This document shows, piece after piece, positions 1 to 64,000 of a DNA stretch of 64,000 bases (positions are counted from its first letter, which is position 1; every line of letters begins with the position of its first letter). Under the pieces are notes generated by a model. That model worked only from the letters and a program-made list of their open reading frames with translations, made no database searches and was not told the origin of the DNA. The stretch is from positions 1 to 64,000 of the forward strand of contig JACPPF010000087.1 in the NCBI GenBank assembly GCA_016191165.1, written 5' to 3'. The DNA is from Planctomycetota bacterium (GTDB lineage Bacteria; Planctomycetota; Planctomycetia; Gemmatales; Gemmataceae). The position numbers were made by a program, and so were the translations under genes.

Positions 1-224
1 GTTGGCCATGGCCGTCCCTGGCAAAGATGAAGGCGCGACCGACTCCTTGCCGGCCGCTCAGCTGCGATTAATGTATGGACCATCCAGACCATGAAAACAC
101 CCTGGGCGCCACGGATTTGCACCTTAAAACGGAACAGCCGTCAGTTTTTCGCCCGATGGCCGGCGCGTCCTCGTGGGCGGGCCGGGTGGGTTCTTGCGGA
201 TTTGGGCGTGGTAGACAACATTTC
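1..224. other. Left edge, no supported gene
   Basis: No complete gene is visible. A plus-strand frame entering from the left edge stays open from base 2 to a TGA at 92-94 and could be the last 30 codons of a truncated gene (it ends ...LRLMYGPSRP). Its third-position GC is only moderate and I recognise no family, so it is recorded as a possibility only. The rest up to the inverted repeat at 225 is featureless. Confidence 0.25.
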
Positions 225-303
225 GTTTAGCCGCTCGCCTTGGGCGAGCGGGTGACAGGCGAAATCCGGCGTGTACCCGCTCGCCCAAGGCGAGCGGCTA
301 AAC
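225..303. repeat. Large inverted repeat, GTTTAGCCGCTCGCC family copy 1
   Basis: Two arms of 29 bp (225-253 and 275-303) are perfect reverse complements around a 21-base centre. Each arm starts or ends with GTTTAGCCGCTCGCC and itself holds a nested CGCTCGCC/GGCGAGCG palindrome. The right arm ends 22 bases before the start of the DUF4139 gene, so the hairpin would lie in its 5' leader or end upstream transcription. The same family recurs at 2206-2275 and, degenerate, at 15738-15799. Confidence 0.9.
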
Positions 304-325
304 CTTTTCACGAAGGAGTTCAATC

Positions 326-2194
326 ATGCGTCGATGGTTAATCGGATCGGCGGCAGTGCTCTGCTTGCCGATCGTCGCGGTGTTCGCGCCGTACCTGTGG
401 TCCGGCGGGAAAGAAAAAGACGGAGCCGCCCCGGCTTCCAAGATCGCCAAGAGCCGGATTGACCGGGTCACGGTGTATCCCAGCAACGCGCTGGTCACGC
501 GCGAAATCGAAGTGCCCGATGGCGAAGGTCTCGTCGAGCTGGTCGTGACGCCGATGCCCGACCGCATCGTCGCCAGCACGATGTACTCCGAAGGGGGCGA
601 TGGCCTGCGCGTGTTGACCACGCGCTTCACCACCCGGCAAGTCCTCGAGGACACGAGCGCGGAACGGCGCAAACTTGAAGCCGAGATGGAGAAGTTCCAG
701 GTCGCCGGCGCCAAGATCGATTCCGAGATCAACGGCCTGAAGATGAACATGGACCTGCTGAACAAGCTCGAGGCGGCCGCCGACAAGTCCACGCGCACCG
801 GCGATGAGGTCATCAGCATCGCCAAGTACGTGATGGACCAGCGCGTCGAGAAGGCCAAGGAAATGGTCAACCTCATGGAGCAAAAACGGCAGAACGGCAT
901 CCAGATGAGTTTCTTGCAGCGCAAGATGGGCGAACTCGGGCGTGGCTCCGGGCGCATGGAACGCGATGCCATCCTCGTCGTCGATCGCGAAAAGGGCAAG
1001 GGGGGCACGGTCCGCCTCAACTATCTCGTCAGCTCGGTGAGCTGGCATCCCGAATACAAGGTGCGCGCGGGCAAAGTGGATCAGGATGTGCAAGTCGATT
1101 ACCTCGCCAACCTGATGCAGCACACCGGCGAAGATTGGAACCAGGTGAAGATGACGCTGTCCACGGCCCAGCCGATGCTCAACGCCTCGCCGCCGGATTT
1201 GTGCATGTTGCAGCCGATCCTCGCCGTGCGCGGCGCTCCGGGCGGCCCGCCCATGCCGGGCGGCGGGGGCTTCGCGTCCCCGTTCGCCAACTCCTACGCT
1301 CCACGCGACATCGCCAAGAAAGCCATGACCCAGCGAGGTCAGGCCTGGCAGCTCAACTCCGGTCAAGGCGGTTTCGGCGGCGGGAGGGGCAATTCCTTCG
1401 ACGCCAAGGTGCAAAAGGAAGCCGAGCGTCTCCTGAACGAGGCCGCCGCCATCGAACAGAACCTCGACCTCATGCGTTCGCGCACCGAGGTGCTCGCGGA
1501 TCTCAAGAAGGGCAAAGGCAGTATCGCCGGCCCGGCCGGCACCGACGGGCCCAGCGTCACCTACCATCTGCCCAACAAGCTTACCGTCCCCTCGCGCGGC
1601 GATGAGCAGGTCATCGAGGTCGTCAAGCTCAAGCTGGCGCCCAAGTATTACTACAAGACCGTCCCCGTTCTCAACACGCGCGTCTATCGCCTGGCCGATC
1701 TCGTCAACAAGAGCGAATACATCCTCCTGCCCGGTGAGGCGACCATGTATCAAGGCAGCGATTTCGTCGGGCGGATGCCGATGCCCCTCGTCGCGGTCGG
1801 CGAAGAGTTCACCGCAGGCTTCGGCGTGGACACCCAGCTTCAGGTCCAGCGCCAGATGGTGGATCAGACGCGCTCCACGCAAGGCGGCAACCAGGTGATC
1901 AAGTACGAATACCGCATCCTGGTCAGCAGCTTCAAGAATCAACCCGTCAAGCTCCAGGTCTGGGATCGACTGCCCAAGGGCGAGAACGAAAGCATCGGCG
2001 TCATCCTCGGCAAGATCACGCCCGACCTGTGCAAGGACGGCATCTACCTGCGCGAGAGCCGGCCCAACAACCTGCTCCGCTGGGACGTCGAAGTCCCCGC
2101 CAACTGCTCGGGCGAAAAGGCCTTCGCCATCAATTACGAATTCCGCATGGAACTCGACCGCCAGATGGCGATCACCGGGTTCCGCAGCAAATAA
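326..2194 (+). CDS. Secreted DUF4140/DUF4139 protein, copy 1
   Basis: This 622-residue protein starts with a signal-type segment (MRRW, then a hydrophobic stretch to about residue 28). A DUF4140-type N-terminal domain follows (VTVYPSNALVTREIEV, residues about 49-64), then a helical, coiled-coil-like stretch (about 105-205). The DUF4139 region opens with the family-like LNYLVSSVSWHPEYKVRAG. A Gly/Pro-rich insert sits near residues 310-355. A GAAGGAG ribosome site precedes the ATG. The family is widespread and has been called mucoidy-inhibitor-like, but its biochemical role is unknown. The next gene is a close paralogue in the same orientation, so the two are a tandem duplication. The protein is probably exported to the periplasm or cell surface. 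Confidence 0.85.
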   Translation: MRRWLIGSAAVLCLPIVAVFAPYLWSGGKEKDGAAPASKIAKSRIDRVTVYPSNALVTREIEVPDGEGLVELVVTPMPDRIVASTMYSEGGDGLRVLTTRFTTRQVLEDTSAERRKLEAEMEKFQVAGAKIDSEINGLKMNMDLLNKLEAAADKSTRTGDEVISIAKYVMDQRVEKAKEMVNLMEQKRQNGIQMSFLQRKMGELGRGSGRMERDAILVVDREKGKGGTVRLNYLVSSVSWHPEYKVRAGKVDQDVQVDYLANLMQHTGEDWNQVKMTLSTAQPMLNASPPDLCMLQPILAVRGAPGGPPMPGGGGFASPFANSYAPRDIAKKAMTQRGQAWQLNSGQGGFGGGRGNSFDAKVQKEAERLLNEAAAIEQNLDLMRSRTEVLADLKKGKGSIAGPAGTDGPSVTYHLPNKLTVPSRGDEQVIEVVKLKLAPKYYYKTVPVLNTRVYRLADLVNKSEYILLPGEATMYQGSDFVGRMPMPLVAVGEEFTAGFGVDTQLQVQRQMVDQTRSTQGGNQVIKYEYRILVSSFKNQPVKLQVWDRLPKGENESIGVILGKITPDLCKDGIYLRESRPNNLLRWDVEVPANCSGEKAFAINYEFRMELDRQMAITGFRSK

Positions 2195-2205
2195 CGTAAT
2201 GCCAC

Positions 2206-2275
2206 GTTTAGCCGCTCGCCTGTGGCGAGCGCGCTAAGCACAAGAGACCCGCTCGCCACAGGCGAGCGGCTAAAC
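2206..2275. repeat. Large inverted repeat, GTTTAGCCGCTCGCC family copy 2
   Basis: Arms of 26 bp (2206-2231 and 2250-2275) are perfect reverse complements with an 18-base centre. The outer sequence matches the copy at 225-303, while the inner part differs by compensatory changes (TGTGG/CCACA instead of TTGGG/CCCAA). It lies between the two DUF4139 paralogues, 34 bases before the second start, so the element was duplicated with the gene or has spread independently. Confidence 0.9.
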
Positions 2276-2309
2276 GAGTTTCCAAACACACAAATAAGGA
2301 GTCTTTCAT

Positions 2310-4142
2310 ATGCGTCGCTGGTACATCGGTTGTGGGGCAGTCGCGGTACTGTCGGTCGTGGCCGCCGTGTGGCTGTCCCGAGGTCAAGCCCAGGAAGCGA
2401 AGAATGCGGAGAAGCCGCAGGCGTCGAAGATCGCCAAGAGCCGGATCGACAAGGTCACGGTCTACACCACCAACGCGCTGATCACGCGCGAAGTCGAAGT
2501 GCCCGAGGGCAACGGGCTGATTGAGTTGGTCGTCTCCCCCATGCCCGCGCAAGTAGTTCCGAGCACCATTTATTCCGAAGGCGGCAACGGCCTGCGCGTC
2601 CTGACCACACGTTTCAGCACCCGCCAGGTCTTCGAGGACACCAGCGCGGAACGCCGCAAACGCGAAGCCGAGATCGACAAGTATCAAGTCCTGGGCGCGA
2701 AGATCGCCTCGGAAATGGCCAGCCTGCAAAAGAACATGGCTCTGCTCGTCAAGCTCGAACAGGTGACGGAAAAAGGCAAGCACACCGGCGATGAAGTCAT
2801 CGCGATGGCCAAGTACGTCATGGAGCAGCGGGTCGAAAAGTCCAAGGAAATGGTCGCCCTGCAAGATCAGAAACGCCTCAACGACATCCAGATGAGCTTT
2901 ATCCAGCGCAAGATGGGCGAACTCGGCGGCAGCGGCGGAAAGGTCGAACGCGAAGCGGTCATCGTCGTCGATCGCACGGCAGGCGCCGGCGGCACGATTC
3001 GGCTCAACTACCTGGTCGGCGCCGTCGCCTGGCGACCCGAGTACAAGGTCCGCGCTGGCAAGGCGAACGAAGACGTGAAGCTCGACTACCTGGCTAACCT
3101 CATGCAGCATTCGGGCGAGGACTGGAACCGCGTGACGATGACGCTGTCCACCGCCCAGCCATTGCTCAACGCCTCGCCGCCTGAACTGGGGATGCTGCAA
3201 CCACTCCTCGTGATGCGCGGCGCGCCCGGCGCCCCGCCGATGCCCGCCGGCGGCCCGACCCCGTTCGCGCAGCGCGTACCCAGCATGGAACTGCAAAACC
3301 TTTCCAAGGCGCTCCGCGACAAGGCAGGCATGAACTATCGCAGCGGCAAAGCCAAGGATCAGGAGGCCGCTCAAAAGCAGCTCAACGACGCCGCCGCATG
3401 GGAGCAAAACCTCGAACTCATGCAGTCGCGCCGCGAGGTGCTCGATAATTTGAAAAACAGCAACAAGGCGAACCTCGGCCCGGCCGGCTCCGACGGACCA
3501 AGCATCACCTATCATCTGCCCGCGAAGTTGACGGTCCCATCGCGCAATGACGAACAGGTGATCGAGGTCGTCAAGCTCAAGCTCGCGCCCAAGTATTACT
3601 ACAAGACGGTGCCGGTGCTCAACACGCGCGTGTATCGGCTGGCCGACCTCGTGAACAAGAGCGACCATGTGCTCCTGCCGGGCGAGGCGACCATGTACCA
3701 GGGCAGCGATTTCGTGGGCCGAATGCCGATGCCCCTCGTTGCGGTCGGCGAGGAGTTCACCGCGGGGTTTGGCGTGGACACTCAGCTTCAGGTTCAGCGC
3801 CAGATGGTGGACCAGACCCGCACCACGGCCGGGGGCAATCAGGTGCTCAAGTACGACTACCGCATCTTGATTTCCAGCTTCAAGAAGGACCCGGTCCAGC
3901 TTCAGGTCTGGGACCGCCTGCCCAAGGGCGAGACCGAAAGCGTCGGCGTCATCCTGGTGAAGGCGTCGCCCGAACTGTCGAAAGACGGCCTCTACCTGCG
4001 TGAAAGCCGGCCCAATAACCTGCTCCGCTGGGATGTCACCGTACCTGCGAATTGCTCCGGCGAAAAGGCGTTCGGCATCACCTACGAATTCCGCATGGAA
4101 CTCGATCGTCAGATGGCGATCACGGGGTTCCAGAGCAAGTAA
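2310..4142 (+). CDS. Secreted DUF4140/DUF4139 protein, copy 2
   Basis: This 610-residue paralogue of the preceding gene has the same layout: signal-type N-terminus (MRRWYIGCGAVAVLSVVAAV), DUF4140 start (VTVYTTNALITREVEV), helical middle, then DUF4139. The C-terminal 200 residues are nearly identical between copies, for example DLVNKSDHVLLPGEATMYQG and the ending AITGFQSK. The variable part is the proline/glycine-rich linker around residues 300-350. An AAGGAG site lies 10 bases before the ATG. High identity in the C-terminal half suggests recent duplication or gene conversion. The function is unknown, and the two may form a heteromer (inference). Confidence 0.85.
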   Translation: MRRWYIGCGAVAVLSVVAAVWLSRGQAQEAKNAEKPQASKIAKSRIDKVTVYTTNALITREVEVPEGNGLIELVVSPMPAQVVPSTIYSEGGNGLRVLTTRFSTRQVFEDTSAERRKREAEIDKYQVLGAKIASEMASLQKNMALLVKLEQVTEKGKHTGDEVIAMAKYVMEQRVEKSKEMVALQDQKRLNDIQMSFIQRKMGELGGSGGKVEREAVIVVDRTAGAGGTIRLNYLVGAVAWRPEYKVRAGKANEDVKLDYLANLMQHSGEDWNRVTMTLSTAQPLLNASPPELGMLQPLLVMRGAPGAPPMPAGGPTPFAQRVPSMELQNLSKALRDKAGMNYRSGKAKDQEAAQKQLNDAAAWEQNLELMQSRREVLDNLKNSNKANLGPAGSDGPSITYHLPAKLTVPSRNDEQVIEVVKLKLAPKYYYKTVPVLNTRVYRLADLVNKSDHVLLPGEATMYQGSDFVGRMPMPLVAVGEEFTAGFGVDTQLQVQRQMVDQTRTTAGGNQVLKYDYRILISSFKKDPVQLQVWDRLPKGETESVGVILVKASPELSKDGLYLRESRPNNLLRWDVTVPANCSGEKAFGITYEFRMELDRQMAITGFQSK

Positions 4143-4156
4143 TCACCCGCGCCGCT

Positions 4157-4200
4157 TGCGGCTTGGCGTTCGCATGGCGCCGTGCGAACGCCGAACCGCA
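4157..4200. repeat. Palindromic repeat after the DUF4139 pair
   Basis: Arms of 18 bp (4157-4174 and 4183-4200) pair with two mismatches around TGGCGCCG; the left arm is TGCGGCTTGGCGTTCGCA. A partial copy of the left arm (GCCGCTTGCGGCGTGGCGT) lies at about 25812-25832 between the DotU-like and IcmF-like genes, which marks it as a dispersed family. It may also serve as a transcription barrier between convergent genes. Confidence 0.75.
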
Positions 4201-4333
4201 GCCCCCACCTTTCGCACGCTGGGTGCGCAGGGGGGCTGGTATGGTCACGTTGCCCTCCCGCGCCGCGAAAAGTCCCCGAAAAAAGCGCGGCCAACAACGA
4301 CTCCACAGAGCCTTCCGGCGCGATTGCGACTTT

Positions 4334-6970
4334 TCACTTCATTTTGCTCAAATCTTGAACGATCATCGGCAAGCCCTGGCGGAGCCGAAGGGTGATGCCG
4401 GGCATGGGCGTCACGATTGCGCCAGGGACGAGGTCGAGCCGAAAGCGCTGGAGGACGCGTGCGAGGATGATGCGGGCTTCCAGCATGGCGAGGTGGCTGC
4501 CGATGCACAGACGTTGGCCGCCGCCGAACGGGAGGTAGGCGTAGGGATGCCGACCGGCGCTGCGCAGGGGGGTGAAGCGGTCCGGGTCGAAGGTCTCCGG
4601 ATTGTCCCAGAACTCGGGATGCCGATGCGTGACGTAGGGGCAGATTTCCAGCGCCGACCCGGCCGGGATCAGGTAGCCGGCAAGCGTGTCATCTTCGAGC
4701 ACGCGGCGTTCCATGATCCAGATCGGCGGGAAGAGTCGCATGGCTTCTTGAAAGACGCGCGTGACCAGATCGGCTGAGCCGGTGGCCAGGTCGAGGCGGA
4801 CGTCTTCGCACCAGCGGGGATGTTGCGCGAGCAGGTAAAATGTCCAGCTCAAAGCGTTGGCGGTGGTTTCATGCCCGGCCAGGAGCAGGGTGATGGTTTC
4901 GTTGTGCAATTGTTGTTCGCTCATGCCGCCACCGGAGCCGCCGACTCCGTCGTCGCGCGCCTTGAGCAAAAGTGCCAGGAGGTCGTTTCGGGGTTCACCG
5001 CCGCGGCGCTCGGCGATCAGGCGATGGACAATCGCATCGAGACGGCGCTTGGCCTCGCGAAAACGGCGGTTCGCCGGCGTCGGGAGCCAGAGGGGCGGAT
5101 CGACGATGCGTTCAAGCCGGCGCCAGGTGTGGGCCATGACGATGCTGGTGGATCGCTCGACCTCGTCAATGTCGGCGCTCAGGTCGGCGCCGAGCAGGAT
5201 GCGCGCGATGATGGTGCAGGTCAGGCGCGTCATCTCCGAGGCCACGTCGATGGGCTGGCCGGCGTCGGCGCGGATTTGCCAGCCATCGAGCATGTGATCG
5301 GTCGCCGCGGCGATCAGGTCGGTGTAGGCGAGCAGTCGCTGGGCGTTGAAGACGGGTTGCATCAGGCGGCGCTGACGCAGCCAGGCGTCGCCGTTGCTGG
5401 TCAGCAATCCTTCACCGGTGATGCCGACGATTTTCGACGAGCTGCGCGTGTCCTTGTTGTAGCGATGTTGATTGGTCACCAGCACTTGCTTGACGTGATC
5501 GGGGTGGGCCGCGAGGTGGATGACCATCGGGCCAAGATGGAACCGCACGACATCGCCGAACTCGCGCCGGCTTTCGAGCAAAAGGCCCAGTACATCCCGG
5601 CGAAAGGCGAGCAGGTTGCCAATCAAGAAATGTCCCTGCGGCCCCGGCGCCACACCCTTCAACGAGCCGGGAGCGTCAGCGATCGGAGTTTCCGCGTTGG
5701 GCCTTGTCGCCCGGTCGAGGCGTCGTTCCAGCCAAACGACCGCGGCGATGGTTCCAATTGAGATCGCCCAGGCCACGAAAAGCGAACTCAGCAACAGTTC
5801 GATGCCATAAAAAAGGAGAAAATACCAGAACACGAGGAGCGCGACGCCGCCGACGATTGCCGCGCCGCGTTCGCGGCGATACGCCGGGCACGCTGGCATG
5901 CAGGCCGCGTAGACTGCGAGCGAGAGCGGCAAACCGACGATGAGGTCCACGAGATAGTGCTCGCCCATGCCGAGCATGGCCAGGAACGTGCCGATCACGA
6001 ACACCATCGCCGCGGTACGGGCCCAGCGGCCATATCGCCGCGCCTGCCAGTAAGCGAGCACGACGGAGGCGGTGTGCAGGGACGGCATGCCGTTGGGCCA
6101 GGCGTCGGGATCGCCGATGGTCAAGCGCGTACCCAGGAGCCCGTCCAGGGCAGGGGGAGAATGCGGGAAAGCGGCGCCGAACGAAAAGTGCGGCCCGCAC
6201 ACCGGGAAAACGAAGTAGAGACTGTAACCGGTCACAAACACAGCCAGCAAAACGGTTGCCGCATCCACCGGCGGCGGACGGCGTGCCCGGGTTTGCAACG
6301 CGTAAACAAAAACAAGGGCCGGCGGCGGCGCCACGTAAATGGCCTGGCACACGTACTTGAGCCACGGCACTTCCGCGAAAAGTTGCCCGATCACGAAGCT
6401 CAGCTGCACCCCATAGGCTGCGTCGGCGGCGTACGCGGATGGATCGCAACTGCTCGGACACTGGACCTTGATGAAATAAAGAAAGATCCCGGCTTCCAGC
6501 GTGACGACAAACGCCACCGAGGCAGGCAGGAGAAACGCCAGCGCCTTCGCGCGCTCCGGACCGATGTTGCGCCACGCTCGCAACGTCATCGCGCCGAGGC
6601 TTGCCATGCCCAGGCCGGTGACGATCTCGGCAACGAGAACCTCCGCCGGCTTGTATTCGGCAGGTACGCCAATCCACCTATGCAACTGCCAGACCCCCAG
6701 CGCCAGCACCGCGCCGGCCGCGAATGTACCCAAAAGCTCACGCAGCCGTGGCAGACTGCTCAAGTGCAACACCAGGGGACAGCCAAAGCCGATGGCGAAC
6801 AGGATGTTGGCCGTGATGTCCTGCAGCGACACCGGCCGCAGGTGCGGTACAACACCCAGGTGAGCGATTACGTCCGTGGCGAAGAAAAGCGCCGCAGCCG
6901 CGTACAGCAACCGGCGGAAATGCCGGAGGTTGTGTGCCTCCCAGGCATCGGCGTCAGGCCAAGGTTCCAT
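4334..6970 (-). CDS. PAP2 phosphatase / cytochrome P450 fusion protein
   Basis: One uninterrupted frame of 878 residues holds two enzymes. The N-terminal half (about 1-415) is polytopic membrane protein with PAP2 active-site motifs: PSLHTA near residue 292 and GEHYLVDL near 340, as in membrane lipid phosphatases and inositol-phosphorylceramide-synthase-like enzymes. From about residue 440 a cytochrome P450 begins (PGPQGHFLIGNLL), with the I-helix oxygen-binding motif AGHETT, the K-helix EAMR and the heme-binding FGGGQRLCIG with its cysteine. There is no Met at the domain junction that would give a separate P450 start. A GAAAGG site precedes the ATG. This predicts a membrane-anchored P450 whose heme domain is attached to a lipid phosphatase; the substrate is unknown. 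The redox partner is not encoded nearby. Confidence 0.85.
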   Translation of the reverse strand: MEPWPDADAWEAHNLRHFRRLLYAAAALFFATDVIAHLGVVPHLRPVSLQDITANILFAIGFGCPLVLHLSSLPRLRELLGTFAAGAVLALGVWQLHRWIGVPAEYKPAEVLVAEIVTGLGMASLGAMTLRAWRNIGPERAKALAFLLPASVAFVVTLEAGIFLYFIKVQCPSSCDPSAYAADAAYGVQLSFVIGQLFAEVPWLKYVCQAIYVAPPPALVFVYALQTRARRPPPVDAATVLLAVFVTGYSLYFVFPVCGPHFSFGAAFPHSPPALDGLLGTRLTIGDPDAWPNGMPSLHTASVVLAYWQARRYGRWARTAAMVFVIGTFLAMLGMGEHYLVDLIVGLPLSLAVYAACMPACPAYRRERGAAIVGGVALLVFWYFLLFYGIELLLSSLFVAWAISIGTIAAVVWLERRLDRATRPNAETPIADAPGSLKGVAPGPQGHFLIGNLLAFRRDVLGLLLESRREFGDVVRFHLGPMVIHLAAHPDHVKQVLVTNQHRYNKDTRSSSKIVGITGEGLLTSNGDAWLRQRRLMQPVFNAQRLLAYTDLIAAATDHMLDGWQIRADAGQPIDVASEMTRLTCTIIARILLGADLSADIDEVERSTSIVMAHTWRRLERIVDPPLWLPTPANRRFREAKRRLDAIVHRLIAERRGGEPRNDLLALLLKARDDGVGGSGGGMSEQQLHNETITLLLAGHETTANALSWTFYLLAQHPRWCEDVRLDLATGSADLVTRVFQEAMRLFPPIWIMERRVLEDDTLAGYLIPAGSALEICPYVTHRHPEFWDNPETFDPDRFTPLRSAGRHPYAYLPFGGGQRLCIGSHLAMLEARIILARVLQRFRLDLVPGAIVTPMPGITLRLRQGLPMIVQDLSKMK

Positions 6971-7126
6971 TCGCTGCCTTTCAAATGAAAACGGTTTACG
7001 CAGGTAGGCGTCCGCACGAAAAACCGGCGGCCTGTGTTATTTTTCCGACACGGACGCCCGAATAGTATAATATCCGCGGCAATTGGGGTAGCATTCCAGG
7101 CCCGACGAGACGGGGCGAGTTCCGCC

Positions 7127-7414
7127 ATGAAACGCATTCCCTTGCTCGCGGATGACCGTTCGCCTCCGCTCCAGCGCGTGGTCAGCATCTTATTCGTGCC
7201 GGTTGCTCTCATCCTGCTTCTTCCCATCCTGTTGTTCGTGATTCTGGCCATCTACCTGGCGGCCATGGTCCACGGCGTCCGTTACCTTGCGTTTTCCCTC
7301 GTCGGCAAGACGCCTGCGAACGACCATGAGCTTCCAAAGCCGCATTTTCTTGAACGGCAAGCGCCAATCCCGTTGTCGGACGATACAACAGAATCATCCC
7401 AGGCCCCGGGGTGA
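7127..7414 (+). CDS. Small membrane protein, unknown
   Basis: The frame is open from 7034, but the ATG at 7127 is the better start because the earlier segment runs through the promoter region of the divergent P450 fusion. The 95-residue product has a basic N-terminus (MKRIPLLADD), one or two hydrophobic helices between about residues 20 and 58, and a polar tail. No family is recognised. It lies 48 bases before the epimerase-like gene in the same orientation and may be co-transcribed with it. Confidence 0.55.
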   Translation: MKRIPLLADDRSPPLQRVVSILFVPVALILLLPILLFVILAIYLAAMVHGVRYLAFSLVGKTPANDHELPKPHFLERQAPIPLSDDTTESSQAPG

Positions 7415-7462
7415 GCCCAGCGAACCCCGGTATCATCCAATCTCCGTGCGCGGGATTCCATC

Positions 7463-8401
7463 ATGCGCGTCTTTCTCACCGGCGGAACCGGACTGGTCGG
7501 CTCGCTGCTTGTCAAGCGGCTCACCGAGCGCGGCGATCACGTCGATCTGCTGACGCGCCGGCCCGAAGCTGCGAAGCATCTTGAAGGCGAGCGCTGCACC
7601 ATCGTGGCGGGCGACCCGGTTCAACCCGGCCCGTGGATGGACGTGGTGGCGTCGTGTGACGCCGTCGTGAATCTCGCGGGGGAGGGCATCTTCAACCGTC
7701 GCTGGGGCGCGGAATTCAAGGACCTGATCCGCTCCAGCCGTGTCAAGAGCACCGAGAACGTTGTCGCCGCGCTTGCCAAACCTGGCGCCCAGGGACACGC
7801 GAGCCCGCAGCGTCAGCGACCGGCGGCCCTGATAAGCGGCTCCGCGATCGGCTACTACGGACCGCATGGCGATGAAGAAATAACGGAAGAATCGCTCGCG
7901 GGCAACGACTTCCTGGCGTCGGTTTGCGCCGACTGGGAAAACGCCGCGCTGGCTGCCAGCGCTCACGGGGTGCGTGTCGTGTTGTTGCGCACTGGCATCG
8001 TGCTCGACCGGGCCGGGCCCCTGGCGAAAATGCTGACGCCGTTCAAGATGTTCGTCGGCGGGCCCCTGGCCGGCGGCCGACAGTTCATGAGCTGGATCCA
8101 CAACGAAGACGAGGTCGGCCTGATCCTGCACGCCCTCGATCACGCCGAGATCGTCGGCCCCCTCAACGCGACGGCGCCGAACGCGCTGACCAATCGGGAA
8201 TTCTCGCGCACCCTCGGCAAAGTCCTGGGCCGGCCAAGTTTCCTGCCGACCCCGGGATTCGCCTTGCGCGTGATGCTTGGCGAGGGCGCCCAGATCATCA
8301 CCACGGGCCAGCGCGTGCTACCGCGGCGGGCGCTGGGCACAGGTTATGCCTTCAAATTTCCCGAACTGGAAACGGCGCTGCGTGATATTCTGAGCAAATA
8401 G
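7463..8401 (+). CDS. TIGR01777-family epimerase-like oxidoreductase
   Basis: This 312-residue SDR-type protein begins with the nucleotide-binding motif FLTGGTGLVG (residues 4-13). It carries the family signature ISGSAIGYYGPHGDEE near residues 127-143, and FMSWIHNEDEV further on. The C-terminus, rich in NATAPN...F and LPRRALGTGYAFKFPELE, is the DUF1731-type domain of this group (relatives include YfcH and human SDR39U1). The physiological substrate of the family is not established. Length and domain order are standard. Confidence 0.9.
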   Translation: MRVFLTGGTGLVGSLLVKRLTERGDHVDLLTRRPEAAKHLEGERCTIVAGDPVQPGPWMDVVASCDAVVNLAGEGIFNRRWGAEFKDLIRSSRVKSTENVVAALAKPGAQGHASPQRQRPAALISGSAIGYYGPHGDEEITEESLAGNDFLASVCADWENAALAASAHGVRVVLLRTGIVLDRAGPLAKMLTPFKMFVGGPLAGGRQFMSWIHNEDEVGLILHALDHAEIVGPLNATAPNALTNREFSRTLGKVLGRPSFLPTPGFALRVMLGEGAQIITTGQRVLPRRALGTGYAFKFPELETALRDILSK

Positions 8402-8481
8402 CGCAGGCGATACCACGCGGGGCGGGCTTCCCAGAGCTTCTACGGAACCACGAATGTCCCTTAGAGTGCCCAAAACAATGA

Positions 8482-8534
8482 AAGTAGGTCAGGCTTTCCA
8501 GCCTGACGGTCAGGCTGGAAAGCCTGACCTACTT
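8482..8534. repeat. Near-perfect 26-bp-arm palindrome (CAGGCTTTCCAGCCTG family)
   Basis: The left arm (8482-8507) starts AAGTAGGTCAGGCTTTCCAG, and the right arm (8509-8534) is its exact reverse complement with a single base between them. It sits between convergent genes (epimerase-like on plus, DUF1501 on minus), so it could form a bidirectional terminator. However it lacks a proper U-tract, and its length and nested symmetry look more like a dispersed palindromic element. Confidence 0.85.
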
Positions 8535-8557
8535 CATTTCTTTAGACGCTCTTAGCT

Positions 8558-9982
8558 TCACACGATTTGCCCGATCACGCGGCCATGCACGAGGGTGAGC
8601 CGTTCGCGGCGGCCCAGATGGGGATAGCTGAGTTCGTCCTGATCGAGTCCGAGCTGGTGCAGGATGGTGGTGTGGATGTCGCGCAGATGGCAGCGATCTT
8701 CAATCGCGCGCAGCCCGATGGCGTCGGTGGCGCCGACGATGGTGCCGCCCTTGATGCCGCCGCCGGCGAGCCACATTGAGAAGCCGAGGTTGTGGTGGTC
8801 GCGCCCACGTCCGCCCTGGGCCTCCGGTGATCGGCCGAACTCACCGCCCCACAGCACCAGGGTCGATTCGAGCAGGCCGCGGCGTTTCAAATCGGTCAAG
8901 AGGGCGGCGACCGGCTGATCGGTCTGCCCGGCCAAGCGCAGATGATTCTCCTCGATGTCGGCATGGGCGTCCCACTGCATGTTGCCAGGGCCCCCGCCGG
9001 CGACGACGGTGACGAAGCGCACGCCGTTCTCCACGAGCTTGCGCGCCAGCAGGCAACGCCGGGCGTAATCGTGGGTCGGTTCCCGGCCGATGCCGTAGAG
9101 ATCGAGCGTCGCGCGCGTTTCGCGTGACAGGTCAAAGATCTCCGGCGCCTCGGTCTGCATGCGAAAGGCCAGGTCGTACGATTCAATTCGGGCGTCCAGT
9201 TCTTCGTCGCGCCGGTCGGGACTGGCCGCGTTCAGGTTTCGAATCAGATCGATGGTGCGCCGGCGCTGGGCGAGCGAGACACCGGCGGGCAGATTGAGGT
9301 TGCGCACCGGCCGATCCCCGCCTTGAAACATCGTCGGCTGATACACCGCCGGCAGGAAGCCGTTGGTATACATCGGTTGCCCCGCTTCGAGCGCCCCGTG
9401 CGGATCGGGCATGACGACGTAGCCCGGCAACGATTGGCTTTCGCTGCCGAGGCCGTACAGAATCCACGAACCCATGCTGGGATAGCCCGGCTGTACGCGC
9501 CCCGTGAACATCTCGTACTGGGCCGCGGAGTGAACGACGCTATCGCCATGGCATGACCGGATGACGGCAAGATCATCGACGCAGCGCGCGGTGTGCGGGA
9601 AGAGATCGGAGACGTCAATGCCGCTCTGCCCATGCTTGCGAAACCGCCGGGCGCTGCCGAGCAGGCGTGCATCGGGCTGAATGAACTGATAATTCGCCTG
9701 CCCGAACTCCGCCGGCCGCGGCTGCCCGTGCAGTCGATTCAAGAGCGGCTTGGGATCGAAAGTTTCCAGATGGCTCGGCCCGCCGGCCATGAAGAGAAAA
9801 ATGACGGCGTTCGCCTTGGCTGGGCGTTGCGGCAGGCGTGGAGCGAGCGGATTGGTGCGGGCGATGTCGTCGTGTAGCATCGATGCGAGCGCGAGGCCGC
9901 CGATGCCGCAAGCGGCGGATTGCAGGAAGGAGCGGCGAGATTGTGCGTGGGCTCGCAAGGATTCATCCACCCGGCTGTTCAA
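8558..9982 (-). CDS. DUF1501 domain protein
   Basis: This 474-residue protein belongs to a family greatly expanded in planctomycetes, with a sulfatase/alkaline-phosphatase-like fold (family knowledge). The N-terminus carries a twin-arginine-type export signal (RRSFLQSAACGIGGLALASM). The family core follows: VIFLFMAGGPSHLETFDPKP, GYPSMGSWILYGLG, and near the end LWGGEFGRSPEAQGGRGRDH and HHNLGFSMWLAGGG. Length is normal. The start overlaps the stop of the upstream 83-residue gene by four bases (ATGA), so the two are translationally coupled. It is usually partnered with DUF1549/DUF1553 proteins such as the next minus-strand gene upstream, at 10450-12453. Confidence 0.9.
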   Translation of the reverse strand: MNSRVDESLRAHAQSRRSFLQSAACGIGGLALASMLHDDIARTNPLAPRLPQRPAKANAVIFLFMAGGPSHLETFDPKPLLNRLHGQPRPAEFGQANYQFIQPDARLLGSARRFRKHGQSGIDVSDLFPHTARCVDDLAVIRSCHGDSVVHSAAQYEMFTGRVQPGYPSMGSWILYGLGSESQSLPGYVVMPDPHGALEAGQPMYTNGFLPAVYQPTMFQGGDRPVRNLNLPAGVSLAQRRRTIDLIRNLNAASPDRRDEELDARIESYDLAFRMQTEAPEIFDLSRETRATLDLYGIGREPTHDYARRCLLARKLVENGVRFVTVVAGGGPGNMQWDAHADIEENHLRLAGQTDQPVAALLTDLKRRGLLESTLVLWGGEFGRSPEAQGGRGRDHHNLGFSMWLAGGGIKGGTIVGATDAIGLRAIEDRCHLRDIHTTILHQLGLDQDELSYPHLGRRERLTLVHGRVIGQIV

Positions 9983-10230
9983 TTGGTCAGTCCTCCCAAG
10001 TGGAGTGCGGCAGCATGGCCGATTCGAATCACAAACGAGATACGGTCGGGATGGGTTGCTCTGGCCGCTGCAATGGCTGCCCCGAACGAATCGGCGACAA
10101 AGTGCTCCCCCGATTCCGGTTCGATCGCCACATAGTCGTTGGGATGGGATGCTTCCAATTCGGCCTGAAGCTCTCGGCTGTAAATCGCTTTCGCACGTTC
10201 TGCGACATTAGTCGTATGGCTGGAAATCAT
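9979..10230 (-). CDS. Small conserved hypothetical protein (83 aa)
   Basis: The product has the pattern AERAKAIYSRELQAELE..HPNDYVAIEPESGEHFVADS..AAIAAARATHPDR..FVIRIGH.AALHLGG. From memory this is a short conserved family scattered through planctomycetes and cyanobacteria with no assigned function. Codon use is normal and it overlaps the DUF1501 start by an ATGA junction, so it is a genuine gene and the first cistron of this pair. The pairing may be accidental, since such genes often lie upstream of aspartyl-protease-like genes (memory, unverified). Confidence 0.65.
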   Translation of the reverse strand: MISSHTTNVAERAKAIYSRELQAELEASHPNDYVAIEPESGEHFVADSFGAAIAAARATHPDRISFVIRIGHAAALHLGGLTN

Positions 10231-10304
10231 GAGCGCTCCGTCTTGGCCGGATGCCTATGGACAATGGTGTATTGTATCCTCATTCCACGGTGTGTGGTAG
10301 GCAA

Positions 10305-10373
10305 GTGCAGGGCCGCCGATGCCGCAGCAGGCGGTGCGGAGGAAGTCGCGGGGGACTGTTGATGGTGATTCAT
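10305..10373 (-). pseudogene. Relic of a second DUF1501 gene start
   Basis: The minus strand starts with ATG at 10373, and after a short stretch one frame reads RDFLRTACCGIGGPA. This matches the Tat-signal region of DUF1501 proteins (compare RRSFLQSAACGIGGLALAS in the intact neighbour). Start and motif are in different frames and nothing of the protein follows. It therefore looks like the frameshifted 5' stub of a deleted paralogue that once stood directly after the DUF1553 gene. About 50 bases are also recognisably similar at DNA level to 9890-9940. Confidence 0.6.
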
Positions 10374-10387
10374 AGGTTTCATCTTCA

Positions 10388-10444
10388 GAGCCTGAAGCGT
10401 TAGCGAAGGATTGTCGGCCCAACCTTCGCTAACGCCTCGGGCTC
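10388..10444. repeat. Inverted repeat with GCGTTAGCGAAGG arms
   Basis: GAGCC, a 4-base spacer and GCGTTAGCGAAGG (10388-10409) pair with CCTTCGCTAACGC, spacer and GGCTC (10423-10444). The last arm is five bases from the stop of the minus-strand DUF1549/DUF1553 gene, so it could act as that gene's terminator hairpin. It has the look of a dispersed planctomycete palindrome. Confidence 0.8.
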
Positions 10445-10449
10445 CGACA

Positions 10450-12453
10450 CTAATTCACATAAAGGAACGCATTCAGATTAAACATCCCCACCGCGAACTC
10501 CCGTAACGGCTGCGTTCGCAGAAACTCCAGCGCCACCTCGCGCTCGCGCATCGTCGGTCCGCGGCCCGCCGCCAGCAGAAACGCACGCTCCACCTGCTTC
10601 GTCCGGTCGTCGCCGCACTCGCGCTTCAGCCGCGCGGCGAACGCGTCGGCCAGTTTGTTCGATAGCTTGCCGTTCAACAGCTCCAGCGCTTGCAGGGCGT
10701 GCGTGCTCGATTCGCGGCGCGGGCAACTGATGGCGGCGTTCGGCTGGTCGAAGACCTGCGCGAACGGCAGTTGGAGGTTGCGCTTGACGGCCAGGTACAC
10801 CGAACGCCGATCGTGTTCCTTCTCGTCCGGCGTGACCACCCATTGCCCTGGATCGTAAAGCAACTTCACCAAATCGGCCTCGACCGGGACCATCACGCTC
10901 GGGCCGCCCGTCTTGAGATTCAGCTTGCCCGCAACGGCGAGCATGGCGTCGCGCAACTCCTCGGCCGACAGCCGCCGGCGCGGAAAACGCGACAGCAAGC
11001 GGTCTTGCGGGTCGATGCGTTTGCGGGCGGGCTCATCGGCGGCGACCGACGCTTGGCGATACGTGCTGCTCAGGACGATCAGGCGATGGATGCGCTTCAT
11101 GGTTCGCGCCCGCTCCCCCTCACCCCCAGCCCCTCTCCCGGGGGGAGAGGGGTGCACGAATTCGTTGGCGAGCCAGTCGAGCAATTCGGGATGGCTCGGC
11201 GCGGCGCCGTTGACGCCGAAATCGTTCGGCGTGGCGACGATGCCCGTGCCGAAATGACCCTGCCAGATGCGGTTGACCAGTACGCGCGGCACAAGCGGGT
11301 GAGCGGGATCGTTCAGCCATTTCGCCAGCTGCGTGCGGGGGTTGATAACGTGCGCGGGCAACTCCGGCGCATCCTTTGGCACAAACAGGCTCAGCGGGCG
11401 CGGGCCGACCACCGCTCCCTTCCGGGCAACATCGCCGCGCTTGAGAACGTGAATCGGCGTTCGTTCCTTCGTATGGTTCTTGACCGTACTGATCGTCGGT
11501 AACGCCGGCGGCAACGTTTGACGCAGTTCGGCAATGGTCCTCTCGGTCGCCTTGTCCTGCTTTCCTTGCACTTGCTTTTGCAACTGCTGGATCCGCGTTT
11601 GAATTCGGGTCGTGCGTTCCTTCCAATCGGCTTGCGTCTGCGCGTCCGCCAGCACGACATCATATTCCCTGGTCGACGCGAGATAGGCCTGGAGGCGATA
11701 GTAGTCCTTCTGGGGGATTTCGTCGAAGCGATGATCGTGGCACCGGGCGCAGCCAACCGTCAAGCCGAGAAATACCGACCCAATGGCGTCGGTTCGCTCG
11801 GTGAGGATCTCATTGCGGCTGAAGGCGACGAGCTTGTTCCCCGCGTTGCGGCGCACGGGGCCGAGCCGATGAAAACCAGCGGCGATCAGACTGTCGTGAT
11901 CGTTCCGGGCGCTTTCGTCACCAGCCAGTTGCTCCAGCAGGAAGCGACCAAAGGGCTTGTCGTCGTTGAAGGCCTTGATGACATAGTCGCGGTAACGCCA
12001 GGCGCCAGGGCGAAAGCGATCGTACTCGAAACCCTCGGACTCGGCGTAACGGACCACGTCGAGCCAGTGCCGGCCCCAGCGCTCGCCATAACGCGGACTG
12101 GCCAGCAAGCGGTCCACCCATCTTTCCAATACGGCGTCTCGTTTGGCGCCTGCCTGGGTCCAGGCGGCTGCAAATTCGGTTACCTCAGCCGGTGCCGGAG
12201 GCAGGCCATGAAGGTCGAAAGTCAATCGGCGAATCAAGGTGGCGGGATCGGCTTCCGCAGCCGGCGCCAGGCGGGCCTTGCGCATCCTGGCCAGGACGAA
12301 AGCATCGATCGGATTGCGGACCCATTTGGAATCGATCCCGGGAACCGCCGGCCGGGTGCGCGGCTTCAGCGACCAGTGCTCGCCAGCCGACAACGCCTGC
12401 GTCAGTACCATTACCAGGCCGATTGCAACGACGGATATTCGCAGGATCATCAT
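10450..12453 (-). CDS. DUF1549/DUF1553 (PSCyt2/PSD1) protein
   Basis: This 667-residue secreted protein has an N-terminal signal (ISVVAIGLVMVLTQALSAGE). The PSCyt2/DUF1549 domain follows, with IDAFVLARMRKARLAPA, RRLTFDLHGLPP, YGERWGRHWLDVVRYAESEGF and GCARCHDHRFDEI. The PSD1/DUF1553 domain has NPRTQLAKWLNDPAHPLVPR, VNRIWQGHFG, FPRRRLSAEELRDAML and a C-terminal FNLNAFLYVN. It lacks the N-terminal cytochrome domain (PSCyt1) and the concanavalin-like insert that many family members carry, hence the shorter length. Function is unknown; the family is genomically linked to DUF1501. About 15 residues of DUF1553 (near residues 436-450) are encoded by a dispersed repeat (see 11110-11153). Confidence 0.88.
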   Translation of the reverse strand: MMILRISVVAIGLVMVLTQALSAGEHWSLKPRTRPAVPGIDSKWVRNPIDAFVLARMRKARLAPAAEADPATLIRRLTFDLHGLPPAPAEVTEFAAAWTQAGAKRDAVLERWVDRLLASPRYGERWGRHWLDVVRYAESEGFEYDRFRPGAWRYRDYVIKAFNDDKPFGRFLLEQLAGDESARNDHDSLIAAGFHRLGPVRRNAGNKLVAFSRNEILTERTDAIGSVFLGLTVGCARCHDHRFDEIPQKDYYRLQAYLASTREYDVVLADAQTQADWKERTTRIQTRIQQLQKQVQGKQDKATERTIAELRQTLPPALPTISTVKNHTKERTPIHVLKRGDVARKGAVVGPRPLSLFVPKDAPELPAHVINPRTQLAKWLNDPAHPLVPRVLVNRIWQGHFGTGIVATPNDFGVNGAAPSHPELLDWLANEFVHPSPPGRGAGGEGERARTMKRIHRLIVLSSTYRQASVAADEPARKRIDPQDRLLSRFPRRRLSAEELRDAMLAVAGKLNLKTGGPSVMVPVEADLVKLLYDPGQWVVTPDEKEHDRRSVYLAVKRNLQLPFAQVFDQPNAAISCPRRESSTHALQALELLNGKLSNKLADAFAARLKRECGDDRTKQVERAFLLAAGRGPTMREREVALEFLRTQPLREFAVGMFNLNAFLYVN
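11110..11153. repeat. Dispersed repeat embedded in the DUF1553 coding region
   Basis: The segment with CCCCTCACCCCCAGCCCC followed by CCCCTCTCCC GGGG GGAGAGGGG is a simple GC-rich palindromic repeat of the type normally found between genes. Here it lies inside the gene and is read in frame on the minus strand as SPPGRGAGGEGER. It sits between ...LLDWLANEFV and TMKRIHRLIVLSS, where family members normally have a short loop. Confidence 0.7.
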
Positions 12454-12492
12454 GCACCAACTAGGGCGTTGCGAGTCAATTTCCGCTCACGA

Positions 12493-12544
12493 GCCGCGAC
12501 CGTCAGGGAGCGGTCTGGACAAACCGCTCCCTGACGGTCGCGGC
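12493..12544. repeat. Inverted repeat, GCCGCGACCGTCAGGGAGCGG family
   Basis: Two perfect 22-bp arms (12493-12514 and 12523-12544) flank an 8-base centre. The family recurs in degenerate form at 17588-17643. The rest of the gap between the DUF1549/DUF1553 gene and the oxidoreductase gene (12454-12679) shows no gene. Confidence 0.85.
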
Positions 12545-12679
12545 CCGTATCGATTTTCATAACAAGCGTTAATTAACGCGCGGTTCCTGACGGCGAGGAA
12601 TCCGAAATCTGGAAGGAAATTGCGCCGCGGGCATTCCCGCCGATCCTGACAGGAATCGGATGAACTAATCATAACCATC

Positions 12680-13798
12680 CTACCACCCCGCCAGCGGGTG
12701 CCGGCGGTTCCTCATTGGCAACTCGACCGCGGTGCGCGTGCGGGCGGATTCGTACACGGCATGGATCATCTCCAGTGCCGCGCGACCGTCGTAAATGCTG
12801 CCCTTGGGCTGGCGGTTGCGTTCGATGGCTTGAAGCAGATCTTGTACGATCCAAACATTGCCTTGCCCCAGGCCGCCGTCCTTGAGGGTCTCCGCTTTGC
12901 CGATGCCCTGGCTGGTGATTTCCTGCCAGTTTACTCGGCTACGGCCCGGGAACCAAGACGGGTCGGCGAGGAGGTGGCAGGCGGGCAGGCTGCCGGTCGT
13001 CACTTGAATCACGCCGCGCGTGCCGTGGATGGTCAGGCCAAAGCGATCGCGTTCGCCCTTGGCGCGGTTGCAGCGGACGGTGGCGAAGTGCCCGGTGATG
13101 CCGCGATCGAAGCCGTACATCGCGTTGATATGATTGCCCGCGATGAGGCCCATGCCTTCGCCGCCTTCGCGAAGGTCGGCCTTGGTGACGGGCGTCACGC
13201 GGTCCTTGGCGACGACGCCGCAGCGGGCGTAACACCAGCGAGCGTCACCCGCAATGAAGCGCATCAGGTCCAGGATGTGCGTGCCAAGCACCATCAAATC
13301 CTGGCCGCCAGCACGGGCGTCTTCCTTGCCGCGGCCACGCATTTCCAGGATGTCGCCGATGCGTCCCGCGACGATTAGGTCCTTCACACGTTGCAATCGC
13401 GGGCTGTAGCGAGTCTGATGCGCAATCGCCAGCTTGACGTGGTGTTTCTCACACGCAGCGACCATCTCGTCGGCCTCTTGCAGCGTTCGGCAAATCGGTT
13501 TTTCCAAAAAGATTGACGCCCCGGCGTTGGCGCACGCGATCACCATGTCGCGATGCGAATCCAGATGCCGATCCGCCACGCTGACAATCTGCGGCCGTTC
13601 CTTTTGCAGCATTTGGCGATAGTCGGCGTAGGCGGTCTTGGCGCCGAGGCGTTTCTGAGCGGCGTTTCGCCCGGCCTCGTTCTCGTCCGCGACGGCGACA
13701 ATCTGTGCATTCGGTATCTGCCGCCAGACCACGTCCAGCCCGTGCCCATAGTTTCCGCGGCCCGTGCGGCCAATGACTGCGACGCGATAATTTGGCAT
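12680..13798 (-). CDS. Gfo/Idh/MocA-family oxidoreductase
   Basis: The frame is open far upstream, but the coding start is the ATG at 13798 (MPNYRVAVIG), because the upstream part is antisense to the DUF4058 gene. The 372-residue protein has an N-terminal Rossmann fold (VIGRTGRGNYGHGLD and IVAVAD) and the family EKP motif in IFLEKPICRTLQEADEM, whose lysine is catalytic in relatives. The C-terminal substrate domain carries GTHILDLMRFIAGD and HGTRGVIQV. Such enzymes oxidise or reduce sugars and inositols with NAD(P). The substrate cannot be told from sequence. It is transcribed divergently from the DUF4058 gene. Confidence 0.88.
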   Translation of the reverse strand: MPNYRVAVIGRTGRGNYGHGLDVVWRQIPNAQIVAVADENEAGRNAAQKRLGAKTAYADYRQMLQKERPQIVSVADRHLDSHRDMVIACANAGASIFLEKPICRTLQEADEMVAACEKHHVKLAIAHQTRYSPRLQRVKDLIVAGRIGDILEMRGRGKEDARAGGQDLMVLGTHILDLMRFIAGDARWCYARCGVVAKDRVTPVTKADLREGGEGMGLIAGNHINAMYGFDRGITGHFATVRCNRAKGERDRFGLTIHGTRGVIQVTTGSLPACHLLADPSWFPGRSRVNWQEITSQGIGKAETLKDGGLGQGNVWIVQDLLQAIERNRQPKGSIYDGRAALEMIHAVYESARTRTAVELPMRNRRHPLAGW

Positions 13799-13879
13799 GA
13801 TGCGATCTCCCAGAAAAAGGGGCGATGCCATGTTAGCCGGAAGGTGCGGAGGGAGGCAAATGATTTCTTTGGAAAGGGA

Positions 13880-13912
13880 TATAATGGCGCGGTGGTATGA
13901 TGACAGGGGAGG
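13880..13912 (+). promoter_or_regulatory. Likely promoter box and RBS of DUF4058 copy 1
   Basis: TATAATGGCGC at 13880-13890 resembles a -10 box and is followed by a strong AGGGGAGG ribosome site at 13905-13912. The related sequence TACAATGGCGCTGGGAGG stands at 31259-31276 before the DUF4058 paralogue. The conserved spacing suggests the leader was duplicated with the gene. No convincing -35 box is seen. Confidence 0.45.
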
Positions 13913-13918
13913 TGCGTT

Positions 13919-14680
13919 ATGCCGATTCACGATTGGAGCAAAATTCCGTCGGGCCTTTTTCATCATTTTCATCAGGATTGGTCGATCGAGATCGCGAGGA
14001 CGCTGAATCGCGGAACGCTTCCGAAAGGCCTCTCCGCGCTTGTGGAGCAACGCTCCGGGCCGAAGGAGGGGGATGTCCTCACCGTTGAATCGCGGCCGAA
14101 ATTCAAAGAATCTGTCGACGCGGGTTCGAGTGGATTGGCGACTCTTGAACGACCTGCAACGCGCATTGTGCGAAGTACCGCGAAGCAAATCTACGCCGCT
14201 CGCGCCAACCGCATTGTCGTCAAGCATCATCTGGGCAAGATTGTGGCGGTCATTGAAATCATGTCGCCGGGGAACAAAGACAGCCGGGCGGCGTTGCGCG
14301 ATTTCGTGGACAAGACGATCGACTTCATGCGTCGTGGCGTTCATTTGTTGATCGTCGATTTGTTCCCACCGTCCGCGCGCGATCCCTTTGGCATTCACAA
14401 GGTCCTTTGGGACGAAATCCACGAAGAGGATTTTGTATTCCCGGAAGGAAAGGACCGTATCCTGGCGTCCTATGAAATGGGCGGTGAGCACGTCGCCTAT
14501 GTCGAGCCGATCGCGGTCGGCGACGCGTTGGCGAACATGCCGTTGTTTCTGGCTACGGGCATGCATGTCCCGGTCCCCCTTGAAACGACCTACCAGCGGA
14601 CCTGGGAAGTCAGCCCGGAGGAATTGCGGATCGCGGTAGAAACCGGCGTGATGCCGGAGGCGGACGCGGAGGGGGATTGA
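13919..14680 (+). CDS. DUF4058 family protein, copy 1
   Basis: The 253-residue product starts MPIHDWSKIPSGLFHHFHQD, the hallmark of DUF4058. It continues with RIVVKHHLGKIVAVIEIMSPGNKDSR, FMRRGVHLLIVDLFPPSARDP and YVEPIAVGDALANMPLFL. The VIEIMSPGNK and LLIVDL stretches recall a PD-(D/E)XK nuclease-like core (inference only). The family is common in planctomycetes and cyanobacteria, with no known function. It is divergent from the oxidoreductase gene. A paralogue lies at 31284-32054. Confidence 0.85.
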   Translation: MPIHDWSKIPSGLFHHFHQDWSIEIARTLNRGTLPKGLSALVEQRSGPKEGDVLTVESRPKFKESVDAGSSGLATLERPATRIVRSTAKQIYAARANRIVVKHHLGKIVAVIEIMSPGNKDSRAALRDFVDKTIDFMRRGVHLLIVDLFPPSARDPFGIHKVLWDEIHEEDFVFPEGKDRILASYEMGGEHVAYVEPIAVGDALANMPLFLATGMHVPVPLETTYQRTWEVSPEELRIAVETGVMPEADAEGD

Positions 14681-14737
14681 GCGTCTCATCCTGTAGGCCA
14701 ACCGCGTACTCCGGCCGGGCGTCGGCTCGACGGGATC

Positions 14738-14943
14738 GCACTCCCACGTCGGGCTAACGCCGCGACGCTCGCCGTGCCGCACTTCCACGTCGGGCTAACG
14801 CCGCGACGCTCGCCGTGCCGCACTTCCACGTCGGGCTAACGCCGCGACGCTCGCCGTGCCGCACTCCCACGTCGGGCTGACGCCGCGACGCTCGCCGGGA
14901 TCGCACTCCCACGTCGGGCTGACGCCGCGACGCTCGCCGTACC
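14738..14943. repeat. Five-copy 41-bp tandem repeat
   Basis: Units start GCACTCCCACGTCGGGCT at 14738, 14779, 14820, 14861 and 14903 (period 41, with 42 once). Copies differ at a few positions (ACTTCC/ACTCCC, CTAACG/CTGACG, GTGCC/GGATC). There are no unique spacers. On the minus strand the unit reads in frame as ERRGVSPTWE-type peptides, but no supporting gene exists, so this is a minisatellite between DUF4058 and the NfeD-like gene. The remainder of 14681-15145 shows no gene. Confidence 0.9.
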
Positions 14944-15145
14944 GCACGCCTTTTTCCGATTCTCGCAAATCCTCATCCCTCGCATGCGAACTACCCGTAG
15001 ACAGCCGCGACCGGCGCGACCCGCAGAACCGGCACGTTTTGCCCCGGTTCCCCGACCGGAAGCCGGGGTTTTGCTTGAACTCGACGGCGGACGAGCGGAT
15101 AATGGGCGGCAATCGGTTAGCCAGCAAACCAGGAGGCCTGCGAAC

Positions 15146-15733
15146 ATGGAAACGACCTTCATGATCTGTGCGGCCATCGGTGGCACGCTCATCGTTTGCC
15201 AGTTCGCGATGACCCTGTTCGGACTGGGCGGGCATCACGATGTCGGCGGCGGCGAGCACATCGACGTCGGCGGGCACGATGTCGGCGGCGATCACGCGGT
15301 CGGGCATGACCACGACTCCACCTGGTTCCTCGGCGTGCTCACCATTCGCACCGTGTCCGCGGGGCTGGCGTTCTTCGGCCTCGCGGGGTTGATCGCGCAC
15401 CGCGCGAAGTGGGACGCCTTTCCGACGCTGGCCATTGCCACCGGGGCCGGGCTCGGCGCCTTGTTCCTCGTCGCCTGGATCATGAAGCAACTGGTGAAAT
15501 TGAACATGGACGGCACGGTCCGCATCGAGCGGGCCCTCGGCTGCCACGGCACCGTCTACATTCCGATCCCGGCGGACAAGGCGGGGCAGGGCAAAGTCCA
15601 CGTTGGCGTGCTCAATCGCACACTGGAGTACAAGGCCGTCACCCGAAAGGACGCGCTGCCCACCGGCGCGAAAATCGTCGTCGTCGCCATCGTCGGCTCC
15701 GACACCGTCGAGGTTGAATCGGCGCATGGTTAA
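15146..15733 (+). CDS. NfeD/YqiJ-like membrane protein with His-rich loop
   Basis: Start chosen at METTFM, 9 bases after an AGGAGG site; the open frame upstream is out of character. The 195-residue protein has a TM helix (about 6-27), then a striking His/Asp/Gly-rich segment (about 28-60) with repeats such as GGHDVGG. Two further TM helices follow (about 63-87 and 93-118), and the C-terminal soluble domain (about 120-195, with GCHGTVYIPIPADKAGQGKV) fits an NfeD-type OB fold. It stands immediately before a flotillin gene, the classic NfeD-flotillin arrangement (YuaF-FloT, YqiJ-YqiK), and probably works with it in membrane microdomain organisation. Confidence 0.8.
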   Translation: METTFMICAAIGGTLIVCQFAMTLFGLGGHHDVGGGEHIDVGGHDVGGDHAVGHDHDSTWFLGVLTIRTVSAGLAFFGLAGLIAHRAKWDAFPTLAIATGAGLGALFLVAWIMKQLVKLNMDGTVRIERALGCHGTVYIPIPADKAGQGKVHVGVLNRTLEYKAVTRKDALPTGAKIVVVAIVGSDTVEVESAHG

Positions 15734-15737
15734 TTTC

Positions 15738-15799
15738 GTTTGGCCGCGCGCCTTGGGCGGGCGGGGATTTTCGCGCTCGCCAAGAGCGAACGGTTAAAC
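15738..15799. repeat. Degenerate GTTTAGCCGCTCGCC-family inverted repeat, copy 3
   Basis: GTTTGGCCGCGCGCCTTGGG at the left and CGCTCGCCAAGAGCGAACGG followed by TTAAAC at the right form imperfect arms of about 26 bp. It is recognisably the same family as 225-303 and 2206-2275 and again ends close (17 bases) before a gene start, here flotillin. Inside the NfeD-flotillin operon it could tune relative expression. Confidence 0.75.
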
Positions 15800-15816
15800 C
15801 TCCAAGGGAACACAAC

Positions 15817-17541
15817 ATGTCCACAATTCTGTTCGCACAACAAAAGTTCGATTGGCCTCTTCCCATCGATTGGCCTTACGTGGTTCTGATCGTCCTGGCC
15901 GCGATGGTGTTCTTCGTCGTCGCCTTCCTGTTCATGACGCGCTACAAACGCTGTCCGAGCAACCAGGTTCTGGTCATCTACGGCAAGTACACCGGCAGCG
16001 CGACGGGCACGCGCTGCCTTCATGGCGGCGCCCGCCTCGTGTTGCCGCTCGTACAGGATTTCGCCTACATGAGCCTGGAACCGATCCAGATCGAAGTGCC
16101 CCTCAAGGGCGCCCTGTCGATGGAAAACATTCGCGTCAACGTGCCCAGCGTCTTCACCGTCGCCGTCGGCACCGATCCGGAGACGATGCAAAACGCGGCC
16201 ATCCGCTTGCTTGGCCTCAACCTCGTCGAGATCAAGCAGCAGGCGGGCGACATCATCTTCGGCCAACTTCGCCAGGTCATCGCATCGATGAAGATCGAGG
16301 ATATCAACCGGGACCGCGACAAGTTCTTGCTGTCGATTCAAACCTCGCTGGAGCCGGAGCTCCAGAAGATCGGTCTGGTGCTCATCAACGTCAACATCAC
16401 CGACATCACGGACGAGTCGGGCTACATCGAGGCCATTGGCCGCAAGGCTGCGTCACAGGCGGTGCAGCAGGCGAAGATCGACGTGGCCGAGCAGGAACGG
16501 CACGGGCAGATCGGCGTTGCCGAGGCGGAGCGCGAGAAGTTCATTCAGGTCGCCAACGCGACGAAGCTGCGCGAGATCGGCACGCGCGAGGCGATGCGCG
16601 AACAGATGGTCCGCGTCGCCCAGCTCGACAAGGAGACCAAGGTCGGCGAGCAATCCGCCGCGCTTGAGCGCGAGGCGCTGATCAAGGAGGCGCAGCGTTT
16701 GCAGGCCGTGCGCATTGCCGAGCTGGACAAGGAACAGAAGGTCGGCGAGCAGAACGCCGCGTTTGAGAAGGAAGCGCAGATCAAGGACGCCGAGCGCAAG
16801 ATGCGTATCTCCATCGCCGACGCCAATGCCAAGGCGATCACGGGCGAAACGCAAGCCCAGGCGGAGGTCGTGCTGGCGCAGGCGAACTTGCAGGTCAAAC
16901 AGGCTGAAGCCTTTCAGCTCGGTGAAACGCGCAAGCGCGAATCCGAGGCCGCCGTCCAGGAATCGCAGCATCGCGCCCAGGCCAAGGCCGCGCTCGCTCA
17001 GGCCGAACGCATCGAGGCGGAACGCCGCGCCGAACTGGAAGCGCCGGCCAAGGCCCAGAAAGCGAAAGTGATCGTCGAGGCCGAGGCGGAAGCCGAGAAG
17101 CGGCGCATCGAGGCGGAAGGCCAGGCGTCCGCCATTTACGCCAAGCTCGAAGCCGAGGCCCGCGGGCAGTTTGAGATCCTCGCCAAAAAGGGCGATGGGC
17201 TCAAGCGCATCATCGACGCCTGCGGCGGCGCCCAGCAGGCGTTTCAGATTCTCATGCTCGAACACCTGGACCACCTCGCGCAGGCGTCGGCCCAGGCGAT
17301 CTCCAACATCAAATTCGACAAGGTCGTCGTCTGGGAGAACGGCGGCAACGGCGATGGGTCCAACACCTCGCGATTCCTGCAAGGCATGGCCCACAGCTTG
17401 CCGCCCATGATGCAGGTGATGAAGGACATCGGCGGCATCGAGATTCCCGAATTCATCGCTCGCTTCGCCAAGGATGCGCAGACTTCCGCGCCCTCAACCG
17501 ATGGAGCGAACGCCAAACCGACGGAAAAGCCTGCCAAGTAA
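15817..17541 (+). CDS. Flotillin-family protein (YqiK/FloT type)
   Basis: The 574-residue protein has an N-terminal TM anchor (about 19-42). An SPFH/Band-7 domain follows (about 45-230; IYGKYTGSATGTRCLHGGAR, VFTVAVGTDPETMQNAA, LGLNLVEIKQQAGDIIFGQLR). A long Ala/Glu/Lys-rich coiled-coil region contains two LDKE.KVGEQ repeats (about 269 and 303). The C-terminal domain contains HLDHLAQASAQAISNIKFDKVVVWE, as in other flotillins. An AAGGG site precedes the start. Flotillins oligomerise on the inner face of the membrane and organise microdomains. It is paired with the NfeD-like gene immediately upstream. Confidence 0.92.
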   Translation: MSTILFAQQKFDWPLPIDWPYVVLIVLAAMVFFVVAFLFMTRYKRCPSNQVLVIYGKYTGSATGTRCLHGGARLVLPLVQDFAYMSLEPIQIEVPLKGALSMENIRVNVPSVFTVAVGTDPETMQNAAIRLLGLNLVEIKQQAGDIIFGQLRQVIASMKIEDINRDRDKFLLSIQTSLEPELQKIGLVLINVNITDITDESGYIEAIGRKAASQAVQQAKIDVAEQERHGQIGVAEAEREKFIQVANATKLREIGTREAMREQMVRVAQLDKETKVGEQSAALEREALIKEAQRLQAVRIAELDKEQKVGEQNAAFEKEAQIKDAERKMRISIADANAKAITGETQAQAEVVLAQANLQVKQAEAFQLGETRKRESEAAVQESQHRAQAKAALAQAERIEAERRAELEAPAKAQKAKVIVEAEAEAEKRRIEAEGQASAIYAKLEAEARGQFEILAKKGDGLKRIIDACGGAQQAFQILMLEHLDHLAQASAQAISNIKFDKVVVWENGGNGDGSNTSRFLQGMAHSLPPMMQVMKDIGGIEIPEFIARFAKDAQTSAPSTDGANAKPTEKPAK

Positions 17542-17587
17542 GGTTCTTGTTTATGCTGCACGCGCTCGCGATTGGCACATTTGTTAC

Positions 17588-17643
17588 GAGCCGCGACCGT
17601 AAGGGGCGGGAACAAACCCAACGCTCCCTTTCGGTCGCGGCTC
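17588..17643. repeat. GCCGCGACCG-family inverted repeat, degenerate copy
   Basis: GAGCCGCGACCG (17588-17599) pairs with CGGTCGCGGCTC (17632-17643), and the interior AGGGGCGGG/CGCTCCCTT is only partly complementary. It belongs to the same family as 12493-12544. It follows the flotillin gene by about 45 bases and could end its transcript. The rest of 17542-17773 has no gene. Confidence 0.75.
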
Positions 17644-17773
17644 ATTAATGAGGACGGGTCATTTCGTGGCGAGTGCAGTATAAACGGAGCCTTGTCCGCA
17701 TTCTCTGGATGACCTATCCTGAACGTTGCACCCGCGGCAAAACCCCCGCGGCCAAACAGATGCGGACGTTCCC

Positions 17774-20700
17774 ATGCCCCTATCGGTCACCTGCCCCCGG
17801 TGTGAGAGCAATTATCAACTTGACGCGAACATGCGCGGCAAGCGGATGCGTTGCCCGAACACGATTTGCCGGGCGGTCTTCGAGGTGCGTGACGATAGTG
17901 ATCCGCTACCCGGCCCCACCGAGCCAGTTGTGGCGCCGCCCGTAATGCCAATACCTGATGTGCCACCGCCCGTTGTGGCGCGGTCCCCCGACCCTTCCGC
18001 GGAGGAGCCGGCGTCGGCAGGCCCGACCCCAGCCGCACCCGTTGAGCCGAAGCCCGAGGCGCTGCCGCCTCCCAGGCGTGTCGATCCGCCGAAGCGAAAA
18101 CCGGTGCCGATGCCGCTCGAACCGACGCCGGATTTTGGGGACGATTTCCCCGGCGATGACGAGCCTGCGCCCGCGTCCGCAGCCACGGCGATTGCGACCG
18201 AGGCCTGGCAGCCGGACGTGTGGGAAAGCCCACGCGCCCCGGAAGAAGCGGCGCCCGCACCGGTCGCGATTGCCCAGGCCACGGAACCGGCGCCGCGGCA
18301 GCGTTCTGCCTGGCGCGCCGTCTGGATCATCGCCGGAATGCTGATCATGCTCGGCATCGTCGCTGGCGTAGGAGTTTGGCGCGTCCGGGGAACCATCGAG
18401 ACCAACGAAGCCGAGACCTTTCAGAAAGCCGACGAACTCTACAAGAAGCCCGATTTTGCCGAAGCGTCGGCGGCGTTTCAGAAACTGTATCGCGAGTTCC
18501 CGGATAGCCCCCACAACAAGAAGTACCGTTTTCTTGCCGAATTGAGCGACGTACGTCTTTCCGCCTACGCGCGCGAAGGCACCGAGGAAACGGTGAAGGC
18601 GCTCGAACGAGTGTTGCAGTTGGCCGGCATGTATCAGGGCGATCCGTTGCTGAAGGAACGCGAGGCGGACATCTGGCAGACGTTGAACTTTCTGTCAACC
18701 GAGTTGACCGCATGTGCCGAGCGCGAGAAATCGCCGTATTATCTACCGATGGCCCGGCGCGCCTGGGCCGAGGCAAAGAAACGCTCGCCACCCTCGGGCG
18801 GCAACCCAGGTGAGCGCGAGCGCAAGCTCACGCAGGAATGGAAGCGCATCGAAGCGTTGCTCAATTCCCACGCGGAACGCCAACACCTGATTGCCACGAT
18901 CAGGAAGCAGCTGCCCGCGCCAACGGCCCCGGGCGTGCGGGAGGCAAGGACGTTGGCGGAGAAAACCAGGCGAAGCGACGAGCCGGAAATCCGGGCGCTC
19001 CTGAACGAGTTGTCCAAGGCCCATCGCGAGCGCGTCATTTTTGTGCCGACCGACCCAGGCCAGAAGGCCCGGCCTCTGGACGACGACCCGTTTCCCAGCC
19101 TGAGCGTGACGCCGCGGGTTCAATCCGATCGAGGGGTGAAAACTACGGGGCCGCCGATCCTGGCGCTGGCGCGCGGCGTACTTTATGCGCTGGAACCGAC
19201 GAAGGGGGAGCTGCGCTGGGCGCGGCGCGTCGGCATCGACACGAGCGCCCTGCCGTTGCGCGTCCCCGCGGATTCGATCACGCCGGAGTTGGCGCTGGTG
19301 TTTTCGTCGGACCAGCGCAGCGTTGCCGCGGTCATCATGGAAACCGGGGCGACGCTCTGGATCACGGCGCTGGAGGGGGCATGCCTCGGGACGCCGGTGC
19401 TGGTGGATCGCACGTTGCTGGTCCCGACCGTGGCAGGCAAGATCGAGGAAATCGAAGTGGCGGAGGGGCGCCGTGTGGGCGCGTACCAGGTTGGCCAGCC
19501 ATTCCAGGTCGGCGGGGTTCGGTTGCCAGGGACGTCGCTCGCCTATTTCCCGGCGGACGAGTATTGCCTGTACGAAATTGATGTTACGAAAAGAATCTGT
19601 ACGAATATTCTCTATACGCGCCACGCCGCCGGCTCCTTGCTCGGGCTGCCTGCGCTCTATTCGGGAGACAAGCAAGCCTGGCTGCTTCAGGGCCTCGCGA
19701 CCGGACTCAACCATGCCGCGGTGAAGGCGTATGCCTTGCCGATTCAAAACGCGGAGCAGAGGCCCGTGGCGGAAGCGGATCTGCCCGGTGTTTCAACCCG
19801 GCCCTGGTTCGGAACGGATCGCTTCGCCATCATGACCGAATCCGGCTTCCTGTCCCCGCGCGGCGTTCGGCAACCCGGCACGCGCGACCCACTCCTGTTT
19901 CGACACCTCAAGCAGGACTTCCTCGTCGATCCCGCCAGGCGGGCCGGTCGCTGCGTGATCGCTTACGCCGATCGCTACAACTACTGGCCGATGACACACG
20001 GCCAACTGCATCGCGTGCAGGCGATCTTCGACGCGAGCAAGGGCCCGGATTTGGTCGCCACCTGGCCGGCGCCCATCCGGCTCGGCACGTTGCTTCATCG
20101 GACCCAGGCGCGAACCGAGGGCGCGGGCGGAGATATCCTTTACCTGACAACCCAGGACGGCGATCGGCCCGTGTGCCTCGCCAGCGCCGTCGAAGCCAAC
20201 ACCGGAAAAATTCTCTGGCAGCGGCAGCTCGGCGTCATGCCCCAGCAGGCGCCGCTCGTTGCCAACGGGACCATTTATCTCAACGACGCCGGGGGCGTGA
20301 TTCGTTTTGATTCCGGCCAACTTTCCAAAAAGCCCCAGCCGGCCTGGCGCGAACTGGGAGAGCGCTTGCTACCCGCGTCGGCCGACGGCGCCTCGAGGAT
20401 ATTGCTTGCCAATGAAAAATCGTATTTCGTGCTGTCCTGGCCGGCGAGCGCCATGAAGCTGCGCGTCGAGATCGGCTCCCTCGCCGGCGGGGAAAAGCCG
20501 CGCGCGTTCGACGTGGGGTTGTCAAGCGCCATCCAGGGAACTCCGGCGCTGGGCGACGGTTTCCTGCTGATTCCGCTCGCCAGCGGCATCGTCGTGCGCG
20601 TCAACCTTCAGGACGGCGCCTTCATCAACGGCCCCGACTGGCGCGCCGCTGGCGCGGAAGAGCAGGCGCGTGGGCACATCGCCGTTTTGAACGCCCGGGA

Positions 20701-21277
20701 GTTTGTGCTGAGCGATGGCTCGCGCGGCCTGTCGCGCATGGCATCCGCCGATGGCAAACTGTTCGATCGGCGCGCCACGGTGCAACTTTCTCATCGCGTG
20801 ATGGCGGCGCCGGTGGTCGTGCCAGCGGCAGGCGCGACGCCGGCCGCCCTTTGTGTTCTCGACGCCTCCGATACGCTTACGCTGCTCGATGCCGATCGGC
20901 TGGCAGTGGTGCGGCGCTGGCCGGTGTCCGGCAAGGTGACGGCGGGACCATTCGTACGCGGCGGTAAGATCGGCTGCATCGTCGGTCGCACGCGTCTGGT
21001 CTGGCACGATCCGGACAAGGACGAGCCAATCTGGGCCTATTCGTTCGCCGACGTGGTTGGGGCCCCGAACCTGATTGACGGCGTTCTGGTCGTCGCCGAT
21101 GTCGCGGGGCAGTTGCTCGCGCTCGATCCGGCGAGTGGCCGGCCGCTCGGGCCCGGCGTGACTCTGCGCGCCAACGTCGCGCCGACCGCGGCGCCGGTGG
21201 CGTTCGGGCCTGGGCGGGCGTTTGTGCCGCTGACCGATGGCACGATCCTCTTGTTACCGCTCGAAAAACTGCGCTGA
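17774..21277 (+). CDS. Zinc-ribbon / TM / beta-propeller (PQQ-like) protein
   Basis: The start is the ATG at 17774 (MPLSVTCPRC). The 1167-residue protein begins with a four-cysteine zinc ribbon (C7, C10, C27, C32), as found at the N-terminus of many planctomycete membrane proteins. A Pro/Ala-rich linker (about 45-180) and one TM helix (about 182-205) follow, then a helical TPR-like stretch (FQKADELYKKPDFAEASAAF). A long C-terminal half resembles PQQ-type beta-propeller blades (LYALEPTKGELRWARRVGID, VEANTGKILWQRQLG, VADVAGQLLALDPASGRPLG). The N-terminus would be cytoplasmic and the propeller extracytoplasmic. There is no evidence for quinone-dependent enzyme activity; such repeats are often scaffolds. 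Confidence 0.75.
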   Translation: MPLSVTCPRCESNYQLDANMRGKRMRCPNTICRAVFEVRDDSDPLPGPTEPVVAPPVMPIPDVPPPVVARSPDPSAEEPASAGPTPAAPVEPKPEALPPPRRVDPPKRKPVPMPLEPTPDFGDDFPGDDEPAPASAATAIATEAWQPDVWESPRAPEEAAPAPVAIAQATEPAPRQRSAWRAVWIIAGMLIMLGIVAGVGVWRVRGTIETNEAETFQKADELYKKPDFAEASAAFQKLYREFPDSPHNKKYRFLAELSDVRLSAYAREGTEETVKALERVLQLAGMYQGDPLLKEREADIWQTLNFLSTELTACAEREKSPYYLPMARRAWAEAKKRSPPSGGNPGERERKLTQEWKRIEALLNSHAERQHLIATIRKQLPAPTAPGVREARTLAEKTRRSDEPEIRALLNELSKAHRERVIFVPTDPGQKARPLDDDPFPSLSVTPRVQSDRGVKTTGPPILALARGVLYALEPTKGELRWARRVGIDTSALPLRVPADSITPELALVFSSDQRSVAAVIMETGATLWITALEGACLGTPVLVDRTLLVPTVAGKIEEIEVAEGRRVGAYQVGQPFQVGGVRLPGTSLAYFPADEYCLYEIDVTKRICTNILYTRHAAGSLLGLPALYSGDKQAWLLQGLATGLNHAAVKAYALPIQNAEQRPVAEADLPGVSTRPWFGTDRFAIMTESGFLSPRGVRQPGTRDPLLFRHLKQDFLVDPARRAGRCVIAYADRYNYWPMTHGQLHRVQAIFDASKGPDLVATWPAPIRLGTLLHRTQARTEGAGGDILYLTTQDGDRPVCLASAVEANTGKILWQRQLGVMPQQAPLVANGTIYLNDAGGVIRFDSGQLSKKPQPAWRELGERLLPASADGASRILLANEKSYFVLSWPASAMKLRVEIGSLAGGEKPRAFDVGLSSAIQGTPALGDGFLLIPLASGIVVRVNLQDGAFINGPDWRAAGAEEQARGHIAVLNAREFVLSDGSRGLSRMASADGKLFDRRATVQLSHRVMAAPVVVPAAGATPAALCVLDASDTLTLLDADRLAVVRRWPVSGKVTAGPFVRGGKIGCIVGRTRLVWHDPDKDEPIWAYSFADVVGAPNLIDGVLVVADVAGQLLALDPASGRPLGPGVTLRANVAPTAAPVAFGPGRAFVPLTDGTILLLPLEKLR

Positions 21278-21357
21278 AAACGCCAGCCCGCGGCGTGAGT
21301 CCGGGGTACGCTGGCAATTCCCGTGATTGCGCTACGGGGTTCCGTGGAACGTCTTGC

Positions 21358-22014
21358 ATGCCAACCTATGGTCTCATTCCTGCCGCGGGCAAGAGCCGAC
21401 GGATGGGCCGCCCGAAATTGCTTTTGCCCCTCGGCCCCAGCACGGTGATCGAGCGCGTGGTGGCTGCGTTGCGCGCGGCGGGGATCGCGGATGTCCTGGT
21501 CGTCGTTGGCCCGGGCGCAAACGAATTGGAAGACCGCGCCCAGGCGTCGGGCGCTCATGTTCTTGCACTCGATCACGACACGGCGGACATGCGAACCACC
21601 TGCGAACACGGCCTGGCCTGGATCGAGGAGCGCTTCCACCCGCGAAACCTGATTGACAGCTGGCTTCTACTTCCGGCGGATCATCCGACCGTGCGGCCGG
21701 AGGTGATGCGGACCATGCGATTGCGAGCCTACCTCCCCTCCCTGCTCATGAAGGAAGGGCTGCATGTGGAGGCGAGTACGCCTTCGATCATCGTGCCGAC
21801 TTTTGCAGGCCGGCGCGGCCATCCAACCTTGTTGCGCTGGTCACATGCCGCGGAAATACGAAACTGGCCCCGGGATCAGGGGCTAAACGCCTACATTCGC
21901 GCCCATGAGTCCGAGACGCTGGAATTGCCCTGGCCGAGCGATGAAATCCTCCTGGACCTGGATACGCCGGCGGACTACGAGCGGTTGTTGAGCAAGGGCG
22001 AAGCCGGGGGGTGA
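21358..22014 (+). CDS. MocA/MobA-like nucleotidyltransferase
   Basis: The start is set at MPTYGLIPAAGKSRRMG (21358). The 218-residue protein has the nucleotide-binding signature LIPAAGKSRRMGRPKLLLPLG, a DSWLLLPADHP segment matching the metal-binding region, RRGHPTLL and the C-terminal LDLDTPADYERL. These fit molybdenum-cofactor cytidylyl/guanylyl-transferase-like enzymes (MocA/MobA, NTP_transf_3). No molybdenum cofactor genes lie nearby, so the acceptor is uncertain. It follows the propeller gene by 80 bases. Confidence 0.8.
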   Translation: MPTYGLIPAAGKSRRMGRPKLLLPLGPSTVIERVVAALRAAGIADVLVVVGPGANELEDRAQASGAHVLALDHDTADMRTTCEHGLAWIEERFHPRNLIDSWLLLPADHPTVRPEVMRTMRLRAYLPSLLMKEGLHVEASTPSIIVPTFAGRRGHPTLLRWSHAAEIRNWPRDQGLNAYIRAHESETLELPWPSDEILLDLDTPADYERLLSKGEAGG

Positions 22015-22150
22015 ACGCACGCGCACCGTGGGGTTTTTGAAATTCGCAATCTGAGCCAGGCCACGGCGACCAGAATCTTGTGTCACAGTGCCCCCAATTC
22101 GCCGTATTCAAGATGAGGGAAATGTTTACTGGCATTTTTGAGGGCCGATC

Positions 22151-22579
22151 ATGGTTTGTTTCAAGCAACACGCGCTGGTTGTCTTGTTGGTCGGCTTTCT
22201 TGTGTTGCCGCCGGAATTGGCAACGGGCCAGGAAACGAAGCCGGTGGAACGGCCCAGGCCAGAACTGCCGACTCCTGTGAGCGCCGATAAGCTCACACGC
22301 ACCCAGATGCTTTTCCGTCCGAACGGGACGATTCAAATCGCAGAAAAACAGATCGGCAAGCCCGACGCGTTTCCGCCCCAATCGGCGGTGAAGCCCGAGC
22401 AGGACTCGCGTCAGGGCGTCCTCATCCGGCCCGGCCGGACCCTTCCCTCCATCACGATCGATGGCGTGCCTCAGGGGTTGCTCGTCCTTGGCGGCCTATT
22501 CGCCGTCTGCTACCTCGCGGCACGGATCTTCGCATGGGCGATCGCTCGGCCGATAACACCGGATCGCGCCGTGAAATAG
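22151..22579 (+). CDS. Signal-peptide protein with C-terminal TM helix, unknown
   Basis: The 142-residue product has an N-terminal export signal (LVVLLVGFLVLPPELATGQE), a Pro/charged middle and one TM helix near the C-terminus (PQGLLVLGGLFAVCYLAARIF). No family is recognised. Codon use agrees with neighbours. The 136 bases between it and the MocA-like gene show no clear promoter. Confidence 0.55.
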   Translation: MVCFKQHALVVLLVGFLVLPPELATGQETKPVERPRPELPTPVSADKLTRTQMLFRPNGTIQIAEKQIGKPDAFPPQSAVKPEQDSRQGVLIRPGRTLPSITIDGVPQGLLVLGGLFAVCYLAARIFAWAIARPITPDRAVK

Positions 22580-22767
22580 CCCCGCCTGCGCCAACGTGAT
22601 CCGGGATCGCATTTGCCGATAGGCGCCGCGCGGCGCCGTTCATACGTCGCGAATCCGCATCGGGGAGCTCGGTTATGGACCAAGATCATCTCCAAGACGA
22701 GAGCATCGCCATGGAACATCACTATGTGACTTCCGAAAAACAACTTCCAGATTTGTTTAAGCCGTGG

Positions 22768-22849
22768 CCGGGGTCCGGTACTCCGGACCCCGGAGAACAG
22801 TCCGAACCGTGGCGTGGCTCACCGGGGTCACGGAGTACCGTGACCCCGG
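22768..22849. repeat. Two related GGGGTC palindromes
   Basis: CCGGGGTCCGG TACT CCGGACCCCGG (22768-22793) is followed by CCGGGGTCACGG AGTA CCGTGACCCCGG (22822-22849). They share the CCGGGGTC/GACCCCGG ends and differ inside by compensating changes. They lie in a 577-base non-coding stretch (22580-23156) that otherwise holds only the next repeat and a terminator. A plus-strand ORF starting at 22675 runs through these palindromes and is not supported. Confidence 0.85.
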
Positions 22850-22943
22850 CGGCGGTGGCCAGAGAATCGGGAAGTTATTTTGCTAATGATGCTACGGATT
22901 CCTGGGCAAATTGCGCAACCTCATCGGGGGAAAAGTGCCGACC

Positions 22944-23026
22944 GTAGGGTGCGTCAAGCGCGGCGCGGACGCACCGTTGACCTTGCAAATGGGTGGTGCG
23001 TCTGCGCTGCGCTTGACGCACGCTAC
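22944..23026. repeat. Long inverted repeat, GTAGGGTGCGTCAAGCGC family
   Basis: GTAGGGTGCGTCAAGCGC... (22944-22975) pairs with ...GCGCTTGACGCACGCTAC (22995-23026), about 32 bp per arm with a few mismatches and a 19-base centre. Outside it, TTGCGCAACC (22912-22921) and GGTTGCGCAA (23034-23043) form a further flanking inverted pair. It has the form of a small non-autonomous palindromic element. Confidence 0.8.
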
Positions 23027-23088
23027 GACTCAAGGTTGCGCAAATTGCGCAGGGATCGGTAAAGATCGCTCCGTTGAAGCGGGTGATG

Positions 23089-23123
23089 AAAAAAAAAGAG
23101 GCTGGGCATTGACGCCCAACCTC
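23089..23123 (-). terminator. Rho-independent terminator of the secreted Ig-like gene
   Basis: On the minus strand GAGGTTGGGC, a 6-base loop and GCCCAGCCTC are followed directly by a run of at least eight T. It lies 34 bases after the stop of the minus-strand gene at 23157-24764. Confidence 0.85.
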
Positions 23124-23156
23124 AGGAGTTGCGTTTTGCGCCTGGATTGAGTTTCC

Positions 23157-24764
23157 TCAGGGACGGCGTGGCGACGTGCTGCCGGTTACGCCGAGGACGG
23201 TGGCGCGGGGTTCGGTCAGGTCGATGAGGATCGGCTGGCGCGAGGAGTCCTGCGCCAGGTTGCCGGCGCGGTCGGTCACCTCGATCTTGACGAAGAACTG
23301 GGGCCCGGCATCGCGCGGGAAGGTCCAGCGATGCACGCCGTCGTTCTTGACGTTGCGAGCGATGACTTGCCAGGCGCCGTCGGCGCGCGTGCGGTAGAAG
23401 AGGTTGACCGGTTCGGCGCTGAGGTTGTTGTCGGTCGCATTCCAGCGCAGCTCGACCTGGCCGGAGCCGGGCAGCACTTCGGCGGAGCGAAGTTGCACGA
23501 ACGGACTGGTGGTATCGACCTCGACGGTGCAATGAGGCAGGTCGCCGCGGACCGGCGCTCGGCCGCCGAATCCGTTGCCATTGGTGACGACGATGCGGAT
23601 GCCAAAGACGCCGTCGCCGGGCAGGTTGACCTCGGCGGGGCTGCGTTTGTCGGTGTCCTCGCCGAGGCGATGCCAGGTTTGGCCCTTGTCGGGTGTCATG
23701 AAAACTTCAACTTTGCCGACGCCGCTGGGGCCGACCTGATCAATCCGATATTCGATGGCGGCATGTGTGGTGTTGATGAGCTGGCGCGGGCCATCGGCTT
23801 GCTGCGGGCTCGGCAGCGGCGCCGGAGTCGATTGGCCGGTTTTCTGAATCTCGGGCTGGGGCAGACCTCCCGGCGGCTGAATCGGCAGCGGGCTTCCCTG
23901 CGGCAAACCCGAGGGGCTGAAGTCGCTGACGCGCGTCGGGCCTTCGTTCTTGAACGCCGGCAGCATGTCCAGCCGCGGCATCGGCAGATCGGGCTGCGGC
24001 ATCGGCGCGATCTTCGGATCGGGAACCACGCTCGCCTGCTCGATTTTCGTCGGCGCCGCCTTGGGCGCCACCGGGGCCAGCGCCGACCCAATCAGTTCGC
24101 GAACGTTGACTTCCTTGGTGGCAACATGGCCTGCCAGGTCCCGCACCGTGATCACGACCGGAAACCGCAGCAGCTCGCCTCCCTTGAGCCGGAAGGTGTT
24201 GGGCTGATTCGGAAATGCCTCCAGCGCCACGTCGCCGGCGCTGGTTCGGCAGATGGCCCGGAGGGTGGTCATGTCTGGATTCACGTCAGTCACGGTACAA
24301 CGCAGGCACAAATCGTTTTGCGGACTGGTCCAGGATTGAACCTGAATGATCGGAGCAACGGTGTCCACAATGACGCGCTGACTGGGCGCGGCCAAATTCA
24401 CATCGGGTGGGTCCATCCGACCGGCCTTGTCGACAGTCGCCAGGGTGTACCAATATTCTCCATCTTGCGCCACTTTGCAGCTAAACCGTGTCAGGTTTTG
24501 GTTTCCCGACTCCTGCAGTTTCCAGCCGCTGGTCGGCGTCTTGACGTAGAGGCGAAATTCGCTGATGGCAAGGCGATCCGCCGGTTCCATGTGAACGGGC
24601 AGATCAAAGCCTTGCGTCTTGGCGTAATGCGCCGGCGCCTGGGTCGGGACAGCCTTGGGCGCTTGCGCAACCGCGACCCCCGCTGAGCCCAGCAGTGCTG
24701 CACCGAGCACGGCCGAGTGAATGGTTTGCATGGTCCAATGTCGCAAGAGACTTCCCCATGTCAT
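23157..24764 (-). CDS. Secreted protein with Ig-like domains
   Basis: The start is the ATG at 24764 (MTWGSLLRHW), 8 bases after AAGGGGAG; the open frame further upstream has no RBS. The 535-residue product has a signal peptide (SAVLGAALLGSAGVAVAQA). It has at least three fibronectin/Ig-like beta modules with the shared pattern ...YTLATVDKAGRMDPPD, VVITVRDLAGHVATKEV and FVKIEVTDRAGNLAQDSSRQP. A Pro/Gln-rich linker (about residues 265-350) lies between them. The protein is probably a surface or periplasmic binding or structural protein; no catalytic motif is seen. Confidence 0.75.
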   Translation of the reverse strand: MTWGSLLRHWTMQTIHSAVLGAALLGSAGVAVAQAPKAVPTQAPAHYAKTQGFDLPVHMEPADRLAISEFRLYVKTPTSGWKLQESGNQNLTRFSCKVAQDGEYWYTLATVDKAGRMDPPDVNLAAPSQRVIVDTVAPIIQVQSWTSPQNDLCLRCTVTDVNPDMTTLRAICRTSAGDVALEAFPNQPNTFRLKGGELLRFPVVITVRDLAGHVATKEVNVRELIGSALAPVAPKAAPTKIEQASVVPDPKIAPMPQPDLPMPRLDMLPAFKNEGPTRVSDFSPSGLPQGSPLPIQPPGGLPQPEIQKTGQSTPAPLPSPQQADGPRQLINTTHAAIEYRIDQVGPSGVGKVEVFMTPDKGQTWHRLGEDTDKRSPAEVNLPGDGVFGIRIVVTNGNGFGGRAPVRGDLPHCTVEVDTTSPFVQLRSAEVLPGSGQVELRWNATDNNLSAEPVNLFYRTRADGAWQVIARNVKNDGVHRWTFPRDAGPQFFVKIEVTDRAGNLAQDSSRQPILIDLTEPRATVLGVTGSTSPRRP

Positions 24765-25018
24765 GCCCGATACTCCCCTTGGTTGAGTCATGCCGACGGA
24801 CCATCCTTCCCCCCGGATGGCAATCTGGCCGTTGCAAGGCTCTGGTTCTTCCCTGATTGAGGCGGGGCTTTTAAGAAATGGTTCGCATTCTGTCAATACC
24901 AGTTGCCGCGGTTCTTGATTGCCGTTGTTCAAAAAGTTGACATGGAATATCCTGGGGGCGAAGCGTGGGCAGTGGACAACCGGCACCGGCACGTCGGCCT
25001 GGTTCAACAGAAGGTCAC

Positions 25019-25093
25019 AGCGAGCCGGCGGGCTTGTCCCGGCGGTCCATGCCAATCCGGTTTGATTTGCCGCCAGGATAGGCCCGGCTCGCT
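25019..25093. repeat. AGCGAGCCGG inverted repeat
   Basis: AGCGAGCCGG (25019-25028) pairs with CCGGCTCGCT (25084-25093) around a GC-rich centre with an internal CCGGCGGGCTTGTCCCGGCGG palindrome-like core. It lies in the 379-base divergent gap (24765-25143) between the secreted Ig-like gene and the DotU-like gene, 51 bases before the latter's start. The rest of the gap shows no gene. Confidence 0.65.
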
Positions 25094-25143
25094 GATTGTT
25101 CTGTCCGCCGCCGGCGATCCGCCGGCGCTGAGGGATTCGCATC

Positions 25144-25806
25144 ATGACCACGGAAATGGCCGACGCGGTTCAGGACGTAATTTCCGCTGGCATCGCCTTG
25201 CGCGACCGGCTTGAGGCTGGGGAGCCGTTGCACCTGGAAGACGAACGGCAGTCCCTCACGCGACGACTTCGGTTTTTGGATGTGCCGGCGCGAAACGCCG
25301 CGGGCGAGGCCGCTCTGGATTTTTCCGAAGGCGGCAGCCCGGCCGAACGGCAAGAGCTCACGCGCGCTACCGTTTGTTATGCCTTGACCTGCTGGCTGGA
25401 TGAATGGCTCGCACGTTATTCCCCGCTCGGGTCATCCTGGCGCGAGCGCTCGCTCGAATCCGAATTGTTCGCCAGCGACTTTGGCCCCGCCAAGTTCTGG
25501 GATGAGGCTCGCTACGCTGAGACCCGCGAGGACACTGACGCGCTGGAGGTGATACACCTTTGCGTGATGCTCGGTTTTCGTGGCAACCGCGCGGAGGCGG
25601 CCGACCAGGTTGACACGTGGACGAAGCGCGTGCGCGCTCGCCTTGCGAATGCCCACGCGGAATGGACCATGCCAGCCGGCCTTGAGGCGGCGCAACGCGA
25701 AGCCCGGCTCGGTGACCCCGCGTCGATGCACCGCCTGGTTTTTTCGCTTCTTCTGACGGCGGCCCTGGCCGCGCCCATCGCCGCGGCGCTGCTCTGGCGG
25801 TTCTAG
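25144..25806 (+). CDS. DotU/TssL-like protein
   Basis: The 220-residue protein matches the DotU (type IV/VI secretion IcmH/TssL) pattern: a helical cytoplasmic domain with CYALTCWLDEWLARYSP near residue 78 and LEVIHLCVMLGFRGNR near 134, and one C-terminal TM anchor (about 198-219). In type VI systems this protein binds IcmF/TssM at the inner membrane. Here the next gene is an IcmF-like protein, but no sheath, tube or baseplate genes are in the window. The pair may therefore serve another envelope function in planctomycetes (inference). Confidence 0.75.
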   Translation: MTTEMADAVQDVISAGIALRDRLEAGEPLHLEDERQSLTRRLRFLDVPARNAAGEAALDFSEGGSPAERQELTRATVCYALTCWLDEWLARYSPLGSSWRERSLESELFASDFGPAKFWDEARYAETREDTDALEVIHLCVMLGFRGNRAEAADQVDTWTKRVRARLANAHAEWTMPAGLEAAQREARLGDPASMHRLVFSLLLTAALAAPIAAALLWRF

Positions 25807-25861
25807 GGTTCTTGCCGCTTGCGGCGTGGCGTCCGCAGGACGTTCTTTTCGGAGTCAAGCC

Positions 25862-27172
25862 ATGATGGCCATGTCGCGCCCCTGGGGCCCCGTTCGACAG
25901 TTGACCGCAATCGCGTTTCCGTTCGGACGCGACGACGCCGATTCAACCACGCTGGTGATGGTGCGCTGGGGCTTGCATGTCGCCCTGTGGGGTTGCCTGC
26001 TCGCCGCGCTGTGGCACCTCAATCGGTTTGCCGACATCGAGCGCTTGCTGCGCTCTCCCTGGCCGGCGGCGCATCGCGCCTGGCTGCCGTTGCTGGCGGC
26101 GGCGGTTTATGCGCTGGCGTGGCTGAGCCGGGCATTGTGGCTATCGCTTGAACAGGTGGCGCCGGTGGAAGTTTGGCCTGAATTCGAGTCAGCCTGGGCC
26201 GAGGCACGCACCAATTTGGAACGGGCGCAAATCGACCTCCAGCGGGCGCCGATTTTCCTGATCCTCGGCCCATTCACGCGCGAGGTCCGGGCCTGGCTGG
26301 ACGGGCTAGGCGCGGCGCCAATGTCCCGGAGCGGCGAGCCGTTCCACGTCTTTGCGAACGCGGACGCCGTTTTCCTGGTGGTCGAGCGGCCGGCGACCTC
26401 GGCCACGCAAGCACGACCAACGCCCTTGCAGGCGGACGCATCCGTTGGACCGTTGCGATACCTCTGCCAACGAACGGCTGAAGACCGGATCGCGCGCCTG
26501 CCAATGCAGGGCATGGTGTTGGTGGTCACGCCGTTGGCATTGCAGTCCGCTGCCGCCACCCGGACCGCCATCGAGAAGTCGCAAACCGAATTGCACATCG
26601 TTCGGCGAACGTTGGGGCTGGAGATCCCCCTTTTTCTTGTCCTCGCGGGGTTGCCTGCCGGGCCGGATGTCGGTGCGGCCTGGTTGGCGCGTTTTCCACC
26701 GGTCCCCGATCTCGATCCCGCGGAAGTGCCCGCCATGGTTGCCACGGCGGTCGATTGGCTGTTCCTTGAGCAAATCCCGGCCGACCTGCGCGGCTGCTTT
26801 CGGGTTGAAGACCAACCCACGGCCGCGACTCGCTTGACGCCGATCATGAACGAGAACGTTCAACTCTACCGGTGGTTGGTCGCCGTTCAGAGTTGGCGAG
26901 CCAGGCTGGTTGAATGGGCGCTTGCCGGCACGCGGACCGATGACGCCGAGCCGGGCATGGTCGCGGGTTGCTACCTCTTGAACGGACCATCGACCGGCCA
27001 GGCCCTGTGGCACGACCTGCTGAGCCATCAACATACCTTCGCGTGGACGCCGGACGCCATCGCCCGAAACGCCGAACGCGCCAAGTACATCCGGTGCGGC
27101 TACGCCCTCGGCTTTGCCGCCTTTGGCATCGGTTCGGCTATCCTGGGCTGGCTCGTCGCCGCACGATGGTAG
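25862..27172 (+). CDS. IcmF/TssM-like membrane protein with degenerate P-loop
   Basis: The ATG at 25862 follows a GGAG site by 7 bases. The 436-residue product has two N-terminal TM helices (about 34-56 and 73-96), an IcmF-like GTPase-type domain (about 125-330) and a C-terminal TM helix (about 413-434). PIFLILGPFTREVRAWLDG aligns by position with the PWYLVLGPPGAGKTTLL of IcmF, so the phosphate-binding loop is lost. Other landmarks remain: MQGMVLVVTPLAL (compare INGVLVTVSLADLL) and LGLEIPLFLVLAGLPAG (compare VYLLVTKCDLLPG). It is about one third of full-length TssM. Coupled with the DotU-like gene 55 bases upstream. Confidence 0.65.
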   Translation: MMAMSRPWGPVRQLTAIAFPFGRDDADSTTLVMVRWGLHVALWGCLLAALWHLNRFADIERLLRSPWPAAHRAWLPLLAAAVYALAWLSRALWLSLEQVAPVEVWPEFESAWAEARTNLERAQIDLQRAPIFLILGPFTREVRAWLDGLGAAPMSRSGEPFHVFANADAVFLVVERPATSATQARPTPLQADASVGPLRYLCQRTAEDRIARLPMQGMVLVVTPLALQSAAATRTAIEKSQTELHIVRRTLGLEIPLFLVLAGLPAGPDVGAAWLARFPPVPDLDPAEVPAMVATAVDWLFLEQIPADLRGCFRVEDQPTAATRLTPIMNENVQLYRWLVAVQSWRARLVEWALAGTRTDDAEPGMVAGCYLLNGPSTGQALWHDLLSHQHTFAWTPDAIARNAERAKYIRCGYALGFAAFGIGSAILGWLVAARW

Positions 27173-27182
27173 ACCAGCCTTG

Positions 27183-30100
27183 TCATTTGCCTTTCGCCTT
27201 GGGAATGGCGTATCCCTGCACCGTCAACGTGTATTCGCCCGTGACGCCCGGCGAGGTGGAAGAAACCAGGACGTGATAGGCGCCTGAAACGCGCGGCGCG
27301 AAATCGATTCGGGAGTAGCGAGACTTCCCTGGGGTCATCACGGTGTTTTGCACGAACGCGCGCTTCGTGGTCAGTTCGCACAACCGGACCAGCGTGTTGA
27401 AATCGGGGCTTTCCAGCGTGATCGTATAGGGGTGTTCCGCCTGCAGCGCCACCGGATGCCATTTATAGAATTTGCCCTTGTCATGGGTCTGGTCCTTCGC
27501 CGTGAGCTTGTCGCGAAATACGACCGTCGGCTTCAGCGCGGCAACCTCGGTCACGCGCAATTGGTAGGCGCCTGTTGTTGCCGGCTTGTAGGTGGTGGCG
27601 ACCAGCCGATAAAGGTCATCCTTCGCCGGCACAAATACCAGGCGCGAGTGAAGGTTGTCGGGGTACCGCACGTCGTCATTGAACAGGATCGAGTTGAATC
27701 GCCCGTCTTCAATTCGCAGGTAGGTGTCAAAATCCCCGGTGAGGTCGATCTGATAACAGCGGCCTTTTTGCAGGCGAACCAGATGGCTCGCGCGGTAGCT
27801 TCGCCTGGTCGCGTTGAAGATGTCGAGTGGCAGGTCGGCGCTCAATTTGCCGGCCAATCCCTTGCTGAGCTGGGCCAGCTCCACCGGTCCCTGGGTTTCT
27901 TTCTTGCTCAGGTGCAGTGCCTTCTCGTAATCATCGATGAGCCGGGCGCGATTCGGCGTGGCCTTGAGGCGATGAGCTTCTTTCATGAATTTGAGCGCCT
28001 CGTCGATCCGGCCCAGCTCGCGCAGGGCGATGCCGCGATTGTTGTGCGCTTCGTCGTAGCCGGGGGAAAGCTTGAGAGCGGCGTCGAAATGTTTCAGGGC
28101 TGTCGTCGCGTCATCGAGCTGCACCACGGCGGCGCCGAGGTTGTTGTGGATGATCGGATTATTCGGCTCCGACTCCAGCGCTTTGCGATAGAGCGGGACG
28201 GCGGCCGCGTATTGACCCCGCTCGAAATGGACCTTGGCCAGGTTCGTTTGTGCTTTGGCGTAGCTGGGGTTGTAATGTAATGCCTTGCGGAAGAATTCAC
28301 CGGCCGTGGCGAAGTCGCCTTTTCTGCCCATCCATACCCCGAGGTAGTTCAAGGTATGGTGGCTACGCGGACGCAAGGCCAGCGCGGCGCCATGGGCCGC
28401 CAAACCCGCGATGTCCTCGTTGCGCTCATAGGCAACGTGACCATGCTGGTAATGGAGCCAAAAGTTGCCCGGATAGTGGAGCAGCGCCGAACGCATGAGC
28501 GGAGTGGGGTCCTGCCGATGGTAGCGTTGCAGCTCCGCGGCCACGATGATGACCTGAGGCGGTTGTTTTTCGGGTTTCATCTCGTTGACCAGGCTCTGCA
28601 AACGCTTGCCGTCGGACCAGGTTTCCCCACGGCGAAAGCGATCCCGCCACGGATCAGGATCGAGCTGGCGGGCCATCTCGAGCAGTCGCTTGATCCTGCC
28701 ATCGGCGGGGTTGCCCCAGCGGATCAGGTTCTCCGCCCACGCCTCCAGGGCGATGGCGATAACGTAGCGCGCGCTCGATTGGCGCATGGCGGGCAGAAGC
28801 TCCTCGAAGTCGTCTTTCTGAAAGTCCCAGCCCTTGGTTCGGAAAAGCGCCGCATATTGCTGCGCCAGCATCGCCTGTTCGGTGCGCGCCGATTTGCCCG
28901 CGGTCGGTTCGAAGACGTTAAGGCGAATCCCGTCGAGCTCGCGGGCGAAGGTCTCGTCTTTTTCATCGCCGGCAAGCGTCGCGTCCTGTTGACGCAGGCG
29001 CTCCAGGAGGTCTTCATCCAACAATTGCGGATCGCTGTCCGCCAGTTTGCTGGCCTGGCGCCAATGGCTCTTGGCCGCGCGGAGTCTCTCCTGCCAGGGC
29101 TGTAGATTGCTCAACAAGAAGTGGACCTGGTTGGGGTCGGCCAGGAGTTGGATCAATTGCTGGCGTTCGCGGTCGGCGTCGTCGAGCGAACGCGCGACGA
29201 GTTGATTGAGGTTGCGAGCGCGCGCCTGCCGCTGGGAGGAATATTGCTGATACCACAACCCGGCGCTGGCGATACCCACCAGCAATACCAGCAACGACGC
29301 CGCCAGAGTAAGCGTGACGCGGCGCCGGCGGCGCTCCTCCCGAACCTGCACGTGGGCCTTCTCGCGCGCCAATTCGGCCTGCCGGAGTTTTTCCTGGGCT
29401 GCCTCGCGATAACGCGTCACCGCCTCCGCCACCTCGCGCGCGTTTGCGAAGCGATCCTCCCTGGTTGGCGCCAGGCATTGGCGCGCGATCTCAATCAGGG
29501 CCGGGTCCGCCCCGCAAGCATCGAGAGCCGCGAATGCTTCGCCGAGGTCGCCGCGCGCCGCCTTGTTCACCATTTCCGAAGCGCTGCCGACGAACGGCGG
29601 CTTTCCCGTCAACAGGGCGCACAGGATGCCTCCCAGGCCGAAGACATCGCAGCGCTCGTCCAGGGTGTCCGTCTCGCCGCGCGCCTGTTCGGGCGCCATG
29701 AACGCGGGTGTGCCGATGACGTCGCCGGCTCGCGAAAAGGCGCCGTCGTCGTCCCGCATGGGCGCGTCTTCGGCCGGCGCCGCTTCCCGCCGGCCTGCGC
29801 GATTCTGGCAGGCCTTCGCGAGGCCCCAGTCCATCACCTGCACCTCGCCGAACGCGCCGACCATCACGTTGCTCGGCTTCAGATCCCGGTGGATCACTCC
29901 CTCGCTGTGCGCATAGGCCAAGGTTCGACACACCTGCTCGAAAACGCCCACCCATCGGCCATCGGTGTTCTTGAAGTCGGCAGCGCCGATCAAAGTGGTC
30001 AACGTTTGGCCCTGGATCAATTTCATCGCGAAGTACGGCAAGCCGTCGGCCAGTCGTCCCAGCTCATGGATGGGCGGGATACCCGGATGCTGTAAACGCC

Positions 30101-30524
30101 CCGTGATTTGCCCTTCCTGCAAAAAACGCTCCTCGGCGTGGGGATGATTGCGCGCTTGCGGCAGCAACACCTTCACCGCCAGGACGCGGCCGATGTGCGG
30201 GTCGTTCGCCCGGAAGATCGCTCCCATGCCGCCGCGAGCGATTTCGTCCCCAATCGTCAACCGGCCGGCCTGTTGAATGGTGATGCTGGATAACGCTGAA
30301 TCGCGTTTCATTCCGGGAAGCGTCGTCTGAATCGCATCCAGCAATTCGCTCGGCGGCGTCTCAAGCAGATCGTCCGTTTGTTGTTCCAGGAGGGATTCGA
30401 TTTCCTGAGCCAGCAGCGGGTCCCTGGCGCGGAGCTCGCACAGAAACTCCGCCTGCTGCTGGGCCGTGAGATCAAGCAGACGATCGAGCGTGGCACTGAC
30501 TTTCTGCCAGGTTTCAGGATTCAT
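27183..30524 (-). CDS. Ser/Thr protein kinase with TM, TPR and PPC-like domains
   Basis: The 1113-residue protein begins with a short helical segment common in planctomycete kinases. The kinase domain has IARGGMGAIFRAND (near 95), the lysine in LAVKVLL, HRDLKPSN (near 210), DWGLAK in place of DFG, and GTPAFMAPEQAR. A TM helix lies at about 400-425. An extracytoplasmic part follows with TPR units (HYNPSYAKAQTNLAKVHFERGQ..., SEPNNPIIHNNLGAAVVQL..., SPGYDEAHNNRGIALRELG). Two C-terminal PPC-like beta domains end the protein (YQIDLTGDFDTYLRIED and YTITLESPDFNTLVRLCEL). Its start overlaps the stop of the ECF sigma gene by 11 bases, so the two form one operon. Confidence 0.88.
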   Translation of the reverse strand: MNPETWQKVSATLDRLLDLTAQQQAEFLCELRARDPLLAQEIESLLEQQTDDLLETPPSELLDAIQTTLPGMKRDSALSSITIQQAGRLTIGDEIARGGMGAIFRANDPHIGRVLAVKVLLPQARNHPHAEERFLQEGQITGRLQHPGIPPIHELGRLADGLPYFAMKLIQGQTLTTLIGAADFKNTDGRWVGVFEQVCRTLAYAHSEGVIHRDLKPSNVMVGAFGEVQVMDWGLAKACQNRAGRREAAPAEDAPMRDDDGAFSRAGDVIGTPAFMAPEQARGETDTLDERCDVFGLGGILCALLTGKPPFVGSASEMVNKAARGDLGEAFAALDACGADPALIEIARQCLAPTREDRFANAREVAEAVTRYREAAQEKLRQAELAREKAHVQVREERRRRRVTLTLAASLLVLLVGIASAGLWYQQYSSQRQARARNLNQLVARSLDDADRERQQLIQLLADPNQVHFLLSNLQPWQERLRAAKSHWRQASKLADSDPQLLDEDLLERLRQQDATLAGDEKDETFARELDGIRLNVFEPTAGKSARTEQAMLAQQYAALFRTKGWDFQKDDFEELLPAMRQSSARYVIAIALEAWAENLIRWGNPADGRIKRLLEMARQLDPDPWRDRFRRGETWSDGKRLQSLVNEMKPEKQPPQVIIVAAELQRYHRQDPTPLMRSALLHYPGNFWLHYQHGHVAYERNEDIAGLAAHGAALALRPRSHHTLNYLGVWMGRKGDFATAGEFFRKALHYNPSYAKAQTNLAKVHFERGQYAAAVPLYRKALESEPNNPIIHNNLGAAVVQLDDATTALKHFDAALKLSPGYDEAHNNRGIALRELGRIDEALKFMKEAHRLKATPNRARLIDDYEKALHLSKKETQGPVELAQLSKGLAGKLSADLPLDIFNATRRSYRASHLVRLQKGRCYQIDLTGDFDTYLRIEDGRFNSILFNDDVRYPDNLHSRLVFVPAKDDLYRLVATTYKPATTGAYQLRVTEVAALKPTVVFRDKLTAKDQTHDKGKFYKWHPVALQAEHPYTITLESPDFNTLVRLCELTTKRAFVQNTVMTPGKSRYSRIDFAPRVSGAYHVLVSSTSPGVTGEYTLTVQGYAIPKAKGK

Positions 30525-31110
30525 GCTGGTATCCCTTCAACTCGCGCTGGAGCCACATTTGCGCCTTGCGAAGAAGCCTTTTGGATTCGGTGGCGGAAAC
30601 CTGGAGAATGTCCGCGGTCTCGTCAAAAGTGCAGCCAAGAAAATAGTAGATGCGAAACGCCCGCGCTTCGTCAGCCGCGAAGGCGTCCATGCGGTCGAGG
30701 GCGGCCTTCAGGTCGATCATGAAGTCGGTCTCTTCCAGAGCTTCGCTTCCGCGGGCCGCGGGGTCGAAGGCGCTCAGGTCCACCTGTTTGCGATCACCGC
30801 CGCGCTTTTGCGCCAGTTTGGCGCGAGCGGCATCGACCAGCAGATCGTGCATCTTGTTGGCCATGTACGAGAAGAACTTGCCGCGATCTCCCGGTTGCCA
30901 GATCGTGACGTCACTGCCGACCAGCTTGCAGAAAGCGTCGTCGACGAGCACGGTGGTGGAGCCCTCCAGCGGATTCTCGAACCGATGCTTTCTTTTGCCG
31001 GCAATGGCGCGCAGATCCTTCTCGACGAGTCGATAAAGTTCGTCCGCCGCGCCGCGGTCTCCGCAGTCGGCCTTCTGCAAGAGGATTGTGACTTCGCCTG
31101 GATTGACCAT
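30514..31110 (-). CDS. ECF-type RNA polymerase sigma factor (kinase-linked)
   Basis: The ATG at 31110 (MVNPGEVTILLQ) has a GAGGA site five bases upstream and is preferred over the longer frame. The 198-residue product matches the planctomycete-type ECF family: region 2 with GDRGKFFSYMANKMHDLLVDAARAKLAQKRGG, and region 4 with RAFRIYYFLGCTFDETADILQVS and ESKRLLRKAQMWLQREL. No anti-sigma factor is present. The kinase gene that overlaps its 3' end is the likely regulator, as in other planctomycete sigma-kinase pairs. Divergent from DUF4058 copy 2. Confidence 0.9.
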   Translation of the reverse strand: MVNPGEVTILLQKADCGDRGAADELYRLVEKDLRAIAGKRKHRFENPLEGSTTVLVDDAFCKLVGSDVTIWQPGDRGKFFSYMANKMHDLLVDAARAKLAQKRGGDRKQVDLSAFDPAARGSEALEETDFMIDLKAALDRMDAFAADEARAFRIYYFLGCTFDETADILQVSATESKRLLRKAQMWLQRELKGYQHES

Positions 31111-31283
31111 GATCGTCCTCGCGGGCAGAAAAATCTCTACCGATTTTAACGCCGCCGGGCCGGGATCGCCATTTTTCTTGGGCGATTTTCGGACCATGAC
31201 TACGGCCCGGGTCGCGGCCTTGCCACGAAAGGTCGGTGACTCGAGGTTCAATTCAGCGTACAATGGCGCTGGGAGGAAGCGCC

Positions 31284-32054
31284 ATGCCGATTCACGATTG
31301 GACCCGCGTCTATGCCGGGCTGTTCCACGATTTTCATCAATCGTGGTCGATCTTCATCAAGAATGCGATGAATGCCGGTCTATTGCCGAAGGGGCTGACG
31401 GCGCTCGTTGAGCAAAAAGTATCGACGAAGGAAACCGATGTTCTAACGGTCGATCAGCTTGCCGACGGCGAGGCGGATCGCGGTTCCGGCGGCACCCTGT
31501 TGACGATGACAGCGCCGGCTACGCGAATTGTGCGCAAATCCTCCAAGGAATTTTACTCCGATCTCGCCAATCGCATCGTCGTCAAGCACCAGCTTGGCCG
31601 TACCGTGGCGATCGTTGAAATCGTCTCGCCTGGCAACAAGGATTCCAAACGGGCGTTCAGGGAATTCGTCGAGAAAAGCGTCGCGTTCATCCGCGCTGGC
31701 GTTCATGTGCTCGTGGTCGATCTCTTTCCGCCCACGAAGCGCGATCCGTTCGGCGTACACCGCGCGATTTGGGACGAATTCGAAGACGAAGATGTGCTGT
31801 TTGAATTTCCCCCCGGCAAGGATCGTACGCTGGCCTCCTACGATGCCGGCCGCGAGAAGGCCGCCTATGTCGAGCCGATCGCACTCGGCGAGGCGCTGCC
31901 GGATATGCCCCTGTTTCTTTTTGAAGGCCACTACATCAAGGTGCCGCTGGAGGCCGCCTACCAGACGGCCTGGTCGTTCTTGCCGCGCGAGTTACAGGTG
32001 ATCGTGGAGACGGGCGTGATGCCGGCTGGCGCCGAAAACTCCGCAGGGCAGTAG
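31284..32054 (+). CDS. DUF4058 family protein, copy 2
   Basis: The start is the ATG at 31284 (MPIHDWTRVYAGLFHDFHQS), seven bases after GGGAGG. The 256-residue protein is clearly paralogous to 13919-14680 along its length (RIVVKHQLGRTVAIVEIVSPGNKDSK, VHVLVVDLFPPTKRDP, YVEPIALGEALPDMPLFLFE). The upstream box TACAATGGCGC is shared as TATAATGGCGC. Function unknown. It stands between two regulatory kinase loci but nothing shows a link to them. Confidence 0.85.
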   Translation: MPIHDWTRVYAGLFHDFHQSWSIFIKNAMNAGLLPKGLTALVEQKVSTKETDVLTVDQLADGEADRGSGGTLLTMTAPATRIVRKSSKEFYSDLANRIVVKHQLGRTVAIVEIVSPGNKDSKRAFREFVEKSVAFIRAGVHVLVVDLFPPTKRDPFGVHRAIWDEFEDEDVLFEFPPGKDRTLASYDAGREKAAYVEPIALGEALPDMPLFLFEGHYIKVPLEAAYQTAWSFLPRELQVIVETGVMPAGAENSAGQ

Positions 32055-32096
32055 CTTGATGCCAGCCGCCGATCTTCCTATCGCAACGGATCCTTC

Positions 32097-34769
32097 CTAC
32101 TTTTCATGTTTTTTCAAAATCGCCTCGAAACGCGGATCGCCGCGGATCGGCACGAAATCAGGATCCTCGCGCGTTTCTTTGAAATACGGGTAGCCGTGTT
32201 TGAAGGCGTTATCGAGACATTGAAACGCCTTGTCTCGGCAATCGGTCTGCTGCTTGACATCGTCGCTCGTGAGCGGGTTCTTGCCGCGTGCCTTCGCGAT
32301 TGCCGGGATGCACAGGGAATAAACGCAAGCCAGGCGATAGGAGATCCTGTCATTCGATGCGGCGTCGGGATTCTTGAATTGCAATGAATCAGCGCCGCGA
32401 ATCGCCTGGGCGGGTTCATCCAGTTGAAGTTGCAGGCGGCACACGTTGATTTGGAGATTCCATGTCCCAGGATCACTTGGATAGTCGGCCTGAAGCAATT
32501 CCAGCCGCAGCCGAGTCGCGTCCACGCTGGCGCGGGTCCGGGCGACCTGTCCGGCTGCAATTTGCATGCGTGCGAGTTGATAAAAGGCCCAGCCTGCCGC
32601 GTAATGATACCGGGGCGCCTCGCCGGAGGTGGAGAGTTGCTGCGCCATGAGCGCGTATTTCTCCACGTGCTGCTGAGCCTCGGCTGGCCTGTTTTGGCTA
32701 ACTTCCAGCTCGAACATCCTCTTGGTGGCGGTCGCCCGGCGAACGAGCATTTGCCGATTGAACTGACCCTTGGCATGAAGTCGCTCGTACAACTCGGCGT
32801 ACAGTTGGTTGGCCTTGGTCAGGTAGGCCCTTTTCTTGGCGACGTCTTTCTCGTCGACGGACGCCTTGGCAAACGCGTACGCCCGCTGGTCCAGGTAGGC
32901 CGGCGTTGGATGTTCTCGGCACAAGTCGTCATGGACGCGGAATGCCTCCTCATATCGCTTGGCGTTCTCCAGGCTGTCGGCCAGCTCGGATTTGGCTTTT
33001 CCCGGCGTGAACTGATCGACGATCTTGACCGCCGCCGGATCTTCGGCGAGCTTGCGGCGAATCTGAAGCGCTGCGGCGAAGTAGGCGTCCTTGTCTTTGG
33101 TGCCGTCCTTCGTTCCCTTGTGCGCAAACGAGCTGCCGATGATCTGCAGCAGCGTTGCCCGCCGGCTGAGGGCCAGCGGATCGCCCGGCGCGAGTTCGAG
33201 CCAGTGGTCCACCATTTTCAAGCCCTTGTCGCACCACGAACGGGCCTTCTCCGCGTGAATCCACGTCGATTCTTTTGTTTCGATCACCGACTCGTTTTCG
33301 GCCATGGCGAGCACGGTGTAGAGGTAGGAATTATTGCGCACTGAATCGATGGTGTCCGTCCCGGCGTTGTCATCGACTTGCTCCTGGAGTTTGGCGATGA
33401 GTTTCGCGAGCAGCATCGACCGGCGCTGGGCGGGGACCATGGCCTCCTCCGCCAAATCGCGGATCTCGGTCATCGCCAGCCCGAGCGCCAGCATCGATTG
33501 TTGCTGCCGTTCCTTGGCAACCTTGGTTTCCTGGACGATCCGGGCGTTCAGCCGGTTCGTTTTGATGTTGTCGTACACCAGAACGCCGATGGTAATGCAA
33601 ACCAGAGCGGCCACCGCGGCGAACGCCGACGTCAGCCACGGATTGCGCTTGCACCAGCGCCAGGCGCGTTCGCGGTTGCTGACGGGCCGCACGCTGATCG
33701 GCTGCCCCTCGCGATAACGCCGCAGATCCTCCGCGAGCGCCGCGCCGGACGCATAGCGCCGCTGTGGGTCCTTGTGCAAGCAGTGCAGGCAGATCGTTTC
33801 GAGGTCGGCGGGAATTTCCCGGGTATAGGCCCGCACCGTGATCGGCTCCATCGTCCGCACCTGTTCGAGCGTGTCAGCGACGGTAGCGCCCTTGAACGGC
33901 GGCCGACCGGTCAAGCACTCGTAGAGGATGGCGCCGAGCGCGTAGATGTCGGCCGCCGGCCCGACATTCTTGGACAGTCCGAACGCCTGTTCCGGGGCCA
34001 TGTAGCTGGGGCTACCCATGATGGCGCCGGTGCGCGTCAGGCCGTCGTCGCTGTCGAGTTGCTTGGCAAGGCCGAAGTCGGAGATCTTGGGGGTTAGGGG
34101 TTGGGGGCCAGGGGTTTGGGAAGAAGAGGAGGCCGATTTCGATGCGAGTGTACTGGAGGCAGAGACCTTCATCATGGTCTCCTTGCCATCTGCTTCCCTA
34201 ACCCCTAACCCCTGATCCCTTCCCCCTAGAAGGATATTGAGCGGCTTCAAATCGCGATGAACGATGCCGTGTTCGTGCGCATATTGCATGGCGCGGGCGA
34301 GAGATTCGATCAAGATTGCGGCCTCCGGCGCACGCAGCGGGCCTGGCTTCAAGCGTTCCGCAAGGGTGCCGCCCGCGACGAATTCCAGGGAGAAGAATGG
34401 AAACCCGTCCGGTGTCTCGCCGACTTCGTAGACCTGCACGATGTTCGGATGCGACAGCTTGGCCGCGGCCTCGGCCTCGACACGGAAACGTGTCTGGTCA
34501 TGCTGGTCGGCGTGAGCGCCTGCCAGGATCATCTTGAGCGCCACCAGGCGATTGGCCTTCTCCTGTAACGCCTTGTAGACGACGCCCATCCCCCCACGGC
34601 CGAGGATGCCGAGCATCTTGTAGCCGGGAACCTGAACGTTCGACGAAACCGTTTGCCCTGCCGTTGGCGCGCGGAGCTGGAAATCTTGCGTCGCCACGAC
34701 GGGCTGCCACGATCCCGTTTTCTCGCTTTCGCTTTCGTTGAGTCCGTCGGTTTTCTGGGGGTCGGACAT
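32097..34769 (-). CDS. Ser/Thr protein kinase with helical sensor region
   Basis: The 890-residue protein has a kinase domain with LGRGGMGVVYKAL (about 55-67), the lysine in VALKMIL, HRDLKPLN (near 173), SDFGLAKQL (near 230) and GSPSYMAPEQAF. A TM helix at about 376-395 (AFAAVAALVCITIGVLVYD) is followed by a long helical, TPR-like region to the C-terminus. Between HRD and DFG there is a low-complexity insert of about 47 residues (GGRDQGLGVREADGKET... to ...TPGPQPLTPK) made by a dispersed DNA repeat (34089-34229). The catalytic residues themselves are intact. No sigma factor adjoins this copy. Confidence 0.88.
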   Translation of the reverse strand: MSDPQKTDGLNESESEKTGSWQPVVATQDFQLRAPTAGQTVSSNVQVPGYKMLGILGRGGMGVVYKALQEKANRLVALKMILAGAHADQHDQTRFRVEAEAAAKLSHPNIVQVYEVGETPDGFPFFSLEFVAGGTLAERLKPGPLRAPEAAILIESLARAMQYAHEHGIVHRDLKPLNILLGGRDQGLGVREADGKETMMKVSASSTLASKSASSSSQTPGPQPLTPKISDFGLAKQLDSDDGLTRTGAIMGSPSYMAPEQAFGLSKNVGPAADIYALGAILYECLTGRPPFKGATVADTLEQVRTMEPITVRAYTREIPADLETICLHCLHKDPQRRYASGAALAEDLRRYREGQPISVRPVSNRERAWRWCKRNPWLTSAFAAVAALVCITIGVLVYDNIKTNRLNARIVQETKVAKERQQQSMLALGLAMTEIRDLAEEAMVPAQRRSMLLAKLIAKLQEQVDDNAGTDTIDSVRNNSYLYTVLAMAENESVIETKESTWIHAEKARSWCDKGLKMVDHWLELAPGDPLALSRRATLLQIIGSSFAHKGTKDGTKDKDAYFAAALQIRRKLAEDPAAVKIVDQFTPGKAKSELADSLENAKRYEEAFRVHDDLCREHPTPAYLDQRAYAFAKASVDEKDVAKKRAYLTKANQLYAELYERLHAKGQFNRQMLVRRATATKRMFELEVSQNRPAEAQQHVEKYALMAQQLSTSGEAPRYHYAAGWAFYQLARMQIAAGQVARTRASVDATRLRLELLQADYPSDPGTWNLQINVCRLQLQLDEPAQAIRGADSLQFKNPDAASNDRISYRLACVYSLCIPAIAKARGKNPLTSDDVKQQTDCRDKAFQCLDNAFKHGYPYFKETREDPDFVPIRGDPRFEAILKKHEK
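34089..34229. repeat. Repeat pair embedded in the kinase gene
   Basis: The left side is a run of GGGGTTAGGGGTTGGGGGCC type (34089-34118) and the right side CCCTAACCCCTAACCCCTGA (34196-34215), imperfect reverse complements about 80 bases apart. The whole segment stays in frame and encodes the low-complexity insert between the HRD and DFG motifs. Elements of this form normally lie between genes. Confidence 0.75.
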
Positions 34770-34973
34770 GTCGATACCTTCTCAATGGGGTGCAGCACCG
34801 AGGTCACTATTTGCCAACATCCCTTTTACGTTCGCCGGGCCTGCCAAAACAAGCATTACGCGCGGAAATCGATAAACACCGCCCTCGCCAGCCATGCCGG
34901 CGTCTTGGCGTTTTCGGCGGCCTGACAATTAGACGTTTCCGTTCGCGGCGACCATCGTTTATCCTACTACATC

Positions 34974-35273
34974 ATGCTCGCCAAACTTACCACCTGGCCC
35001 CTCGTTGGCTACATCAAAATACCTATCGCCATCAAACGGGTCCTCGATTGGGGGCGCATTCGGGCACAACGGCAATCAGCCGTCTGCCCGCCATTTGTCG
35101 CCTTATTTCGTCGCGCCCAGCGGATTTCAGCCACGTTTCGCGATATGCCTCGACTAACGGAATATCAATTCAGCAAGCGCGGCAGGGTCAAACGCCGACG
35201 CGCCAAGATTTACCTCACACTTGTGGTGAATAATTGGGGCCAAGAAACCTGGCGTGAGCTATCGAGTGAGTGA
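34974..35273 (+). pseudogene. ORF with a duplicated comM 5' end
   Basis: The frame encodes 99 residues starting MLAKLTTWPLVGYI. The truncated comM gene at 47264 starts MLAKLTTYALVGID, and the similarity extends upstream of the ATG (TATCCTACTACATCATGCTC against TATACTACCCCGATCATGCTC), about 50 bases in all. After residue 14 the sequence has no resemblance to ComM and no family I recognise. The ORF may be a relic in which the comM promoter and start were joined to other DNA, or a chimeric gene. The flanking gap 34770-34973 shows no other feature. Confidence 0.5.
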
Positions 35274-35323
35274 GTCGCCCGACCTGTGGCCGTAAGGGCG
35301 GCGCAAGCTGTTCGCAAGTCCGC

Positions 35324-35353
35324 CGTGGCACACGATTCCAATCGTGTGCCACG
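35324..35353. repeat. 30-bp palindrome CGTGGCACACGATT
   Basis: CGTGGCACACGATT CC AATCGTGTGCCACG is symmetric apart from the central CC. It stands in the gap (35274-35436) downstream of the minus-strand giant surface-protein gene and could end its transcript. It has the look of a dispersed palindrome family. Confidence 0.85.
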
Positions 35354-35436
35354 AAATGCGCTGCTGCTTATTGAGGAGCAGTTGTTGGAATGATGAAGTG
35401 CGTCTCGACCTTGCGGGGGTTACAAAACAACACGCG

Positions 35437-38400
35437 TCACGCAAACAAAACCGGTGCGGTGTTCACGAGGACGGACGCGACGGTCGTCGTCAAGCTGAAT
35501 GCGTTGCCGGTCGGTGTTTGCGTGGCGCCCGCTGAGCCGGTGGTCTGGTCCCAGGCCTTGAAGGTCAGGGCGGCGGAGCCGCGGAAGCCGAGATTCGGAA
35601 CGTAACGGATCCGATCGGTGTCGCGCAACAGAAGGGCGGAGGTTTTGGAAACGAGGCCAACGGTTTGCCAGCTCGAACCGTCGTCAAGCGAGTAATCCCA
35701 GCGGCCTGTGGCGAGGCCGGTCAGAGCGGTGATGGCGATGCCGCCCAGTGCATCGGGATCGGCGTCGGTCACGCCGCTCAAAAGAATCGCTACCGGATCT
35801 GCGGGTGGGTTATCGTTGTCGGGCAGGATCGGAGTCAAGACCGGTTTGACATTCGGATTGATGACCGGCGCGTCGTTGACCGGATTGATGTTGAGCGTGG
35901 CGGTCGCGATGCCGTCGCTGAACGCGGTTGCGCCGCCAGCGTGTGTGATGTTGAACACGGCGCCGGCGCTGCCGTTCGTGCGATCCCAGGCCCGGTATTG
36001 CAAGGTTGCCTGGCCGTTCTGATCCCTCGTTGGCGCAAATCGCAGCTTGGCCGTGCTCGGCAGCAGCCGGGCGGAGGAACTCGAAACACTACCGAGTGTT
36101 TTCCAGGTGGCGCCGTTGTCGGTCGAGTATTGCCAACTTCCCGATCCGGTCGCACCCACGATGGCGACGCCCAGGATCGTGCCTGGGTCCTCGTCGGTCG
36201 CGAGGGCGGGAACGAGCAGGCTGGCGACGGTGACGGGCGCGCTTGCCGTGTCCTCGCTCGTATTCAGGGACGGGCCGGCGGGCGACCCCAGCATTGGCGC
36301 GGCGTTGGTAAAGGACGTCACCGTGAGAACATTGGCGCTGAACGCCGTGGCGCCGCCGGTCTTGCCAGTGCCCGACAGGTCGGCTGTTCCGCCGGGCGTG
36401 CCGGTGATGCCGTCCCAGGCACGGAGTTGCACCGACACTTTGGCGTTGAAGTTCGGATTCGCGATAAAGTGTATTCGGTCCGTGGCGGTCAATAGCCTGG
36501 CTGTGCTCACGGCGACGGCCCCAAACGGCGTCCAGGTGTCGCCATCGTCGCGGGAAAATTCCCACAGGCCGTTGGTGGTGTCGCTCAACGCGCCGACGGC
36601 GACACCGACGGAATCGCCGTCGGCGTCACTGAAGAGTCCACCGCCGCAAACGTCGGCGATCAGGATTCCCATCGCCAGCGCGTTTTGGTCATCAAGCAAA
36701 GGCGCCGATGCGGAGGATTTCGTCCAGGTGGGCGAGTCGTTGACAGCATTGATGGCGACCTTGGCAGTCGCGATCTCCTCGCTGAACGCCGTCGCGCCGC
36801 CGACCGCGCTAATGTTGCTCATGCTTCCGGAAACGCCAACGGCTCGATCCCGCGCGCGATATTCCAGGGTCGCCTGGCCGGTTTGATTCTTGGCGGGGAC
36901 GAAGCGCAGCTTGGCCGTGCCAGGCAACAAACGGGCCGAGGAATCCGAAACAACACCCAGCGCCATCCACAGCGTGCCGCCATCAGTCGAATACTGCCAG
37001 GCTCCGGGCCCGCTCGCGCCAACCAGGGCTGCCCCCAGCACGGTCCCGGCGTTGGCGTCGGCGGCTTGCGCGCTCGTGAGCAACGCTGCCACGGTCACGG
37101 GGAGGCTGGTCTTGTCCTCGCTGGTAACGAGCGCTGGCCCGATGATCGAGCCGAGCGTCGGGGCGGCGTTGACAAACGTCGTCACGGTCAACACGTTGGC
37201 GCTGAACGCGGTCCTTCCACCGGTCTTGCCCGTGCCGGTCAGATTGACAAGACTGCCAGCCGTGCCGTCGCTTCCATCCCAGGCCCGCATCTGGATTGTT
37301 GGCTTGCCGATGAAACCGGCGACAGGCAGGAAACGAACCCTGTCAGCGCCAGCCAGCACGGGTGTTGTCGTGGCCGAGACCGCGCCGAAGTTGGTCCAAT
37401 TAGCCCCATCGTCCACTGAAAACTGCCAGGTCCCACCGGTCCCAGTCAGCCCGACCACGGCAACACCGGCGAAGGGATCGCCATCGACATCGCGGAACGC
37501 GCCCTCAGCAAAGGCCGCAGTCGTTTGGCCAGCAGCGATGACATTCGGCTTGTCAACCACGGGCGCGCTGAGTGACGGCGTCGTCCAAAGTGGCGCATCG
37601 TTCGTCGGCGTGACGCGCGACGTGACAATTCCCGTCTCCGCGCTGAATGGCGATGCACCGCCCACCACGAGCAGAGGCAACGTGCCACCGGCAACGCCGA
37701 GCGTTCCGTCCCAGGCGCGATAGACCAGGGACGCCTGCCCGGTCCAGTTCACGGCCGGCACGAACCGAATCTGATGGTTCGTGGACAGCAGACGCACGAG
37801 CGGATTGGCCAGCCCGCCGAAATCGATCCAGGTACTGCCGTTGGCGGAATATTGCCATCGCCCGTTGCCGGTGAAATGGATGACCGCGATACCCGGATTC
37901 GCACCGCCTTCGTTGTCACTCAGATGCCCGGCAAGGAACGTGCCCACGCGCGTGCCGACCGGCGCTGTTACGTCCTCGGCAATGGCCGTCATCGTATGGA
38001 CAAGTTGCTGCGTGCTGGGCCCGGCAGCCTCCGACGGATTGCCCGCCAGGTCCGTGGCCGCGCCACCGTCGATGGAAATACTCACCGATCCCGAACCCGA
38101 AACTGGCGTGACCAGGACGGTCCAAAAAGCTGGACTGACGCTCTCAAAACTCAAGGTCCCGGTCCCGGTCCCGGTCGTGTTGAGATGGACATTGCTGGCC
38201 GACAAGTTGCCAGCGACGGTGGAGAAATCGGTGAAGAGAACGCTGAAACGGATACCGCCACCGACCTCCGCGGGTTCGCCGATTTCGACCTGAGGGCGGG
38301 TGTTGTCAACGATAAACGTCTCGCTCGGCCCCGCTGAGCTGGAGAGGTTGCCCGCCTGATCCGACGCGGACCCGGCGTCGATGGAGATGCCAAGCCAGCC

Positions 38401-39489
38401 GTCGCCGGTGATGTTGGTGAGCGTGACGGTCCGGGTCGTGCCCGTGCCGCCGTCCAGGCTGACGCTGGCATTCGCCGTGCCGGTCGTGTTCAGGGTGATG
38501 TCGCCTGTGCCAAGGGTGCTTTGATCGAAATGGATGTCGGCGTAGGTGATCGTGAAGGTGATCGGCCCGCCCGCCGTAAGGGACGACGACGGCTGGCCAA
38601 TCGATACCGTCGGCCTGGTGTTATCGACGACAACGTTCGCAATCGGCCCCGCGGCGCCTGCCAGATTGCCCGCCAGATCAACCGCCGAGTCCGAGTCGAT
38701 CGAGATGCCCAGCATGCCGTCGCCGGTGATGTTGTCGATCGTGACCGTGCGTGTGGCGCCGTTCGCGCCGTCAAAGCTCAACAAGCCGCCCGCGCTGCCG
38801 GCGGTATTCAGATGCACGTTCGACGCGGAAAGACTGCTCGTCCCGACGTTGGTGTCCGCATAGGTGATGGTGAACGTGATCGGCCCGCCAGCGGCGAATG
38901 ATGTGGAACGAATGATACTCGAGATCGTGGGCGCAACGTGATCGAGCGTGTAGGTCTGATTCAGACCGGTCGGCGTCGTGTTGGCCAGGGCATTCGTCGA
39001 AAGGTCCTGAACGTTTTGCCCACCGGCGAAGCCGAGCGTCAGCGTCCCTTCAAAGGCGTTCAGACCATCGATGGGAACGTCGTAAGTCGTGCTGTTGATT
39101 TGCGCGACGTCGCCCAGCGTGCCAGCGTTGACCGTGAAGTCCGCGGCGTCCACGTTTTGCACGGGCTCATTAAACGTGACGCGGAACATGACGTTGCTGG
39201 CATTGATGAACTGGCTGGCCGGCGCTTGGCGCACGACACCGGCCACCCGTGGAGGGGTCGCGTCAAACACGAAGTTGACGAGCGACGCTAGTTCCGTGGG
39301 CGACAGAAACGCCGCGGCCTGGCCGCCGAAGGCGTTGGGGGCGACGAGTGCCAGGGCGTCACTCTCGGCCCCGGCCCGGGTGTCGTTAAGGATCGTGAAG
39401 TGGGCGAGCCGCACGGTTGTATTGGCGGGAACGGTGAGGTTGTAGGTCCAGTAGATGTTGTCGCCGATGACCTCGACAGCGCTAGGCAC
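35437..39489 (-). CDS. Giant surface protein, C-terminal part after frameshift
   Basis: This 1350-residue frame continues the protein encoded at 39288-43052. The residues before its first Met are also in frame and read sensibly back to about 39590 (HLVETTDQWIGTDDADG, AIIHYIHGPGGIV), so there is no real start at 39489. It contains four or so Ig-like repeats of the type ITFTITYADxxx...GISIDxxSAxDxAGN. Then follow about six longer repeats with W.YS.D.G..W..LG.VS..SARLL...LRFVP...GQATL.YRAWD. No sorting signal is obvious at the end. It would be an extracellular repeat protein. See the frameshift finding. Confidence 0.75.
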   Translation of the reverse strand: MPSAVEVIGDNIYWTYNLTVPANTTVRLAHFTILNDTRAGAESDALALVAPNAFGGQAAAFLSPTELASLVNFVFDATPPRVAGVVRQAPASQFINASNVMFRVTFNEPVQNVDAADFTVNAGTLGDVAQINSTTYDVPIDGLNAFEGTLTLGFAGGQNVQDLSTNALANTTPTGLNQTYTLDHVAPTISSIIRSTSFAAGGPITFTITYADTNVGTSSLSASNVHLNTAGSAGGLLSFDGANGATRTVTIDNITGDGMLGISIDSDSAVDLAGNLAGAAGPIANVVVDNTRPTVSIGQPSSSLTAGGPITFTITYADIHFDQSTLGTGDITLNTTGTANASVSLDGGTGTTRTVTLTNITGDGWLGISIDAGSASDQAGNLSSSAGPSETFIVDNTRPQVEIGEPAEVGGGIRFSVLFTDFSTVAGNLSASNVHLNTTGTGTGTLSFESVSPAFWTVLVTPVSGSGSVSISIDGGAATDLAGNPSEAAGPSTQQLVHTMTAIAEDVTAPVGTRVGTFLAGHLSDNEGGANPGIAVIHFTGNGRWQYSANGSTWIDFGGLANPLVRLLSTNHQIRFVPAVNWTGQASLVYRAWDGTLGVAGGTLPLLVVGGASPFSAETGIVTSRVTPTNDAPLWTTPSLSAPVVDKPNVIAAGQTTAAFAEGAFRDVDGDPFAGVAVVGLTGTGGTWQFSVDDGANWTNFGAVSATTTPVLAGADRVRFLPVAGFIGKPTIQMRAWDGSDGTAGSLVNLTGTGKTGGRTAFSANVLTVTTFVNAAPTLGSIIGPALVTSEDKTSLPVTVAALLTSAQAADANAGTVLGAALVGASGPGAWQYSTDGGTLWMALGVVSDSSARLLPGTAKLRFVPAKNQTGQATLEYRARDRAVGVSGSMSNISAVGGATAFSEEIATAKVAINAVNDSPTWTKSSASAPLLDDQNALAMGILIADVCGGGLFSDADGDSVGVAVGALSDTTNGLWEFSRDDGDTWTPFGAVAVSTARLLTATDRIHFIANPNFNAKVSVQLRAWDGITGTPGGTADLSGTGKTGGATAFSANVLTVTSFTNAAPMLGSPAGPSLNTSEDTASAPVTVASLLVPALATDEDPGTILGVAIVGATGSGSWQYSTDNGATWKTLGSVSSSSARLLPSTAKLRFAPTRDQNGQATLQYRAWDRTNGSAGAVFNITHAGGATAFSDGIATATLNINPVNDAPVINPNVKPVLTPILPDNDNPPADPVAILLSGVTDADPDALGGIAITALTGLATGRWDYSLDDGSSWQTVGLVSKTSALLLRDTDRIRYVPNLGFRGSAALTFKAWDQTTGSAGATQTPTGNAFSLTTTVASVLVNTAPVLFA

Positions 39490-42400
39490 GATGCCGCCCG
39501 GCCCGTGGATGTAATGGATGATCGCGGGCGTGCCGCTGCCGTCGGCGTCATCGGTGCCGATCCATTGATCCGTGGTTTCGACGAGGTGGTCGCCGCATCG
39601 GAGCCGAGATTGCCGACGATCTTGACGGTGGTGATTACAGGCGTCGTGGGAGACGGGTTGTAGAAGATATCGACGGTGCGGGCGAAGTCCTGGTCACCGG
39701 TGTTGGGCACGTGAATTTCGCGCGCGACGCTGAGGCCAGCGACGGTTTGGCTTGGCGTCAGAAAAGTGCGACCATTGTCGAATGAAGGAGATGGGGCGTC
39801 GGTCGGTGCAAAGGGGTTGCCGGCAATTTGGAGTCGATTCAGACCGTCAAAGGCGTTCGACGTGCCGGTGATCAGTTGGCCGGCGCCCGTGCCGTTCGAC
39901 TGGACAAGGAAGTTCACGCCTGCGAGGGAGCTCAGACTCTGCACCAGAGCGCCGCGCAGCGCAAAAGAACTGACCTGCCCCGCCTGGACTTTGACCGCGT
40001 CGGTCAGTCCCACGACCTGGACGGGCGTGGTTCTTTGGACATTCGTCCCGTCACCCAGTTGACCCTGCGCGTTGAAACCCCATGAGAATGCCGTACCGTC
40101 ATTCAGCACGGCAAGCGAATGGTTTTGGCCACCCGAAAGCGAACGAACATTGGCAAGCCCACTCACCACAACCGGGGTAAGGCGGTTGGTGGCGGCAGTG
40201 CCGTCGCCCATTTGTGCCGTGTTATTCAAACCCCACGCCCGGACAGTTCCGTCCGTCAGAACGGCCAAGGAATGTGCACTACCTGCGGCGATCCCCTTGA
40301 CACCCGTGAGTCCGGAGACCGAAACGGGAGTTGATCGCGCGGTGGTAGTTCCGTCACCCAGCTGGCCGTAATCGTTGGCGCCCCAGGCGCGAAGCGTGCC
40401 ATCCGATTTCAGCGCAAGAGAGAATTCGATTCCGCCGCCTGCAATGGCCACGACGCCCGTGAGGCCACTGACCTGAACGGGGGTTGATCGATTGGTCGAT
40501 GTTCCATCGCCAAGTTCTCCAGAGTTATTGTAACCCCAGGCCCACACGGTGCCGTTGCTCAGCAGCGCGAGCGAGTGGTATCCATGCGTTGCAATGGCAA
40601 CAACATTGGTAATCACTCCGACCTGTACGGGGGTGTTTCGATTTACGGTCGTTCCATCGCCCAGCTGCCCATAAAGGTTTCTGCCCCAGGCCCACACGGT
40701 GCCGTTGCTGCGCAGCGCAAGGGAGGTTTCAACGCCGGCAGCGATGGCGACAACGTTCGTCAGTCCCGCGACTGGGGCCGGTGCTGAATGTTCGGTAAAG
40801 GTTCCATCGCCAAGTTCCCCAAAGGCGTTGGAACCCGAGGCCCAGACCGTTCCGTCAGACCGAAGAAAAAGAGCGTGGGAATTGCCGTCTGCAATGTCGA
40901 TGATGCCCGACACGGGAAAATACGTCGGTGAAAACAGGGAAAATACAGAGTTAGGTGGCTTACCCCACACCGCAACGCTGCCTCCGGCCACGAATTCGCG
41001 CACCCAGTTGCCGCCCGCGACACCATTGGCGTCGCCGTCCAGGGCATAACCGGCGGCATCAGTGATGGACTGTTTCACAGTCAGACGATACACATCCTCG
41101 GGCAAGGCGGCGAACAGAAGCGTTGCTGTCTTGGTCCCCGAGTTGTAGGAGGCGCTTACCGGCACGATCACGTCTTCGTTGCCGCTTGTTTCTCCCAACA
41201 GCCCGTTCGCGCCCGCGCGGCGCAGTTCATAGTTCGATGCCGTGGCGGCATTCAACACCGGCACGTTGAACGTGATTTGCATGGAGGTTGTGCCGGCCGT
41301 CAGTGTTCCTCCCGCAAGACTGGGGGTCGTAGCCGTGACCTGCGGTGCCGGATTGACGACGACGGAAGTGGTGAGGTAAGTATTGCGTGCCTCGCCACGA
41401 GTGCCGGCCTGGTAAAGGGAACGCACCTCTTGGCCCGAGAGGGCGCGGTTGTAGAGGCCCACCTCATCGATCAGACCATTGAAACCTTCCACGCCCCCCT
41501 CGGTTACGCCAATTCGGGTTCTCGCGGTTGCGGCGGCTCCATAGGTCGCAGTGGGAGCAAAGTTAGTTGCCGCCAATTCTCCGTTGACGTAGAGCCGAAA
41601 GTCGGTGCCGCCTCCATAAACCGCGGCAACATGGAGCCAGGTGTTTGGGGCGATTGATGACGTGGTGGTAAGGAAGGCCACCTGATCGGGGCTACCAGTT
41701 CGGCGAAAGAACTGGAGCCGACCCGCATTGGACAGACGAAGCTGGTACTGCCCTGCCGTGTTTTCGTTGCCGATCTCGCTGACGATTGTCTGAAATGCCC
41801 CCAGGCTTGTGGTTTTAATCCAGGTCTCGACGGCAAACGACCCGATGGGTGCGAGAACTCGGCCGCTGAAATCGACGGACTGGTTGACGCCATTGAAGCT
41901 GAAGGCCTGCCCAACCTGGCCTGTGGCATAGGTTGTCCCGTTGACGAGCCCGCCCGCATTGGCGGCAGCGCTGTCGCCGGGGTTGCCGTCGCCGCGCCAC
42001 CAAGAAACCAGGCCGGGAAGCGAAGCCACCGTCGCCAAATTGTTACCGGAGTCCCTGGCCTGCGCCGTCACCACGTAGGTTCCTGCGCTGGAAAAAACAT
42101 GGTGTGCCTGGTAGCTCGCCTGCGGCTCGACTTCAAATGTTCCGTTGTTGTCAAAGTCAAACACGAAGCTGGCCACGTTCCCGGCGTTGACTGTAACCGT
42201 CGCCTGCGCGTTTGCGACGACCGATCCGTTGTTCGAAACGCTGGTGAGCGTTGGACCTACGGCCCAGGCAACAGCCTGTTCGAGCAGCCGATCGGCCGAG
42301 CCTGAGCGCAACTCCGCAGTGTTGTACTGCGACGCACCCGAGTAAATCGGACCGAGGTAAACCGCTCTGCCCAGGCCTGGACTTCCTACCACCACAATAG

Positions 42401-43052
42401 GTTGTCCGCTGGACGTGGCGAGAACGGTGGCCCCGGAATCGACCAATGGCGTACTCGTCGGGAACTCAATATAGTCGGCACTGCTGATGGAAAAGACAGA
42501 CACCCCGGCCGTTACTGGATGAGCAGCCCCGTTCGGCACGACCGGGGATCCGCCACCAACGTTGCCGAACGATCCCGCCGTATTGACTGGGATGATGTCG
42601 TTAATTTCAGTGACCGGGGCGCCGGTCGCCGTGCCGGCCCCGTAGATCGTCCAACCGGTGGCGACGACGCGGCCCCCGGCCAGAACCCACGTTTTCAAGG
42701 CTGGTGCGAATGCTCCGAACTGGTTGCCGTTCGTGCTGATTCCATTATCCCCGATCACGACGACGGTGTACGCGTTCAGCTCACCCACGGTATCGACCTG
42801 GTAAGGCGACACCAGAGTCGCCGTGAAGTTGAAGTAGGTATCGTTGTTCAACTGGCTGACGATGGCGCTGAACCCGGAGTCGTCCGAGACGCCGCCGGTC
42901 CCGACGACGGCCACCGTGATTGCCGGCGCCAGCCGGTCCTCGAGCGGTTCGACGGCAGGCCGAAAGCTAAACGGGCGACGTTTGATGGGCGATTTCTTGC
43001 CGATTCCAAACCAATGTTTCAACAGCTTTGCGGTCCAGGTATGGGCGTTCAT
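39288..43052 (-). CDS. Giant surface protein, N-terminal part (LamG, RCC1)
   Basis: The 1254-residue frame starts MNAHTWTAKLLKHW and has the VEPLEDRLAP motif near residue 36 that marks many very large planctomycete exported proteins. Domain order: an N-terminal alpha/beta segment (VVGTGGVSDDSGF...), a PKD-like piece (about 270-345), a LamG/concanavalin-like domain (about 350-556; LVSWWRGDG, FSFNGVNQSVDFSG, GLIDEVGLYNRALSG) and a bacterial Ig-like piece. A seven-bladed RCC1-type propeller follows (about 695-1035) with repeats such as VWAWGRNLYGQLGDGT. After about residue 1150 the translation turns to Ser/Pro/Arg-rich nonsense because the reading frame has shifted. Divergent from the ECF sigma gene at 43224. 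Confidence 0.8.
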   Translation of the reverse strand: MNAHTWTAKLLKHWFGIGKKSPIKRRPFSFRPAVEPLEDRLAPAITVAVVGTGGVSDDSGFSAIVSQLNNDTYFNFTATLVSPYQVDTVGELNAYTVVVIGDNGISTNGNQFGAFAPALKTWVLAGGRVVATGWTIYGAGTATGAPVTEINDIIPVNTAGSFGNVGGGSPVVPNGAAHPVTAGVSVFSISSADYIEFPTSTPLVDSGATVLATSSGQPIVVVGSPGLGRAVYLGPIYSGASQYNTAELRSGSADRLLEQAVAWAVGPTLTSVSNNGSVVANAQATVTVNAGNVASFVFDFDNNGTFEVEPQASYQAHHVFSSAGTYVVTAQARDSGNNLATVASLPGLVSWWRGDGNPGDSAAANAGGLVNGTTYATGQVGQAFSFNGVNQSVDFSGRVLAPIGSFAVETWIKTTSLGAFQTIVSEIGNENTAGQYQLRLSNAGRLQFFRRTGSPDQVAFLTTTSSIAPNTWLHVAAVYGGGTDFRLYVNGELAATNFAPTATYGAAATARTRIGVTEGGVEGFNGLIDEVGLYNRALSGQEVRSLYQAGTRGEARNTYLTTSVVVNPAPQVTATTPSLAGGTLTAGTTSMQITFNVPVLNAATASNYELRRAGANGLLGETSGNEDVIVPVSASYNSGTKTATLLFAALPEDVYRLTVKQSITDAAGYALDGDANGVAGGNWVREFVAGGSVAVWGKPPNSVFSLFSPTYFPVSGIIDIADGNSHALFLRSDGTVWASGSNAFGELGDGTFTEHSAPAPVAGLTNVVAIAAGVETSLALRSNGTVWAWGRNLYGQLGDGTTVNRNTPVQVGVITNVVAIATHGYHSLALLSNGTVWAWGYNNSGELGDGTSTNRSTPVQVSGLTGVVAIAGGGIEFSLALKSDGTLRAWGANDYGQLGDGTTTARSTPVSVSGLTGVKGIAAGSAHSLAVLTDGTVRAWGLNNTAQMGDGTAATNRLTPVVVSGLANVRSLSGGQNHSLAVLNDGTAFSWGFNAQGQLGDGTNVQRTTPVQVVGLTDAVKVQAGQVSSFALRGALVQSLSSLAGVNFLVQSNGTGAGQLITGTSNAFDGLNRLQIAGNPFAPTDAPSPSFDNGRTFLTPSQTVAGLSVAREIHVPNTGDQDFARTVDIFYNPSPTTPVITTVKIVGNLGSDAATTSSKPRINGSAPMTPTAAARPRSSITSTGRAASCLALSRSSATTSTGPTTSPFPPIQPCGSPTSRSLTTPGPGPRVTPWHSSPPTPSAARPRRFCRPRN

Positions 43053-43223
43053 CGGGTGCCTCCGAATGGGAACGGCTGACGCGGTGAAAAGGCCGCTTCA
43101 CGCTATTCCCCTCTTCTCCGGGCACTCCGATCGTGGGGTATCGGACGCGAAAAATAAATATTTCCATAAAATAATAGTTGTCGCGTCCGTTTCTCATTTC
43201 TCCTGTGCCAATGAGGTCAAGCC

Positions 43224-43853
43224 ATGAACTCGCCCACGCCCGTCGGGTCCGCCTTTGACGATAAGCTTGACAACGCCCGGGTAGAATCTCGCCAAGGCAA
43301 CACGACCCTGCTAGGGCAACTGCTCGATGCGTATCGGCCCTACCTCTTGCGAATTGCCAATGAGGAGATCGATTCCCACCTGCGCGGCAAGGCCGGGGGG
43401 TCGGACCTTGTGCAACAGACGTTTCTGGAGGCCAACCGGGACATCGCCAGTTTCCACGGCAAGAGCGAAGATGAGTTGATGGGCTGGTTGCGCCAGGTAC
43501 TGCTTCACAACGTGGCCAACCTGCGGCGTCAATTTCGTGACACCGCCAGGCGGAACGTGAGCCGCGAGTTTTCATGCGACGGCCCGGCCTCGTCGGTATT
43601 GCGGGTTGGCGAGTTGGTTTCAAACGACGCGTCCCCCAGCCAACAGGCGGTGGCGTGCGAGGAGGCCGAGGCCATGGAAGCGGCGATTCAACGGCTTCCC
43701 GACGACTATCGCAAGGCCATTCTGATGCGGCATCGGCAACAGCGGTCGTTCGCCGAGATCGGCGCGGCGCTGGAACGTTCCGAGGAAGCGGCGCGGAAAC
43801 TGTGGGCAAGAGCAATCGAATCGTTGCAGGCGGAACTGGCTCCTTCTTCTTGA
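43224..43853 (+). CDS. ECF-family sigma factor (WD40-kinase operon)
   Basis: The 209-residue protein shows sigma region 2 (SDLVQQTFLEANRDIASFHG, FMGWLRQVLLHNVANLRRQF-like with DELMGWLRQVL) and region 4 (RLPDDYRKAILMRHRQQRSFAEIGAAL and KLWARAIESLQAEL). A GAGG site precedes the ATG. It lies 11 bases before the kinase gene, with no anti-sigma gene, so regulation by the kinase is likely (inference). It differs from the sigma factor at 30514 in sequence type, so the window holds two independent sigma-kinase modules. Confidence 0.88.
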   Translation: MNSPTPVGSAFDDKLDNARVESRQGNTTLLGQLLDAYRPYLLRIANEEIDSHLRGKAGGSDLVQQTFLEANRDIASFHGKSEDELMGWLRQVLLHNVANLRRQFRDTARRNVSREFSCDGPASSVLRVGELVSNDASPSQQAVACEEAEAMEAAIQRLPDDYRKAILMRHRQQRSFAEIGAALERSEEAARKLWARAIESLQAELAPSS

Positions 43854-43864
43854 TTGGGCGCACC

Positions 43865-46800
43865 ATGCAAAGCGGCCACGATGATGACGGCTTCGCGCAA
43901 CATCTTGCCGCTCTGGACGAGATGCTCGCGGAAGGGGCGACCGCGGTCGTTTCGCAGAGCCTGAAAGAAAATCCGCGGCTTGCGTCGGCCTGTCAGGTTT
44001 TGCAGCGTCTCGAATCCCTTTGGCCTCGCTCGATCTCCGCAACCGCGGCCCCACTTCCCGAGGGCTTTGGCCGTTTTCGCCTGATCCGGATTCTCGGCAT
44101 GGGCGGCTTCGGAGTGGTTTACCTCGCCGAGGATAGCCGGCTCAGGCGGCAGGTGGCGTTGAAGATGCCGCGCCCGGAGTCGCTGATGACGCCGATGGTG
44201 CGCGAACGTTTCTTGCGCGAGGCACGCGCCGTCGCCCAGTTGCAGCATCCGCATATCGTGCCAATTTTCGATTCTGGTGAAATCGGCTCGTGGTTTTTTC
44301 TCGTGTCGGCATATTGCGCCGAGGGCAGCCTGGGCGATTGGCTCAAGAAGCAGAAGACGTTGCTGCCGTGCCGTACCGCGGCGCATCTGACCGCGGTGCT
44401 GGCTGACGCGGTCGAGCACGCACACCAGCGCGGGATCTTGCATTGCGATCTCAAACCGGCGAATATTTTGTTGACCTCGGTTACTGAACCTCGTGGCGAC
44501 TGGGCCGGGTTTCCCTTCGCGCCCCACGTCGCCGATTTCGGGCTGGCCAAGGTGATCCAGGTTGCCGCCCAGGGTGAGGGCGACGCCACGCTGACCGGCA
44601 CATCTGCCGTACTCGGCACGCCTGCCTATATGGCGCCTGAACAAGCCCACGGCGACCGTGCCGCGAAGACGGCCGCCACCGACGTCTATACCCTTGGAGT
44701 GATTCTCTATGAGCTGTTGACCGGGCAGCCGCCTTTTCAAGCGGCCTCCCACCTCGAACTCCTGCAAAACGTCGTTAGCCAAGAGCCAACGCCTCCCAGG
44801 CGGCAACGCGCTGATGTCCCACGCGACCTGGAGGCCATCTGCCTGCGGTGCCTGGAGAAGGACCCGGCGCAGCGCTACCGCACCGCCCGGGAATTGGCGG
44901 AGGATCTCGCGAACTTTCTGGCGGCCCGGCCGACACGGGCCCGGCCGCTCTCCGTGTGGAGCCACGCACTGAAGTGGGCGCGCCGCCGGCCGGCAATCGC
45001 TCTGGGCCTGCCGGTTGTCTGCTTGGTCCTCGTGGTGCTCCTGGTCGGCAGCCTCTGGTACAACCAGGCGCAACAAGAACATGACGCCGACCTGGCGGCC
45101 GCGGGCCTGCGCGAAAAGAAGCAGGCGACGAAGCTGGACAAACTCGGCAAAGAACGCAACCACCTCATCCAACGGCAGGGCTATCTCGCAGCACTTCAAC
45201 TCGCCGGCAGGTACTGGAAGGAGAACCGCACCGATGAACTTTGGGAGGCGTTGCACAGCCAATGGCCCCAGGCCGGCCAGGACGACCTACGCGGCTTTGA
45301 ATGGCATTACCTTTGGGCACAGGGCCGACGCCTCACGCTGGTATCCGCACAGAGCCAGACGGTTGGGCAGGTTCGATTCGCTTCGGATGGCCAACGATGC
45401 TTTTCTTTGGGCGCAGGTCGATTCAATACCTGGGACACCCGCACAGGAAAATCACAGACCGAGCAAACTTTGACATCCCCTCGCCCTCTCAAGGGCCGCG
45501 CGATCTCAGCCACCGCCCATCACCTCTTGACAACTTCGATTAACGGCGACTTCAGCGAGGCCGCGCTCTGGGATAGCGCAACGGGCAGGCAACTGGCGAC
45601 CCGAAGCTTCCGGATTACGGAAATCAACCTCGCCCAACTCCATCCGGATGGCCAAAAGATTCTTGTCGCCGGTTATGATGAGCGGATTGCGGGCATACTT
45701 CAGTTATGGGACACAACCACCGGCCAGAACCAACTCTTGTGGCATCAACCTTACAAGCACCCTTCGTGTGTACGGTTCTCCGCCGATGGAAAAAGGCTGG
45801 CCTTGGCGGTCAACATCCTTCCTGCCGCCCCCGCTCTGGAAAAAGAGGGAAGACGCTGGGAGATGCAAATACTGGATTCGAATTCGAGTCGGCCGATTGT
45901 GTCCTGGTCCGGCCCAGGTGAGCAATCCAATGCCCTGGCATTTTCGCCCGATGGTTCGACGCTCGCCTCCGGTGACGATGCCGGCGCCGTTACACTTTGG
46001 GACGCCAGCACGGGGAAACAACGCCACAAGCTTACGGATCTGAGCGGCAACGTTCTTGGCCTGGCGTTTTCTCAGGATGGCAAAACGGTCGCGGCTGGCG
46101 TACGAACGATTCCGGCACGGTCGGCGAACCGCGTTGCCGTCTGGGATACGAGCACGGGAAAACCACGTTGCGCGCCGCTCGTTAGCGATTGGTCCGTTTA
46201 CGATTTGGCCGTTGCGCCCGATGGTCTGACCGTGGCCCTCACCTGCAAGGACTATAAGCTGCGCTGGTGGCGGTGGGCCGAGCGCACGCCGCCGTTCCAG
46301 TCTTTCATGGCACACGACAACACCGAAGCGTGGGGAATCGCGTTCGCTCCGGACCGCCCAATCCTTGCCACCGGAGGCGACGATCACCTGGCCAAGTTGT
46401 GGGACATAAAAACTCACAAGGAGATCAGCCGCTGCCAGGGGCACAAGTCCCTGGTGATGGCCGTTGCTTTCACGCCGGACGGTTCGCGCCTCGCCACCGC
46501 AGGCCACGATGGCGCCGTCCGCCTGTGGAACTCCCGTACCGGACTGGAGCTCAAGGTATTGCTTGGCCACGCCGGTGCGGTTCGCTCCGTGGCCTTCAGC
46601 CCGGACGGCAAAATGCTCGCCTCCGCCGGCGATGACATGACCGTCAAACTGTGGAACGTCGCAACCGGAGATTTGCAGTCATCTGAACTCCGCCACACCA
46701 ACAAGGTTCGCCAAGTCGTCTTCGCCGCGGATGGCCAAACCCTGTTCAGCGGGGGCAATGATAGGGTCTTCCAGGTCTGGCAAGCCACGACCGGCGCGTG

Positions 46801-47170
46801 GGTCCAGACGATTCCAGAAACCAGCGAGGTTTGGGCGTTGGCCCATTCCACGCGGGAGCCACTGCTGGCCGTGGGCACGAAGGAAGGCGATGTCAAGTTG
46901 CGGCGATCCGACTCCACAGACGTGCGATTTCTACTCAAGGGGCACAGTCATGGCGTACTCGCCCTGGCCTTTTCCCCCGACGGCAAGACGCTCGCCTCCG
47001 CCGGTCTCGGCCAGACGGTACGTCTTTGGCACGTCGCCACCGGTCAGGAGTTGCTTTGCTTCAAGGACCAGCCTTCCCAGGTCAATGGCCTTGCCTTTAG
47101 CGCCGATGGCCGCGTCCTGGCGGCTGCTCTACATGACGGCAATGTGCGCACCTGGCAAGTCGCCAAATGA
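43865..47170 (+). CDS. Ser/Thr protein kinase with C-terminal WD40 propellers
   Basis: The start is the ATG at 43865; the open frame reaching back into the sigma gene is a shadow. The 1101-residue protein has a kinase domain with LGMGGFGVVYLAED (about 77-90), the lysine in VALKMP, HCDLKPAN (near 193; the usual HRD arginine is Cys), DFGLAK (near 224) and MAPEQAHGD. A TM helix (about 379-399) is followed by a coiled segment. About 14 WD40-type repeats (about 510-1100) with patterns like VAFSPDGKMLASAGDDMTVKLW suggest two propellers. With the HRD arginine replaced, activation-loop control may differ; the catalytic Asp is kept. Confidence 0.9.
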   Translation: MQSGHDDDGFAQHLAALDEMLAEGATAVVSQSLKENPRLASACQVLQRLESLWPRSISATAAPLPEGFGRFRLIRILGMGGFGVVYLAEDSRLRRQVALKMPRPESLMTPMVRERFLREARAVAQLQHPHIVPIFDSGEIGSWFFLVSAYCAEGSLGDWLKKQKTLLPCRTAAHLTAVLADAVEHAHQRGILHCDLKPANILLTSVTEPRGDWAGFPFAPHVADFGLAKVIQVAAQGEGDATLTGTSAVLGTPAYMAPEQAHGDRAAKTAATDVYTLGVILYELLTGQPPFQAASHLELLQNVVSQEPTPPRRQRADVPRDLEAICLRCLEKDPAQRYRTARELAEDLANFLAARPTRARPLSVWSHALKWARRRPAIALGLPVVCLVLVVLLVGSLWYNQAQQEHDADLAAAGLREKKQATKLDKLGKERNHLIQRQGYLAALQLAGRYWKENRTDELWEALHSQWPQAGQDDLRGFEWHYLWAQGRRLTLVSAQSQTVGQVRFASDGQRCFSLGAGRFNTWDTRTGKSQTEQTLTSPRPLKGRAISATAHHLLTTSINGDFSEAALWDSATGRQLATRSFRITEINLAQLHPDGQKILVAGYDERIAGILQLWDTTTGQNQLLWHQPYKHPSCVRFSADGKRLALAVNILPAAPALEKEGRRWEMQILDSNSSRPIVSWSGPGEQSNALAFSPDGSTLASGDDAGAVTLWDASTGKQRHKLTDLSGNVLGLAFSQDGKTVAAGVRTIPARSANRVAVWDTSTGKPRCAPLVSDWSVYDLAVAPDGLTVALTCKDYKLRWWRWAERTPPFQSFMAHDNTEAWGIAFAPDRPILATGGDDHLAKLWDIKTHKEISRCQGHKSLVMAVAFTPDGSRLATAGHDGAVRLWNSRTGLELKVLLGHAGAVRSVAFSPDGKMLASAGDDMTVKLWNVATGDLQSSELRHTNKVRQVVFAADGQTLFSGGNDRVFQVWQATTGAWVQTIPETSEVWALAHSTREPLLAVGTKEGDVKLRRSDSTDVRFLLKGHSHGVLALAFSPDGKTLASAGLGQTVRLWHVATGQELLCFKDQPSQVNGLAFSADGRVLAAALHDGNVRTWQVAK

Positions 47171-47263
47171 CGACAGGATATTTGCGGTCACCGCCACGGA
47201 CTTGGGGGGAACGGTAATTCCAACGTTCCATTCGCGCCAGAAACCGCTTATACTACCCCGATC

Positions 47264-47926
47264 ATGCTCGCCAAACTCACCACCTATGCGCTGGTTGGCA
47301 TCGACGCGTTGCCGGTCGAAGTCGAGGTCGATACCGCGCACGGCTTGCCCAAGACGATCCTGGTCGGCCTGCCCGACACGGCAGTCAAGGAGAGCGTGCA
47401 TCGCATCGAACGCGCCCTGGCGAACCTCGGCTATCAGCGTCCAAGTGGGCGCACCATCATCAACCTCGCGCCGGCCGATTTGCGCAAGGACGCCGGCGGG
47501 TTTGACCTGCCCATTGCGCTCGGCATGTTGGTCGCGACGGGGCAACTGCTTCCCGAACATGTCGCCGGCTGGGCGATGATCGGCGAACTCGCGCTCGAAG
47601 GGAGCGTCCGGGCGGTCAAGGGCGCCCTGTCCATCGCCATGGCGGCGAAAGCGGCTGGCATCACGCAACTCCTCGTGCCGACGCCGAACGGGCGCGAGGC
47701 CGCCGTCGTCGAGGGCATCCGCGTCTATGGCGTCAACACGCTCAGCGACGCCGTCGGCTTGCTCACGGGGCAGACCACGCAGGAGCCGATCCAGGCCCAG
47801 ATTCACGATCTCTTCCAGAAGCTCAATCAATACGACGTTGATTTCGCCGACGTGCGCGGCCAGGAGTACGCCAAGCGCGCCATCATCGTGGCCGCGTCGG
47901 GCGGGCACAACGTGCTAATGATGTAG
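47264..47926 (+). pseudogene. comM (YifB-type Mg-chelatase-like ATPase), truncated
   Basis: The 220-residue frame matches the N-terminal domain of ComM/YifB: LAKLTTYALVGIDALPVEVEVD, GLPKTILVGLPDTAVKES, GRTIINLAPADLRKDAGGFDLPIALG, VRGQEYAKRAIIVAASGGHNVLM. Intact proteins are about 500 residues and continue ...HNVLMIGPPGSGKT. Here the frame ends at HNVLMM-stop, immediately before Walker A, and the DNA changes at once to AT-rich sequence. The ATPase domain is absent from the window. ComM is a hexameric helicase for branch migration in natural transformation; the fragment cannot provide this activity. A TATACT box precedes the start. Confidence 0.88.
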
Positions 47927-48323
47927 ACAAAATTGAGTTAATTTTTCGTTATGTTTGCCAAATCATACTCGCTCTTGAGGGTGGGAATTACCAAGGCAAC
48001 CACTTCCCAGGAAATATATACACACGTCCACATGTTTGACTCGACTTCAGCTGTCGATCCAACGGATTGTCTAGATTTCCTCGATTTTTTTGTGATCGTT
48101 CACATTTCGCTCCAATCGCAACTTGATTTCTCTGTAAGTGCAGAAGGATAAATACGTTATGAAAAACTACCTTTCCTGAAAAAGTGCGCCAGCTGAAAGA
48201 AAAAGAGCCTTGGGGCCGCAAAATCCAGGAAAAATGCTATGTTTTCGCACTTGACTTTGTCATTCGCTTTCGTAAGACCAAGCGATTGGATCCACTCAAA
48301 TCTCCTTATGTGGAGCGGAAAAA
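47927..48323. other. AT-rich non-coding left end of the island
   Basis: Nearly 400 bases without a convincing gene. Short ORFs on both strands lack ribosome sites and family resemblance. This stretch would hold the left attachment site and the promoter for the gene at 48324, but I cannot define either from one end only. Confidence 0.5.
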
Positions 48324-49049
48324 ATGCCCGAAACGACGCAGGGCGCTCGCCCTTCGGTTTCTTGCGATGAGGTGATCGAGGCTGGCGTAGTGCAGTTGGT
48401 GGAGGCAACATCCCGCCTCAGACCCACTCCCACTACCGAGGCAAGCACCAAATTGGGGGCGGTTTGTCTGGAAGTCTGGGGGCAGGTGCTCCCGGCGGTG
48501 ATTCGGCGGCAACATTCGGATGCCTCGCCAATCGACGCCAAAATCACCGATCAAATGCGGATTACCCTTGACCTGGTGCAGGAATGCCTAGTGAGTGACA
48601 ATGTCCCTAGCGAACTCATGAAGATACTGGAAAGTTGCGAAAAGATCATCCTCTACGTGGCGGAGTTTCAGTCGTGCAGTCGCTTGCTGACGGAAATACT
48701 AACGGAAGTGGAAAAGCCCTCTGATTTTGCGCTTGGTATGCAGATTTGTAGGCTGGTGAGGCGTGGTTTTGATCTGCTCTTGATTGCCGCAAGGAACTAT
48801 GAGATTGACAACCGCTTCAAAGCAGATTTGGCGAACGACCAAGAGAACTTCAAAAAGATTATCGAGGCCGCACTAGGGGAAATGAAAAGATTCAAAGCTG
48901 GTGACAGCGAACAAGCAGAGTTGCTCTCGAAATACAAAAGGCATATCAATCTACGCCTAGAGGGGCTTTCGATCCTACAGAAAAGTGGGAGTGTGGAAGC
49001 GGATAAATTCATCAACGCTCCTGACGACCAAGTGAACAACGCGGCATAG
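48324..49049 (+). CDS. Island protein of unknown function (241 aa)
   Basis: The product (MPETTQGARPSVSCDEVIEAG...) is soluble and mostly helical, with TGGAGCGG in the leader. No motif or family is recognised. It is the first gene of a plus-strand run with the 122-residue protein, the ATPase and the cyclase-like gene, and by position may be an accessory or sensor subunit of that set (inference). Confidence 0.6.
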   Translation: MPETTQGARPSVSCDEVIEAGVVQLVEATSRLRPTPTTEASTKLGAVCLEVWGQVLPAVIRRQHSDASPIDAKITDQMRITLDLVQECLVSDNVPSELMKILESCEKIILYVAEFQSCSRLLTEILTEVEKPSDFALGMQICRLVRRGFDLLLIAARNYEIDNRFKADLANDQENFKKIIEAALGEMKRFKAGDSEQAELLSKYKRHINLRLEGLSILQKSGSVEADKFINAPDDQVNNAA

Positions 49050-49137
49050 CCTACCGACAGCATCGCGATAGTGTCCCAATAGGGAAGCGGGGAATCTTCG
49101 CATTTTGGTCATCCCAGAACGCCCGAGCACCCAAAGA

Positions 49138-49473
49138 ATGTCACCCATTGAGCGCGCCCTGAAAAAAAACCAAATTGATTTAGCCAGCGAAGTGGGACCA
49201 TTCTTCGAATCCCTGATAGATCATTACCATCTTCTTGTTCACACAGAGTTCCTTGCCCGGTGCCGTCTCAGAATCGATCCGGCCGCCGCAGAATATGTGT
49301 CATTTATTCAAATGGCTCAGGACTTCCTGATCGCTTCGTCCCGAATTGCAGGCAAGATAAAAAAGCAGTATCCCCAAGACTCAATGCATCACGCTCTTGC
49401 GCAAGGTGCGGTGTTGTTGACCGCCGACTTGCTAGATTCTTATTTGACTCGGCACAAGAACAAAGCATGCTAA
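49138..49473 (+). CDS. Island protein of unknown function (about 111 aa)
   Basis: The ATG at 49138 (MSPIERALKKNQ) is taken as start, though a TTG at 49105 would add 11 residues. The small helical protein has a central FLARCRLRIDPAAAEYVSF and ends RHKNKAC; no family is recognised. It ends 24 bases before the ATG of the large ATPase gene, so the two are probably co-transcribed. Confidence 0.5.
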   Translation: MSPIERALKKNQIDLASEVGPFFESLIDHYHLLVHTEFLARCRLRIDPAAAEYVSFIQMAQDFLIASSRIAGKIKKQYPQDSMHHALAQGAVLLTADLLDSYLTRHKNKAC

Positions 49474-49497
49474 AGATTCTTGACCAGCATTGTGCGA

Positions 49498-52239
49498 ATG
49501 ACAACGCCGGAGTTGGAATCTGATCATTTTGAACATGCAGCGTTCGAACCATTTTTACGCAGGATTCATATGGCTGAATCCATTCCGACTCCCGCAGTAT
49601 TGGTTACGGGCGACGTCTCCTTGGAGTGTTTTTCTATTCTTGAATCTGAAGGGTACGCGGACTCCAGCACGAGTTCTCAAAAGCCTCCGATCCCGATGCT
49701 CAAGTTTTACGGAGGCGCACAGCTATTAGAACGAATCCTTCGCATTCTCGTAGCTCGCCGACTTGCACACGCAAAGGGTTATCGGGCGCACCTCGCCCAG
49801 CGACTTGACGCACAACGCGCGAAACCGGCGGCCCTCGAGGAGTTGATTGATCCTTTGACCTCTGTTAATGCGTTGCATGAACATTATCTGCAGGAGCTTC
49901 AAAAGCGCCGTTCGAAGTTATATGAAGCCAAAAACGCTGAATTGATCGATTTGAGGCATTTTCATATCGAGCGATTGAAAATCAACGCTCTTGAGAATCA
50001 ACAATTCGCGACGCTTTATCACCAGATAAGGACGGCGCTTCGGGATATGGATTATCACTCACATTCTCGTTTTCTGAGTGATGAAGCTTCAAATGAAGAT
50101 GAAGCAACAGCCACAGGAAAACGCCTTGGTGAACTTGAGCAACGAATACATGCCTATGAAGGCCAGAGAAAGATCATTTTCTCTTGTCCATCGAATCTGG
50201 ATTCAATAGTCGGCGCACTAAAAAACGCATGGCTGGTAAAGTCGTACCCTCATTACGACACGATTCCGGGAGCTATGCGCCTGGAGCGGGCCAGTGATCC
50301 CCGGTTTTTCTTGGACAGCCTATCTGCAAAACCTGACCATTCCGGTGTTGATTCCGAAGAGCAATACCACCGATGGATCAAAGATGCAGCGTCAACTTTC
50401 AAGACGGCACTTGAATCGCGGCGCCCGATCGTATACTTTTTTAATGACTACGGTAGGATGGCAATGTCTCATGCCGTCAAGAGTATGATGGCTTGTCATG
50501 GAGAGGACACACAAACTGTTGTAGTTTTGGTGACACGGGACCTTCGTGCTCTGCTAAACGATTCTAGGCTTTGGCAGATCCTACAAGCTCACTTGGATCG
50601 AACAGTTATCATTCTGAGTGCAAGCGCCGCAAGGCGGGCAGGAATTAACATTAGCAAAGGAATCTCTTGGGAGCGAACAGCCTATGATCTTCATTCACAG
50701 ATTCGCGGCAACCAGATGTTGAAAGATTTCTCTCACGCACGCCATATTGTCGTGCGCTGTGGCATTGCGGGTGCGTTGCATGTTCACGATCGGAGCAGCG
50801 TTCTCTACTATTCAACTGAGTCAATGGAGGCCGATGCACACGATCGGGATCGCACCGGCGGAATGGGCTATTACTCCGGAATAATCGGTGCTACTATTGT
50901 TGAGAGCATACTTTGGGAACTGGCAGGCTCATCAGACATTGAGACCGTTTTCCGCAGAGGCGTAGGGCCGGCGATTCATCGAGGGATCTTGAATTGCCAG
51001 GCCTATTACCGAGAGGGATTGGGCAATAGTGTTGGGGACGCAGTTAAGGCGATTGAAAGGATGAATCAAGAGGATCAGTCAGAAGTTGGCGAGAAGGCTC
51101 CAAGGTGTTTGCGTGAACTAGAAACGGTGGAAAAATGGAAAGACAGCGGTGGAGTCGGTACGAAAGGAGTCGCGAGCACTGTCTTTGAGGTCGATGTTCA
51201 GGACGACCCACAATGGACGATACTCGATCCACGACATCGTGAATTTGAGAACGTTGCTCATCGGATTGTGGCCGAAGGAATTGTTAAGGCACAGGCAGGT
51301 CCGATGGGTTTTCCAGTCGGCCGCTTTGGAAATCTCGTAACCGTCGACCGGCGAGAGATCGAGGGCTACCGAACGATTCGCAACCTAATGCGAGATTATT
51401 GCTCGCCTGAAAACAAAGACCGTTCAAAAAAACCATTGTGCATTGCCGTTTTTGGTCCGCCGGGTGCTGGGAAATCCTTTGGTGTAAGGGAGATTGCAAA
51501 GAGCATTGGGCAGGGCCAGAAGGAGCCATTTTTGTTTAATGTAGCTCAGTTTACGACCCCAGACGATCTGGCAACTGCGCTAATCCGCGTCAAGGAGGTT
51601 GCCGTAGATCCTGTTGTTCCATTAGCTTTTTTTGATGAATTTGATGCTTCTTTGGATGAGCAAGAGTTGGGTTGGCTTCGTTTTTTTCTGGCACCCATGC
51701 ATGATGGGCAATTCAAACATCAAAAAGAGACGCTAAGTGTTGGTCGGGCGGTTCTAGTTTTTGCGGGAGGAGTAAGTAACACTTTTGTTGATTTTGGGAG
51801 AGAACAATCAGTCGACCCAAAGGATGTGGACATGTTTCGCCAAGCCAAGGGTCCAGACTTCGTTAGTCGACTAAGGGGCGTTGTGGATATTATGGGGGTA
51901 AACCGTACAAATGAGTGGGACAGCGCATTTGTGATTCGTCGAGCCGTAACGCTACGGATTCTGTTGGAAGCTACCTTTGGAAAGCTATTGGAGGACGGGA
52001 AATGCAAGGTCGATTCATCGGTCGTGAGCGCTTTTCTGAAGGTTCGAAGATACAAGCATGGCATAAGATCGATCCAAGCCATTCTGGAAATGAGCCAATT
52101 GTCAGACGCAAAGTCGTTGCATAAACATCAGTTGCCGATTGAGAGCCAACTGTCCCTGCACGTGGATGCCTGGGAGTTTCATGAGCTAATTAACCGGCAC
52201 GAAGTCGAGATGGATTCGAAAAAGGATGCTCTTTCGTAA
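49498..52239 (+). CDS. Ribokinase-like / AAA+ ATPase fusion protein
   Basis: The start is uncertain: ATG 49498, TTG 49480 or ATG 49570; none has a strong RBS. At about 913 residues it has two parts. The N-terminal two thirds looks like a PfkB/ribokinase-type fold (inference): VLVTGDVSLECFSIL near the start, IVYFFNDYGRMAMSHAV, HIVVRCGIAGALHVHD and GMGYYSGIIGATIVESI at the place where ribokinases have GxGD, with a large helical insert. The C-terminal part is a clear AAA+ ATPase: Walker A FGPPGAGKSFGV (near 656) and Walker B PLAFFDEFDASL (near 710), ending in a small helical domain. Codon use is AT-richer than in the flanking chromosome. It stands directly before the cyclase-like gene. Confidence 0.7.
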   Translation: MTTPELESDHFEHAAFEPFLRRIHMAESIPTPAVLVTGDVSLECFSILESEGYADSSTSSQKPPIPMLKFYGGAQLLERILRILVARRLAHAKGYRAHLAQRLDAQRAKPAALEELIDPLTSVNALHEHYLQELQKRRSKLYEAKNAELIDLRHFHIERLKINALENQQFATLYHQIRTALRDMDYHSHSRFLSDEASNEDEATATGKRLGELEQRIHAYEGQRKIIFSCPSNLDSIVGALKNAWLVKSYPHYDTIPGAMRLERASDPRFFLDSLSAKPDHSGVDSEEQYHRWIKDAASTFKTALESRRPIVYFFNDYGRMAMSHAVKSMMACHGEDTQTVVVLVTRDLRALLNDSRLWQILQAHLDRTVIILSASAARRAGINISKGISWERTAYDLHSQIRGNQMLKDFSHARHIVVRCGIAGALHVHDRSSVLYYSTESMEADAHDRDRTGGMGYYSGIIGATIVESILWELAGSSDIETVFRRGVGPAIHRGILNCQAYYREGLGNSVGDAVKAIERMNQEDQSEVGEKAPRCLRELETVEKWKDSGGVGTKGVASTVFEVDVQDDPQWTILDPRHREFENVAHRIVAEGIVKAQAGPMGFPVGRFGNLVTVDRREIEGYRTIRNLMRDYCSPENKDRSKKPLCIAVFGPPGAGKSFGVREIAKSIGQGQKEPFLFNVAQFTTPDDLATALIRVKEVAVDPVVPLAFFDEFDASLDEQELGWLRFFLAPMHDGQFKHQKETLSVGRAVLVFAGGVSNTFVDFGREQSVDPKDVDMFRQAKGPDFVSRLRGVVDIMGVNRTNEWDSAFVIRRAVTLRILLEATFGKLLEDGKCKVDSSVVSAFLKVRRYKHGIRSIQAILEMSQLSDAKSLHKHQLPIESQLSLHVDAWEFHELINRHEVEMDSKKDALS

Positions 52240-52371
52240 GGGCAGGCACGCGAAACCCCGACGATGTTTTTTCGTGATGCGAACTTTTTTCAGTTGATAA
52301 TTACCTCGCTTGATCATATATTTCCCACTAGACGAGTAGTTCGTTCGCTCGTATTTGATCAAGGGGGAGAA

Positions 52372-53805
52372 ATGACCATCGATGCGAGAGCACTGGATTA
52401 TGCTCGGGAAATGTTGTGCAACCAAAGGGACATGGGCGCATTGGCGAAGAAGTCCTGTGTCCTATTCGCGGATCTAGTCGGATTGAGCGAGTTCAAGCGG
52501 CATCATACACAGCGGGAGGCCCTTGACAAGACACTTGTTCACAACGCTGTGGTTACCGATGCAATCAGGAACTTGGGTGGCGATGTCATCAAGTACCTGA
52601 CCGGTGGTGTTCTCGGTGTGTTCGTTGACGACAACGCTGCGGAAAGAGCAATTCAGGCGGGACTGCAAATCCTTGTTGGAATTGACACGGCAAACCAAGC
52701 TCAACATTGGCTTTTTCCAAAGGAGATGAGCACTAAAATCGGGATCGCCTGGGGCGAAGTCTGGACGTTCAGCTTTCCGGAGTCTACAGAAAATGACCTA
52801 CAGGGTCTGGCGGTGGATATTGCTTGTCGGCTGGTAGACTTGGCCAGTTCCCAGCAACTGATTTGTACCGATGAGGCTTACCAAGAAGCGACCAGGAAGC
52901 CGGGAGGTGCAAGTAGCTTTCCCAACAGCGATCCGGAACCGACAGCGCGACTCGTTAGGGGCCTCCACGATCCGATCAACTTACGCGTTATTGCGCCGGA
53001 AGGGAAAGAACGCGAAAGTATCAAACTCGCCGGGCACCCGCGTGCTATTCCTGACTGGATGCATCGAAAAATAGACGAGGCACGCAACGCATATCGGATC
53101 GCGCAAAACGGAAAAGAAGAACAGATAGATGCGGCAATCAGGGCATTTAGCGAAGTTGTTTACGGATTCAGGGACGCGCGTGGTGATGTAATCAAAGGGG
53201 ATCCAGGAAACTTTGAGGCCAACGTGCGTGCGGCCGAACTTCTTTTGCACCGTAGCCGATACAACAAACCGGGGATTCAGGGTGCCGCCCTAGAGGAAGT
53301 CATCAAACACCTGTCACTTGCCAAGCAGACTAGGCCTGATTCACCGCACAGCTGGCTCCTTGCCTGCTGGACTAGGTTCAAGCGATTCGAGTTGCAACGG
53401 AACCCTGACGACTTGGTGCGAGCCGTAGACTTCGCTGAAACCGCAAAGAACGCCGCAGAGAAAATCTTGGACTCGGTAGGCACCTTGCTGGCCAAAACCT
53501 ACTTGGCACGGATGTTGTTAGCGAGGGCCGAGTGGAGCGCTGACGACGTTGCTTCAGCAAACGATATCGCGGCGGCGGCGAAATACTGCGGTGAGGTCCA
53601 GGAGGTCATACGTCATGTTCAGGGTAAGCGGCTCGCTCAATACCTGGTTACACACGTACTTGTGCGCCTCGCTCAAGGAGAAAGCGACTATGACGGTATC
53701 GAGAAGATGATAACAGAAGCAAAAGAAGTTGATCCGACCAACTCAGATCTTGAACATGCGTATGCGAAGCTCCGTGATGCACGCACGGCAATACTTGTGA
53801 AGTAG
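52372..53805 (+). CDS. Class III nucleotide-cyclase-domain protein with helical C-terminus
   Basis: The ATG at 52372 (MTIDARALDYA) follows AAGGGGGAGAA. The 477-residue protein opens with a class III adenylate/guanylate cyclase-type domain (about 20-190): VLFADLVGLSEFKR keeps the first metal-binding Asp. GGDVIKYLTGGVLGVFVDD corresponds to the GDG segment, but the second metal-binding Asp appears as Gly. IGIAWGEVW and GLAVDIACRLVDLA match the later motifs, with Asn replaced by Asp. The rest (about 240-477) is helical and TPR-like. It may make an unusual nucleotide signal or merely bind nucleotides (inference). It is 132 bases downstream of the AAA+ gene, same strand. Confidence 0.7.
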   Translation: MTIDARALDYAREMLCNQRDMGALAKKSCVLFADLVGLSEFKRHHTQREALDKTLVHNAVVTDAIRNLGGDVIKYLTGGVLGVFVDDNAAERAIQAGLQILVGIDTANQAQHWLFPKEMSTKIGIAWGEVWTFSFPESTENDLQGLAVDIACRLVDLASSQQLICTDEAYQEATRKPGGASSFPNSDPEPTARLVRGLHDPINLRVIAPEGKERESIKLAGHPRAIPDWMHRKIDEARNAYRIAQNGKEEQIDAAIRAFSEVVYGFRDARGDVIKGDPGNFEANVRAAELLLHRSRYNKPGIQGAALEEVIKHLSLAKQTRPDSPHSWLLACWTRFKRFELQRNPDDLVRAVDFAETAKNAAEKILDSVGTLLAKTYLARMLLARAEWSADDVASANDIAAAAKYCGEVQEVIRHVQGKRLAQYLVTHVLVRLAQGESDYDGIEKMITEAKEVDPTNSDLEHAYAKLRDARTAILVK

Positions 53806-53848
53806 ATACGGAGTCCGCGTCAGTCCGCGTCCCTGTGGTTGATGATAG

Positions 53849-54502
53849 CTAGATTCGGAATTCATCCTTGTCCTGCGTCCATTTGGCCCATTCACCTGCC
53901 CGGACTAACAGTAAGGAATCTCTTTGGTTTGGTCCAAGGACCGTGATGACAGGGCCTGGCATTCGAAAGCAGGATCGGATTTGATCAATGCTCATTTGCA
54001 AATCCATCATTATCTGCCGGGACAGCGACGTTGCCAAAATCGCAATCGTATAATGGGACCCGATAAAATCGATCGCGACGGTTTCAACAATCAATTGTTC
54101 TTGGAGCCATTCGTGAAGAAATGCGCTGATTTGGTGGGCGGCAATGCCGTCGTTGGCCATCTGATCCCTAGGCTCGACCATAGGTGGCCGATCATCTACA
54201 TATGGGGCTGTTAGGGCAATGTCATAGGAAATCGCCTCGCCGTCTCTTTCAACGTAAACGCGAATTGGGTTGGAGTGCGAAAGGGACTGCATGGCATCTT
54301 GCCCACTGGATTGATGGGGTCCTGACGACTCACGTCGAACTATCGGCCGACCCGCGGGGCCAACTTCACCTTTTTTTGCGTCTGTTTTCTCTAATAACCG
54401 GCGAAGTTCGTTGTTTTCTACAGACTTGTAATCGTCTTTCCGACCGTACGTTTGATCGTGGTCGTTATCATCAGCCGAAGGCGGTTTCATTGAATCAAAC
54501 AT
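53849..54502 (-). CDS. Island protein of unknown function (217 aa)
   Basis: The product starts MFDSMKPPSADDNDHDQTYG, with a charged, probably disordered N-terminal 90 residues. A compact C-terminal domain follows (YDIALTAPYVDDRPPM to ...AGEWAKWTQDKDEFRI). No family is recognised. It is convergent with the cyclase-like gene with a 43-base gap and has the same AT-richer composition, so it belongs to the same island block. Confidence 0.5.
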   Translation of the reverse strand: MFDSMKPPSADDNDHDQTYGRKDDYKSVENNELRRLLEKTDAKKGEVGPAGRPIVRRESSGPHQSSGQDAMQSLSHSNPIRVYVERDGEAISYDIALTAPYVDDRPPMVEPRDQMANDGIAAHQISAFLHEWLQEQLIVETVAIDFIGSHYTIAILATSLSRQIMMDLQMSIDQIRSCFRMPGPVITVLGPNQRDSLLLVRAGEWAKWTQDKDEFRI

Positions 54503-54830
54503 CGGCGTGATTTCGTAATTGGGGCAAGAATCCGCAATTGGCGATGAAATCCAATTTGGGGATGGTAGACTAACTGTAATGGGGAATTCGCGGCAACAAG
54601 GCGAGCAGCGATGTCACACCGGAGAGACGGGAATGGGGGAACCGAGGCAGAAGACTCGTTGCTCTAAAGGTTAGGTCATGGTGCGGCAAAAGCAAGCCAA
54701 TTCGTAGAAAAGAGAAAATGATCAATTTAAGGCGTCCTAATACTTTGGCGAGAATGATCATTTTAGATTATAGCTTAGTGAAGGTTGGATCACTCGCGGC
54801 TTCAACCGCCTGAAGAGAACTGAACAAAAC
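54503..54830. other. Gap between island block and integrase, with small inverted repeat
   Basis: No gene is seen. AAAATGATCA (54715-54724) and TGATCATTTT (54755-54764) form an inverted pair of 10 bp in AT-rich sequence, upstream of the 217-residue gene and just downstream of the integrase stop. It could be a regulatory or attachment-site element, but nothing proves that. Confidence 0.4.
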
Positions 54831-55922
54831 TCAATATCGAAGTACATACGCCGGGCTCTTGCTCAATCGGTCCCTGCTGCGGATGTAGGTCAGCGTCGTC
54901 CTGGGATCTGCATGTCCGGCAAAATCCTGCAAATCGATGATGTCTGATCCTCGCTCCCTCGCCGTGGTGAGGGCTGTCACCCTGAGCGAGTGGACCGTCA
55001 CCGCCGGATCGAGCCCGAGCCGCCGCACATATATAGAAAGGAGGGACTGGACGGAGCGGCGGGTCAGCGGCCGCGGTTGGAATCCATCCCGCCCCTTGCC
55101 GCGGGCCGATTTCTGCGGACGAAACAACGCAAGCTCACCGGTGTCGCGGCCGACGACAGCAAGCCATTCCTGCAACCGCTCGATCGCTTCCGGGTGCAAC
55201 GGCGTCCGTCGCTCCTTCCCGCCTTTTCCCCGGATCTCCAAAACCTTGTGTCCTCCCGTCTCCTTGTAATCCATCACGCGAAGTCGAGTGAGTTCACCGA
55301 CGCGGCAACCCGTGTACGCGAGCACCGCCAGCAGTGCTTGGTCGCGAATGCCGGCCGGCGTCTCGGTATCCGGTGCATTCATCAGTCGGCGGCAATCCTC
55401 CGGCGAAAGACCAACGGTCTTGCCGTCCCTTGGCACCGGCGGCACCATGACGAAATCGCTGTGGGCCGGGTTCGCACCGGCATACCCATACGTCTGCAAA
55501 TACGAAAACAAACTTCGGAGCACCGTGATTTTCCGAACGATCGCGACGTTCGATAGGCCATCCCCGCGAAGTTGATCACGCCACGCGGCGACCTGATGCG
55601 GGCGGACGGTGACGAGCTGCTCCAGGTGGTCTGGCGCGATGCCGACGAAGTCGAGGAACTGCCGGAGTTCCCGGGCGTACGCCGTTCGCGTTTCAACGGA
55701 CGATGATTTCGTAAGCCAGGCCGTGCACGCTTCGGTGAAGCGGACACGAACATCAACCGCCGTCAAACCTGGCTCGCGGTCGAACGCCGGAATGAGCGCC
55801 GCGGTGGACGCGACCGCTGAATTGTGGTTCAGCCCTTCTTGCTGCTCGGAATCCTCACCGACCATTGACGAACGATTCGATTCATTTTCTCGATGCCGAT
55901 GCTTTTTGGAGTCGGATTTCAT
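54831..55922 (-). CDS. Tyrosine recombinase / integrase
   Basis: The start is the ATG at 55922 (MKSDSKKHRHREN), giving 363 residues. A SAM-like core-binding domain (VRFTEACTAWLTKSSSVETRTAYARELRQFLDF) precedes the catalytic domain, which carries all active-site residues: Arg in YTGCRVGELTRL, Lys in IRGKGGKERRTPL, HSLR in VHSLRVTALTTA, His in FAGHADPRTT and the Tyr nucleophile in LTYIRSRD. It is distinct in sequence from the three recombinases at 57-60 kb and is the best candidate for mobilising the AT-rich block or the entire comM island (inference). Confidence 0.88.
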   Translation of the reverse strand: MKSDSKKHRHRENESNRSSMVGEDSEQQEGLNHNSAVASTAALIPAFDREPGLTAVDVRVRFTEACTAWLTKSSSVETRTAYARELRQFLDFVGIAPDHLEQLVTVRPHQVAAWRDQLRGDGLSNVAIVRKITVLRSLFSYLQTYGYAGANPAHSDFVMVPPVPRDGKTVGLSPEDCRRLMNAPDTETPAGIRDQALLAVLAYTGCRVGELTRLRVMDYKETGGHKVLEIRGKGGKERRTPLHPEAIERLQEWLAVVGRDTGELALFRPQKSARGKGRDGFQPRPLTRRSVQSLLSIYVRRLGLDPAVTVHSLRVTALTTARERGSDIIDLQDFAGHADPRTTLTYIRSRDRLSKSPAYVLRY

Positions 55923-56210
55923 TGCGTGCAAAGTGCGTTTCGCGAAGTATGATACGAACGCGAACAAAAATGCAAGCGCCCAAAAGAACAGGATTCCAGA
56001 TCGTTGCAATCACTTCTACTTCACAACAATTCGACCCCCTGCCAAGCGTTTTCCCCTCGTGCTTGACGCATAATCGAAAACATGTTCCAGCCGTTCATCG
56101 CATTCTCAAGGTTGCGCGCTCGCAATTTTCGTGGCTTAATGTTCGACCCCGTACCGAAGGTCGGCACGGGTGTCTGAGACCATCGTTCCTTTCAAGAAAG
56201 GCAGGTTCGC

Positions 56211-56348
56211 ATGTCCACGAAAACGAAGAAGGCGCCGTCGGCTCCCCGGCGACCGGAGAAAAAATGGGGACCGTTTGCTGGCGGCGTCGGCGTTGCCGTC
56301 TGGCTCAACGAAGCCGACACGGAGCAGGGGAAAAAGTTCTTTCGCTCT
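56211..56348 (+). pseudogene. Gene A, 5' half, split by the RIT element
   Basis: These 46 codons read MSTKTKKAPSAPRRPEKKWG...WLNEADTEQGKKFFRS, preceded by an AAAGG site. They match the first 50 or so residues of the intact paralogue at 56514-56872 (KKWGPFAGGTGVAVWLNEFET...ARTITLSPRR). After FFRS the similarity stops abruptly at AATGTGGCGC, the end of the inserted element. The matching 3' half begins at 60335. Joined, the halves give a protein of about 117 residues. Confidence 0.8.
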
Positions 56349-56451
56349 AATGTGGCGCAAACGGTTATGTGGCGCGGAGGCATTTCACGTTGGCAAATTG
56401 AGTGCCTTCAGATTCTCTTGCCAGCCCTCCCGTTCGGTGTCACTGTTCTCG

Positions 56452-56470
56452 CCTTGCCTTTTTGGCAAGG
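56452..56470 (+). terminator. Hairpin before gene B
   Basis: CCTTGCC TTTTT GGCAAGG forms a 7-bp stem upstream of the gene at 56514. It lacks a downstream U-tract and may be a leader hairpin or weak terminator. Confidence 0.4.
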
Positions 56471-56513
56471 ACTCTGAGAGCGGTCTTTTTCATCACCGAA
56501 AGGAGGTTGCCCA

Positions 56514-56872
56514 TGGCGACCAAAGAAAAACGCGGGAAGAAAACGCAACCCCGCCATCCTGAAAAGAAATGGGGGCCGTTCGCGGGCGGAACCGGCGTGG
56601 CCGTCTGGCTGAATGAATTCGAGACAGCAGCCGGCACCCGCTACGCGCGAACGATCACGCTTTCCCCACGTCGGTTTCGCGATCCGAAGACCAATGAGTG
56701 GCGAGATGGCGCCTACCGTCCCGTCGATTTGTCGGCGATGCTGTTGGCTCTTCAGGCCGCACTCGACTACTGCCACTCGACTCCGCTTCCTGGTGAAGCG
56801 GCCGAGCCGGAGGAAGTCGATGCGCTCGCTGAGGGCGAAGAGTCGCCGTCCGATCCGAAGGCGCCTTTCTGA
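56514..56872 (+). CDS. Gene B: small conserved protein, intact paralogue of gene A
   Basis: The 119-residue protein starts MATKEKRGKKTQ with AAGGAGG six bases upstream of the ATG. Core motifs: KKWGPFAGG, VAVWLNE, TITLSPRRFRDPKTNEW, RPVDLSAMLLALQAALDYC, then an acidic tail. From memory similar small proteins occur on plasmids and archaeal elements, and the strand pattern could suit a nucleic-acid-binding fold; this is unverified. It lies inside the RIT-containing insertion and ends with a strong terminator. The presence of both the interrupted copy and this intact one suggests they were ancestrally adjacent or that B travelled as cargo. Confidence 0.7.
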
Positions 56873-56901
56873 AGTGATTCTGTCCTTTTGCCGCTCTCAG
56901 A

Positions 56902-56934
56902 AAAAATCCCCATGCTCGTTGCATGGGGATTTTT
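56902..56934. terminator. Bidirectional rho-independent terminator after gene B
   Basis: AAAAATCCCCATGC TCGTT GCATGGGGATTTTT has a perfect 9-bp GC-containing stem flanked by A and T runs, so it can act on both strands. It separates gene B from the recombinase trio. Confidence 0.9.
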
Positions 56935-56963
56935 CAGTTAAAGGAAGCCGCGACTTCCGGTTT

Positions 56964-56979
56964 GAACGTCACATAACTT
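56964..56979. repeat. RIT inverted repeat, left
   Basis: GAACGTCACATAACTT is the reverse complement, with one mismatch, of AAGTTATGTGGCGTTC at 60222-60237. The two enclose precisely the three recombinase genes (57021-60215). They are candidate recombinase binding sites or the ends of the minimal element. Confidence 0.75.
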
Positions 56980-57020
56980 TCGTCCAAGCATTCACCCTTT
57001 CCATTCCTTTTGGAGTGACC

Positions 57021-58268
57021 ATGTTCGAACGAATCTTGAAGGATCCGAAGGCTCTGGCTCGTCATCAGAACGGGCCGCTGGCGGAGGAACGTCGGCGTTA
57101 CCTCTTCCACTGCGCCGCCAAAGAACAGACGACTGGGGAAACGTTGCACGGCCTCGCCAACTACCTGCTGGTCATTGCCGAGGCGTTGCGCCTGGACAAG
57201 CGGCCTGGCGAATTGATCTCGCCGGACGAAGTCGATGCCGAGGTGCACCGGTGGATCCATCGTCCCAGACGGAAGAACGTCGGCAAGTTGCAGATCGCGT
57301 TTCGGAATCGCGCCATTCGTTGGCTGACGTATTTGGGACGGATGCAACTGCCTCCCAGCGTTCAGCGACCATTTGCCGATTACGTCGCCCAATTCACGGA
57401 GCACCTCTGCCAGGAACGCGGTTTGGCGCCGGGAACCGTCGCGCTCTGCGAGCGAACGATTCATGGATTTCTTGGAACGATCCACAAAGCCCGTTTGCGA
57501 CTCAAAACACTGACCGTGGCCCAGGTGAACGACCTGCTCGCCAAGGATGTTCAGGATCGTGGCTTTGCACGCTCGACCGTGAGTCGGCAGGCATCGGTTC
57601 TGCGAGAATTCATCCGCTTCGGGGAAAAACGAAACTGGTTCCGTCAGGGACTGGCGGACGGAATCCAGGCTCCGCGTGTGTATCGGCACGAAGGCTTGCC
57701 GGTCGGCCCGTCTTGGGACGACGTGAAGCGGCTTCTGACGGCGGCCGAGGGAGATCGGCCTACGGACATTCGCGATCGTGCCATATTGATGCTTTTGGCG
57801 GTGTATGGCCTGCGCGCCGGTGAAGTCGTCACGCTGCGACTGGAAGACTTCGATTGGAAGCACGAGGTCCTGAATGTTCCACACGGCAAACGAAAGAAAC
57901 CCCGGACCTACCCGCTGTGCCGCCCGGTTGGAGATGCCGTGCTCCGCTACTTGTGCGAGGTTCGACCTCGAACCGATTACCGGGAAGTCTTCCTGACTCG
58001 CATCGCACCAATCAAGCCAATGGACCCGTGCGCGGTAGGAGAGATGGTCCAGAAGCGTCTACACGCTCTCGGCCTGACGCTGCCGCACTATGGTTCGCAC
58101 GTACTTCGGCATGCTTGTGCCACCCATCTGCAGTCGCAAGGTCTGTCGCTGAAAGAGATCGGCGACCACCTTGGGCACCGATCCCCGGAAACCACCCGCA
58201 TCTATGCCAAGGTCGATCTGGCGGCGCTACGCGCTGTCGGAGACTTCAATCTGGAGGGCCTGCTATGA
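57021..58268 (+). CDS. RIT tyrosine recombinase 1
   Basis: The ATG at 57021 (MFERILKDPKALARHQ) is seven bases after TGGAG; the longer open frame is a shadow of gene B. The 415-residue enzyme has an extended N-terminal domain (about 1-110), a SAM-like core-binding domain (YVAQFTEHLCQERGLAPGTV) and a catalytic domain. Active residues: Arg in YGLRAGEVVTLRL, Lys in PHGKRKKPRTYPL, HVLRHACATHL, LGHRSPETT and the Tyr in RIYAKVD. First gene of the trio; its TGA overlaps the next ATG (ATGA). Confidence 0.9.
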   Translation: MFERILKDPKALARHQNGPLAEERRRYLFHCAAKEQTTGETLHGLANYLLVIAEALRLDKRPGELISPDEVDAEVHRWIHRPRRKNVGKLQIAFRNRAIRWLTYLGRMQLPPSVQRPFADYVAQFTEHLCQERGLAPGTVALCERTIHGFLGTIHKARLRLKTLTVAQVNDLLAKDVQDRGFARSTVSRQASVLREFIRFGEKRNWFRQGLADGIQAPRVYRHEGLPVGPSWDDVKRLLTAAEGDRPTDIRDRAILMLLAVYGLRAGEVVTLRLEDFDWKHEVLNVPHGKRKKPRTYPLCRPVGDAVLRYLCEVRPRTDYREVFLTRIAPIKPMDPCAVGEMVQKRLHALGLTLPHYGSHVLRHACATHLQSQGLSLKEIGDHLGHRSPETTRIYAKVDLAALRAVGDFNLEGLL

Positions 58269-59212
58269 ACATCAGCGATTTGGTCACGCACTATGTCGCC
58301 TTCCGCCGCACGCTGGGCGAGCGGTGCGACACGAACGAGCACATTCTTCGCTCTTTCTGCCGCGCCATCGGGCCGCGGACACGGGTTAACCGGATTCGCG
58401 CCAAAGCCGTTGCCGCGTTCTTGAACGGTACCGGCCCGATTACCCGCGCATGGCACGGCAAATACTCCGCGCTGAAGGGGTGCTTCCAGTTTGCGGTCAG
58501 CCGCGGCGACATGGACAAGGCGCCGCTGCCGACAGAAGTGCCGAAGCGTCCGCCGACGCTTGTTCCATACATCTACTCGCGTGCAGAAATCCGGCGCCTG
58601 CTGGATGCAATCCCATCGTACCGGCGCTTCCCGAGCCACATGGAGCCGACCACCCTGCGAGCAATCCTGTTGCTGCTGTATGGAGCCGGGTTGCGGCGCG
58701 GAGAGGCGCTGAAATTGTCGGCCGCCGACGTAGACTTGGCGAACTCCCTTCTCACGATTCGCAATACCAAGTTCTTCAAGTCCCGGCTGGTTCCCATCAG
58801 CGCGGACTTGACGAAGGTTCTGAGCGATTACGCGCGCTGGCGAGCGGCGGCGCATCCGTCAGCCGGCGCTACCAGTACCTTCTTCCTCAACAAACGAGGG
58901 AATGCCGTTCATCGATGCACCTTGGACAACGCCTTCAAACGGTTGCGGGAATATGCCGGCGTGCGGCGCTCCGACGGCGGACGCTTTCAGCCGCGGCTTC
59001 ATGATCTTCGACACGCCTTCGCGGTCCATCGATTGACCGAATGGTACCGGCAGGGAGCGGAAGTCCAACGGCTCGTGTATCACCTCTCCGTTTACCTTGG
59101 CCACGCCCACCTGACCGACACGCAAGTTTATCTGACCCTGACGCCGGAGCTTCTGCAGCAGGCGAGCACGCGTTTTGAGCGGTATGCCCGCAAGGAGGAC
59201 GGTGATGCGTGA
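58265..59212 (+). CDS. RIT tyrosine recombinase 2
   Basis: The 315-residue product starts MNISDLVTHYVAFRRTLGE, at the ATGA junction with recombinase 1. The catalytic residues are present: Arg in YGAGLRRGEALKL, Lys in RNTKFFKSRLVPI, LHDLRHAFAVHRL, YLGHAHLTDTQVYL with the Tyr nucleophile. It ends in ...RKEDGDA, overlapping the third gene by eight bases. Tight overlaps suggest the three proteins are made in a fixed ratio and act as a complex on the element ends. Confidence 0.9.
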   Translation: MNISDLVTHYVAFRRTLGERCDTNEHILRSFCRAIGPRTRVNRIRAKAVAAFLNGTGPITRAWHGKYSALKGCFQFAVSRGDMDKAPLPTEVPKRPPTLVPYIYSRAEIRRLLDAIPSYRRFPSHMEPTTLRAILLLLYGAGLRRGEALKLSAADVDLANSLLTIRNTKFFKSRLVPISADLTKVLSDYARWRAAAHPSAGATSTFFLNKRGNAVHRCTLDNAFKRLREYAGVRRSDGGRFQPRLHDLRHAFAVHRLTEWYRQGAEVQRLVYHLSVYLGHAHLTDTQVYLTLTPELLQQASTRFERYARKEDGDA

Positions 59213-60215
59213 TCCTTCCTTGCTCGGTCCGTGGGTCCGCCGGTTCCTGATGGAGCACATGGTGAGCGAGCGAAATCTCGCCCGCAATACCCAGCGGAGT
59301 TACCGCGACGCCTTGCGGCTGTTGCTCCCGGTTGTTGCTCGGCGCGCCCGTAAGCCAGTTGATCGCCTGGTCGTGACCGACATCTCAACTGACCGCCTGC
59401 GACAGTTCCTAAACGAGCTGGAGGAGAAACGCGGATGCGCTATCTCCACGCGCAACCAGCGCTTGGCAGCGATCCACGCACTGGCTCGGTTCATCAGCCG
59501 GCGTGCTCCGGAGTTGGTCGAATGGTGCGGACAAGTGCGAACGGTGCCGTTCAAAAAGGGTCCGCAGGAGCTGGTCCCGTACTTGGAAAAGCCGGAGATG
59601 GATGCCCTGCTCGCGGCCCCGGACATGGCGACCGCACAGGGCTGTCGAGACCATGCCGTGCTTCAGTTCTTGTACAACGCCGGGGCTCGGGCCAGCGAGG
59701 CCGCGGAGGTTCGCATCGGCGACTTGAACTTGCCGCACGTGCCGGGCCGGGACCAAGCCTCAGTCGTGATCCAGGGCAAAGGGAACAAGCAACGGCTGTG
59801 CCCTTTGTGGGCAAGTACCGCCAACGAACTGCGCCTTCTCATTGGCAATCGAGCCGAGTCAGAATACGTCTTCTTGAATCGTCGCGGGCAGCCGCTGACC
59901 CGATTCGGCATCCACGCCCTCGTGGAACGCTACGCAAGAAAAGTGACGCCGAAGTTCCCTTCGATGGCAAAGAAACGTGTGAGTCCGCACACGATCCGCC
60001 ATACGACCGCGACTCACCTTCTGCGAGCTGGAAACGACATCAACACGATCCGTGGTTGGTTGGGCCATGTCTGCCTCAGCACGACGAACATCTATGCCGA
60101 CGTGGACATGGAGATGAAGGCCAAAGCTCTCGCGAGCTGCGAGATCAAGGAAAAAAAACCGAAGAAGCGTTGGCGCGACGACAAAGGGTTAATGGGGTTC
60201 CTGGAAAGGTTGTAA
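59205..60215 (+). CDS. RIT tyrosine recombinase 3
   Basis: The ATG at 59205 (MRDPSLLGPWVRRFLMEH) follows AAGGAGG by five bases. The 336-residue protein is XerC/D-like: SAM-like domain (LARNTQRSYRDALRLLLPVVA), Arg in YNAGARASEAAEVR, Lys in IQGKGNKQRLCPL, HTIRHTTATHLLRAG, LGHVCLSTTNIYADVD with Tyr. It ends in a basic tail (KEKKPKKRWRDDKG). Six bases after its stop lies the right 16-bp inverted repeat. Confidence 0.9.
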   Translation: MRDPSLLGPWVRRFLMEHMVSERNLARNTQRSYRDALRLLLPVVARRARKPVDRLVVTDISTDRLRQFLNELEEKRGCAISTRNQRLAAIHALARFISRRAPELVEWCGQVRTVPFKKGPQELVPYLEKPEMDALLAAPDMATAQGCRDHAVLQFLYNAGARASEAAEVRIGDLNLPHVPGRDQASVVIQGKGNKQRLCPLWASTANELRLLIGNRAESEYVFLNRRGQPLTRFGIHALVERYARKVTPKFPSMAKKRVSPHTIRHTTATHLLRAGNDINTIRGWLGHVCLSTTNIYADVDMEMKAKALASCEIKEKKPKKRWRDDKGLMGFLERL

Positions 60216-60221
60216 CCCAAG

Positions 60222-60237
60222 AAGTTATGTGGCGTTC
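60222..60237. repeat. RIT inverted repeat, right
   Basis: AAGTTATGTGGCGTTC pairs with the left copy at 56964-56979 with one mismatch. A second, opposite half-site (GACGCCACATTATC) follows at 60277-60290, so the right end has two recognisable half-sites about 40 bases apart. Confidence 0.75.
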
Positions 60238-60310
60238 GACTTATACCCGGTCCGATGAAATGGTCGGTTCCCTCGCCGGACGCCACATTATCGCCTTGGC
60301 AACATATCTT

Positions 60311-60336
60311 CGGTAATGTTGTGCACAACATTACCG
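60311..60336. repeat. Perfect 26-bp palindrome at the right junction
   Basis: The palindrome has CGGTAATGTTGTG as one 13-bp half and its exact complement as the other, with no spacer. Its right end touches the position where gene A resumes (60335). It may be a recombinase synapsis or strand-exchange site, or a remnant of the target. Confidence 0.8.
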
Positions 60337-60553
60337 TTCCGTAAGCATCGCCCCACGTCGGTATAAGGATGAGAAGACCGGCGAATGGAATGACAGCGGA
60401 AGCTTGCGCCCGCAAGACTTGCACGCGCTCTTGCTCGCGCTTCAGGCTGCGGCCGAATTCTGCGCGACGACTCCACTCCCTGGCCAGTCGGCCGAAGAAG
60501 AGCCGCACGACATTCCGCCTCCTCCCGTGGGCAACGGCAACATCCCTTTCTGA
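60335..60553 (+). pseudogene. Gene A, 3' half, resumed after the RIT element
   Basis: The frame reads RSVSIAPRRYKDEKTGEW..., RPQDLHALLLALQAAAEFC, ATTPLPGQSAEEEP and ends GNGNIPF. It aligns without gaps to RTITLSPRRFRDPKTNEW...RPVDLSAMLLALQAALDYC of gene B. The first two codons (Arg-Ser, CGTTCC) repeat the last two of the 5' half (CGCTCT), the likely crossover or duplicated target. No start codon remains. A terminator follows, as in gene B. Confidence 0.8.
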
Positions 60554-60570
60554 GAAAGGAAGTCTCAGGC

Positions 60571-60604
60571 AAGCCCTTCCGTCACAGAGACGGAAGGGCT
60601 TTTG
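60571..60604. terminator. Rho-independent terminator after gene A
   Basis: AAGCCCTTCCGT CACAGAG ACGGAAGGGCTTTT has an 11-bp or longer stem with A and T flanks, active on both strands. It serves the 3' end of gene A and the convergent minus-strand cluster ending at 60615. Confidence 0.9.
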
Positions 60605-60614
60605 CTGGTAGAAA

Positions 60615-60947
60615 TCAGAACAACTCGCCGGCAGCTGGGGTGCTCGCCTCCTCTTCATCGTCAGCCGGCTGGCGGTCCGGTTTCGTGCGATTGATGTTCT
60701 CGTCCTCCTCCTTATCGACCGCCTCGCGGGGAACGCCGGCGGCGGGAGAAAGCGGATGATGGCCCGCCGCTGCCTCACGGTTCTGCATGGCCCATTCCAG
60801 AAGTTCCCGCAGCTCATCGATGGCCTCGCGCAGGACTCGGACTTCCTGGGAAAGCGTGTCGACGGTCGAGGTCAATTGATCGAGGCCGCCCTGGTCGCCA
60901 TTGCTCGGCGACATATCGAGAACGGTCGAAGTTTTCTTGCGGGACAT
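60615..60947 (-). CDS. Coiled-coil protein, unknown (110 aa)
   Basis: The product starts MSRKKTSTVLDMSP. It contains a heptad-rich segment (about 22-55; LDQLTSTVDTLSQEVRVLRE, IDELRELLEWAMQN) and an acidic disordered tail. No family is recognised. It lies 15 bases after the MutS-domain gene on the same strand and is the last gene of this cluster, with the shared terminator immediately beyond. Confidence 0.55.
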   Translation of the reverse strand: MSRKKTSTVLDMSPSNGDQGGLDQLTSTVDTLSQEVRVLREAIDELRELLEWAMQNREAAAGHHPLSPAAGVPREAVDKEEDENINRTKPDRQPADDEEEASTPAAGELF

Positions 60948-60962
60948 AAGAGATTGGTAAGT

Positions 60963-62144
60963 TCATTTCGTTGCCGGAAGATCGACGGGGAATTCTTGCC
61001 ACGTCCAACCGTCCGGCCCATCGGTGGGCCAGACACGAACGGGCCTGTATTCGTCACCGAATAGCTTCTGCAACTCGGCGATGGCCTTGAGATGTTTCGC
61101 CTGAAGGTGCGGACGCACGGTGACGAGATGCTTCGCTTCGTCCCGCAGCACGATGAAATCGAGACTGCTGACGAAGGGCGCAACCGCAGGCGTTGTGCGT
61201 TTCACGTCGTCGATGGCGACAAACGCCAACCCGCGGTTGTTCATCCATGAAATATATTGTTTGAGCACGAAGTGACGCGGTTGCTTGATCGCTCGCCGCT
61301 CGCCTTGGCCGTTGGATGAATCATCGGGGGGCGTCACAACCCGTGTCACCTCCCGCCGAATTGGGCCACGGGCGAGCGACTCATCGACCGGTTCACAAAT
61401 CGCAACGCGCCGTCCCTCCTTGAGAAGTTTGTGCAGATAGGTTTCGAGCTGATGGTGTGGAAAGCCTGCCATCGGAAGGGTTTGATCACGCGTGGTCAGC
61501 GTCAACCCGAGCAATTTGTGGGCAGTCTCGGCGTCCTCCCCAAACAGCTCGTAGAAATCCCCCATGCGAAAAACGAGCAGCATATTGGGATGCTTCTCCT
61601 TTGCCTCCTGGTACTGCTGCATGATCGCCGACCGACCAATTGGTAACGGCTGGGATTTCACTGCGGCCGGCGCCGACGCTGTGGTTCGGATTCGGCGTTT
61701 CCTCTTTTCGGGCGGCGGCTCCGCTAGCGGCATGACCGTCGGAGAGTCAAGAATTGGCTCGGGGCCGAGGATCTGAAACGCCATGCGGCGGATATGCGAC
61801 TTGAGACGGGCGTATGGTTCTTTTCCTTCGGTGATAATCTCCACGAGGACTTCGCATGCATTGGCCATGGGCTCTTTCCCGTATTCCTCGGCCATCGGCT
61901 TTATTTTCTCCCTCGCCTCATTCATGTGCATCGCCTTGTAGCCGAGTAGACGCACCACGGCGATCCAGTGCGGTAGCGTGTACATCTTCTGCAGCAGTTG
62001 CTCCTTCTCCTTGCGGGTGAGAGCAATTTCCGCGGCCGGCGTTGGCTGAGATTCGGACAGGAGGCAAATGCTGCCACAGACGAGATTCCACGGCAAATCG
62101 ATGTACGTCACGACCGACAAATCATAACGGAAACTCCAACTCAC
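60963..62144 (-). CDS. Stand-alone MutS domain I protein
   Basis: The 393-residue frame (start uncertain, since the first 30-40 residues overlap the previous gene) has a helical N-terminal third, a basic Pro-rich linker and then MutS domain I at about 172-272. This domain carries MQQYQEAKEKHPNMLLVFRM, GDFYELFGEDAETAHKLLGL, LPMAGFPHHQLETYLHKLL, RRVAICEPVDE and VTRVVTPPD. The Phe-x-Glu mismatch wedge (FYELF, about 197-199) is intact. All later MutS parts (clamp, ATPase) are missing. The C-terminal 110 residues (SLDFIVLRDEAKHLVTVRPH...) are unassigned and might be nuclease-like (weak inference). It may recognise mismatched or distorted DNA during element transfer. Confidence 0.75.
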   Translation of the reverse strand: MSWSFRYDLSVVTYIDLPWNLVCGSICLLSESQPTPAAEIALTRKEKEQLLQKMYTLPHWIAVVRLLGYKAMHMNEAREKIKPMAEEYGKEPMANACEVLVEIITEGKEPYARLKSHIRRMAFQILGPEPILDSPTVMPLAEPPPEKRKRRIRTTASAPAAVKSQPLPIGRSAIMQQYQEAKEKHPNMLLVFRMGDFYELFGEDAETAHKLLGLTLTTRDQTLPMAGFPHHQLETYLHKLLKEGRRVAICEPVDESLARGPIRREVTRVVTPPDDSSNGQGERRAIKQPRHFVLKQYISWMNNRGLAFVAIDDVKRTTPAVAPFVSSLDFIVLRDEAKHLVTVRPHLQAKHLKAIAELQKLFGDEYRPVRVWPTDGPDGWTWQEFPVDLPATK

Positions 62145-62634
62145 CCTGTTTCAGCTCTGGCGGTAGCGCCAAAAACACGGCTCCGTGCGCCGCTCGCCAA
62201 AATTCCCCCGGACCCACGCCAAGAATCCGCCGGATTGCCTTCGCCTCGTCCGCCGTCAGATATTTCAGGAAGTCCCCCTTCGTACTTGATTTCGCGTCGC
62301 CGACCAACTTCCGGTTCTTGCTGAGCAGTTTCTTAAGCCGTCGCCGCTGATTGAATCGGCGGTTGTACAGGCTCCCCTCTTTGAAGCGATATGTGATGCG
62401 GTCGGGGAAGAACCAATCGTCCACATTGAGTGGTAGTACCTGCGGCCCATTTCCCCAGCTCTTGCCAGATGTTGCGGCAAGACACTCTCCGATTCCGCCG
62501 ATCGCGACCGCCTGCTCGTACTCAATGCGCACGGTCGGATTTTGAAGAACACTCTGAACGGACCATTGCGGAATGCTCGGATTCGCGATGTATTCCTGAA
62601 CGTAGCGGTTCTGAAAGCAAGCCGACACGAGCAC
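62122..62634 (-). CDS. Unknown protein, 5' end unclear
   Basis: From a GTG at 62634 the frame encodes 170 residues (MLVSACFQNRYVQEY... to ...LPPELKQGELEFPL). The same frame stays open to 62719 and reads well (IEKLSLRFAGETDTDF), with no usual start there. In a neighbouring frame an ATG at about 62749, shortly after GGGAGG, gives MKIACFDML and reaches the same place, so a frameshift or an unusual start is possible. Overlaps the MutS-domain gene by 23 bases, so they are an operon. No family recognised. Confidence 0.55.
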   Translation of the reverse strand: MLVSACFQNRYVQEYIANPSIPQWSVQSVLQNPTVRIEYEQAVAIGGIGECLAATSGKSWGNGPQVLPLNVDDWFFPDRITYRFKEGSLYNRRFNQRRRLKKLLSKNRKLVGDAKSSTKGDFLKYLTADEAKAIRRILGVGPGEFWRAAHGAVFLALPPELKQGELEFPL

Positions 62635-62752
62635 GCGAACAATCCTTGCCGTCCGTTCGGCCCGCTCCCGAAAGTCAGTGTCGGTTTCGCCGGCGAAACG
62701 CAGGGAGAGCTTCTCGATGAGTCAAGCATATCAAAGCAGGCAATCTTCATCG

Positions 62753-62780
62753 AAAAACCTCCCGCAAATGCAGGAGGTTT
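62753..62780 (-). terminator. Terminator after the 120-residue gene
   Basis: On the minus strand AACCTCCTGC ATT TGCGGGAGGTTTTT forms a stem with one mismatch and a T run, 20 bases after the stop at 62800. The GGGAGG of its right arm may also serve as ribosome site for the next gene. Confidence 0.75.
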
Positions 62781-62799
62781 CGGTGCCTGTCCTTTCTCA

Positions 62800-63162
62800 T
62801 CAGGCACAAAGGTGACAGCGGTGCTTCGGCGCTTCATCGAGCTGAATGGTAACGGGCCATCCCTGCGCATCGAACTCGCCCGCGAGGGCCGCCTCGATGC
62901 TTTTCAGGGCTTCGCCGTTCGTCATCCATGAATACGTGACGGATTCGACTTGCAGGAAGCCGTCGGCCGTCCGCTTGAGAATGCCGAATTCAGCCGCCCC
63001 GTCCTCGGACGTTGCATCGTTCAGCCATAGGTAATCGGGGTGGCCTTCGAGAGAAAAGCCTGTGCAGAGACACCAGGTGGTCCCTGTGAGTTTCTCGGCC
63101 AAGTGCCGGGCCGTATCGACGGTGCCGACACGATGGACGCGGGTCTTATGCATCATCGTCAT
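62800..63162 (-). CDS. Unknown small protein (about 120 aa)
   Basis: The product (MTMMHKTRVHRVGTVDTARH...) is compact, with W and C residues in TWCLCTGFSLEGHPDYLWLND, and ends in KHRCHLCA. No family recognised. Any of three clustered ATGs (63162, 63156, 63153) could be the start after AAGGAGG. It overlaps the stop of the zinc-ribbon gene, so translation is coupled. Confidence 0.6.
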   Translation of the reverse strand: MTMMHKTRVHRVGTVDTARHLAEKLTGTTWCLCTGFSLEGHPDYLWLNDATSEDGAAEFGILKRTADGFLQVESVTYSWMTNGEALKSIEAALAGEFDAQGWPVTIQLDEAPKHRCHLCA

Positions 63163-63355
63163 CGCCTCCTTCCAGTCGTCCGGCCATGAAGCCGACGTAG
63201 TAGGTCATGCAACCGTCGCCGAAGGCATCGGTCTCCACGGTGTACGTGTCTCCGCATTCCGCGCAGGTGACGGTCATCGAAATGTCATCGACGCCGACGA
63301 TTTCGAGCTGGCTGTCGCACGAGCGACACCGGCCATCTTTAGGATCGACAAGCAT
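63146..63355 (-). CDS. Small zinc-ribbon protein (69 aa)
   Basis: The start is the ATG at 63355 (MLVDPKDGRC), six bases after CAGGAG; the longer frame is a shadow. Two CxxC pairs (CRSC and CAEC, 17 residues apart) suit a zinc ribbon; the tail is acidic (GGDDDDA). No specific function can be assigned. Mid-cluster, coupled to the downstream gene. Confidence 0.65.
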   Translation of the reverse strand: MLVDPKDGRCRSCDSQLEIVGVDDISMTVTCAECGDTYTVETDAFGDGCMTYYVGFMAGRLEGGDDDDA

Positions 63356-63380
63356 GGGGTCTCCTGAAAAAGTGTGATGG

Positions 63381-63704
63381 TTACCACGGAATCGGGATGC
63401 GGGCGAGACGACAGAACTCCTGCGTCTCGTCCCAGGTGAGCTGGCGGCAGACGTAGGTGTCGCCTGTCTGCCAGAAGATGCGAAGGGCCTCGGCGCCTTC
63501 GGCAAAGGCGAAGAGGCTTCCGTGCTGGAACTTCGGGGGCAGAACCTCCAAAAAATACCAGAACGTTTCCTCGTCGATCGCGGCGATCGTGCCGCTGACG
63601 GAAATGCGGGGAATCATCGCGCTCCATTCCTCGCCGTCGGGCCGCGGGACAACCTCGGCCTGATGCAGGAACGCGACGAACTCCGCAAGGGTGCGGTGCT
63701 GCAT
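63381..63704 (-). CDS. Unknown small protein (107 aa)
   Basis: The start is the ATG at 63704 (MQHRTLAEFVAFLHQAEV), six bases after AAGGAG; residues upstream of it are not supported. The rest reads like a small alpha/beta protein (EETFWYFLEVLPPKF, FAEGAEALRIFWQTGD). No family recognised. It precedes the zinc-ribbon gene by 25 bases. Confidence 0.6.
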   Translation of the reverse strand: MQHRTLAEFVAFLHQAEVVPRPDGEEWSAMIPRISVSGTIAAIDEETFWYFLEVLPPKFQHGSLFAFAEGAEALRIFWQTGDTYVCRQLTWDETQEFCRLARIPIPW

Positions 63705-63811
63705 GGTCACTCCTTGTGCTGGTGATGTGAAAAAACGACAGACGTGCCTCATTCGGAAGAATGAGGAGGCGGAGCTTCTCACAGAACGGCGCGATTGCAA
63801 AGCGCCAATCG

Positions 63812-64000
63812 TTACCCTTTGCCATTGCCCGGAAATCGTTTGTTGGATTTGAGCGCCAGCTGGTGGCGCTCGCTGTTGAATGTGGCGTTGAAGTGCTCCA
63901 GGAAGCCGGAAGACCCAAGGATCGCAACGTCGCGACCATCGAGAAAGCCAACCTCCGTCGGCCAACGGTAGATGCCGTCGCGATGATGGAGTGAGAGTTC
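63812..64000 (-). CDS. Retropepsin-like aspartyl protease, C-terminal part (cut by window)
   Basis: The minus strand from the window edge reads in one frame for 62 residues to a TAA at 63812-63814: ...HHRDGIYRWPTEVGFLDGRD, then AILGSSGFLEHFNATFNSER and a Lys-rich end. ILGxxGFLEHFxxTF is the C-terminal pattern of bacterial retropepsin-like aspartic proteases (family memory). The catalytic part is outside the window. No start codon is visible, so the gene is partial at its 5' end. A 107-base gap separates it from the next gene. Confidence 0.5.
   Translation of the reverse strand, partial: ELSLHHRDGIYRWPTEVGFLDGRDVAILGSSGFLEHFNATFNSERHQLALKSNKRFPGNGKG

Follow-up and report, generated by a model that had tools for sequence, protein, structure and literature searches.

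A predicted ribokinase-like/AAA+ fusion protein without its catalytic aspartate and a cyclase-fold neighbour on a planctomycete comM island

Does a gene cluster that combines a ribokinase-like/AAA+ protein with a cyclase-fold protein make a small-molecule signal, or is it built to sense one? This question is raised by a locus of five genes in a 64,000 nt stretch of DNA from a Planctomycetota bacterium of the family Gemmataceae (assembly GCA_016191165.1, contig JACPPF010000087.1, positions 1 to 64,000), which was analyzed as a whole and is called the window here. A first-pass annotation of the window had proposed that a nucleotide-kinase-like domain and a class III cyclase jointly give rise to a small-molecule signal derived from a modified nucleotide or sugar, which is then read by an AAA+ ATPase domain. 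It had described four plus-strand genes and one convergent gene, and we found the five open reading frames as described; they are named A to E (Table 1).

Table 1. Coordinates of genes, domains and junction features at the A–E locus and in its surroundings (positions in the window)
Feature	Coordinates	Strand	Description
comM N-terminal piece	47264..47926	+	Ends HNVLM; left end of insert
Candidate insertion-site repeat CACAACGTGCTAATGAT	47906..47922	+	Recurs with 3 mismatches at C79:106354, where comM resumes
Gene A	48324..49049	+	241 aa, mostly polar; family matches no better than noise; coding-type GC pattern
Gene B	49105..49473	+	122 aa, TTG start; without known family
Gene C	49498..52239	+	913 aa; apparent pseudo-ribokinase plus AAA+; other possible starts TTG 49480 (in-frame) and ATG 49570
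C ribokinase-like domain (predicted, VIA)	49591..51198	+	Residues 32-567; helical insertion at about residues 73-183
C AAA+ ATPase	51319..52203	+	Residues 608-902; Walker A (653-660) and Walker B (709-714) intact
Gene D	52264..53805	+	513 aa; class III cyclase fold, then helical TPR-like tail
D residue 114 codon	52603..52605	+	Gly; second metal Asp in 41/43 cyclase domains compared
Gene E	53849..54502	-	217 aa, convergent; without known family; putative module membership
Tyrosine recombinase adjoining the module	54831..56009	-	Pfam Phage_integrase 1.5e-26
Three overlapping tyrosine recombinase genes	56613..60215	+	56613-58268, 57854-59212 and 59175-60215

The GC content drops to 0.48-0.54 across 48-54.5 kb compared with ~0.60 on either flank, and A, B and E show the same distribution of GC over codon positions as C and D. 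When the lengths of the three small reading frames were compared with chance, P was 0.95 for B, 0.11 for E and 0.04 for A, so that B and E are no longer than chance would allow and A exceeds it only mildly. Genes B, C and D follow each other at short distances on one strand and have their low GC content in common: the gap between B and C is 24 nt for the start at 49498, 6 nt if TTG 49480 is used and 96 nt with ATG 49570, while the gap between C and D is 24 nt if D begins at 52264 and 132 nt if it begins at ATG 52372. The latter is more likely to be the true start of D, with a product of 477 aa, and lies directly 3' of AAGGGGGAG, which is a better ribosome-binding site. No homologues of A and E were found in plasmids or in 149 related genomes, and none of B in the fetched loci with relatives of C, to which the search for B was confined. 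We found no RNA families at the locus, and promoter-like sites occurred at no more than chance level. The repeats observed at the locus are short.

The genes had been assigned to the AT-rich part of a comM island, and both the drop in GC content and the split comM gene bear this out, the island being larger than the window shows. comM is present in three pieces, namely the N-terminal piece, a middle piece that runs from HNMLMIGTPGSGKT to MNPCPCG (C79:106354-106779) and a C part that begins with PCGYMGDP on contig C89. Since the junctions also carry repeats of the cut site (CACAACGTGCTAATGAT versus CACAACATGTTGATGAT, and in addition CCGTGCGGCTA), we infer that comM has received two inserts. The first, of ~58.4 kb, contains genes A to E, the adjoining tyrosine recombinase and the recombinase trio. 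The second, past 106.8 kb, contains Hma-type genes (HmaC at 124209-126647), a GmrSD-type gene (118207-120012) and a SIR2-type gene (120395-121537), which suggests that the comM hotspot collects defence genes. The mobile and defence-rich setting that had been assumed for the locus is thus supported by the recombinases, by the split comM and by the content of the second insert, with the nearest recognised defence genes located ~64 kb from the module in that other insert.

For protein C, sequence libraries detected the AAA+ part alone, with a match to Pfam AAA_22 at an E-value of 8.4e-6 that is just below the curated cut-off of that family. Pfam PfkB gave no match in C, and a sequence search for solved relatives of C returned short P-loop or chance matches and nothing else. 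An AlphaFold2 model of C was built with 66 relatives (pTM 0.74, mean pLDDT 71.9, residues 180-335 mostly low-confidence). Because the matches listed by Foldseek for the whole of C were filled by ClpB/ClpC-type AAA+ proteins, VIA was chosen for this protein. Here the predicted N-terminal half aligned with LacC over 272 residues at Z 16.2, and LacC, fructose-1-phosphate kinase (Z 16.0), a putative phosphofructokinase and pyridoxal kinase made up the Z range of 16.2-14.7 over model residues 29-567. In the same model, AAA+ domains of the ClpC, ClpB and NtrC type aligned over residues 607-902 with Z ~15. A profile-profile comparison of the N-terminal half with the PfkB proteins of its own genome, a thin set with partly wrong frames, gave a probability of 0.2 and was uninformative, so that the ribokinase relation rests on the predicted fold. 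The first-pass annotation had made its proposal depend on an N-terminal part that structure prediction would find ribokinase-like, and the model agrees with it: as predicted, the N-terminal half of C is a ribokinase-like fold that is joined to a complete AAA+ domain.

This fold seems to have lost its chemistry. In the family alignment (A5, 66 rows) the N-terminal GD is invariant and an internal GG is common, and C shares both motifs as well as the predicted fold with the ribokinase/PfkB kinases LacC, fructose-1-phosphate kinase and pyridoxal kinase. However, these kinases have the catalytic Asp of the GAGD motif, whereas GAGDxFxAG is represented by GxTSCFVAGL in the family of C, where the catalytic column, placed in register by the motif, holds Ser in 49 members, Ala in 6, Thr in 5, Gly in 3 and three residues that occur once each, but Asp in none of the 66. 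In C the position is taken by Gly 461, its register being set by the sequence motif and the start of helix 459-477 and not by residue-level superposition. By contrast, all 66 members retain the Walker A Lys/Ser, the Walker B Asp-Glu and a number of AAA+ arginines. Judged by its residues, the ribokinase-like half of C looks dead and without kinase chemistry, and in combination with the invariant Walker residues we read this as ligand sensing and ATP hydrolysis without phosphotransfer.

The class III cyclase domain that had been noted in gene D was recovered with a Pfam E-value of 0.022 and a PADLOC PycC E-value of 6.5e-15, and its predicted fold is similar to CyaC (TM ~0.80); the helical tail is modelled with moderate confidence. 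D retains the first metal Asp, the purine-side Lys and the Arg, but its second metal Asp is replaced by a Gly codon that is one base away from an Asp codon. In addition, D has Asp where the catalytic Asn is expected, as do four others of the 43 cyclase domains. A homodimer of D, as in class III cyclases, would be expected to lack activity, and from these residues D looks like a disabled cyclase (pseudo-cyclase).

A parallel to the Pycsar systems had also been drawn for D, which has the class III cyclase fold and a match to the PycC model. This parallel loses its force in a wider comparison: the PycC model matches at 1e-8 or better in 135 of 199 genomes of the phylum, nearly all of these matches being far below the two PycC-like proteins, and the ordinary cyclases of the phylum reach E-values of 1e-14 to 1e-28 compared to 1e-76 and 1e-97 for the PycC-like proteins. 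Scores like that of D are therefore common and unspecific, and membership of D in Pycsar was ruled out. An intact pair of metal Asp residues would be expected of a Pycsar cyclase; its second member is present in both clear PycC-like proteins of our comparison set and missing in D, and no Pycsar effector (a TIR or membrane protein with a cyclic-nucleotide sensor) was recognised in A, B, C or E. Another combination of AAA+ and cNMP-cyclase domains is found in the AAA+ (MoxR-type) conflict systems with vWA and VMAP, for which inactive cNMP cyclase domains were proposed to bind nucleotides or to act as dominant-negative regulators (Kaur et al. 2020, PMC7159879). The AAA+ part of C gives weak bpMoxR matches; however, vWA, VMAP and beta-propeller partners gave no Pfam match in A–E, and a ribokinase-like part as found in C is unmentioned for those systems (PMC7159879).

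The proposal that the locus makes its own signal, either by an N-terminal half of C that modifies a nucleotide or sugar or by a D that makes a cyclic nucleotide, with the AAA+ part reading the product, has to be weighed against these losses. Both folds belong to nucleotide-using enzymes, and the first metal Asp, Lys and Arg kept by D would suit a working cyclase. Yet both candidate enzymes are without a key residue, the kinase-like one throughout its 66 aligned domains, which makes a signal from a modified nucleotide unlikely; the unspecific PycC score and the lack of recurrence of the pair in the sampled loci (see below) argue in the same direction, and we consider signal production at this locus very improbable.

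Relatives of C are widely distributed. A scan of GTDB contigs gave 395 stretches that encode one, and among the matches listed (80 of 395) were Clostridium, Pelosinus, Desulfosporosinus, Chloroflexi, Chlorobi, Planctomycetota, a Verrucomicrobiales bin, deltaproteobacteria and archaeal bins. Further relatives were observed on two plasmids and one viral contig, while none was found in phage records. Their presence is patchy: within the phylum 9 of 392 genomes encode one, and within the class 21 of 397. One genome of the class encodes the same protein as a named Planctomycetota bin, in agreement with this phylum for the window. C carries the family-invariant residues, that is Walker A and B, W726, P733, R791 and R857-S858. 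Most aligned members (60 of 66) end in a C-terminal RyR domain, which takes its name from animal calcium channels; it is missing from C and five others, and neither a family-built RyR profile nor Pfam found one in C. The closest known counterparts are annotated as RyR domain-containing proteins (WP_264051538.1 on a Methylobacterium plasmid, and others in Clostridium and Chloroflexi), which have the same ribokinase-like plus AAA+ core and align with C over the full length; C differs from them by the absent RyR, by its long helical insertion in the ribokinase-like part and by its position beside a cyclase-fold gene. A tree built from the AAA+ core places C, on a long branch, together with six sequences from planctomycetes or viral contigs (support 96/87). 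C is one of the RyR-less members of this widely distributed pseudo-ribokinase–AAA+ family, and it is borne on an island. Our literature search returned no text that treats RyR, ribokinase and AAA+ together, although a 2015 paper on 'nucleotide-centric systems' may mention the family.

We analyzed the genes around these relatives for hints at their function. In a minority of the loci, neighbouring genes or fused parts encode RyR, TIR, SLOG, SLATT-like, TrkA-RyR, RelA/SpoT or NB-ARC-WD40 domains. L160, a short member, is overlapped at its end by a reading frame of its own for RyR, and the NB-ARC-WD40 fusion was found in a very divergent member (L169). Among 150 directly adjacent genes we counted RyR 6 times, TrkA_N 5 times and TIR 4 times, small numbers that indicate a trend only, compared to at most one of each among 119 genes located five places off. 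Domains of the RyR, TIR, SLOG/SLATT, RelA/SpoT and NB-ARC-WD40 type are typical of nucleotide-linked conflict systems. Most clostridial members have no neighbour in common, and such neighbour-free genes would suit a one-gene housekeeping or stress function as readily as defence. The family could be seen as a stress or metabolic regulator, with a dead ribokinase that would respond to a sugar or nucleoside and an AAA+ part that would control a target protein, as would fit the single-copy genes without partners in many Clostridium, Pelosinus and Desulfosporosinus chromosomes and an AAA+ fold that in C is also near to NtrC-type activators. However, the patchy occurrence, the TIR, SLOG, RyR and STAND-type neighbours or fusions and the location of members on plasmids, on a viral contig and in a comM island speak against such a regulator, and we regard this explanation as quite unlikely.

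The first-pass annotation had also made its proposal depend on homologues of C and D being neighbours in other genomes. We compared A, B, D and E with the ORFs of 88 loci that contain a C relative and of another 12 from planctomycetes, without a match, and a class III cyclase profile matched no ORF across the same 100 loci, a sample drawn from the listed 80 of 395 GTDB stretches plus others that is heavy in Clostridia and includes some short contigs. The sister members in the clade of C have no cyclase neighbour either, the sole match being a chance-like ORF of 60 residues (E 0.001). No homologue of D was found in viral contigs, and no relation was seen between D and the SLATT-like and TrkA-RyR partners of C relatives. 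C–D as a recurrent pair was therefore rejected for these 100 loci, and the link between both genes is based on adjacency, strand and common composition.

Since C and D were found together nowhere else in this sample, D may be a bystander. C alone would then be the ATP-driven sensor-switch, with A, B, D and E as unrelated passengers on one mobile element, and this would also agree with the lack of a fixed neighbour for most family members and with the 132 nt that separate C from the better start of D. On the other hand, B, C and D follow each other tightly on one strand with the same foreign composition, and C is without the RyR tail carried by others, which makes a partner in trans plausible. 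We consider it somewhat unlikely that C acts without the other genes.

The explanation that we prefer, and to which we assign about even chances, is that C forms an ATP-driven sensor-switch module with pseudoenzyme sensor domains, that D is its likely partner and that the module is probably defensive. This module would probably sense a nucleotide-like signal rather than make one. The ribokinase-like half of C would most likely bind a nucleotide, a nucleoside, a sugar-phosphate or a protein ligand without phosphorylating it, and this binding would gate the AAA+ part, which may act as a ring and whose ATP hydrolysis would switch the state of an effector that is either attached to it or encoded nearby. 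In most family members the attached part would be RyR, and in some a partner in trans (RyR, TIR or SLOG/SLATT) would be added to it or take its place. With the RyR slot empty in C, D would be the most likely partner, in the role of a sensor or adaptor that binds a nucleotide. Defence against phages or other mobile elements would be the most likely function of the entire module.

The family, present in hundreds of genomes from bacteria and in some from archaea, couples an AAA+ motor to a kinase-like domain that is devoid of kinase chemistry, and the papers searched offer no explanation for it. We tentatively suggest that it may be an undescribed family of immune-type switches, in which a dead ribokinase, as sensor for a small molecule or a phage protein, belongs to an AAA+ motor whose outputs are interchangeable (RyR, TIR, SLOG/SLATT and NB-ARC-WD40), the output or co-sensor at the present locus being a dead cyclase. 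If this were true, the ligand of the family would represent a novel type of infection signal. The version in the window, with its dead cyclase neighbour and no RyR, lends itself naturally to telling the sensing parts from the acting ones.

The comM gene is broken by two separate inserts into three pieces. One insert interrupts it where HNVLM/Walker A is encoded, the other where NPCPCGY is encoded, and a short cut-site repeat is present at each of the two insertions. From the overlapping recombinase genes in the window and the further ones at 83.5–85.9 kb of contig C79, on which comM resumes, we suggest that the first insert contains tandem elements. A perfect palindrome of 26 bases, CGGTAATGTTGTGCACAACATTACCG, lies shortly after the recombinase trio. 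CACAACAT occurs both in this palindrome and in the repeat at the comM insertion site, and the palindrome possibly serves as a site for a recombinase. Two short ORFs that overlap each other before the trio contain related stretches (KKWGPFAGG.GVAVWLNE; 77-nt repeat, 77%). The MutS domain I protein of the island stands without the remainder of MutS.

Features of the split comM gene and its two inserts
Feature	Location	Remarks
comM pieces	window 47264-47926; C79:106354-106779; contig C89 (stretch L125, about 1330-1818)	
Short ORFs	window 56211-56477; 56402-56872	
Tyrosine recombinase trio	window 56613-60215	overlapping
Palindrome	window 60311-60336	
MutS domain I protein	window 60963-62144	minus strand; Pfam 3.4e-34
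Further recombinases	C79:83523-85945	at least two
Defence cluster	C79:118207-133000	outside window; second comM insert

The defence cluster comprises GmrSD-type, SIR2-type (Aga_SIR2) and Hma-type genes, the last being matched by HmaA/B/C models and also by DrmA/DrmD.

Around relatives of C, the 913-aa pseudo-ribokinase and AAA+ protein, we observed a convergent downstream ORF (L018 7755-8552 and L105 12182-12598, E 6e-20) that two close relatives have in common and to which the 217-aa ORF E of the window shows no match. In six loci (L086, L082, L087, L093, L084 and L090) the relatives of C are adjoined by TrkA-N and RyR fusion proteins of about 600 aa. TrkA-N is a domain of the potassium-channel regulator type, and this neighbour is possibly an ion-flux effector.

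Follow-up and report, generated by a model that had tools for sequence, protein, structure and literature searches.

The locus lies in the window analysed here, bases 1–64,000 of the 157-kb contig C79, which belongs to a 7.2-Mb draft planctomycete genome available as an assembly of 183 contigs without reads. The nearest relative with a name was a Gemmataceae MAG, Baikal-deep-G178. Within it, the stretch 56348–60333 (~4 kb) is a RIT element that splits a small gene, which we term gene A. The left half of gene A (56211..56347, + strand, a 6-bp core included) starts with an ATG at 56211 and stays open up to the junction, with 46 codons before the break. The right half (60340..60553, +) resumes at 60335–60340, stops at a TGA at 60551–60553, and is followed by an inverted repeat that forms a terminator hairpin (60571..60601, +). 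As originally predicted, the two halves rejoin without a gap and in frame. The rejoined gene aligns both with gene B, a homologue carried by the element (58% identity by tblastn), and with an uninterrupted gene in a genome of the same genus (68%, E 3e-43).

Genes A and B have no family in Pfam, NCBIfam or PHROGs. Among 398 genomes of the class, we detected the gene-A family in 38 at E<=0.001. Strong matches came from about a dozen other planctomycete genomes, supplying the unbroken gene A whose presence in relatives the original prediction had proposed as a check. These homologues run continuously across the break point, with FRS or close variants there, and several share the window’s neighbours (a divergent int, orf110, MutS_I or orf170). 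In the window, int encodes a tyrosine recombinase of the host island (54831..56009, −), found beside gene A here and beside gene-A homologues in relatives, and a further island gene, recognised by domain match and in relatives, encodes a MutS domain I protein (60963..62144, −). Given the unbroken homologues and their common neighbours, gene A is the broken member of a conserved island gene rather than two chance open reading frames, and its family is a small-protein gene of planctomycete mobile islands.

The element encodes three tyrosine recombinases on the + strand: ritA (57021..58268, 415 aa), ritB (58265..59212, 315 aa) and ritC (59205..60215, 336 aa), all identified by reading frame and domain, and ritA and ritC also by their counterparts in relatives. 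The ritA/ritB overlap is 4 bp and the ritB/ritC overlap 8 bp, which bears out the earlier identification of a RIT from three overlapping recombinases. Phage_integrase (PF00589) was found in RitA, RitB and RitC, and the best match of each protein in relatives is its own A, B or C counterpart. Their translations, read by eye, contain the catalytic R-H-R-Y residues (HxxRH, LGH and a final Tyr). The RIT assignment rests on gene layout, catalytic residues and ends, with likeness to published RITs judged by description.

RIT ends, as derived from planctomycete relatives, comprise an inward-pointing pair of WATGTGGC boxes, 17 bp apart, at each outer end, and inner boxes, one near ritA and one near ritC. 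In the window, a motif scan and comparison with relatives place the outer terminal repeats, each with two boxes 17 bp apart, at 56348..56373 (+) and 60282..60307 (−). The inner repeats, found by repeat search and in relatives, are TTATGTGACG on the left (56967..56976, −) and TTATGTGGCG on the right (60225..60234, +). With one mismatch allowed, the 7.2-Mb genome contains exactly two copies of WATGTGGC-N9-WATGTGGC, at 56349–56373 (+) and 60282–60306 (−); no occurrence of this composite motif is expected within the window, and the reversed control motif has no match in the 7.2-Mb genome. Since the motif is found only at the two junctions and the control is empty, chance is excluded. The inverted terminal repeats are accompanied by an overlapping palindrome, the combination that characterises RITs.

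The element is flanked by duplicated 6-bp cores, positioned by alignment with relatives: TCGCTC on the left (56342..56347, +), encoding (Phe)-Arg-Ser in gene A, and CCGTTC on the right (60334..60339, +). The original prediction was right to propose a six-base crossover but placed the copies (CGCTCT/CGTTCC) one base too far to the right. TCGCTC and CCGTTC differ at two positions, both synonymous in the gene A frame. In related elements the cores are alike on both sides in L089, L097 and L101; they are unlike in L099 (CGGATG versus CGGGTG), as in the window. With the element and a single core deleted, one reading frame runs open through the junction in L089, L097, L099, L100, L102, L096 and the window. 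The targets in this set include a transposase (L089), methylase-like genes (L097, L099 and L100) and an integrase (L096), the labels other than integrase being readings of motifs and not of family searches.

Two features add to the anatomy first described. Just inside the right junction lies an inverted third hexamer, CTTCGG (60308..60313, −; reverse complement CCGAAG, Phe-Arg-Ser), recognised by analogy with L089, L091, L096 and L099. It adjoins a 20-bp perfect palindrome of head-to-head end boxes, TAATGTTGTGCACAACATTA (60314..60333), detected by inverted-repeat search and in relatives. Most elements have such a one-sided 20-bp palindrome of two head-to-head boxes with an inverted hexamer on its inner side (60308–60333 in the window; also L089, L091, L096, L097, L099, L100 and L101), and this arrangement, with its inverted core copy, may be the record of a RIT transposition intermediate.

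Read in frame, the three window hexamers, TT[T CGC TC]C, TT[C CGT TC]C and TT[C CGA AG]C, all encode Phe-Arg-Ser; natural gene-A homologues have CCGTTC (L049, for example), CCGCTC, TCGTTC or TCGGAG at the core. The L096 hexamers CCGCGT, CCGGGT and GCGTGT likewise all encode the x-Arg-Val of an HS[FL]RV motif. In Tn554 and SEs, 6 bp from the donor’s left flank end up on the right of the newly inserted element (PMC10214605). If RITs carry 6 bp as Tn554 and SEs do, the shared Phe-Arg-Ser would mean that earlier insertions of the window element probably hit gene-A relatives too; this codon argument is only suggestive, because strand exchange may itself require similar cores.

Gene B (56513..56872, +, 119 aa), identified by reading frame, tblastn and tree, is an intact homologue of gene A situated between the left outer and left inner repeats. 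The paralogue thus lies inside the outer terminal repeats, in agreement with the original prediction. It is preceded by a leader (56438..56512, +) common to the single family member of G005, a genome of the same genus (DNA match of 56438–56638 to G005:C164), and followed by an inverted repeat forming a terminator hairpin (56902..56934, +) that is found after the G005 homologue as well. Our tree pairs gene A with the G005 gene (89/73) and places gene B just outside this pair, on a long branch in the same clade (97/95). The gene B frame is undamaged, with dN/dS of 0.14–0.25 at near-saturated dS. Gene B therefore looks constrained, which fits a working protein and does not imply the same job as gene A. 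At the target spot gene B has GCGAAC, versus TCGCTC/CCGTTC in gene A, a change that may shield the cargo from the element itself. We dropped the idea that cargoes are generally immune at their target sites, because the membrane-protein cargo of the related element L094 keeps a target-like site.

A profile search of PDB sequences with the gene-A/B family gave no match. Modelled with AlphaFold (mean pLDDT 76), gene B shows strands followed by a helix. Structure searches with the model gave nothing convincing, the top hits reaching a Foldseek E of 0.21 and a VIA-align Z of 4.0. The strand-helix order had prompted the idea of a PC4/Whirly-like fold for binding single-strand DNA, which these searches did not support. 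Gene B had no match in plasmid and phage searches, and IMG/VR scans with gene B and RitB found none.

The original prediction had also proposed looking for the same RIT with and without gene B. Standard-size RIT relatives contain only the three recombinases and nothing else, and in eight elements without cargo whose left end is visible (L067, L089, L093, L097, L099, L100, L101 and L102) that end lies 104–227 bp from ritA. With cargo, the corresponding spacings are 673 bp (window), 770 bp (L094) and 1405 bp (L096). In all three cargo lineages, the cargo is a homologue of the gene broken at one or both junctions: the gene A/B family in the window, a membrane gene in L094 and L116, and an integrase in L096 and L095/L135. 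The cargo of the window element and of L094 sits between the outer and the inner repeat, that of L096 inside the inner repeat.

In L094 (genome G094, a single contig), an intact 190-aa cargo, called a membrane protein from its hydrophobic stretches, lies between the outer and inner left repeats. The right flank (LQKYYSRTTQLLEMD...) is the tail of a gene that is intact in L117, and the left flank, read backwards, is another membrane-gene tail, LKKYYRRIDMFLGTDG followed by a stop. Since both flanks are 3' tails of a membrane gene, the locus was rearranged after or during insertion and is not a simple insertion. L116 (G061), in which the RIT itself falls outside the visible sequence, has an L094-type left end and a truncated cargo (81% identity) within a gene whose tail reads LKKYYRRIGMLLGTDG and a stop; the broken membrane-gene tails at the ends of L094 and L116 read LQKYY.. 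and LKKYYRR... Two further elements of this group, L090 (G351:C95) and L091 (G391:C61), whose left ends lie beyond their contigs, are 99% alike and, in two genomes, interrupt homologous genes at the same codons but face opposite ways, which appears to be a comparative sign of RIT mobility. L094 and L090/L091 are only 67–82% alike, yet the target spot is conserved.

In L096 (G097, a single contig), the element breaks an integrase at HSFR|V and carries before ritA, in opposite orientation, an intact integrase 37% identical to the target, a likeness that lies within a large protein superfamily. A relative of this element in G311 has been cut by an insertion in ritA, with matching ATCAAA on L135 (left half) and L095 (right half), from which we infer that L135 and L095 are two halves of one element. 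The insertion (L135 ~3800; L095, oriented, ~138) has the ends TTGCACTTTCTGAG/CTCAGAAAGTGCA, with ATCAAA on both sides. The L135 integrase cargo is 81% identical to that of L096, and L095 is 70% (RitB) and 83% (RitC) identical to L096, so that cargo and RIT have diverged in step and appear to have stayed together. The right half, L095, adjoins the 5' part of an integrase ending in MLKRRLADAGLPARFSPHSFR. The left flank of L135 is not an integrase; we had considered L135 a counterexample on this ground and dropped it, as its probable right half abuts the broken integrase.

In a tree of RitB and RitC, the elements that target the membrane gene form one group (90/89) and those that target the integrase another (95/100). 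On this tree the distribution of cargo needs three changes, at least two of them forced by well-supported branches. When targets are dealt at random among 13 elements, all three lineages match with P ~0.0035, a post hoc figure from three cargo lineages.

We consider it probable, from sequence comparison, that RIT lineages specialised on particular target genes bring along a diverged copy to replace the one they break. A fuller version, in which RITs evolve with one conserved mobile-island target gene and carry a complete diverged replacement that at least two lineages, and probably three, gained independently, stands in our judgement at about even. In the proposed mechanism, RitA, RitB and RitC would act on the terminal box pairs and exchange the 6-bp core, like Tn554 and strand-biased integrative elements, with one core copy being the target’s own and the other brought from the previous site. 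The window lineage would have adapted to one conserved gene-A spot, where Phe-Arg-Ser precedes a stretch like VSIAPRRY. Insertion would destroy gene A, and the element would supply gene B with its own leader and terminator. Gene B would most likely take over the role of gene A; that it restores gene A function is plausible, and if it does, the island would tolerate the insertion. The spare copy looks like a built-in replacement because two other lineages do likewise with different genes.

An alternative that we consider unlikely is neutral hitchhiking, in which imprecise RIT excision or copying captured a nearby gene-A relative as a passenger without a role in tolerance. Capture from an island is plausible, since the leader and terminator of gene B match the free-standing gene of the sibling genome; the position of the cargo also varies among lineages. 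A passenger of this kind sits poorly with three lineages whose cargo is in each case related to that lineage’s own target and not an arbitrary island gene, with an integrase cargo kept with its RIT over 17–30% divergence, and with the undamaged frame and low dN/dS of gene B. The original prediction weighed cargo against recombination between tandem copies, in which A and B were neighbours and exchange between RIT ends or gene copies enclosed B. We now think the latter quite improbable. The two genes are only a few hundred bases apart, and L094 shows that RIT-associated rearrangements occur; the window junctions, however, are clean, with canonical ends, matching cores and gene A halves that meet at the same codon. 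A second tandem copy would be expected outside the terminal repeats, where gene B is inside, no A-B tandem occurs among the relatives searched, and gene A groups with the sibling-genome gene, not with B (89/73). Cargo is favoured by the location of gene B inside the ends, by its leader and terminator in the sibling homologue, and by the finding of the same arrangement, with unrelated gene families, in two further RIT lineages.

We give a slim chance to gene B being a recombination helper like TnpC, Srap and GinD, with its likeness to the target secondary. Tn554, SEs and GInts do require a small accessory protein (PMC10214605, PMC5385486), and the gene-A family often adjoins the island’s own tyrosine recombinase; the fold search, with no clear match, does not decide the matter. 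In eight related RITs, though, a gene of this kind would not fit, the cargo in the other two lineages is a membrane protein or an integrase, and homologues of gene B exist without RITs. An assembly chimera is conceivable in a draft of 183 contigs without reads and seems highly improbable, given that end boxes, spacing, core and palindrome match those in independent assemblies, including the single-contig G094 and G097.

Published RITs have a ritA-ritB-ritC layout and are inserted in genes of other mobile elements, such as a Tn6049-like transposase and radC of Tn6054 (PMC3414803). The window element resembles them (Van Houdt 2009, 2012; Ricker 2013) in its 4–8 bp overlaps, ~3.5 kb size class, inverted repeats with an end palindrome, and insertion within a mobile-element gene; it differs in its target-homologous cargo inside the ends, lineage-conserved target codons, 6-bp cores and inverted third hexamer. 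Like Tn554 and SEs, it is a tyrosine-recombinase element with a 6-bp core that may differ between ends, which in Tn554 and SEs is because one copy comes from the previous location (PMC10214605), but it has three recombinases instead of a recombinase pair and no TnpC/Srap-type gene, and we do not claim membership. GInts share adjacent recombinase-family genes and imperfect direct repeats at their ends (PMC5385486) but have four conserved genes including the accessory ginD, in contrast to three recombinases and a target-like cargo here.

Certain islands and phages also pay for their own damage, by restoring the end of the gene they target. They supply only the missing piece, in frame at att, whereas the window element appears to supply a complete, diverged and separately expressed homologue. 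A literature search, limited in reach, found no precedent for an element carrying a full copy of its target. RITs are widespread, and their target choice and movement have not been formally tested (target specificity is so listed in PMC10214605). The planctomycete RITs give exact ends, a 6-bp core, targets that stay constant while the RITs themselves diverge widely, and a cargo that matches its target in kind. Should that cargo replace the target, it would be a simple, portable way to offset the price of landing in a useful gene, unlike gene-end rebuilding, and nature’s equivalent of engineered “home and rescue” designs.

Several further observations concern the islands and other RITs. The MutS domain I protein of the window (60963–62144) is 393 aa long, is conserved in the island and has this domain as its sole recognised one; a MutS_I fragment lies at the left flank of the related RIT L093. 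In L052 (9999–10217; G233:C5), a gene-A homologue lacks its 5' half and starts at the break codon (RTVSIAPRR), near an int 57% identical to that of the window; this half gene is possibly the scar of a lost RIT insertion. Contig C79 of the window’s genome (G000) holds a second, distant RIT on the minus strand at ~83.5–87 kb (L055 19526 to L056 2907), with 31% (RitB) and 39–45% (RitC) identity to that of the window. L101 (G395:C801) lies in a tRNA array (Arg, Arg, Thr and Trp around the RIT), with the core CGAATC and its left copy at the end of a T-arm-like GGTTCGAATC.
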